From Caulobacteraceae bacterium (GTDB lineage Bacteria; Pseudomonadota; Alphaproteobacteria; Caulobacterales; Caulobacteraceae): 36,182 bases of DNA. A model generated the notes under the pieces. The model was not told the origin of the DNA, searched no databases, and was given only the letters and a program-made list of their open reading frames with translations. Below, piece after piece: positions 1-36,182 of this stretch. Position numbers and translations under genes: made by a program. The stretch covers positions 1-36,182 of the forward strand of contig JANXTX010000392.1 in the NCBI GenBank assembly GCA_025352165.1, given 5' to 3'. How positions within the stretch are numbered: the first letter of the stretch is position 1; each line of letters opens with the position of its first letter.

Positions 1-158
1 GGTCGAATAGACGACGACTATTTCCAGACGCTTCCCACCCTAGGCTTATGTCTTAATCCCCTTCATCTCGGGGCGGTCGAATAGACTTCAAGGTGGGATG
101 CAATCGCCTTTTCGCAGATGCGTCTTAATCCCCTTCATCTCGGGGCGGTCGAATAGAC
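1..158 (-). CRISPR. Leader-proximal end of a CRISPR array; 37-nt repeat (minus strand) GTCTATTCGACCGCCCCGAGATGAAGGGGATTAAGAC
   Basis: Identical repeats at 50-86 and 122-158, plus a partial repeat at 1-12; spacers 13-49 (37 nt) and 87-121 (35 nt). The array continues beyond the left edge. Minus orientation is inferred from the CCCC/GGGG stem followed by an 8-nt ATTAAGAC handle and from the cas operon direction. Confidence 0.97.
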
Positions 159-355
159 TCTTGGCCTTAAATTCTCCTATATAATCCAACGGTTTGCTCA
201 GCATGGTAACAATTGTAGCCAGGTACCCAAGAGGTAACTTCTTTCGGAGGGGGGCCCAGGCCAATATCTCGAACGATTTCAAAGAGCGGTAAATCCCATC
301 GTGCCAAAAACCAGGCGGCGGTTGAGGCGCCCCCCTGGACGCGCCGGTCATGCGG
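159..355 (-). promoter_or_regulatory. Putative CRISPR leader between the second cas2 and the first repeat
   Basis: Noncoding gap between the cas2 stop (356) and the first repeat; locally AT-rich near the array (minus strand ...TTGGATTATATAGGAGAATTTAAGG...). Confidence 0.7.
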
Positions 356-718
356 TCATGAAGGGGCCTGGGAAGACTGAGTTTCCGCGTCACGTGTGTC
401 AAGAGCGACTGTCGCGCCCGGCCGCCGCGCCCGCGGTCGCGCGGACCCCGGCCACCAATGAATGCCGTCGGGCAGGTTGATCATTCCGGTGTCGAGTGGC
501 GGGCCGGTGATTTTGCCGGAGACCTGATAGAGGCGAAGATCGTCGCGCTTTGGATCAATGATCTTGGCGGCGGCGGACAGGAACGCCTCTGGGCGAAACC
601 GGGCTTCGACAACCACGAACACCGACCATTGCACGCGCACGCCATGCTGGCGCACGAGACGGTACAGCCGCCGCCAGCGGCGCGGACAGGCGATGTCGTA
701 TGCGATCATCCAGGTCAC
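356..718 (-). CDS. cas2: Cas2 (array-proximal copy)
   Basis: MIAYDIACPRRWRRLYRLVRQHGVRVQWSVFVVVEARF: Cas2 ferredoxin-like fold with the N-terminal Asp. GTG start at 718 overlaps the upstream stop; an alternative ATG is at 709. Confidence 0.88.
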   Translation of the reverse strand: MTWMIAYDIACPRRWRRLYRLVRQHGVRVQWSVFVVVEARFRPEAFLSAAAKIIDPKRDDLRLYQVSGKITGPPLDTGMINLPDGIHWWPGSARPRARRPGATVALDTRDAETQSSQAPS

Positions 719-1542
719 GCCTCGACCTCTTCGGCGCAATCGCGGACCAGCCTCTCGAACCGACGCAAGGCGCCCGCGAAATGTTTGGCCAGGGCAGGTT
801 CGGCGTGATCGAAGGCCAGAGCGCAACGATGCGCCAGATTGCCCGCGCCGGCGCCGTCCATGGGTCCGGCCGGCCGGCGGCGCCGCGCCTCGCGTTGCGC
901 CTGTTCCAGCGTTTCGGACAGCAGCATGGGCGAGACGACCAGCGCCAGCCGTTGCGGCACGTTGGGCTTGTCGCTGGAGAACCCGAAATGGCCCAGGAAC
1001 AGGGATTGAGTCTGCAAGCGTTCGACGGTCCAGCCGTGCAGGATTTCCTGCAGACAGCTCCAGATCCTGCGGGTCGGTCCCGGCGATTCCAGGGTCCTCA
1101 ATCCCACGCGCAGCGCCAGGCGCGCGTCCCCGAGCGCAAGCGACCGGCTCACCGCCGTCTGAGCCTCGGGGCGGTTCTTCAACGCCGCCAGCAGCGAACG
1201 CCGCAGTTCACTGTCGGTCCAGTTTTCCAGGCGGTTGTTCCAGTCGGCGTGCAGGCCGGCCTCCTCGATCAGTGCGCCGAAGGTCTTCGCCGGGGGGCGC
1301 GCCGGCAGAAAACAGGCTACGCCGCGCCCGGCGTTCAGGAAGCTGATCGGGATCGAATGCGCCGCGCAAGCCAGCAGGGCGTCGCCGGCCCAGTCCACGC
1401 GGCCCCAGCAGCTGATCCGCCGCAGCCGGGGCAGCGGGGCCAGGATGGGAACCTCATCAGGCTGCTCGATCTGCAGCGCGGCGCCGTAGAGAGCGATCCG
1501 CAGGGGACGGACGCGCCCGTCGAGGTAGAGGCATTCGCTCAC
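715..1542 (-). CDS. Cas1-like protein: Cas1-type N-terminal domain, catalytic motifs not recognisable
   Basis: N-terminus ...ALQIEQPDEVPILAPLPRLRRISCWGRVDWAGDALLACAAHSIPISFLNAGRG aligns by eye with the N-domain of the adjacent Cas1. No G-x-E-G or GxLHxxxxGRxSLxxDLxE motif is present. It overlaps cas1 by 4 nt. Confidence 0.6.
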   Translation of the reverse strand: MSECLYLDGRVRPLRIALYGAALQIEQPDEVPILAPLPRLRRISCWGRVDWAGDALLACAAHSIPISFLNAGRGVACFLPARPPAKTFGALIEEAGLHADWNNRLENWTDSELRRSLLAALKNRPEAQTAVSRSLALGDARLALRVGLRTLESPGPTRRIWSCLQEILHGWTVERLQTQSLFLGHFGFSSDKPNVPQRLALVVSPMLLSETLEQAQREARRRRPAGPMDGAGAGNLAHRCALAFDHAEPALAKHFAGALRRFERLVRDCAEEVEA

Positions 1543-2513
1543 GGCTCGTCATCCGGGCAACCGCCAAGCTCGGGAATCGCCTGCGCGTCGAGACCCATCG
1601 CCAGCCGTCGCGCCGATCGCCCGAGCCAGCGCGACCACAGCGGCAGGCTGGTGTCGAGGTCTCGATAGAACGCGGCGCGACCGGCCTTTCCCAGCAGGCA
1701 GGCGCCGTCCGGACCCGTCGTGAAATGTTCACCGCGCAGGCGGCGTTCCCGGAACAGGCCTTCGATCCACACATCGATGTGCGGGCGCAGCGGCTCGACC
1801 AGATCGCAGGCCAGGCTTTCGCGTCCAAAGCTGGGGGCGTGAAGAAAGCCGATCATGGGATCGAGACCGTGGCGCTGCGCCTGTTTGCCGGCCTCGAAGG
1901 TGGCGATGGTATAGGCCAGCGACAGGGCGGCGTTGACGGGGTCCCGGGGCGGGCGCCGGTTGCGGCCGGCAAAGCCCAGCGATGGGGCGAAGGCCCCGAC
2001 CAGAGCGCTCCAATACAGGCGGGCGGCCGCGCCCTCGTGACCGCGCAGCGCGTCGAGGGATGTGGCGGCCAGGATGCGCGGGGCCATCTCGCCGATGGCG
2101 CGATCGAAGGCGAGGGCATCCCGGCGCATGGCTCCGCGCGCCTTGGCGAGCCGCGTCAGGGCCCTGGCCTGGGACGCCAGCTTGGCCGACACCAGCGGTT
2201 TCGCCCAGGCCACGGCGCGATCGGGGTCGCAGGCCGCCAGAGTCTGCGCCATGCGCCGGCGCACATCGTTGGTCGGCTGTCCATGGAAGCGCGCCGTCGG
2301 CTCGCTGCGTCGCCCCGACAGCAACAGCAGGCCGATGCCTTGCGTCCACAGGCGAGTGAGCAGACCGGTGTCGAGGGTCGCCGCGCCTCGAACGATGATT
2401 CGTTCGATCTGGCCGAGCGGCAGGCTAAGACTCTCCCCGCCAGCCTGGACCCGCAGCGCGCCGCCGTCCAGGGACAGCCGGGCGTCCTTTCGGTCGATGA
2501 ACAACGCCGTCAT
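1539..2513 (-). CDS. cas1: CRISPR-associated endonuclease Cas1
   Basis: Contains GHEGAAARLYWSAL (catalytic Glu) and GFLHAPSFGRESLACDLVEPLRP (catalytic His and Asp/Glu). Confidence 0.95.
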   Translation of the reverse strand: MTALFIDRKDARLSLDGGALRVQAGGESLSLPLGQIERIIVRGAATLDTGLLTRLWTQGIGLLLLSGRRSEPTARFHGQPTNDVRRRMAQTLAACDPDRAVAWAKPLVSAKLASQARALTRLAKARGAMRRDALAFDRAIGEMAPRILAATSLDALRGHEGAAARLYWSALVGAFAPSLGFAGRNRRPPRDPVNAALSLAYTIATFEAGKQAQRHGLDPMIGFLHAPSFGRESLACDLVEPLRPHIDVWIEGLFRERRLRGEHFTTGPDGACLLGKAGRAAFYRDLDTSLPLWSRWLGRSARRLAMGLDAQAIPELGGCPDDEP

Positions 2514-2516
2514 CGC

Positions 2517-2804
2517 CTAGCCCACGAACAGGACGGCGCGAGGCGGCGCCGGCGGGCGTCCCCGCCCCAGGTTGAGCACCGCGCGTTTCGGCGTGAGGTC
2601 GGCGACCATCCACAGATCCGTCTCCGGATGGCAGATACGCGCCAGACCCTTGCACAGCGCGGCGCGCTCCGCCCCCGTGACCCAGCATTCATGGACCGAT
2701 TTCTGGCCGCCCGAAGCATAGGTCGTGCACAGCTTCAAGGCGCGTTTCAACCGCCGCGCGGCGGTGATGTCGTAGGCGGCGATGACGAGACGGCGATGGG
2801 GCAT
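2517..2804 (-). CDS. cas2: Cas2 (second, cas1-proximal copy)
   Basis: 95 aa MPHRRLVIAAYDITAARRLKRALKLCTTYASGGQKSVHECWVTGAERAAL: Cas2 YDI and VQxSVxEC-like motifs. ATG at 2804, stop at 2517, 3 nt before the cas1 start. Confidence 0.82.
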   Translation of the reverse strand: MPHRRLVIAAYDITAARRLKRALKLCTTYASGGQKSVHECWVTGAERAALCKGLARICHPETDLWMVADLTPKRAVLNLGRGRPPAPPRAVLFVG

Positions 2805-2914
2805 GGGCGGCGCTCGGCGCAGGGTTGACGAGGCGCGGATCAATGAGCTCTCGCGCCGGACCTTTCCATAGCCACAAGCTTGTCGCCGCGCCGCGCGGCC
2901 AGGGCGCGCGACTG

Positions 2915-3190
2915 CTAGAGGACGCTCTTTCGCAGGACTTCGTTTATCCGCGATTGCCAGCCCGGTCCGCCCGCTCTGAACTTCTCCAGCACCTCGGGGT
3001 CGAGGCGTAGAGTCACTTGCCGCTTCGTCCGTGCCTGGGTCGAACCCGGGGGACGGCCGCGCCGGCCAGTGTTGGGAAAGGCGGCCTTCAAATGGGGCGG
3101 CAAATCGGCGGCGGGTTTCGCCCGCGCGAAATCCTCCGCCGTCCATTCTGGATTGTCGTCGTCAAACGCGACCGGCTCGCGGGTGGACAT
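2915..3190 (-). CDS. brnA: BrnA-family antitoxin
   Basis: GRPPGSTQARTKRQVTLRLDPEVLEKFRAGGPGWQSRINEVLRKSV: BrnA ribbon-helix-helix C-terminus; overlaps the upstream BrnT gene. Confidence 0.85.
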   Translation of the reverse strand: MSTREPVAFDDDNPEWTAEDFARAKPAADLPPHLKAAFPNTGRRGRPPGSTQARTKRQVTLRLDPEVLEKFRAGGPGWQSRINEVLRKSVL

Positions 3191-3434
3191 ATCGTCTGAT
3201 CTCCTTTGCGTGCGCCCGCCGCGGGCTGATGGCTCTCACGCGGTCGCCTCGATCGACGGCCGCGAGGCAATAGGGCGCTCCGTCAATCAAACCATAGTGA
3301 CGGCAACGCGGTTCGCCGAAACGGGCGCTGTCATCGACGAAGAGAAAGGCGTCCAGTTCAGCGGCCCGCGCCAGAGAGATGCCGTGCTTGTCGACGTTTG
3401 CGGCATCCTTGGCGGGATCGAACTCGATGTCCAC
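3162..3434 (-). CDS. brnT: BrnT-family toxin
   Basis: DIEFDPAKDAANVDKHGISLARAAEL...RAISPRRAHAKEIRRY: BrnT signature; GTG start at 3434. Confidence 0.88.
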   Translation of the reverse strand: MDIEFDPAKDAANVDKHGISLARAAELDAFLFVDDSARFGEPRCRHYGLIDGAPYCLAAVDRGDRVRAISPRRAHAKEIRRYVHPRAGRV

Positions 3435-3441
3435 GATTTAT

Positions 3442-3470
3442 TTGTAGCTACAGACGGGTTGCTTTGTCAA
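3442..3470 (-). promoter_or_regulatory. Putative brnTA promoter with overlapping palindromic operator
   Basis: Minus strand TTGACA (3470-3465), N17, CTACAA (3447-3442); perfect 10-bp palindrome TGTAGCTACA at 3443-3452 overlaps the -10. Confidence 0.5.
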
Positions 3471-3509
3471 TGGCGTGGACAGGTGTGCAGGCGACGCCGA
3501 CAAGCGGAC

Positions 3510-3695
3510 TCAGGCCGCGACAGGGGCCGGTTTCACCTCATCAGCGATGCGCGGGCCGATATCCCGCTCGGCGAGCGCCAACGCGTAGGCGGTCTGCGGA
3601 TTGAGCCAGAACCGGGCGCTGTTGCCGATGAAGCGCGCCAGCCGGAGCGCCGCCAGTTAGCGCTTGAGAATTTTGCCGGGATGAACGGGGATCAT
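3510..3695 (-). pseudogene. HigA-type antitoxin remnant (HTH core deleted, in-frame stop)
   Basis: Minus-strand reading MIPVHPGKILKR*LAALRLARFIGNSARFWLNPQTAYALALAERDIGPRIADEVKPAPVAA*: both ends match HigA but the central HTH is missing. Confidence 0.7.
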
Positions 3696-3726
3696 GTCGC
3701 GTCCCAGTTTCCGACCAAACTCTTGT

Positions 3727-4014
3727 TCAGCCGCGTGGCCGTGGCCCATGAGGGCCGTACAGCCCGCGCAACGCCGCCACTTCGCGGGCCACTTCCTCCG
3801 GCGCCGGCTCCGGCAATTGCAGATGGGCGGCGAGGACACCGGCGAACACATCGTGTTCATTGGCCCTGGACCCCATCTCGCGGGCCGCTTGGCGCGACGA
3901 AATCTCTCCGGCGGAATAGCGCCGCAGGATGGTCAGGGTGCGAGCGTCGGGCGTATCACCTGGATGTCGAGCCTCGGATTGGCGCTTTCCGCCCGCCTGA
4001 TGATGTCGTTCCAT
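3727..4014 (-). CDS. Small putative antitoxin paired with the upstream PIN-like gene
   Basis: DARTLTILRRYSAGEISSRQAAREMGSRANEHDVFAGVLAAHLQLPEP; overlaps the 3' end of the upstream ORF; start codon uncertain. Confidence 0.45.
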   Translation of the reverse strand: MERHHQAGGKRQSEARHPGDTPDARTLTILRRYSAGEISSRQAAREMGSRANEHDVFAGVLAAHLQLPEPAPEEVAREVAALRGLYGPHGPRPRG

Positions 4015-4427
4015 ATCTCCTCCGCCGATTCGATAAGACCGCGTTCCTCCGCGAATGCGAGAACCGCGCGCGTTGTCGCCACCACGACGACTTCGGCAAG
4101 ATTCTCCCGCGCGATCAGCCTGGGCATCTTCTTGTCTTCATAGACCACCAGAGCCGGCCCGCCAATCTCGGGCAAGGTGTCGACCAGCCAATCGCGAATG
4201 GCGTTCTCTCCCGCATTTTGCATCGTGAATTCGGGATTTGTTTGCCGCGCCAGACGGTACGCTTCGCCGATCTCAGTCTTGACGACCTCCACGGGTTGGT
4301 TGCCACCGGCCTCCTGCCCCTTAGCCAGCCACGCGGCGACTTCACGCGCCCACGGCTTCGTAGCGTCGTCACTGGCCTCGTACGCGACGATATCCATCAC
4401 CATGACGCGGCCGAACTCTTGCAACAA
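3933..4427 (-). CDS. PIN-like domain protein (putative toxin)
   Basis: GEAYRLARQTNPEFT...AIRDWLVDTLPEIGGPALVVYEDKKMPRLIARENLAEVVVVATTRAVLAFAEERGLIESAEEIW; pattern resembles PIN-like toxin C-termini. Confidence 0.5.
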   Translation of the reverse strand: MLQEFGRVMVMDIVAYEASDDATKPWAREVAAWLAKGQEAGGNQPVEVVKTEIGEAYRLARQTNPEFTMQNAGENAIRDWLVDTLPEIGGPALVVYEDKKMPRLIARENLAEVVVVATTRAVLAFAEERGLIESAEEIWNDIIRRAESANPRLDIQVIRPTLAP

Positions 4428-4504
4428 CGCCAGGCGCCCAGCCGCCGCAAGATGGATCAGCGGTTACATGTCGGGAACAACGACGACAGGGGTAATTTCT
4501 ATCT

Positions 4505-5779
4505 TCATGATTTCGAACCGAACGGGCCGGTCGGAAACGGCCCCATCGGCGTCAGGCCCATCGCCGGCGAGATGACGGCGTCGATCCAGGTGAAGGCGTT
4601 CTCGACCACCCGCCGCTCGATCGGGCCGTAGCCGTGAGCCAGGATCGATCCGTTGCGCGCGTTCAGCCACTCCGGGCCATGGGGGCCGGCGTCGAGGTAG
4701 CCGCGGGCGAGGGGGTCCAAGGGATCGCGCCGCTCCAGCAGGCGCATGGTCTGCATCAGTCCAAACTTGAACACCGCCACGCCCAGACGCGGATTCATCT
4801 CCGGCTTGAGGCCCTCGCGAAGGTCGGCCGGAATATTCGCCTCGGCCAGTTCTCCTGATTTCAGACCCCATCGTCGGAATAGTTGTGTCTGGGCGCAGGC
4901 CTCGACGAAACGATAAAGGCGGGCGAGGGCGTCGTCGAAACGTCGTTGCGCGAGCCGTCGCCGCGCGTTTTCCAGCAGGTCCAGGCAAAGGGCGGCGGTA
5001 GGTTCGTTGCGCCCGGTCGCCAACTCGCGAAGGATGGCCGCGTGTCCAAACCGTTCCAGGTCTCGCGCCCAAGGTGCGCCGCCCGCGGCCGCCGATTGCA
5101 TCATTCTGCAAGCATCCTTGTGATCGAAACGATCCCAGGCCGCCATGCACTGGCTCCAGGTTCGGCCGAACTCCAGACGATTCCGCAGCGTCTTCGTCGG
5201 CTTCAGGCCTTCATTGTTCAATCGATCCCTGAGGAACTCGAAAAGTGCGTGCGCCGCCGCATAGTCGCCGCCCCGGGCGACACGCAGGGCGGTCTCCAGT
5301 TCGGATTCGACGGCGATCAGGCGGGTGTCGATGTCCAGCGACGATTCAGTGCCCGATGTCACCCGCGCGAGATCCTGGCGGACGCCCGTGGTCAGCTGGG
5401 TCCGGTGGCCGCGCTGAAAGGCCGCCATCAGCAGGGCGGTGGACATGCTCTTGGTGCCGCCGGTGTAGTTGGCGACGATGGCATGATCCGGATAATTTCG
5501 CGACAGGGTGTCGAGGGTGGCCAGTATTCTACCGAACGCCGCCGCCGGATCATCCGATGGCGTCTCCATATGATCGACGGCATGGCCGGGTGATCGGGCC
5601 ATGAAGGCGTCGCCGAGCCCCCGCGCGGCGTCGCGCGACGAGGCCTGCGCGCCGCCGCCTTCCGAGGCGATCAGCAGCAGACGCGCGGGCGCCGTGTCCT
5701 CGATCGCCCGCAGCAGCGGCGCCGCGGACCCACCGACCGTAAGGACCAGGATCACGGGAGAAGCTGGAGTGGCGGTCAT
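4505..5779 (-). CDS. CARF-HEPN ancillary CRISPR protein, TIGR02710-like
   Basis: CARF signature VILVLTVGGSAAPLLRAIED...ANYTGGTKSMSTALLMAA; C-terminal LNARNGSILAHGYGPI contains an R-x6-H HEPN RNase-type motif. Confidence 0.82.
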   Translation of the reverse strand: MTATPASPVILVLTVGGSAAPLLRAIEDTAPARLLLIASEGGGAQASSRDAARGLGDAFMARSPGHAVDHMETPSDDPAAAFGRILATLDTLSRNYPDHAIVANYTGGTKSMSTALLMAAFQRGHRTQLTTGVRQDLARVTSGTESSLDIDTRLIAVESELETALRVARGGDYAAAHALFEFLRDRLNNEGLKPTKTLRNRLEFGRTWSQCMAAWDRFDHKDACRMMQSAAAGGAPWARDLERFGHAAILRELATGRNEPTAALCLDLLENARRRLAQRRFDDALARLYRFVEACAQTQLFRRWGLKSGELAEANIPADLREGLKPEMNPRLGVAVFKFGLMQTMRLLERRDPLDPLARGYLDAGPHGPEWLNARNGSILAHGYGPIERRVVENAFTWIDAVISPAMGLTPMGPFPTGPFGSKS

Positions 5780-5782
5780 GCC

Positions 5783-7006
5783 TTACTGTCGCTCCAGCCG
5801 GTGGATGCTCGCGCGCGCCTTCTCGAGTTCGGCCCGCAAGACTTTGGCCTCGGCGATCGCCGCCTCCGCCTCCGCCTCGACGCCGTCGACGAACGCCGCG
5901 AGGGCCGCGCCGTGGCGATCATCCGGCTGAGCCGTGAGGTCTTTTTCCGCGAAACGCGCGACATCATAGTCCTTTCGCCATAGACCGGGGCCTACCAGCA
6001 CCGTGCGCTCATATTCGTCGTGGCGGAGAATGTCGGCCAGCCAGATGTCATCGCCCTCGGTCCAGTAGAACAGTCGGGGAGCGCTCCCGTCGTACGTCTT
6101 CCAGATCAGGAGGTCGGTATTGGAATGCCTGTCGCGATGTTTCGCGGCCCGGCGCAGGTCCGGAACGTTCAGACTTTCGATAGCCGTGTCGACCAGTGGA
6201 TTGTCGCCGTGCCGCCCCGCTTTGGGATGGATCCGCAGGCGGCCGGCGCGTAGGCTGGGGACCGGCGCTTCCAGCGCCAGCTCGCCGGCGGCGCTGACCG
6301 CCACCATGCCGCCCTCGCGTTCGAAGAGCAGCTCGAGGGTGGGTTCCCCGGCCCAGCCGGCGCGGCGGGCCAGCTGGTCGAACGTAGCCTCTGCCATCAC
6401 CCCCTTTTCGGCGAGCGCGCTCAACATCGGCAGGGCCGGGGCGATCAACTCCGTCGCCATTCGCACCGGCAGGGCCGGCAGGCGGATCAGGGCGTCGATC
6501 TCCTGGTAGACATAGAGAATCTCGGCGCCCTCGAACATGCCCAGCAGCGTGAGATAGGGCACGACGCCCTTGTAGCCGCCGGTGACGTTGAACACCGGCG
6601 TCTGCCCCCGCGCGCGCGCGTCCCGCGCCGCCGCCCGCGCCTTGCGCACCAGGTTGCGCAGCCCCTCCTCGCGGAAGCGCGCCTCATGGCCGACCTGCAG
6701 GCCGGTGATCGCCTCGATGCGGGCGCGCACGTCCAAGTTCTCGAAAATCAGGCCCCTGAGCGATTCGGCGCAGGCGCGGCCGTCGTCGGTATCGCTGGCC
6801 AGCAACAGCACCTCGTCGGCCGGCCCGCAGTCGCGGCGCGCCAGTACATTGGTTTCGGCGGCGGCGGCGATCAGGAAGGCGCGGGGGTCGCCCGCGTGCT
6901 CCCGTCGCCTGGCGTCGAGATGCTCGCCGATCCGTTGGGCGATGGCCACGCCCGCCGCCGGCCGTCCGGCGATCGAGGTTCCGACGGTGCAGATGTAGAG
7001 GGTCAT
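5783..7006 (-). CDS. CARF-domain effector with C-terminal RelE-like domain (Cami1-like) and coiled-coil tail
   Basis: MTLYICTVGTSIAGRPA...TPVFNVTGGYKGVVPYLTLLGMFEGAEILYVYQEIDALIRLPALPV is a CARF signature; the C-terminal LIWKTYDGSAPRLFYWTEGDDIWLADILRHDEYERTVL resembles RelE mRNA interferases. Confidence 0.68.
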   Translation of the reverse strand: MTLYICTVGTSIAGRPAAGVAIAQRIGEHLDARRREHAGDPRAFLIAAAAETNVLARRDCGPADEVLLLASDTDDGRACAESLRGLIFENLDVRARIEAITGLQVGHEARFREEGLRNLVRKARAAARDARARGQTPVFNVTGGYKGVVPYLTLLGMFEGAEILYVYQEIDALIRLPALPVRMATELIAPALPMLSALAEKGVMAEATFDQLARRAGWAGEPTLELLFEREGGMVAVSAAGELALEAPVPSLRAGRLRIHPKAGRHGDNPLVDTAIESLNVPDLRRAAKHRDRHSNTDLLIWKTYDGSAPRLFYWTEGDDIWLADILRHDEYERTVLVGPGLWRKDYDVARFAEKDLTAQPDDRHGAALAAFVDGVEAEAEAAIAEAKVLRAELEKARASIHRLERQ

Positions 7007-7103
7007 GGCTGTCGAGATCTTCCCCCGTGGTTGGTCCACGCTGCCCCGAGGCCGTCGTCACCGCCCCTGGCGCCGAGGGCCACGAGGCGATTGGTCGAAA
7101 CCG

Positions 7104-8603
7104 TCATGCCTTGCGCCAGCCTTCAACAGAGACTGGCTCGGCCCCATCGCCAAACCCGAAGTCCACATCCATCTTGCTGTCATTCAGGCCAACACTGCGG
7201 ACGACGGTTGCCTCATCCTGGTCGGGGTGGGTAACCCGATCACCTTTTTGAAACCGGAACGTCCCCGCCAACGCCGCCGTGGCTTGGACGGGCGCTGCTG
7301 GCGCGGGCCGTCCAGCAGGTACACGGGCGGCCGTGGTCGGAGCGGTCGCTCGCGCCAGGTCCGCAAAGTCCACGCGCGGGGCGCCGTTCGGCCCCTTGCC
7401 CGGCAAGGCCAGCATCAGCCAGCCGAAGGGGGCGTAGAGGCCGGGGGCGACCTGGACGGTTGTACGTGTGACGCCCTCGTCGATCAGGCGGGCGGGATTT
7501 TCCACCCGCGTCTGCTTGTTGAACGTCTTAATCTTCAGGCCGTGGCGTTCGCCGCCGACTTTGACGGATTTCGACTCGAAATGGGCGTAGCGGCCCACCC
7601 GGAGCAGGATCAGCCCGGCGCGGTCTAACTGGCCGGCAAGGTCGGGGTCGCCCTTCAGCCCGAAGGCGGCAAGCAGGCGGTCGAGCGCCTGACCGGCGGC
7701 GGCGGCGTAGAAGCGACCGCGCTCGTAGAGCCACAGGTCGGCATGAAAGCGATTGGCGGCGGCCCACAGGGCGGGCGCGTCGATTAACGTCTCAGGCACG
7801 ATGCGCTTGCCATGACGGGTTCCCTGGCGAGCCCGTTCCGAGGCGTCCTTTGCGGAGATCACGTCGATGTCGATCACCAGCGGTTCGACTGGCTGGCCGT
7901 CGGCCAAGCTCTCCAGCCGCTCCACGTGCATCTGGATGCCGCCGGTTTGATCGATGTTGAGCTTTTGAAGCTCCTTGTCCCGCTTGCCAAGAGTGGCGCG
8001 GTCAAAGCGGGTACGCCCGGCGGGGATGGCCGCGTCCGCGACCGCCAGATCGCGGAAGGGATCCTGTTCCAGCGTCCGACCGTTGTCCATGTCCAACGCG
8101 ACCTGGTTAAGGTCCTGATGCGCGCGGGCTGTTCGCGTGTCACTGATGCCCGCCGCAATCCTTCGTCCATCGGCTTGCTTCACATGCGCGCTGATCCAGG
8201 CCGTTCGAAAGGCCCCTTTGAGGCTTGAACCTGGGAGGATTGGCGTCTCGCCGCCGCGCACGAAGGGTTGAACTCGCCCGGTGCCGCGATCGGGATTGCC
8301 GCCCAGTACCTTCTCAAGGTCGGCGAGACTGTCCCCCGAGACCTTGATTCCTTGATCGCCGCCTCGCGTCTCGCGGGCCGCCAGTCTCGCCAGATGCTTT
8401 TGCGCATTGGCGAGGTTGTCGTTCGTCAGCAGCGCCCGATACTGCTCCCGCTCCGCCTCGCTCGCCCGCGCCAAGGCCCCGAAAGGATTGAAGCTCCTCA
8501 GGCGATCGCCCTCAAGGACGAACGACTCCGGTGTCAACTCCAGCCCCGACCCGACATGGATCGGAGTCAGCGGCCACGCCCGCAAGGTGAAGCGTTCACG
8601 CAT
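7104..8603 (-). CDS. csm5: Csm5 with C-terminal Tudor/SH3-like extension
   Basis: WPLTPIHVGSGLELTPESFVLEGDRLRSFNP...ILPGSSLKGAFRTAW: RAMP Csm5 motifs. C-terminus FRFQKGDRVTHPDQDEATVVRSVG...DVDFGFGDGAEPVSVEGWRKA follows an Ala/Pro linker. ATG at 8603. Confidence 0.88.
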   Translation of the reverse strand: MRERFTLRAWPLTPIHVGSGLELTPESFVLEGDRLRSFNPFGALARASEAEREQYRALLTNDNLANAQKHLARLAARETRGGDQGIKVSGDSLADLEKVLGGNPDRGTGRVQPFVRGGETPILPGSSLKGAFRTAWISAHVKQADGRRIAAGISDTRTARAHQDLNQVALDMDNGRTLEQDPFRDLAVADAAIPAGRTRFDRATLGKRDKELQKLNIDQTGGIQMHVERLESLADGQPVEPLVIDIDVISAKDASERARQGTRHGKRIVPETLIDAPALWAAANRFHADLWLYERGRFYAAAAGQALDRLLAAFGLKGDPDLAGQLDRAGLILLRVGRYAHFESKSVKVGGERHGLKIKTFNKQTRVENPARLIDEGVTRTTVQVAPGLYAPFGWLMLALPGKGPNGAPRVDFADLARATAPTTAARVPAGRPAPAAPVQATAALAGTFRFQKGDRVTHPDQDEATVVRSVGLNDSKMDVDFGFGDGAEPVSVEGWRKA

Positions 8604-9516
8604 GGGGCGCCTCCGCGAACGGAATGGCCACGTGGAAGGCGTTGTGCCCGATCTCGGGCCGGGTGGGATGCACACCGGTCAGCCATTCTCCGAACCGGCC
8701 CTCGCCGGCTCGCGTGAAGGTCGCGCCCGGCCGGGTCAGCAGCATCGGCCGCTTGAACGCGGAGGCGCCTTCGCCCAGTGTCAACTGCGGACCCGCCTTG
8801 CCGAAGTGCGGCTCGATCCGGCACAGCACGTCCGCCATGCTGGCTGTGCGCGTGCCGCGCGAAAGCGACAGATAGCGCGTCGGCCGCTCCATTCGTTCCA
8901 GTTCCGTATCCTCTCTGACCCATTCGACGCGGAATCGTCCCCGCCCGAGGCTCGCCGATTTGCCGAAACCGCTGCCGCCGACGTGGCTCAGGAGTTCGCC
9001 GACTCGCTCGCGGTCGGCGAGCGGCCCCTCGATGTAGAGATCGCGCGCGGCATCATCCTCGCGCGGCCAGGTTTCGGATCGGAAGAACAGCCCGCCCTCG
9101 TCCCGCGCCCGCCCGGTGTGGCGATCGACGCTGTTGCGCGCCGTGCGATGCGGCTTGTCCCCAGCCTCGCGCAGATTGGTGTGGTCGAGCGACTGGCCGC
9201 TCAGCGCATCGCGCGAGCGCAGAAACCCCTCGCGCGCCACGAACGGCATTTTTCCGAGCCTCTTTCGGTCGGTCACACTTTGGGGCGTGTCCGCCTTGGC
9301 GTCCGCGCGTGGGGCCAGCATCGGGCGAGGCAGGCAGTCGGCGGGGAAGGCGTCGGAGACGCCCCATAATTCGTCCGGCCGCGCCAGCCAGTCGACCAGC
9401 GGCGCCTCGCCCCGGCTCTCGCGCATGGCCCAGCACAGCTGGCCAAAAATCATCCCCGACGCCAGTGGCGAGGCGATCGGCCCTTGCAGCCGGAGGCGGG
9501 CGCGAAACAGCCCCAT
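8596..9516 (-). CDS. csm4: Csm4
   Basis: MGLFRARLRLQGPIASPLASGMIFGQLCWAMRE...GGSGFGKSASLGRGRFRVE: Cas5-like RAMP; syntenic position; ATG at 9516. Confidence 0.9.
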   Translation of the reverse strand: MGLFRARLRLQGPIASPLASGMIFGQLCWAMRESRGEAPLVDWLARPDELWGVSDAFPADCLPRPMLAPRADAKADTPQSVTDRKRLGKMPFVAREGFLRSRDALSGQSLDHTNLREAGDKPHRTARNSVDRHTGRARDEGGLFFRSETWPREDDAARDLYIEGPLADRERVGELLSHVGGSGFGKSASLGRGRFRVEWVREDTELERMERPTRYLSLSRGTRTASMADVLCRIEPHFGKAGPQLTLGEGASAFKRPMLLTRPGATFTRAGEGRFGEWLTGVHPTRPEIGHNAFHVAIPFAEAPHA

Positions 9517-9518
9517 GC

Positions 9519-10325
9519 TCAGGCGGCCTTGCTTGCCTGAGCGCAGGCCTGCTCGACGATATCCAGAATGTCGCTCGGCGGGTTGGTGGGATCGAAGCGC
9601 TTGCCCCTGAACAGGTTGTCGAGGGAATGCGTCGCGCCATCCAGTCCCTGCAGCGTCAACCCCTCGAACCGCACCTGACCATAGCCGCGCGAGCCCGACC
9701 CTCCGAGCGCGTCCTGTTCGATCAGGTCCAGGGCCTGGATGAACCACGCCAGACACTGCCGGTCCCGAGCGCCCCCGTCACCGGTGTCCCACATCCGCAA
9801 GCCGATCTCGACGTCGAACCGCGCGCCGGCTGGGACACGTTCGGTCTGGCGCAGGCCGCCGTCGAGCGCCTTGCCGGCGATCCGATCGATGGAGACCTCC
9901 GTCTTGTCTTCGGTGAGCAATTTCGCATCGGCGACCATGCGGTCGCGCCAAGCGCGTTCCAGGGGGGCGTCACGAACCGTCAGGCGCGTCGGCCCGCCTT
10001 GCCAGGCTGTTCGGGACGCGGCGGTCCCGAACAGGCGCAGGATCACATCGCCGCCCTCTCTCCGGCTCTCCGCGTCGGCGTCGTCGAAGCCGAACGCCCT
10101 GCCGTCATCCCGCACCGTGTTGAAGGCCCATTCCAGCAGGAACCGCGCCTTTCCCTTCAGGCTCGAACCGGGGATGTAGGGTTCCAGCGTATGCGGATGC
10201 TTGATCACCGGGTTGTCCATGCCGCCGATCTCGATGGCGTCCTTGCCCGCGCCGATGTGCAGGCCCGTCTTGACCACGAGGACCGACCTGAGGGTCACGC
10301 GGCCGATGTAGCGAAGCTCAGTCAT
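9519..10325 (-). CDS. csm3: Csm3, target-RNA cleaving backbone subunit
   Basis: TGLHIGAGKDAIEIGGMDNPVIKHPHTLEPYIPGSSLKGKAR with catalytic-type Asp in GGMDNPV; GSGSRGYGQVRF; ATG at 10325. Confidence 0.95.
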   Translation of the reverse strand: MTELRYIGRVTLRSVLVVKTGLHIGAGKDAIEIGGMDNPVIKHPHTLEPYIPGSSLKGKARFLLEWAFNTVRDDGRAFGFDDADAESRREGGDVILRLFGTAASRTAWQGGPTRLTVRDAPLERAWRDRMVADAKLLTEDKTEVSIDRIAGKALDGGLRQTERVPAGARFDVEIGLRMWDTGDGGARDRQCLAWFIQALDLIEQDALGGSGSRGYGQVRFEGLTLQGLDGATHSLDNLFRGKRFDPTNPPSDILDIVEQACAQASKAA

Positions 10326-10326
10326 G

Positions 10327-10803
10327 TTACCTCTCGCTGTCCTTGGCATAGACCTTGTGGAAGGCCACGACCGTCTCGAAATGCCTGTGAAAGGCCGCAA
10401 AGTCGTCCCGCGTCGCCACCGTGTTGGCGTGAGTGACCATGAAGCGCACCAGCGGCAAATTCTTCTGATCCCGACCTGCGGCGTAGGCGGTCGATGCCTT
10501 CAGAAATGCCAGCTGCGCCTGGATCTCGCCCTCGGTGAGCACTTTGTTGGTGTCCATATCGAGCCGCCGTTTGATCGCCGAAACCTGTCCGAAGAAGCGG
10601 CGAAGCTGGGTGGTCGGAATATCCGCCAGTTGTTGTGCGGTCGTCTGTGCCTCGGCATCGAGCAGCGCCGGCCGAATACTTCTCTTTTCGTCGAAATATT
10701 TCGCGCGTTCAGCGCTCTTCAGCGCCTCGCGCACGCTGTCGATGCCGCCACGGCCCGGCGGTCCACCACCCTGCGCGCCGCGATAATCCTGTCGTCCGTT
10801 CAT
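10327..10803 (-). CDS. csm2: Csm2, small subunit
   Basis: Syntenic between cas10 and csm3; helical ...TTQLRRFFGQVSAIKRRLDM...LPLVRFMVTHANTVATRDDFAAFHRHFETVVAFHKVY; ATG at 10803. Confidence 0.88.
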   Translation of the reverse strand: MNGRQDYRGAQGGGPPGRGGIDSVREALKSAERAKYFDEKRSIRPALLDAEAQTTAQQLADIPTTQLRRFFGQVSAIKRRLDMDTNKVLTEGEIQAQLAFLKASTAYAAGRDQKNLPLVRFMVTHANTVATRDDFAAFHRHFETVVAFHKVYAKDSER

Positions 10804-10816
10804 GGCGCGAAATCTC

Positions 10817-13342
10817 CTATCGATTGCGGTAGATGGCGATGGTGATGGCAACGCGGGCGTACGGTGGGGCGCCGGCATCGCGTAGATCCAGCCCCACCCC
10901 CATCAGGCCCATCAGGCGCTCGCGCACTGTCCGGTTGCCGTCCATGGGGCCGCCCTTGGGCAGGCTACGGAACAGCGTATAGCCGAGCTTTGCCCGCCAG
11001 TCGGCGCACGTAGGATCGGTGCGGGCCTTCATGCGGCGATCGTCCAGAGCCAGCAGCCGATAGAGAAGCGTGGTCGAAACCTTGCCGTCGGCTATCAATC
11101 GATCGAGTTCCTCTGCCTGTTCCAGGGCTTGGGACCAGTCGCCCCAGGTCATCGCCGTCGCGACCGGGCCGATCGCCGAGATGCGGTCCTTCTTGTTGTC
11201 CTCGACGTGCTTGGCCGCGTCCAGCCGCGCCTCCGCCTCGATGGCGGCCAGCGAGATCGGTGTCTTCGGGTCGAACAGGGCGACGCCGGCGGAAAGGGTG
11301 AGGCTCGGATTCCCGCCGGCGAAGGCGGCGAACTGGCCGCGCAAATCCGCCGCGAACCGCAGCACGTCGAACCACGGCCCCAGCAGCATCATATCGTCGC
11401 CGCCGGCGTAGACGGTGTAGAGGTTGGCGTATTTCTCGCGCAGGAAATCCGGCAGCCAGCCGGTGAAGAAGGCGTCCATCAACCGCGAGAGGGCGGCTGC
11501 GCGCGACAGACTGCGCCGATCGCCGAGCCCCAGGCTGAACACGCTGCCCAGGTTGTCCACGTCGGCCTTGAGCAGGGCAAGCATCGGGCGGCCGACCGGG
11601 TGGCCATTCACCTCGCGGCGGCTGTAGGCGGCCAGTTCCGCGAAGGTCAGAAGCTCGCCTTCCCCGGGGTTTTCATCGTCGCCGGACTCCCTTCGCGCCT
11701 TGCGCAGAGTCTCGTTCGCCAGCGAGGCTTGGTCATGCTTCGGCGTGTAGGCCTCGAAAAAGCGATCGGCGGCCGGCTTGCCGTCGCTCATGGCAAGACC
11801 CCGGCGTCGAAAACCCAGGGCGCCAGGCGCGGAGTCTCCCGCGCCCAGCACGGAAAACCCGAGGCCGAACAGGTTGTCCGAGCCACGTTTCTCGGAGACG
11901 GCGATGGCGTCCGCCTTGGTCAGGCGTCGGCCGAGGTTGGTTTCAGCCTCGCAGGCAGGGCATCGCGCGCGTTCATCGACCGCGCCTCGCACGGCGGCGG
12001 GTCGCACGCCGCAGGCCTCGCAAATCCCGAGCTCGACGTCGAATGGCAGGTCGACCACGCCCAGCGCCTCGGTTTGCAGCGGCCGCAGCTTGGCGGTCTC
12101 GGCGGCTTCGGCGACCTGGGCATAGACTTTCGGCAGATCATGGATCAGGTCGTTGGCCGACACCGGTGCGGTCAGCGCGAGGTTGAGTACGAGATCACCG
12201 ACGTATTGGGCGCGCATCCAGGCGTCGATCTCGCCGCGCAGGCTTGCCACGATCGCCTCCGCCCTACCCGCGCCTGTCTCCGGAACCAGCATCAGGAACC
12301 GGCCGCCGGCCAACTGAATGACGCTGAACGCCGGCAGGCCGAACGCAGCGTATGAGCGACGGGCTGCCGCTTCGCCGATCATCTGCATACGGAAGGACCG
12401 GCCGCGAAGTAGCCGCGCGAGGCCTTTCACACCCTCGCTCTTCAGCCGGAACAGACTGGCCTGTATGCCGGAGAGATCGCCGATCAGCAGCCGGAACTTT
12501 GGCCGGGCGCGATCCCTGACGGCGCCTTCGTGCTTCAGATCGCCGGCCGAGGCGTGGTGAATCTGCAGGCAGGCGGCCACTGCCGCGGCGACCCGCCCAT
12601 GGTCATGCAGCGACACGTCCGGATCGTCGATAGTCGAGGAGGGGATCGACCAGCAGTATCGCTCGCTAAGCGCGATCAGCCCCTCGACATAAGCGTCCAC
12701 GCTCTCGCCGGCGCGATCCGCGAGTTCGGCGTAGTCGCCCACGAATTTCTTCCAAAGGTCTTGGTACTGACCGATCGTTTCCTGATCCTTGCGGTCATCG
12801 CCCAGTTTGAACAGCTGGGCCGGCGACAGTTCGGCGACGGGGTAGAACCTGGTTGTCGGCGCATTACGGTCCGGCAGATGAACCTTGGTCGGCGTGGCCA
12901 TCAGCCGCGTTCGGCGATAGTCGTCGCGCCGCTTGGCGTCGGGCGAACTCTCCTGATCCTCGTCCCGCTTTTTTCGCTCCATGGCCGCGGCGATGCGGTC
13001 GGCCTCGGTCACCAGCCAGGTGATCGAACCGTTGGGGACCGCGGCGCCGTCCTGCAGCGGCTTGTGGTGATAGACCGCGCAGTCGCGGATCCATGTTTTG
13101 TCCAAAGCGGCCGGCAACGGGTTCCCCTCAACGCATTCCTGAAAAAAGGCTTCGGAAAACAATGCGTGGTAGTGGCTGGATCGATTGTTGAACGACGGCA
13201 GGATGTCGCTTTCGAGGTTGCGCACCGCCTCTGGCAGGTCGCCGACATCGCCGATCGCCCGCTGCATGAACTTGCCGATGTCGTGCAGGTGCGCGCCGAT
13301 GGCGACCTCGAAGGCGGTAGGCAGGGCTCTGCGTTCGGTCAT
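10817..13342 (-). CDS. cas10: Cas10/Csm1 with HD and GGDD cyclase motifs
   Basis: IGAHLHDIGKFMQRA (HD), CEACGVRP...CPACEAE (zinc finger), YAGGDDMMLLGPW (GGDD). Confidence 0.97.
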   Translation of the reverse strand: MTERRALPTAFEVAIGAHLHDIGKFMQRAIGDVGDLPEAVRNLESDILPSFNNRSSHYHALFSEAFFQECVEGNPLPAALDKTWIRDCAVYHHKPLQDGAAVPNGSITWLVTEADRIAAAMERKKRDEDQESSPDAKRRDDYRRTRLMATPTKVHLPDRNAPTTRFYPVAELSPAQLFKLGDDRKDQETIGQYQDLWKKFVGDYAELADRAGESVDAYVEGLIALSERYCWSIPSSTIDDPDVSLHDHGRVAAAVAACLQIHHASAGDLKHEGAVRDRARPKFRLLIGDLSGIQASLFRLKSEGVKGLARLLRGRSFRMQMIGEAAARRSYAAFGLPAFSVIQLAGGRFLMLVPETGAGRAEAIVASLRGEIDAWMRAQYVGDLVLNLALTAPVSANDLIHDLPKVYAQVAEAAETAKLRPLQTEALGVVDLPFDVELGICEACGVRPAAVRGAVDERARCPACEAETNLGRRLTKADAIAVSEKRGSDNLFGLGFSVLGAGDSAPGALGFRRRGLAMSDGKPAADRFFEAYTPKHDQASLANETLRKARRESGDDENPGEGELLTFAELAAYSRREVNGHPVGRPMLALLKADVDNLGSVFSLGLGDRRSLSRAAALSRLMDAFFTGWLPDFLREKYANLYTVYAGGDDMMLLGPWFDVLRFAADLRGQFAAFAGGNPSLTLSAGVALFDPKTPISLAAIEAEARLDAAKHVEDNKKDRISAIGPVATAMTWGDWSQALEQAEELDRLIADGKVSTTLLYRLLALDDRRMKARTDPTCADWRAKLGYTLFRSLPKGGPMDGNRTVRERLMGLMGVGLDLRDAGAPPYARVAITIAIYRNR

Positions 13343-14409
13343 GACTCCCGCCAGTTGATGTTTTCGGGCGCGACGTTCAGGCGATAGAGGGTGTTCGGGC
13401 GCCGCCCCGCGCTCGCCACCAACTTGACATCAAAAAGCCCGGCATGGGAACGGCTAACAAGCTTGTTGAGGCGGGAAGTCCACTCCTCGACCTGCTGGGC
13501 GTCGAGCACGGCCGGGAGCGGCGCTCCGGGCGGTCGCCAGCGATCCACCAGGGCGCCGTCCAGCCGGTTGCGCGGCAGACCCCCTCCGCCGTGTCGCTGG
13601 TCCCACGCCAGCGCCGCCAGCCAGGCGAAATAGGCCGGCGTGAGCACCAGCGCCCTTCCGTTGATCGACGCCTCCCCCGCGGCCGGCCGGATCGACAGGC
13701 TCGGCGGATCGAGGGAACGCTGGGCGCCCAGGATCGCCTCGGCGAAATGCGCGGCCTGGAAGATTTCGTCGGGTAGCCGCGCCCTCAGGCGTGGAAACGG
13801 TATGTCGGCCAGTCGAACGTCGGCGTCGCCGGTGTCCAGGATCGCCCCATCGCGACCCGTGAGTTTGACGGGCATCGGCGGCGGATAGAAAAAGTCCGCG
13901 TGGTTGGCGAAGGCGTCGTCGACGATCACGTGCGACAGGCGGTCGCCGGGACTGGCGAACAAGGACATCGACAAGGCCAGCAGGGCGCCTTGCGATTTGC
14001 GGCCACCGGCGATCGAGGCGTGAATCTGGTGACCGGCCTCGGCTGTGAGATCACGAATGATCGCCATGGTGCGATCCGCCGCCGCGCGGTGCGCCGCGTC
14101 GCTGTCGAGGTCCTCGAAGCCGGGCTGGTCGGCGTCGGCGATGATCTCCACGCGCGTCCGCGCGTCGAGCGTGGCCAGATCCTCGCGATCGTAGGCTCGG
14201 CCGAGGGACCGTAGCTGGGCCGCGCCTGCGTCCAGCAGGCTTTCGCGCGCCCGCCGGGCGCCTTCCCGGGTCGTGATCAGCACGATCTGGTCCGGAGTCC
14301 AGGCGGGGTCGCTTCGGATCGCGAGCGACCAGACGGTTTCGGTGACCACCTGCGGCGAAAGGCCGGTGGACAGGACCAGGGTCCGGCGCGGTTGCTCAGG
14401 CGGCGGCAA
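13339..14409 (-). CDS. NE0113-family (TIGR02584-like) CARF protein; possible ring nuclease or regulator
   Basis: LVLSTGLSPQVVTETVWSL...IHASIAGGRKSQGALLALSMSLFASPGDRLSHVIVDDAFANHADFFYPPP; C-terminal winged-helix-like LNKLVSRSHAGLFDVKLVASAGRRPNTLYRLN. Confidence 0.85.
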   Translation of the reverse strand: MPPPEQPRRTLVLSTGLSPQVVTETVWSLAIRSDPAWTPDQIVLITTREGARRARESLLDAGAAQLRSLGRAYDREDLATLDARTRVEIIADADQPGFEDLDSDAAHRAAADRTMAIIRDLTAEAGHQIHASIAGGRKSQGALLALSMSLFASPGDRLSHVIVDDAFANHADFFYPPPMPVKLTGRDGAILDTGDADVRLADIPFPRLRARLPDEIFQAAHFAEAILGAQRSLDPPSLSIRPAAGEASINGRALVLTPAYFAWLAALAWDQRHGGGGLPRNRLDGALVDRWRPPGAPLPAVLDAQQVEEWTSRLNKLVSRSHAGLFDVKLVASAGRRPNTLYRLNVAPENINWRES

Positions 14410-15310
14410 GGGACATTCGCCCGAAGCCGAGCGTGGTGCTCTTGCCCAGATGCACGAACCCGCAGGTTTCGAGGTAGGGCGTCAGGTCTGGCGCGCCCGA
14501 TACGTCGAGCGTCACGTTTCCGATCACGCCACCCAGCGTGATCGGCCGCTTCTGACGCGTCGAATAGCGGCGCCTGTCGACCCAGGAAAGATCGCGATCG
14601 ATGATCTTCACCGCCTGCGCCTGGTCCTTGAGCGCCGCGTGGTCGGTGGCGGGATCGGCGCCGCCGAAACAGGTCCGCAGCAGTTCGACGCGCCTGACGG
14701 CGGCGAACGCGAGCGTGGGTCCGTCGAGCGCTTCGGCGGCGATCGGATCGTGATCCCGCACCAGCCTCATCGGAGTGTCGAAGCTTATCGATAGCCGCGG
14801 CGCGTCGCTCAGACGAAGAGCGGGCGCCGCGGGCTCGCGAGGTGGCAGATTGCGGCCAGGTGTCCAGATTTCTTCGCCGGCGGAGTCGATCACCGCTTCG
14901 AGAGGCATGGGCGATCGCGCCCGCCCGATCCCCCGACGACCGGCCTCGCCCAGCGCATGGATGACGAAGGACAGGTGCCGCGCCGCCGGTCCGATCAGTG
15001 TCATGCCCAGATCGAACCGGTCTTGTTCGTCATCCGTGGTTTGTTGGAAGACGCGAAGCAAATAGGGATGGGGCGTACGGTCGGCGTCGCGCATGATGGA
15101 GGCTTCCGCGCCCGGCCGCGTCTCGAAGATGAACGGATAGGCGCACGAAAACTCGAACGCGCAGCCCACACAGGGCCGCAGGCGCATCACGCATACCGTT
15201 TGTTTCAGTGAATAGCCGAACGCGCCGCGCCAGACCGCCTCTGGGAACTCCGACAGCCGGAACCCCTCGGGTCTTCTGAAACGAAAAATGAGGGGGAGCA
15301 GTGGGACCAT
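14396..15310 (-). CDS. cas6: Cas6 crRNA-processing RAMP endoribonuclease
   Basis: FDLGMTLIGPAARHLSFVIHALGEAGRRGIGRARSPMPLEAV and C-terminal ETCGFVHLGKSTTLGFGRMSL, Cas6 C-domain motifs. Confidence 0.88.
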   Translation of the reverse strand: MVPLLPLIFRFRRPEGFRLSEFPEAVWRGAFGYSLKQTVCVMRLRPCVGCAFEFSCAYPFIFETRPGAEASIMRDADRTPHPYLLRVFQQTTDDEQDRFDLGMTLIGPAARHLSFVIHALGEAGRRGIGRARSPMPLEAVIDSAGEEIWTPGRNLPPREPAAPALRLSDAPRLSISFDTPMRLVRDHDPIAAEALDGPTLAFAAVRRVELLRTCFGGADPATDHAALKDQAQAVKIIDRDLSWVDRRRYSTRQKRPITLGGVIGNVTLDVSGAPDLTPYLETCGFVHLGKSTTLGFGRMSLAAA

Positions 15311-15344
15311 GGCGAAATGTAGCTGGTTTGCGCTTCAACGGTGG

Positions 15345-15364
15345 GCGTCACAAGCTTGTGACGC
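15345..15364. promoter_or_regulatory. 20-bp perfect palindrome GCGTCACAAGCTTGTGACGC upstream of cas6, putative operator
   Basis: Exact self-reverse-complement, centred about 44 bp upstream of the cas6 ATG. Confidence 0.6.
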
Positions 15365-15497
15365 GAAAGCAATGATATTCAGGCGATGGCTTTGCGCCTC
15401 CCCGCTCCATGTCGTAGATTGACAAAATGCAATATACATGCGATGTGATCGGAGGCGGGCGCGGTCTGACCATCAGGCGCCGAAGCCGGAGATCGCG

Positions 15498-15602
15498 ATG
15501 CGTGCTTTTGAATTGCCCACCAACGTATTCACGTCCTGGAACATCCTCGGCACGCTGGCCAACGCACGCCGCCCGGTCATAAATTTCATTACTATCAATT
15601 AG
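15498..15602 (+). CDS. Possible 34-aa small ORF
   Basis: ATG at 15498 preceded by GGAG; MRAFELPTNVFTSWNILGTLANARRPVINFITIN; no homology known to me. Confidence 0.2.
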   Translation: MRAFELPTNVFTSWNILGTLANARRPVINFITIN

Positions 15603-15627
15603 TTACCTGTTTTAAGGATCGAGTTCC

Positions 15628-15781
15628 AGCCGCCGTCGGGCCGCCATCCGACCGCCGCCCGACCGCCAACCGACCGCCAATCGACCGCCAACCAACCGCC
15701 AACCAGCCGCCAACCAACCGCCAACCAACCGCCCCCCGACCGCCGCCGCGCCGCCAACGGACCGCCGACGGACCGCCGAAG
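15628..15781. repeat. 11-bp tandem repeat, 14 units, consensus GACCGCCAACC
   Basis: Read unit by unit from 15628 to 15781 with exact 11-bp phase (AGCCGCCGTCG / GGCCGCCATCC / GACCGCCGCCC / GACCGCCAACC / ...). Confidence 0.93.
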
Positions 15782-15791
15782 CTTTCGGCGG
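15773..15791. other. Hairpin CCGCCGAA-GCT-TTCGGCGG at the end of the tandem repeat, upstream of dnaG
   Basis: Perfect 8-bp stem with a 3-nt loop. Confidence 0.6.
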
Positions 15792-15832
15792 GGCTCCGGG
15801 ACTCGCGTCGGTCGACGCGCTATCATCGGCGC

Positions 15833-17707
15833 GTGCGCTTCGACGACCGATTCCTCGACGAGATCAAATCGCGACTTCGCCTTTCCGACGTGATCGGCAA
15901 GAGCGTGAAGCTGCGCCGGCAGGGACGCGAATACGTCGGGCTTTCACCGTTCACCAAGGAGCGGACGCCGTCATTCTTCGTCAATGACGACAAGGGATTC
16001 TACCACGATTTTTCCAGCGGCAAGCATGGCGACCTGATCAGCTTCCTGCAGGAAACCGAGCGGCTGAGTTTCATGGAGGCGGTCGAACGGCTCGCGGCCG
16101 AGGCCGGCGTGCCCCTGCCGGCCCCCGATCCGCAGGCCGAACTCCGCGAAAAGGAACGCGCGGGGCTCGCCGACTGGCTGGCGACCGCGGGGGCATGGTT
16201 CGAGGCCGAATTGCGCCGGCCGGTCGGAGCCGCGGCGCGTGAATATTTGATCCGGCGCGGTCTGCCGGAAACCGAGTGGGCCAGGTTCAATCTCGGCTAT
16301 GCGCCGGGTGGCCGCACGGCGCTCAAGGACTATCTGATCGCCAAGGGCGCGCATGCGAGCGACCTTGTGGAATCGGGTCTGGTGATCACGCCCGAGGATG
16401 GCGCCGCGAGCTATGACCGGTTCCGTGATCGCATCATCTTCCCGATCGCCGACCCGCGCGGACGGATCGTCTCGTTCGGCGGCCGGGCGATGGATCCTCA
16501 GGCCAGGGCCAAGTACCTCAACGGCCCCGACACCAGCCTCTTCGACAAGGGGCGGGTCCTGTATGGGTTGCCGGAGGCTCGCCGCCTGATGCAGGCGGGA
16601 GATCCGCGGACCGCGCTGGTGGTGGTCGAGGGCTATATGGACGTGATCGCCTGCCAGCGCGCCGGGATCGCGGCAGTCGCCCCGATGGGCACCGCCCTGA
16701 CCGAGGGCCAGATGGAGCTGTTGTGGCGGCTGCATCCTGAACCGACCCTTTGCTTCGACGGCGACGGGGCAGGGCAGCGTGCCGCGTCACGGGTGATCGA
16801 CCGCGCCTTACCGCTTTTGAAAGCCGGCCGCAGTTTCCGCTTCGCCACCCTGACCGGCGGCAAGGACCCCGACGACATCCTGCGCGACGCGGGGCCCGGC
16901 GCGCTGAAGGCGGAACTGGCGACGACCAGACCGTTCGCGGACGTGCTGTTCGCGCGCGAACGGGACGCCGAACCGCTGGATACCCCTGAACGGCGGACAG
17001 CGTTGCGCCAGCGGTTGCGCGCTGCGGCCAAGGCGATCGCGGATCCGGATCTCAGTGCGGCCTATGGCGAAGAGCTCAAGGCGCGTCAGGACGCATTGTT
17101 TGCTCCCGCCCCCCGGCCGGCCTTTGAGCCGCGACAAACAAGGACGGGACGCGGTTGGCGGCCGGGCGTTCCGGTTCCGACCTTGCCGACCCCGGAGGGC
17201 AGGGCGGCGGCCAAGCGGCTGGCGCGCTCCATCGAACCGGTCGCCGCCGTACTCGCCCGCCAGGCGATCGCCGATCCGGAGGTCCTTGACGATCATCTCG
17301 AGACTCTGGAGGCCCGCGGCTTCGGCGATCCCGCGCTGGATGAGCTGGCCAGGGAGATCGTCCGTCTGCGGCTGGACGCCGACCGTCTTGACTCTGAGGC
17401 TCTGCGACGCCATTTGGCCGCTAGAGGATTTAGCGCGCTGCTGATTGACATCGACCGGGCCGCCACGCACGCGGGCGCGCCCTTCCCCGATCAGGGTGTC
17501 ACGCTCGCCGCCGCCAGGTCCCAGTGGTCGCATGCTTTTGAGGTCCTGAACCGCATGGCTGCGCTGGAAGAGGCACTTGCCGCCGCCAAGCAGGACTTGG
17601 CCGGGCCCTCTGGCGCGTCTGTACTTATGACCCTAAAAGCGGAACGCGATACACTGAGGCGGGCGATCAAGACGGGACAAATTTGGACGCCCGACGAGCC
17701 GATTTAG
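15833..17707 (+). CDS. dnaG: DNA primase DnaG
   Basis: MRFDDRFLDEIKSRLRLSDVIGKSVKLRRQGREYVGLSPFTKERTPSFFVNDDKGFYHDFSSGKHGDLISFLQ; TOPRIM VVEGYMDVIA; GTG start. Confidence 0.97.
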   Translation: MRFDDRFLDEIKSRLRLSDVIGKSVKLRRQGREYVGLSPFTKERTPSFFVNDDKGFYHDFSSGKHGDLISFLQETERLSFMEAVERLAAEAGVPLPAPDPQAELREKERAGLADWLATAGAWFEAELRRPVGAAAREYLIRRGLPETEWARFNLGYAPGGRTALKDYLIAKGAHASDLVESGLVITPEDGAASYDRFRDRIIFPIADPRGRIVSFGGRAMDPQARAKYLNGPDTSLFDKGRVLYGLPEARRLMQAGDPRTALVVVEGYMDVIACQRAGIAAVAPMGTALTEGQMELLWRLHPEPTLCFDGDGAGQRAASRVIDRALPLLKAGRSFRFATLTGGKDPDDILRDAGPGALKAELATTRPFADVLFARERDAEPLDTPERRTALRQRLRAAAKAIADPDLSAAYGEELKARQDALFAPAPRPAFEPRQTRTGRGWRPGVPVPTLPTPEGRAAAKRLARSIEPVAAVLARQAIADPEVLDDHLETLEARGFGDPALDELAREIVRLRLDADRLDSEALRRHLAARGFSALLIDIDRAATHAGAPFPDQGVTLAAARSQWSHAFEVLNRMAALEEALAAAKQDLAGPSGASVLMTLKAERDTLRRAIKTGQIWTPDEPI

Positions 17708-17803
17708 GGGCCCAGGCCCTTGGATTTCCGGCGACGTCGCCAATTTCACATTCAGGCGCCGACACCCGCACCGGGACCGTCGGCGCCGCCGCCGGAGATA
17801 TTG

Positions 17804-19771
<1,968 letters not shown>

Positions 19772-19782
19772 GCGCGCCACAT

Positions 19783-19805
19783 GACTGACGCCAGCGGGGT
19801 CAGTC
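19783..19805. terminator. Possible bidirectional hairpin between convergent rpoD and hicA
   Basis: GACTGAC-N9-GTCAGTC inverted repeat; no poly-T tract. Confidence 0.35.
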
Positions 19806-20018
19806 GATCGCGGCCAGGAATCCCTCGGCCGATATGCCTGCTTGTCGGATGACTCCGGCAAGCGTTCCGCGTTTCACCTCTCTGTGCAGAGGGACGACAC
19901 ATCCTTGCGATCCGCGTCGCATCACGACGTGGCTGCCTCTTTGTCTGGCCTGGCGAAACCCCAACCGTTCGAGCGCCTTCACAATTTGGGCGCCCGATAG
20001 AACCGGGTATTCAGGCAT
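19800..20018 (-). CDS. hicA: HicA-family toxin
   Basis: [56 protein letters not shown]. Confidence 0.93.
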
Positions 20019-20217
20019 GTTCGGGCAATGAGATCGTCGTCACAAAGGCGGCGCCGACAACCTTGAGCGGGAACTCTTCGAGATAAATGCCGACGGCCTC
20101 TTTCAGGTTTTCCAGAGCGCTCTCGAGAGTTTCCCCTTCGCTGACAGAGCCGGTTTCCGGATTGTAAGCCGTAAAACCACCTTCCGGGGCGGGAGTCAGG
20201 ACTGCCGTGACATGCAT
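20011..20217 (-). CDS. hicB: HicB-family antitoxin
   Basis: AVLTPAPEGGFTAYNPETGSVSEGETLESALENLKEAVGIYLEE; overlaps hicA; ATG at 20217. Confidence 0.88.
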   Translation of the reverse strand: MHVTAVLTPAPEGGFTAYNPETGSVSEGETLESALENLKEAVGIYLEEFPLKVVGAAFVTTISLPEHA

Positions 20218-20298
20218 TGAACACCTCCGAACGAATACGAATACCACGTCTTGCCTCGCGGAGCATGCGGCGGACCCGCCATAATTTTTTGGGTCGTC

Positions 20299-20326
20299 GG
20301 GAATAAAAATCCTGTGGGAGCGTCTT
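20299..20326 (+). promoter_or_regulatory. Putative ECF-sigma promoter upstream of the metallophosphoesterase operon
   Basis: GGGAATAA followed by a 15-nt spacer and CGTCTT; ATG of the first gene 30 nt downstream. Confidence 0.5.
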
Positions 20327-20355
20327 CAAGCCAGGATCACACTTGAGGACCGACG

Positions 20356-21285
20356 ATGACCTACCAGATTCTGGACCGACTCGATCGACGGGGCTTCCTG
20401 CAATGCATGACCTGGGCCGGCGCGGGCGTTGCCTGGAGCGTCGCGGGTGGGGTACCGGGATCGGTGATGCTCGGCGAGGCCGAGGCGGCGGCGAAGGGGT
20501 TCACCTTTGTGCAGGTCAGCGACAGCCACGTCGGATTCGCCAAGCCGGCCAACCCGGACGCAAGGGCCACGTTTCGCGAGGCGGTGGGCAAGATCAGGGC
20601 GATGCCGGTCCAGCCGGCATTCATCGTCCACACCGGCGATGTCAGCCAGCTTTCCAGAGACAGCGAATTCGACGACGCCGACCAGATCATCAAGGAGGCG
20701 GGCCTGCCGGTGTTCCATATCCCTGGCGAGCACGATGTGCTCGACGAGGGCAATGGCGCGGCGTTCCTGGCTCGCTACGGAAAGGGCGCGACCGACGGCG
20801 GCTGGTACGCCTTCGACCATGGCGGCGTGCACTTCGTGGCGCTGGTCAATGTCATCAACCTCAAGGCCGGCGGGCTTGGCTCACTGGGCGAGGCGCAACT
20901 GGCCTGGCTGGCCAATGATCTTGCCGGTAGGTCGACCAGCACGCCGCTTGTCATTCTGGGGCACATCCCGTTGTGGTCGGTCTATCCGGACTGGGGCTGG
21001 GGCACGGATGATGGCGCGCGGGCCCTGGCGCTGACCCGACGCTTCGGGTCCGTGACCGTGCTCAATGGTCACATCCATCAGGTGCTGCAAAAGGTCGAAG
21101 GCACCGTCACATTTCATACCGCGCGCTCGACGGCTTTTCCTCAGCCGGCGCCGGGATCGGCGCCCTCGCCGGGACCGATGAAGGTTCCGGCCGAGCAGCT
21201 TCGATCAGTGCTCGGAATTCGCGAGGTGACGTTCAGGCGTTCGCGCCAGCCGCTGGCGATCGTCGACACAACCCTGGCCGCGTGA
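20356..21285 (+). CDS. Metallophosphoesterase, Tat-type signal
   Basis: RRGFLQ twin-arginine motif; FVQVSDSHVGF, HTGDVSQLS, HIPGEHD, GHIHQV metallophosphoesterase motifs. Confidence 0.9.
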   Translation: MTYQILDRLDRRGFLQCMTWAGAGVAWSVAGGVPGSVMLGEAEAAAKGFTFVQVSDSHVGFAKPANPDARATFREAVGKIRAMPVQPAFIVHTGDVSQLSRDSEFDDADQIIKEAGLPVFHIPGEHDVLDEGNGAAFLARYGKGATDGGWYAFDHGGVHFVALVNVINLKAGGLGSLGEAQLAWLANDLAGRSTSTPLVILGHIPLWSVYPDWGWGTDDGARALALTRRFGSVTVLNGHIHQVLQKVEGTVTFHTARSTAFPQPAPGSAPSPGPMKVPAEQLRSVLGIREVTFRRSRQPLAIVDTTLAA

Positions 21286-21291
21286 AGCGAC

Positions 21292-21627
21292 ATGAATATT
21301 CGAACCCCTACGTTTTGCGCGGTGATAGCCTTGAGCAACGCGGGCCTCGCCCAAGCCGCTACGACGCCGGAAGCGGCTGCAAATCCGACGATCACGATCA
21401 GCAATTTCACGTTTGGTCGCATGGAGATCACCGTGCCCGTCGGCGCCGCTGTCACGTGGGTCAACGGCGACGATGTCCCGCATACGGTTCGGGCAATCGA
21501 CGGTGCGTTTCATTCGAAGCCGTTGGACAGCGACGAGCGCTTCAGCTTCACCTTCACCCGCGCCGGGGTGTACAGCTACTTCTGTTCCATTCATCCGAAG
21601 ATGACCGCCAAGGTGATTGTCAGGTAA
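21292..21627 (+). CDS. Cupredoxin-like (blue copper) periplasmic protein
   Basis: Signal peptide; ITVPVGAAVTWVNGDDVPHTV...GVYSYFCSIHPKMTAKVIV with Cu-ligand H...C-x2-H-x2-M. Confidence 0.92.
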   Translation: MNIRTPTFCAVIALSNAGLAQAATTPEAAANPTITISNFTFGRMEITVPVGAAVTWVNGDDVPHTVRAIDGAFHSKPLDSDERFSFTFTRAGVYSYFCSIHPKMTAKVIVR

Positions 21628-21629
21628 TC

Positions 21630-22175
21630 GTGCCGCCATCCGAGTCACCCCGTGCGAAGCGGTTTCGCGGACTCATGGCGCCACATCTGGACAGCGCCTA
21701 TGGCCTTGCCCGTTACCTGTGCCGTGACGCCGCCTCCGCCGAGGATATCGCGCAGGACGCCCTTCTCAAGGCGTTTGCCGGCTTCGATGGTTTTCGCGGA
21801 GGGTCGCCGAGGGCATGGCTGCTGGCGATCGTACGCAACGCCTATATCGACTGGGGACGTCGTTCGCGCGCCCGGCGCGAGTCTGGCGCGCCACATTTGG
21901 GAATGTACGATGCGGCGGACGTCGCCGACGCCGATACGCCGACGCCCGAAGCCGCCCTGATCGCCCGTGGTGACGCCATGGCGCTTCGCGGGGCGATCGA
22001 GGCTCTGGACGAACCCTTCCGCGAGACACTGGTGCTGCGCGATATCGAGGGGCTCAACTATCAACAGATCGCCGAGATAACCGGCGCGCCGGTCGGCACC
22101 GTCATGTCGCGATTGTCGAGGGCCCGCCGCGCACTGACGGACCGCCTCTCGCCGGCTGAGGGGATACGCGAATGA
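21630..22175 (+). CDS. ECF-type RNA polymerase sigma factor
   Basis: DSAYGLARYLCRDAASAEDIAQDALLKAFAGFDGFRGGSPRAWLLAIVRNAYID; LRDIEGLNYQQIAEITGAPVGTVMSRLSRARRAL; GTG start at 21630 (alternative ATG at 21675). Confidence 0.93.
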   Translation: MPPSESPRAKRFRGLMAPHLDSAYGLARYLCRDAASAEDIAQDALLKAFAGFDGFRGGSPRAWLLAIVRNAYIDWGRRSRARRESGAPHLGMYDAADVADADTPTPEAALIARGDAMALRGAIEALDEPFRETLVLRDIEGLNYQQIAEITGAPVGTVMSRLSRARRALTDRLSPAEGIRE

Positions 22176-22912
22176 ACGCCTGTTCCGACAAGACCCTGTT
22201 GCTGCACGCTCTGGTCGACAATGAACTCGATGTGGCGAGCGTGGCTTCGCTGCGGGGGCATGTGGCCGGCTGCGCCGGTTGTGCGGCTGAACTGCGTGAG
22301 CTTCAGGCGTTTAAGTCCCTGCTGGCTGATGCACGCGTGCGACACGACCCGCCGCCGGCCTGGCGGGAGTGGGCGCTTTCGCTGGTCGAGCGAAATGAAG
22401 CGCGAGGGCGTCGACGTGGGTTTGCGCCCTGGATCGCGGGTGGATCGGTCGCCGCGGTGGCCGCCAGCATTGCTCTCGCTCTGCTACCGCCGTTGGCGAC
22501 CGCGCCTCTGCCTGACGAATTGGTCGCGGGACAGATCCGTTCGCTGCAGGCGGAGCACCTGCTTGATGTGCCGACCTCGGATCGTCACGTGGTCAAGCCA
22601 TGGTTCAACGGCAAGGTCGACTTCGCACCGCCCGTCGTCGACCTGGCGGTGCGGGGTTTTCCGCTGGCAGGCGGACGGCTCGACTACATCGCCGGTCGAA
22701 CAGTCGCCGCGATCGTCTACCGGCGTCATGCGCACATCATCAATCTGTTCGTCTGGCCCGGTCAGTCGCCAGAGACGCCGGCGACCATCCGGCGGCAGGG
22801 TTACTCGCTGATCCGCTGGGGACGCGGCGGTCTGAGCTACTGGGCCGTATCGGATATCGATCCGAACGATCTGGCCGCCTTCCAGCAGCAGTTCGCCGCT
22901 GCAACGCGCTGA
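22172..22912 (+). CDS. Anti-sigma factor with N-terminal zinc-finger
   Basis: LLHALVDNELDVASVASLRGHVAGCAGCAAELRELQAFKSLL; single TM segment; overlaps the ECF sigma gene by 4 nt. Confidence 0.9.
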   Translation: MNACSDKTLLLHALVDNELDVASVASLRGHVAGCAGCAAELRELQAFKSLLADARVRHDPPPAWREWALSLVERNEARGRRRGFAPWIAGGSVAAVAASIALALLPPLATAPLPDELVAGQIRSLQAEHLLDVPTSDRHVVKPWFNGKVDFAPPVVDLAVRGFPLAGGRLDYIAGRTVAAIVYRRHAHIINLFVWPGQSPETPATIRRQGYSLIRWGRGGLSYWAVSDIDPNDLAAFQQQFAAATR

Positions 22913-22915
22913 GCA

Positions 22916-24172
22916 CTATTTGCCCAGCGCGGCGTAAACCTCTTTCTGCCACATCGGCAGGGCGACCCTGCCGCCCAGCCGCTGACCGGTGGCCAGTTGC
23001 GCGGCGCCTTCCGGGCCGAGCGGCAGCGAATTCTGGATCAGATAGATCATCACCATGTTTTCCACCGGATCGGCCTGCCACCAGGTGCCGAAGGCGCCCG
23101 GCCAGCCGAACGCTCCCATTGAGCCTCCGCCCATCCATGCCTGCCTCACCGGGTCGGTAACGACGGAAACGCCCAGTCCAAACCCCTGTCCAGCCCAGAA
23201 CGGGATGCCCATGAAGCCGAACTGGCGCTGGGCATCGGTGAGGTGGTTGCCGCGCATCAGCGCGACGGTGTCAGGCCTCAACAATCTTACGCCGTCGACT
23301 TCGCCGTTGTTCAGCAGCATGCGCGCGAACCGCAGATAGTCATCGGCCGTTGAGAACAGGCCGCCGCCGCCGCTGCTGATTGTCGGAGGCGCGTCGCTAT
23401 CCGGGAAATCCACCGGCTCAAGCACGTCGTCGGCGGCGTTCAGGCGATAGACGCTGGCCTGTCTGCCACGCTTCGCGATGGGCACGTAGAAATCGGTGTC
23501 CCGCATGCCGAGCGGCTCGAAAATGCGCTCGAAGAGGAAACGCCGGAAATCCATCCCGGCGATGCGTCCGACCAGAATACCGAGCACATCGGTGGCATGG
23601 CTGTAGTGGAAGCGCTCTCCAGGCGGATAGGCCAGGGGGAGGCCGGCGAGCGCCTTCATCCACGCATCTACCGTCCGGGGCTGTGCGTCTCCAGCTCCCA
23701 ACGCCGCCTCATAGGCCCCGGCGATTGGGCCGACCGAAGTGAAAGCGTAGGCGAGCCCGGATCTATGGGTAAGCAGATCCTCGACGGTGATCGGGCGCGG
23801 CGTGGGATAGGTCTCGTCAAGCGGGCCCGATGCGTCGCGAAGCACGCGCATCTCCGAGAACTCAGGCGCCCAACGGGCGATCGGATCATTGAGCGCAAGC
23901 CTTCCCTCCTCCATCAGCATCAACGCGGCGACGGAGGTGATCGGCTTGGTCATCGAGGCGATCCGAAAGATGGTGTCCAGCGCCATTGGCCGCGCCTGTT
24001 CGATGTTCGCGTGGCCACAGGCATGGGTCTGCACGACTTCGCCATCGCGCCAGATCACGGTGACCGCGCCGGACAGATCACCAGACCGGATCACTCGCTC
24101 AAGTATGCTGGTCGCCCCAGCCAGAGCCGATGCGTCAAATTCCCGCCGCCCGCCTGTCGCATCATCGATCAT
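22916..24172 (-). CDS. Serine hydrolase of the beta-lactamase / class C family
   Basis: FRIASMTKPITSVAALMLMEEGRLALNDPIARWAPEF (SxxK); YSHATDVLGILVGRIAG. Confidence 0.92.
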   Translation of the reverse strand: MIDDATGGRREFDASALAGATSILERVIRSGDLSGAVTVIWRDGEVVQTHACGHANIEQARPMALDTIFRIASMTKPITSVAALMLMEEGRLALNDPIARWAPEFSEMRVLRDASGPLDETYPTPRPITVEDLLTHRSGLAYAFTSVGPIAGAYEAALGAGDAQPRTVDAWMKALAGLPLAYPPGERFHYSHATDVLGILVGRIAGMDFRRFLFERIFEPLGMRDTDFYVPIAKRGRQASVYRLNAADDVLEPVDFPDSDAPPTISSGGGGLFSTADDYLRFARMLLNNGEVDGVRLLRPDTVALMRGNHLTDAQRQFGFMGIPFWAGQGFGLGVSVVTDPVRQAWMGGGSMGAFGWPGAFGTWWQADPVENMVMIYLIQNSLPLGPEGAAQLATGQRLGGRVALPMWQKEVYAALGK

Positions 24173-24217
24173 CGCCAGTTATCTTCCTGCGTAGAAATTG
24201 AGAAAATCGTCGAGGCG

Positions 24218-24799
24218 TCAGCGTTCGCCGGGCGCCGGGTAGGTCGCGGTGAAGCCCCCCGCCGCAATCACATGGCCACTCATTGCGGCCGAGAGCGCGG
24301 CCATGTCGGAGCCGGGCGGAACGCCGAGCAAAGTATCCAGAGCAAGAATCCTGAAGCGATAGTGATGGACGCCGCTTGGCGGCCGGGGTCCGAAATAGCC
24401 GATCCCGTCGGCACCGTTGCGGCCCTGTACCGCGCCGGGAGGCTCGGCGAGGCGACCTGCGGTTGGAAGCCCTCCAGGCAGGCTGGTGGCAGCGCCCGGG
24501 ATGTTCCAGATCAGCCAATGAACGAACGGTCGCGGCCCGGGTGCGTCCGGATCATCGAGGATGACCGCGTAACCGCGGGCTCCGGCGACGGCTGTCCAGG
24601 TCAATGCCGGCGAACGATTGGCCCCGTAATTGCTCTGCGCCAGCGGGATTCGGCCCTCCGCCGCGATCACCGGCGATGTCAGGCGAATCGGTCCCGGCGC
24701 CGCCGCCGCGTTTGCCACCACAAGGCTTGCCGAGGCCACCCATGCTATGGCGAGACAAGCCCAGAGGCGCACAAATCGCTCCGTACCCATTGCATTCAA
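24218..24799 (-). CDS. YbhB/YbcL (PEBP) family protein with signal peptide
   Basis: ANRSPALTWTAVAGARGYAVILDDPDAPGPRPFVHWLIWNIPG...GYFGPRPPSGVHHYRFRILALD. Confidence 0.93.
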   Translation of the reverse strand: MNAMGTERFVRLWACLAIAWVASASLVVANAAAAPGPIRLTSPVIAAEGRIPLAQSNYGANRSPALTWTAVAGARGYAVILDDPDAPGPRPFVHWLIWNIPGAATSLPGGLPTAGRLAEPPGAVQGRNGADGIGYFGPRPPSGVHHYRFRILALDTLLGVPPGSDMAALSAAMSGHVIAAGGFTATYPAPGER

Positions 24800-24828
24800 G
24801 CCTCGATCCGGCTCATCTGTGAGCGGCC

Positions 24829-24848
24829 ATATAACAAAATCCTTATAT
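24829..24848. promoter_or_regulatory. Inverted repeat ATATAA-N8-TTATAT upstream of metK
   Basis: Exact 6-bp arms in an AT-rich intergenic segment about 90 bp upstream of metK. Confidence 0.35.
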
Positions 24849-24938
24849 CCCGCCGCAGTCTTTCATGCTACGGGCCGCGCCATTTATTGGCGAGAACACC
24901 GATTGTCGCCACACCCAGCCTGAGGAATCCCGCTCTCA

Positions 24939-26111
24939 ATGAATCCTTCGCGAGCCAGTTACCTGTTCACCAGCGAAAGCGTGTCCGAAGGCCATCCGGA
25001 CAAGGTCGCCGACAGAATCTCGGACACGGTCGTTGACGCCTTCCTCGCCGCCGACCCGCAGGCGCGCGTGGCGTGCGAAACCCTGGTGACCACCAACCGC
25101 ATCATCCTGGCCGGTGAAGTCCGCGGCCCGGCTGGCGTGGTCGAGAGCCTCGAGGAAAAGGTCCGCGCGGCCATCCGGGACATTGGCTACGAGCAGGAGG
25201 GGTTCCATTGGCGGGACGCCGACTACGCCTGCTACCTGCACAGCCAGTCTTCCGACATCGCCATGGGTGTCGATGCGGCCGGCAACAAGGACGAGGGCGC
25301 CGGCGACCAGGGCATCATGTTCGGCTACGCCACCAACGAAACCCCCGAGCTGATGCCGGCGACACTGCAGTATTCTCACAACATCCTTCGCGTGCTGGCC
25401 AAGGCCCGGCACGAGGATGCAAGCCTGGGACTTGAGCCGGACGCCAAGAGCCAGGTCACCCTGGCGTTCGAAAACGGCAAGCCGGTCCGCGCCGCCTCGA
25501 TTGTTCTGTCGACCCAGCACCGTGCCGGCCTGACGCCGGCCGATATTGCCGAAATCGTCCGTCCCTACATCCTCAAGGTCCTGCCGGAGAACTTCGTCGA
25601 TGCCGACACGCAGTGGCACATCAACCCGACCGGCAATTTCGTCATCGGCGGGCCGGACGGCGACACGGGTCTGACCGGCCGCAAGATCATCGTCGACACC
25701 TACGGCGGCGCGGCGCCACACGGCGGCGGCGCCTTTTCGGGCAAGGACCCGACCAAGGTGGACCGGTCGGCGGCCTACGCCTGCCGGTATCTTGCCAAGA
25801 ACGTGGTGGCGGCGGGACTGGCGGCGAAGTGCACGATCCAGATCGGCTACGCGATCGGCGTCTCGCATCCGCTTAGCTTCTATGTGGATCTGCACGACAG
25901 CGGCCAGGTCGATCCCGCGCGTCTGGAAGCCATCCTGCCGCAGATGATCGGCGGTGCGACCCCTCGCGCCATCCGCGAGCACCTCGGCCTCAATCGGCCG
26001 ATCTACGCCCGCACCGCGGCCTACGGCCATTTTGGCCGCGATCCGGATGCGGACGGCGGCTTCTCGTGGGAAAAGACCGATCTGGTCGAGGCCCTGCGCG
26101 GCGCGTTCTGA
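24939..26111 (+). CDS. metK: S-adenosylmethionine synthase
   Basis: [72 protein letters not shown]. Confidence 0.98.
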
Positions 26112-26123
26112 CGCCGCGCGTTC

Positions 26124-27572
26124 TCAGCGGTGGATGTCGACGTCCCGCTGCCGCATCCGCGTCCGCACGGTGTAGACGCCATCGCCGCTGAGGATTCCGC
26201 CGCGGGCGAACAGCCGGCCGCCCTGCCAGTTCGACAGGCCGAGTTCCGGCCGATTGAAGGCATACTGACCGTCGACCCATCGGGTGAATCCGTCGCCGAC
26301 GAAAGCGGCGTCGACGGATGCGTAGAAGCGCGCGTGCGAAGCGGTATCCTCGGCGATCAGCGACGCGACAAAGCGTGGACTATGCTGATTGAACAGGGCG
26401 ATCGCCTCGTCGAGGTCGTCCACGACGACGAGTGTCGCCTCGGGAATGTCGTCCCATTCCCATTCGCGCCCCAGATCGAGACTATCGTGCGCCTCGACCG
26501 TAACCCCTTGAAATGGCGATAGCGTCCGCCCCGTCAGATGAAGGCGGGCGCCAAGGCCTCGACGCTCTCCGGCGCGCCTCAGGGCGTCAAGGAATAGCGG
26601 TTCCAGGTCCGCGAGGCGCTCGCGAACAATGCAGCAGACGTTGAGCGTGTTGCAGACCTTGCGGTCGAGCGAATGATAGACCGCCGCCGCGAACCTCGCC
26701 GCGTTCGCGCTTGCGTCGATCATCAGCCAGGCGCCGCCGGTTCCGTGCAGGCTGACGGGCGTGCCGGTCTGGCGAGCTACCGCGCCCAGCTGGGCGACCG
26801 CGGCGCCCGACCCACGCGCTACCGCCAGAGCCAGGCGCGGATCGGCGAACAGCGCCCACCCCGAGGCGTGCGCCGGGCTTTCGAGGAGTGTCACGGCGCC
26901 AGACGGCAGCCCCGAGGCGGCGAGGGCGGGGGTGAGCGCAAGAAGGGACATCGCCCGCGCCGTGCCCAGCGCGTCGGCTCCGATCCGGAAGACCACCGAA
27001 TTGCCGCCCCGGATGACCCCGGCCGCGTCGGCGAAGACGTTCGGCCGCCCCTCGAACACGAATCCGACCACACCCAGTGGCGCGGTGACCTGTTCAACCA
27101 TCCAACCATCATGTTCGACCGATTCGACCAGACGCTCGCGTCCCGGCGGAGCGTCGCGCCAGGCTCGCAGCCCGGCGACCATGTCCGCCCGCATTTTTTC
27201 ATCGGCGATCAGCCGCGTCGTCGAGCGCCCCCGCGCGCGGGCTGATGAGACATCCTCGGCGTTGGCCGCGGCGATCGAATTCCAAACCGCATCGGATTCC
27301 AACAGGGCGGCGAAGCTGTCGAAGAAGCGGGTGATCTGCGGATCGCTGACCTTGGCAACCTGCGCGAAGCTGTCGACCGCGCGGGTCACCGCAGACGCCG
27401 CTAGCTCATGAACCGCTTGCGGTACATGCAGCAGGGCGCCGGTTTCCTGCACCACGATGAGCCGGTCGCCGGGCGCGAAGGCCGCGGCGATATCCGCCGG
27501 GACGCGCGTGACCTTGTCGCCGCCGTAGACGATCGCCATTCCAGGCGTGAGAGCTGTGAGACGGTTAGTCAT
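26124..27572 (-). CDS. Glutamate-5-semialdehyde dehydrogenase-like (ProA family), extended N-terminus
   Basis: APLGVVGFVFEGRPNVFADAAGVIRGGNSVVFRIG; DRKVCNTLNVCCI (catalytic Cys); DAAFVGDGFTRWVDGQYAFNRPELGLS; ATG at 27572. Confidence 0.75.
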   Translation of the reverse strand: MTNRLTALTPGMAIVYGGDKVTRVPADIAAAFAPGDRLIVVQETGALLHVPQAVHELAASAVTRAVDSFAQVAKVSDPQITRFFDSFAALLESDAVWNSIAAANAEDVSSARARGRSTTRLIADEKMRADMVAGLRAWRDAPPGRERLVESVEHDGWMVEQVTAPLGVVGFVFEGRPNVFADAAGVIRGGNSVVFRIGADALGTARAMSLLALTPALAASGLPSGAVTLLESPAHASGWALFADPRLALAVARGSGAAVAQLGAVARQTGTPVSLHGTGGAWLMIDASANAARFAAAVYHSLDRKVCNTLNVCCIVRERLADLEPLFLDALRRAGERRGLGARLHLTGRTLSPFQGVTVEAHDSLDLGREWEWDDIPEATLVVVDDLDEAIALFNQHSPRFVASLIAEDTASHARFYASVDAAFVGDGFTRWVDGQYAFNRPELGLSNWQGGRLFARGGILSGDGVYTVRTRMRQRDVDIHR

Positions 27573-27686
27573 GCGCGGGCTGTAGCCAAATCCCGCGCGC
27601 GCGCCCACTGAATCTTGCGGTGGCCGGGCTTGGCGAGCCTCGCCCGAACCGGTTACACCGGCTGCTTCGGAATCAGGAGCTCACCC

Positions 27687-28799
27687 ATGAAAACCCGCGC
27701 CGCCGTTGCCTGGAAATCCGGCGAACCCCTGACGATCGAGACCGTCGACCTCGAAGGCCCCCGCGCGGGCGAGGTTCTGGTGGAGATGAAGGCGACGGGC
27801 ATTTGCCATACAGACGAATTCACCCGCTCGGGCGGCGATCCCGAGGGCTTGTTTCCAGCTATCCTGGGCCATGAGGGCGCGGGCATCGTGCTGGAAGTTG
27901 GCGCGGGCGTCACGACGGTGAAGCCGGGCGATCACGTCATCCCGCTGTACACGCCGGAGTGCCGTCAGTGTAAGTCGTGCCTGTCGCGCCGCACCAACTT
28001 GTGCACCGCCATTCGAGGGACGCAGGGCCAGGGGCTAATGCCCGACGGCACCAGCCGCTTCTCGATCGGCGGCAAGCCGATCTTCCACTACATGGGCTGC
28101 TCGACCTTCGCCAATCACACCGTGCTGCCCGAGATCGCTCTGGCCAAGGTTCGCGAAGACGCCCCGTTCGACAAGATCTGCTATATCGGCTGCGGTGTGA
28201 CTACAGGTGTCGGGGCGGCGATCTGGACGGCCAAGGTCTGGCCGGGCGCTAACGTCGCGGTGTTCGGGCTCGGCGGCATCGGGTTGAACGTTCTTCAGGG
28301 CGCGCGCATGGCCGGCGCCGACAAGATCATCGGCATCGATCTCAATCCGGCCCGCCTGGAAATGGCCCGAAAGTTCGGCATGACCCACTTCGTCAACCCC
28401 GACGAGATCGGCCGGGACAAGGTCGTGCAGGCGGTCATCGACCTGACCGGCGGGGGCGCGGACTTTTCCTTCGAGTGCATCGGCAATGTCCACACCATGC
28501 GCCAGGCGCTGGAGTGCTGCCATCGTGGCTGGGGCGAGAGCATCATCATCGGCGTCGCCGGCGCCGGCCAGGAAATCTCGACGCGACCCTTCCAGCTGGT
28601 CACTGGCCGGGTGTGGAAGGGCACGGCGTTCGGCGGTGCGCGCGGCCGCACCGATGTGCCGAAAATCGTCGACTGGTACATGGAAGGAAAGATCGAGATC
28701 GACAGCCTGATCACTCACATCCTTCCGCTGGAGGATATCAACAAGGGCTTCGATCTGATGCACGCCGGCGAGAGCATCCGCTCCGTCGTCGTCTTCTAG
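27687..28799 (+). CDS. frmA: S-(hydroxymethyl)glutathione dehydrogenase / class III alcohol dehydrogenase
   Basis: [22 protein letters not shown]...[61 protein letters not shown]. Confidence 0.95.
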
Positions 28800-28809
28800 G
28801 CACGCTTTC

Positions 28810-30741
28810 ATGTTCAGGCGGTGGCATGGTCTGGCGGTGGCGATGGCGAGCATCATTGTTTGCCAGTCCAGCGCCGGGGCCAGCCCGCGCGACGTCTTGT
28901 CCAGCGACATTCCGGACGACTTCAAGCTCAACGAGCGCGCCTACGACTATGTGAAGCGCGACGTGATGATCCCGATGCGGGATGGCGTGAAGCTGCACAC
29001 GGTGATCGTGATCCCCAAGGGGCGCGCGCATTTGCCGATCCTGCTGGATCGGACGCCTTATGACGCCTCCAAGCTGACCGGCAAGACGATCAGTCCCCAC
29101 ATGGCGGCCATACTGCCCAGGGACTTCGCCGAACTGGCCGCGGCCGGCTACATCATTGTCGCCCAGGATGTTCGCGGCAAGTTCGGATCAGAGGGCGTCT
29201 ACGTCAATGAGCGGCCTTTGCGCGGCCCGCTTAATACCGGTGACATCGATCACGCGACCGACGCCTGGGACACCATCGACTGGCTGGTAAAGAACGTCTC
29301 GCAGTCCAACGGCAAGGTCGGCATGATCGGGGTGTCGTATGACGGGATGATGGTGCTGATGGCGCTGTCGGATCCGCACCCGGCGCTGAAGGCCGCCGTT
29401 CCGATCAACCCCGTCGCCGACACCTGGCTGAACGACGACGACTTCCACGGCGGCGCGTTTCGCCTGATCGGCTTCGACTATTACTTCGAGCAGGACTCGG
29501 TGAAGGGCGACGGCGGCAACCTCGTTCGCGGCGGCATCGACGACTACGATGTATACCTCAAGGCGGGTTCGGCCTGGGATTTCGCCAGGGCCACCGGTGT
29601 CGACAAACTGCCGTTTCCAGCCCGCATGGCGCAACATCCGGCCTACGATGACTTCTGGAAGGCTCAGGCGCTTGAGACGATCCTGCCGCGCCATACCCTC
29701 ACCGTGCCAACGCTCTACGTCGCGGGCCAATGGGACCAGGAGGACAGCTTCGGCGCCATCGGCGTCTATGCGGCGGCCCGCTCCAGCGATCCCGAGCATC
29801 ATCGAGACTTTCTGGTCCTCGGTCCATGGAATCACGGCGGCAGCGAGGAGGATGGCTCAAAGCTGGGAGCGCTGACCTTCGACGGGGATACCGCGGAACA
29901 TTTCCGCCAGAAGATCCTGCTGCCATTTCTCGACGCACGGCTGAAGGATAGCGGCCGCACATCGACCCTGGCGCCAGTGACCGTCTACGAGACCGGCGCC
30001 AACGCCTGGCGCACCTACGACAGCTGGCCGCGCAGCTGCGCCACCGGCTGCCCGGAAACCTCGCGCCAGCTTTGGCTGCAACCAGGGGGCGGTCTGGGGT
30101 TCGAGAAGCCGGGAGGCGCTGAGCACGGTGTCGACTATGTCTCCAATCCGGCCAAGCCCGTGCCCTACCGGTCCCGTCCGATCCGCCCGACCTATGTCGA
30201 TGACTCGACCTGGGACCGGTGGCTGGTCGATGATCAGCGTGAGTTTTCGTCGAGGCCCGATGTCGTCAGCTGGACCAGCGATGTGCTCACCGATCCGGTG
30301 CGGATTGCCGGAGCGCCGGCCGTGCATCTGCGCGCGTCAACCTCCGGCGCCGACGCCGACTGGGTGGTCAAGCTGATCGACGTCTATCCGGATGAGGTCC
30401 CGATCGAACCCGCGCTGGGCGGCTATCAGCTGATGATCGCGGCTGACATCTTCCGCGGCCGCTATCGGGAGAGCTTCTCCGCCCCAAAACCGATCACGCC
30501 CGGCAAGGTGGAAACCTTCGCCTTCAATCTACCCAACGCCAGCCACGTCTTCCTGCCCGGACACCGCATTATGGTGCAGGTCCAGTCGAGCTGGTTCCCG
30601 CTCTACGACCGCAATCCGCAGACCTGGGTCGACAATATCTTTTTCGCGAAACCTGGCGACTATCGCTCCGCAACCGAGCATATCATCGATGCCGGATCGG
30701 ACTCGACCTATCTGGATCTGCCGGTCGTCGCTGGCCCCTGA
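28810..30741 (+). CDS. CocE/NonD family hydrolase (X-Pro dipeptidyl-peptidase S15-like)
   Basis: MIPMRDGVKLHTVIVIPKG...LDRTPYDA...GYIIVAQDVRGKFGSEG...GKVGMIGVSYDGMMVLMAL. Confidence 0.93.
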   Translation: MFRRWHGLAVAMASIIVCQSSAGASPRDVLSSDIPDDFKLNERAYDYVKRDVMIPMRDGVKLHTVIVIPKGRAHLPILLDRTPYDASKLTGKTISPHMAAILPRDFAELAAAGYIIVAQDVRGKFGSEGVYVNERPLRGPLNTGDIDHATDAWDTIDWLVKNVSQSNGKVGMIGVSYDGMMVLMALSDPHPALKAAVPINPVADTWLNDDDFHGGAFRLIGFDYYFEQDSVKGDGGNLVRGGIDDYDVYLKAGSAWDFARATGVDKLPFPARMAQHPAYDDFWKAQALETILPRHTLTVPTLYVAGQWDQEDSFGAIGVYAAARSSDPEHHRDFLVLGPWNHGGSEEDGSKLGALTFDGDTAEHFRQKILLPFLDARLKDSGRTSTLAPVTVYETGANAWRTYDSWPRSCATGCPETSRQLWLQPGGGLGFEKPGGAEHGVDYVSNPAKPVPYRSRPIRPTYVDDSTWDRWLVDDQREFSSRPDVVSWTSDVLTDPVRIAGAPAVHLRASTSGADADWVVKLIDVYPDEVPIEPALGGYQLMIAADIFRGRYRESFSAPKPITPGKVETFAFNLPNASHVFLPGHRIMVQVQSSWFPLYDRNPQTWVDNIFFAKPGDYRSATEHIIDAGSDSTYLDLPVVAGP

Positions 30742-30755
30742 AGCCGGGACGCCGA

Positions 30756-31340
30756 TCACTTCTCGGCCAAAAGCGTGTCGATCACCGCCTTCGCGTCTGC
30801 GCCCGACCAGTCGGCGCCGCCTTCCAGCCTCGCGCGTTCCACGCCCTTGCGGTCATAGAGGATGGTGGTGGGCATGCCCTCGGCGGGCGGCGTCAGGGCG
30901 AAGGCGATCGTGTAGGTGGGCTCGGTGTAGAACGTCAGCGGAGGATTGCGGCCGATGAACGCCTTGCCGGCTATCTCGTCCGCGCCTTTTCCAACGCTGA
31001 TTGGTACGATGACTACGGCTTTGTCGCGGTAGGCGGCCGCGAGCCTGGCGAGACTGGGAATCTCGCCTTTGCACGGTGCGCACCAGTTGGCCCAGATGTT
31101 GACGAGCGTCACCTTGCCCTTGAATTCCGCCAGAGTGTGCGGCTTGCCGTCGGCGTCGGTGAACGTGGTCCCTGGCGCCGGCGCGGGAGAACTGCTGACC
31201 ACGAGAGCGGCCATGGCGCCATGCGCGTTGGACTTCAGGTCACCCTTTGTGTTGGAACAGCCAGCTAGCATGTATAGAACCGCCGCTGCCCCGGCGAGGG
31301 CGATCGGACGTGCGCGCGAGACGCTGAGGGCTTTACTCAT
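30756..31340 (-). CDS. TlpA-like thioredoxin-family lipoprotein
   Basis: LYMLAGCSN lipobox; FKGKVTLVNIWANWCAPCKGEIPSLARL. Confidence 0.93.
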   Translation of the reverse strand: MSKALSVSRARPIALAGAAAVLYMLAGCSNTKGDLKSNAHGAMAALVVSSSPAPAPGTTFTDADGKPHTLAEFKGKVTLVNIWANWCAPCKGEIPSLARLAAAYRDKAVVIVPISVGKGADEIAGKAFIGRNPPLTFYTEPTYTIAFALTPPAEGMPTTILYDRKGVERARLEGGADWSGADAKAVIDTLLAEK

Positions 31341-31356
31341 ATGAGCAGTGACTCCA

Positions 31357-32757
31357 ATGGTCGATGACACCGGGAAGGCCGGTCATTCTCTATGGGGCGG
31401 GCGGTTCTCCGCCAAGCCCGCTGACCTGATGCAGGCGATCAACGTTTCGATCGGCTTCGACAAACGGCTGTCTTCGGAAGATCTTGCCGGCTCACGCGCG
31501 CACGCCGCGATGCTGGCCGCCGCCGGGATCATCCCCGCCGCTGACGAGGCCGCCATCCAGGGCGGGCTCGACACGATCGATGGCGAAATATCGGCGGGGA
31601 CATTCCCGTTCCGCGACGCCTTTGAGGACATTCATATGAATGTCGAGGCGCGGCTGTCCGAGCTGATCGGCCCCGCGTCTGGACGCTTGCATACCGCGCG
31701 GTCGCGAAACGATCAGGTCGCGCTCGACTTCCGACTCTGGGTACGCGCCGCATGCGACCGGACCGAGGCCCAGTTGCGGGGCTTGCAGGCGGCGCTTGTT
31801 GAAAAGGCGGATCGTCACGCCGGCACCCTGATGCCGGGCTTCACCCATCTGCAATCAGCCCAGCCGGTGACGTTTGGGCATCATCTGATGGCCTATGTCG
31901 AGATGTTCGGCCGCGACGCATCCCGTTTCCAAGACGCGCGCGCGCGCATGAACGAGTGCCCGCTCGGCGCCGCGGCGCTGGCGGGGACTTCCTTTCCGAT
32001 CGACCGTGTAGCGACGGCTCGCGCGCTGGGCTTCGATCGTCCGACCGCCAATTCGCTCGACAGCGTCTCTGCCCGTGATTACGCGCAGGAGGCGCTGAGC
32101 GCGGCCACCATCTGCGCCACGCACCTTTCGCGGCTGGCCGAAGAGATCGTATTGTGGACCACGTCGCAGTTCGGTTTCGTCAAGTTGTCGGACGCCTACA
32201 CTACCGGCTCGTCGATCATGCCGCAGAAGCGCAACGCCGACGCCGCCGAACTGGTCCGCGCCAAGGCGTCGCGCATCCTGGGCTCGCTGGTCAGCCTGAG
32301 CGGTGTGATGAAGGGATTGCCGCTGGCCTATGGCAAGGACATGCAGGAGGACAAGGTTCCGACCTTCGAGGCGTTCGACGCGCTGGGACTTTCCCTCGCC
32401 GCGATGACCGGGATGATCGATGACCTGGCAGCCCAGGAAGCTGCGATGGCCGCCGCCGCCGGCTCCGGCCATGCCACCGCGACGGACCTCGCCGATTGGC
32501 TGGTGCGCACGCTGGGAATGCCGTTCCGCGAGGCCCATCACGTTGCCGGCTCAGCCGTCAAACGCGCCGATGAACTGGACTGCGGCCTTGCCGATCTGGC
32601 GATTGCCGATCTTCAGCGCCTTGAACCGCGCATAACGATGGACATCTACGCAGTGCTGACGCCAGAAGCGTCGGTAGCGAGTCGGGATAGCTATGGCGGT
32701 ACAGCGCCCGTCCGGGTTCGCGAACAGGTTTCGCGCTGGAAGGACCTCCTCAAATGA
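31357..32757 (+). CDS. argH: Argininosuccinate lyase
   Basis: [60 protein letters not shown]. Confidence 0.97.
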
Positions 32758-33092
32758 ATGTTCCCGTTCCGACCGGCCGTTTCACCCTGGCCATGATCAT
32801 CCTGGGCGCCATCGCCCTGAGCGGTTGCGGCAAGGTGGGAACCCTCGATCAGCCCGCCCCGCTGTACGGCGCCAAGGCCAAGGCGGACTATCAGGCCCGC
32901 AAGGCCGCCGAAGCCGCCGCCCAGGCGCAGAAAAAGGACGACGGCGAGCCGGAAGTCTTGCCGGACGTCAAATACGACCCCAACGCCGACCCCTCGTCGC
33001 AACGCTACCAGCCGATCCAGGGCACCAATCCCGCGCCGAACGCACCGGGACCGCCGGGCGCGCTGCCTGATCCCTTCAATCGCCCGGGATGA
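32754..33092 (+). CDS. Small lipoprotein (LptM/YifL-like) between argH and lysA
   Basis: [20 protein letters not shown] lipobox and proline-rich tail; overlaps argH and lysA. Confidence 0.8.
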
Positions 33093-34375
33093 ACCATTTC
33101 GAGTTGCGTGATGGCGGGCTGTACTGCGAGGGCGTGTCCCTCGTACGTCTTGCCGAGGCTGTCGGCACGCCGGCCTATGTCTATTCGACCGCGACACTGC
33201 AGCGGCACTATGCGGTATTCTCAGGCGCGCTGAAGTCTCACGCGTCGCTGGGCTCGCCGCTGGTCGCCTACGCGGTAAAGGCGAATTCGAACCTTTCCGT
33301 CCTGCGAACGCTGGCCGCGCTTGGCGCCGGGGCCGACACTGTTTCCGAGGGAGAGATTCGCCGGGCGATCGCCGCCGGCATTCCGCCCGATCGCATCGTC
33401 TTTTCTGGCGTGGGCAAGACCGCCGCCGAACTGGCCTACGCCATCGAGACGGGCGTGGCGCATATCAACGTCGAGTCGGAGCCGGAACTGGACCTGCTTG
33501 CCGCGATAGCCGCGGCGCACGGGGCGCGGCCCAGCGTGGTGATCCGCGTTAATCCAGATGTCGGCGCCGGCGGCCACGTAAAGATCTCCACGGGCAAGTC
33601 GGAGAGCAAGTTCGGAGTGTCGCTGGCTGAGGCCGAGCGTCTCTACGCCAAGGCGGCGACCCAGCCATCGCTGCGCGCGGTCGGCGTCGCCTGTCACATC
33701 GGCAGCCAGATCGTCGATCTTACCCCGCTTGAGTCGGCCTTTGGCCTGATGCGGGCCCTGGTCGGCCGTTTGCGGGCGAGCGGGTTATCCGTCGAACGGC
33801 TTGATCTGGGCGGCGGCCTGGGCGTCCCGTATTTCAACCAGCCAGATCCGCCGCCGCCGGAGGCGTTCGCGGCGATGGCGGCGCGGGCTGTCGGCGGACT
33901 CGACGTGCAACTCACCTTCGAGCCCGGACGCGTAATCGCGGCCAACGCCGGCGTGCTCCTCGCGCGGGTGCTGCATGTCAACGCGCGCCCGGACGGCCGG
34001 CGTTTCCTGGTGCTCGATGCGGCCATGAACGACCTCGTGCGGCCGGCGATGTACGATGCCTACCATGACATACGGCCGGTCGCGCCGCGCGATGGCGAGC
34101 CCCAGACATACGACGTTGTCGGTCCGGTCTGTGAGACCGGCGACACCTTCACCCGCGAGCGACTCTTGCCGCCCCTTGCTGCCGGCGATCTGGTCGCGTT
34201 CATGTCGGCGGGGGCCTACGGCGCCGTGATGTCGAGCGAATACAATACCCGCCCCCTGGTCCCCGAGGTGCTGGTCAACGGTGAAGCCTTCGCGGTGGTG
34301 CGTCCCCGACCGACCTATGATGAGATCCTGGCCCGCGAGCCCCTGGCTCCGTGGCTCGTCTCCCCGAAATCCTGA
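33089..34375 (+). CDS. lysA: Diaminopimelate decarboxylase
   Basis: TPAYVYSTATLQRHYAVFSGAL...LVAYAVKANSNLSVLRTLAALGAGADTVSEGEI; LDLGGGLGVPY; GPVCETGDTF. Confidence 0.97.
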   Translation: MNHFELRDGGLYCEGVSLVRLAEAVGTPAYVYSTATLQRHYAVFSGALKSHASLGSPLVAYAVKANSNLSVLRTLAALGAGADTVSEGEIRRAIAAGIPPDRIVFSGVGKTAAELAYAIETGVAHINVESEPELDLLAAIAAAHGARPSVVIRVNPDVGAGGHVKISTGKSESKFGVSLAEAERLYAKAATQPSLRAVGVACHIGSQIVDLTPLESAFGLMRALVGRLRASGLSVERLDLGGGLGVPYFNQPDPPPPEAFAAMAARAVGGLDVQLTFEPGRVIAANAGVLLARVLHVNARPDGRRFLVLDAAMNDLVRPAMYDAYHDIRPVAPRDGEPQTYDVVGPVCETGDTFTRERLLPPLAAGDLVAFMSAGAYGAVMSSEYNTRPLVPEVLVNGEAFAVVRPRPTYDEILAREPLAPWLVSPKS

Positions 34376-34464
34376 TCAGCATCTGGCGCCGGTTTGGCAA
34401 AAATTGGTGGGCGAGAGAGTTTGTAAATAAATCGACCCCATCGAAGCTTTTTGAGTTTAGCGGC

Positions 34465-34613
34465 CCTTCTCCCCTTGCGGGAGAAGGTGGCCGAAGGCCG
34501 GATGAGGGGTCGCACAGAAGGCGCTGATTACCGTCAGCAGGTCATCCGGATATTCAGCGCGACCCCTCATCCGACCCGCGACGCGGGCCACCTTCTCCCG
34601 CAAGGGGAGAAGG
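34465..34613. repeat. Long palindromic intergenic repeat (REP/MITE-like)
   Basis: 23-bp perfect inverted terminal arms CCTTCTCCCCTTGCGGGAGAAGG (34465-34487) and CCTTCTCCCGCAAGGGGAGAAGG (34591-34613); inner arms GATGAGGGGTCGC (34501-34513) and GCGACCCCTCATC (34559-34571). Confidence 0.9.
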
Positions 34614-34874
34614 ATTCTTTGCACGATCATTTTGATTTTTTCACAAGTTCAGCCGCCCACGGTCCAAAGCCGCCGCACCAATAATTTGTTACCAGCCCGC
34701 GGACGATCGTTTGGTCAAAGAATCTGATGGCCCGGTCAGCCTTCTTTTCAGACCGATGGAGACGCGATATGAGCGACTCTATCGGGCCGACGCGGGCGCC
34801 CGAATCCAGACGGGTGTCCGTCCAAGTCCCGCTCCTTGACGGTCCCGCCGGTTGGCGGCGAAGGAGCGCGTGAG

Positions 34875-36182
34875 ATGTCTCAATCCGACAACACTATTCC
34901 GGCGGTAAGCCCCAGCTTTGGTGAAGCGGCGCGGCTATGGCTGAAGGTCGGCCTGATCTCGTTTGGAGGACCCGCCGCGCAGATCTCGATCCTGCATGAG
35001 GAACTGGTCGAGCGCCGGCGGTGGGTGGATGAGCGAGGGTTCCTCACCGCGCTCAACTTCTGCATGTTGCTGCCGGGTCCCGAGGCGCAGCAGCTGGCGA
35101 CCTATATGGGTCTGAAGCTGCACGGCTGGCGCGGCGCCCTCGTCGCGGGGGCGTTGTTTGTCCTGCCTGGCGCGGCGGTGCTGTTCGCGCTGGCCTGGCT
35201 GGCGGCGGCGCAAGGCTCGTGGCCGCCGCTGCAGGCGATGTTCAAGGGCATGCTGCCGATCGTCGTGGCCCTGATCGCCGTTGCGGTCGCGCGGATCGGC
35301 TCTCGCACACTGAAGTCGCCGGCCGCGTGGAGCCTGGCGCTCGCCGCCTTCATCGGTCTGGCGGTGCTGAAGATCGCCTTCCCCTGGATCGTCGCGGGCG
35401 CGCTCATGCTGGGGGTCGTTGCCGATCGCTTCGGTCTGACGATCGCTCCGCGGGCACACGCGGTGGATGGTGCGTCGGCGCAGCCTCCGGCCAACTGGCC
35501 GCGCATCGCCGCGCGCTTCGCCGGACTGACGGCTCTGTTCGCTTTGCTTTGGGCAGTTCCGGTAGGTCTCGCCCTGGCCGCCGCCGGGCCAAGGCCGTTC
35601 GCGGATGTGGCGATTTTCTTTACCCAGGCCGCGTTCGTCACCTTCGGCGGCGCCTATGCCGTATTGCCGTTCGTCGCTCAGGGCGCGGTCGAGCACTATG
35701 GCTGGCTGTCCAGGCCCGAGATGGTGCACGGCCTCGCGCTGGCCGAGACCACGCCCGGCCCGCTGATCCTCGTCACCCAGTATGTGGGCTTCTTCGCGGG
35801 CTGGAACGCGGCGCTTGCCGGGCACGCGGGCGGTCTCTCTCCACTGGCGGCGGGCGCCATCGCCGCCGCCCTGACGACCTGGGTGACCTTCCTGCCGTGC
35901 TTCTATTTCGTGTTGGTCGGCGCGCCACTGGTCGAGCGCCTGGCCGCCGATCGAAGGGCCCAGGCCGCGCTTTCCGCGGTGACGGCGGCGATCGTCGGAG
36001 TCATCGCCACCCTCGCGGTGCTGATTGCCGGCGAGGCCTTCCTGCCGCATGGCAAGCCGGATCCGCTGGCGGTGGTGATAGCGGTTGCCGCCTTTGTCGC
36101 GGCCAGGCAATTCAAGGTCGGCGCGGCCTGGCTCGTCGCCGCGGGAGCGATAACCGGACTGGCGCGGCTCTGGCTGCCGGGG
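34875..36182 (+). CDS. chrA: Chromate transporter ChrA (truncated by window edge)
   Basis: Open frame to the last base: FGEAARLWLKVGLISFGGPAAQISILHEELVERRRWVDERGFLTALNFCMLLPGPEAQQLATYMG; second half FVTFGGAYAVLPFVAQGAVEHYGWL. Confidence 0.95.
   Translation, partial: MSQSDNTIPAVSPSFGEAARLWLKVGLISFGGPAAQISILHEELVERRRWVDERGFLTALNFCMLLPGPEAQQLATYMGLKLHGWRGALVAGALFVLPGAAVLFALAWLAAAQGSWPPLQAMFKGMLPIVVALIAVAVARIGSRTLKSPAAWSLALAAFIGLAVLKIAFPWIVAGALMLGVVADRFGLTIAPRAHAVDGASAQPPANWPRIAARFAGLTALFALLWAVPVGLALAAAGPRPFADVAIFFTQAAFVTFGGAYAVLPFVAQGAVEHYGWLSRPEMVHGLALAETTPGPLILVTQYVGFFAGWNAALAGHAGGLSPLAAGAIAAALTTWVTFLPCFYFVLVGAPLVERLAADRRAQAALSAVTAAIVGVIATLAVLIAGEAFLPHGKPDPLAVVIAVAAFVAARQFKVGAAWLVAAGAITGLARLWLPG

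Follow-up and report, generated by a model that had tools for sequence, protein, structure and literature searches.

Results

Architecture of the locus

The stretch of DNA analysed here (hereafter the window; 36,182 nucleotides) is a whole contig (C176) of a Caulobacteraceae assembly made up of 437 contigs. A four-gene CRISPR adaptation module with the order cas2-cas1-cas1'-cas2' occupies positions 356-2804 of the minus strand, between an array and the genes of a type III-A effector. The features are:

1-158, minus strand: end of a CRISPR array (partial repeat 1-12, spacer 13-49, repeat 50-86, spacer 87-121, repeat 122-158)
159-355, minus strand: probable leader, assigned by position only, between the adaptation genes and the array
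356-718, minus strand: cas2', second Cas2 (PF09827, E=2.1e-11), GTG start
715-1542, minus strand: cas1', diverged Cas1 that lacks most of the catalytic site (PDLC01185, E=2.6e-10), GTG start
1539-2513, minus strand: cas1, canonical catalytic integrase subunit (PF01867, E=9.4e-66)
2517-2804, minus strand: cas2, variant Cas2 family with a GGQKSV motif and a conserved C-terminal tail (PF09827, E=8.9e-10)
4505-5779, minus strand: CARF-type accessory gene, Csm6-type HEPN (TIGR02710)
5783-7039, minus strand: CARF-type accessory gene, CARF7/RelE-like (profile matches)
7104-8675, minus strand: csm5 (PADLOC and Pfam matches)
8596-9675, minus strand: csm4 (PADLOC and Pfam matches)
9519-10400, minus strand: csm3 (PADLOC and Pfam matches)
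10327-10878, minus strand: csm2 (PADLOC and Pfam matches)
10817-13342, minus strand: Cas10/Csm1, type III-A effector upstream of the adaptation module (TIGR02578, E=2.7e-160)

The four open reading frames lie exactly where the original prediction had placed them, with a 3-nt gap from cas2 to cas1 and overlaps of 4 nt between cas1 and cas1' (1539-1542) and between cas1' and cas2' (715-718). Cas10/Csm1 together with Csm2-5 assigns the locus to type III-A. The start of cas10 is overlapped by a gene for a CARF5-family protein (13339-14409, minus strand, E=1.7e-71), and the locus encodes three distinct CARF proteins.

Several further elements were recorded in the window. A BrnT/BrnA toxin-antitoxin pair (2915-3434, minus strand; PF04365, E=3.6e-14, and PF14384, E=1.2e-25) lies between the adaptation and the CARF genes. 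Two overlapping reading frames at 3727-4427 of the same strand, one for a 164-aa product with no Pfam match and one for a 95-aa product with a weak match to VbhA antitoxin, are perhaps a second toxin-antitoxin or Fic-type pair. Tandem 11-nt units resembling CCGACCGCCAA are repeated at least 10 times at 15615-15788, and a chrB-b RNA, a cis-regulatory motif (RF03086, 49.7 bits), was found on the plus strand at 34782-34832.

The array that had been proposed to adjoin the module is real. Its two full repeats are 37 nt long, it is interrupted by the contig end, and no further copies of its repeat were found elsewhere in the assembly. Read on the minus strand, the repeat terminates in GGGGATTAAGAC. 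Arrays beside related modules commonly have a repeat ending in GGGATTAAGAC or a near variant, and the window repeat ends alike; this likeness refers to module-adjacent arrays only. These arrays are multi-spacer, with spacers of tightly distributed length (median 34 nt), and in 27 related loci the array begins 29-315 bp downstream of cas2'.

Two divergent Cas2 proteins

Both small proteins are Cas2 by Pfam, with PF09827 scores of 39.1 bits (cas2) and 44.3 bits (cas2') against a cut-off of 23.8, and the profile search thereby bore out the predicted Cas2 relationship of the product of 2517-2804. TIGR01573 was narrowly missed by the two proteins (23.5 and 24.3; cut-off 24.5). PDB profile matches were all Cas2 for the first protein and all Cas2 or Cas2-like for Cas2', and the Cas2 Tyr-Asp is invariant in the alignments of both.

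Cas2' is the nearer to the canonical Cas2 pattern in the alignment (VQ-SV, DD-R-Y). The GGQKSV motif of the first Cas2 does not vary in two alignments covering 7 and 53 loci; GGQKS occurs in none of the 31 Cas2 proteins identified beside ordinary Cas1s, where Q(R)VQxSVF is mostly seen instead. The AF2 model of the first Cas2 has a pLDDT of 87, with low confidence in the C-terminal tail. The tail is conserved, yet not confidently folded alone, as would be expected of a docking tail.

A complete Cas1 and a Cas1 with a degenerate catalytic site

The window Cas1 matches PF01867 (222 bits; cut-off 22.3) and TIGR00287 (183; cut-off 71.7) over its full length and has all four catalytic residues, E160, H225, D237 and E240. 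These residues are kept across the aligned Cas1s of related modules: the Glu in 82/82, the His in 79/79 and the Asp/Glu pair in 79/80.

The predicted Cas1 relationship of the product of 715-1542 was likewise borne out. Its PF01867 score (20.0 bits) is just below the cut-off of 22.3 and covers the N-terminal domain only; 64 of 66 of its relatives match that profile at E<=0.001. The PADLOC profile PDLC01185, described as 'Cas1, diverged variant, second in the loci', matches all 66 members of the Cas1' family (best E=5.6e-147), and the window protein belongs to it both by its profile match and by its position, second after cas1. There is no dedicated NCBIfam model for Cas1'. Profile-profile alignment with Cas1 extends over the full length (probability 98.5, E=2.8e-15), and the 50 best PDB matches of the window AF2 model (pLDDT 87) in Foldseek are all Cas1 or casposase (best E=6.8e-8). 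Whole-chain TM scores to these matches are low (0.26-0.44), probably reflecting two domains set at a different angle in the model. Cas1' retains the Cas1 fold, including the N-terminal domain, the part through which Cas1 dimerises.

The catalytic site has fared differently. In the profile alignment, E160 and H225 fall in deletions of Cas1' and E240 is replaced; the position of D237 is Asp in 71% of the family and Arg in the window protein. Cas1' thus lacks equivalents of at least three of the four catalytic residues. Its near-invariant positions (L5, Y6, L23, P36, R39, R42, C59, G72, W108, L195 and L262) include none that is catalytic. Cas1' is the fastest-diverging protein, with a mean pairwise identity of 0.31 compared with 0.49 for Cas1. 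Its dN/dS values in close pairs (0.01-0.28) are near those of Cas1; Cas1' is under purifying selection and not decaying.

The products of cas2 and cas2' gave no BLASTP alignment with each other, and those of cas1 and cas1' no significant one. The original prediction that the module is not a recent tandem duplication therefore stands.

Distribution of the module

The GGQKSV motif was scanned against 84,980 species genomes, giving 190 encoding stretches, 80 of which were fetched; with the window and loci from earlier searches, 87 loci with a GGQKS-type Cas2 were analysed. All four genes are present in 73 of the 87, with identical order and strand in 72 of these 73; among loci with at least 2.5 kb of downstream sequence, 64 of 71 are complete. 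The module spans Alpha-, Beta-, Gamma- and Zetaproteobacteria and Acidobacteriota. Hosts include Rhodoferax antarcticus, Thiothrix caldifontis, Leucothrix pacifica, Methylotuvimicrobium buryatense 5G and Thauera phenylacetica, as well as Nitrosomonas, Ectothiorhodospira, Zetaproteobacteria and Bryobacteraceae. The possibility that the arrangement is private to the window genome, or a lone decaying remnant, was accordingly rejected. Effector genes in many of the loci are type III, both III-A (Csm) and III-B (Cmr-like).

An even sample of the phylum (399 genomes) gave eight matches to PDLC01185. True Cas1' was found in seven genomes, including that of the window, always in module context; one of these loci is cut by a contig end, and cas2' is present wherever the contig allows. 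A second search of the sample with a profile of 66 Cas1' sequences recovered the same genomes. Cas1 exceeds the cut-off in 124 of the 399, which puts the module in about 6% of the genomes that have a Cas1. Locus L017 (genome G320), a PDLC01185 match, was rejected as a module: it is an ordinary Cas1-Cas2 locus.

The module is rare among the relatives of the window genome (1 of 60). The class to which this genome belongs gave two true matches in 289 genomes, the other 20 matches being weak and mostly N-terminal. The closest relative of the window locus is that of a Hyphomonadaceae bacterium (Cas1 60% identical). A complete genome of the same class (G562, locus L141) has the four-gene module and a many-repeat array with no recognised effector nearby. 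No related Cas1' was found in viral contigs or plasmids; one viral contig (L098) carries a weak Cas2 relative, lacking GGQKS, beside an ordinary Cas1.

Inheritance, variants and losses

The Cas1s of the module form a single clade (FastTree support 0.90; IQ-TREE UFBoot 100) against 32 other Cas1s, an outgroup sample biased towards the strongest PF01867 matches. Pairwise tree distances of the four proteins are correlated with r=0.69-0.87, compared with a permutation maximum of 0.17. The four genes are one inherited, co-diverging adaptation module, and the original description of a duplicated, co-encoded and anciently diverged set of adaptation genes is fully supported.

Four loci (L040, L041, L043 and L097) consist of cas2-cas1-cas2' and leave no space in which cas1' could lie; they belong to Sphaerotilus and Rhodoferax relatives. 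L097 is from Sphaerotilus, and the absence was confirmed there on a complete plasmid record (L144, NZ_CP035707.1). The loci without cas1' are nested in the tree within the four-gene clade, which makes them secondary losses. As cas2' was retained in at least four loci that lost cas1', Cas2' is not strictly paired with Cas1'; a Cas2:Cas2' core would be the most constant feature of the module.

Other variants were single cases. On the Sphaerotilus plasmid, cas2-cas1-cas2' adjoins BREX genes and no effector genes are listed in the stretch. The only complete module with an altered order (L033, 7334-10468) has cas1 upstream of the GGQKS cas2, and this cas1 is preceded by a fragmentary Cas2-like reading frame. 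In Crenothrix polyspora (L044, 1648-2439) an inserted histidine-kinase-like reading frame separates cas1 from cas1', and an equally large gap occurs in a closely related contig (L065). One locus (L028, 4883-5792) has cas2 followed directly by cas2', both cas1 genes being absent, which could reflect either a deletion or a faulty assembly.

Discussion

Relation to known adaptation systems

The canonical Cas1-Cas2 integrase, as in E. coli, Synechocystis and P. aeruginosa type I-F, is a two-fold symmetric assembly of four Cas1 and two Cas2 subunits. The module shares with it a fully catalytic Cas1, the Cas2 fold, the position adjacent to the array and the operon structure. Unlike the canonical system, the window operon encodes two diverged Cas1s, one of them apparently defective in catalysis, and two diverged Cas2s. 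In solved integrases the repeat channel has an active Cas1 subunit at either end and walls formed by inactive Cas1 subunits (PMC12259127), and the non-catalytic Cas1 contacts the repeat (PMC6895254). The Cas6-RT-Cas1/Cas2 integrase, which has catalytic (Cas1a) and non-catalytic (Cas1b) positions in one complex (PMC8102632), likewise serves type III adaptation; there, however, a single gene supplies the protein for both positions, and this protein carries a fused RT. No RT domain was seen at the window locus with the profiles used, which are not RT-specific.

PDLC01185 describes the same family as the window Cas1', as a catalogue entry whose profile description covers neither the second Cas2 nor the catalytic loss or a function. 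Two genome papers, on Acidithiobacillus ferrivorans YL15 (PMC5438186) and Methylobacter KS41 (PMC6119699), mention in passing 'two copies of cas1/cas2' at type III loci. These are probably the same module; the papers do not analyse its gene order, its divergence, its catalytic residues or how widely it is distributed. No functional study of the four-gene module, or paper on its catalytic asymmetry, was found in a search that took in few subscription journals and no supplements, which is weak evidence of novelty. The second Cas1 was thus already catalogued; for the four-gene module the comparative evidence is strong, and the mechanism set out below is a proposal.

A proposed heteromeric integrase

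Taken together, our results make it fairly probable, in line with the hetero-oligomeric integrase of the original prediction, that the four genes, as one inherited module, produce a heteromeric Cas1-Cas2 spacer integrase for the type III array; the formation of the complex, its stoichiometry and its function in orientation are inferred. Cas1 would carry out both strand transfers. Cas1' would most likely fill the place of the non-catalytic Cas1 copy in each dimer, since the inactive position of the solved integrases suits a Cas1 given over to a non-catalytic role. The core, otherwise a homodimer, would most likely be a heterodimer of Cas2 and Cas2', with the C-terminal tail of Cas2 acting as a docking element. 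The assembly would be roughly (Cas1:Cas1')2-(Cas2:Cas2'), with a Cas1:Cas1' heterodimer at each end. Against the heteromeric model, the loss of cas1' from at least four loci that keep the other three genes indicates that Cas1' is not indispensable. Genes that are inherited together would also be expected to diverge and to be transcribed together when their products do not touch.

How a two-fold symmetric integrase achieves the correct orientation of spacers is an open problem (PMC12259127). A complex devoid of two-fold symmetry could bind the prespacer, the leader and the repeat in a single orientation, and a mixed Cas2 core would remove the symmetry owing to which spacer orientation otherwise depends on the PAM or on trimming. 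We suggest tentatively, as a possibility that we would not yet favour, that the integrase is obligately asymmetric, with Cas1:Cas1' heterodimers on the Cas2:Cas2' core, and that its protein composition sets the leader-side end of the prespacer; the spacers of type III arrays would thereby enter in the orientation that matches transcripts. Orientation would then be fixed by the proteins themselves, as opposed to the known solutions through PAM, Cas4 or trimming nucleases. The asymmetric repeat ends were dropped as an argument for such an integrase: symmetric integrases operate on asymmetric repeats too, and the array therefore does not demand symmetry breaking.

Alternative explanations

It is rather unlikely, though it deserves some weight, that Cas1', perhaps with Cas2', is a regulator or adaptor that binds Cas1 to restrain integration or to link acquisition with the type III effector or with a particular substrate. 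The apparent catalytic defect of Cas1', its rapid divergence and its losses would agree with such a role, as would the location of the module mostly beside type III effectors of both subtypes. However, an optional regulator would not be expected so constantly between cas1 and cas2' across two phyla, cas1' is kept also in modules with no adjacent effectors, and the second Cas2 is left unexplained.

The original prediction went further and proposed that each Cas1/Cas2 type serves one end of the prespacer. That a single operon holds two Cas1s and two Cas2s, each pair diverged, speaks for this division of labour, which we nevertheless consider improbable and which the analysis does not support. 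Cas1' is devoid of the residues needed for end joining, and with three catalytic residues lost an end served solely by Cas1' could not be joined; moreover, cas2' remains in loci from which cas1' has gone. A Cas1:Cas1' dimer per end on a Cas2:Cas2' core would fit these data better.

Very improbable is the juxtaposition by recombination of two independent adaptation modules, for which the absence of detectable direct similarity between the two Cas2s might speak: Cas1' by itself would not be able to act as an integrase, a Cas1'-Cas2' pair alone with an active array was seen in none of the 399 sampled genomes, and the conserved nested gene order, the co-divergence and the single Cas1 clade all argue against it. 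That cas1' and cas2' were left by a duplication and are now in decay, as the sub-threshold Pfam score of the window Cas1' could suggest, is refuted by reading frames conserved across phyla and by the dN/dS range of Cas1'.

The GGQKSV Cas2 offers a clean marker, and the repeat ending a signature, by which this overlooked lineage of adaptation modules can be recognised in strains that can be cultured, and the modules that have lost cas1' are natural experiments. If nature has built an integrase from four distinct subunits that include a dead Cas1, each position of the hexamer could be mutated separately.
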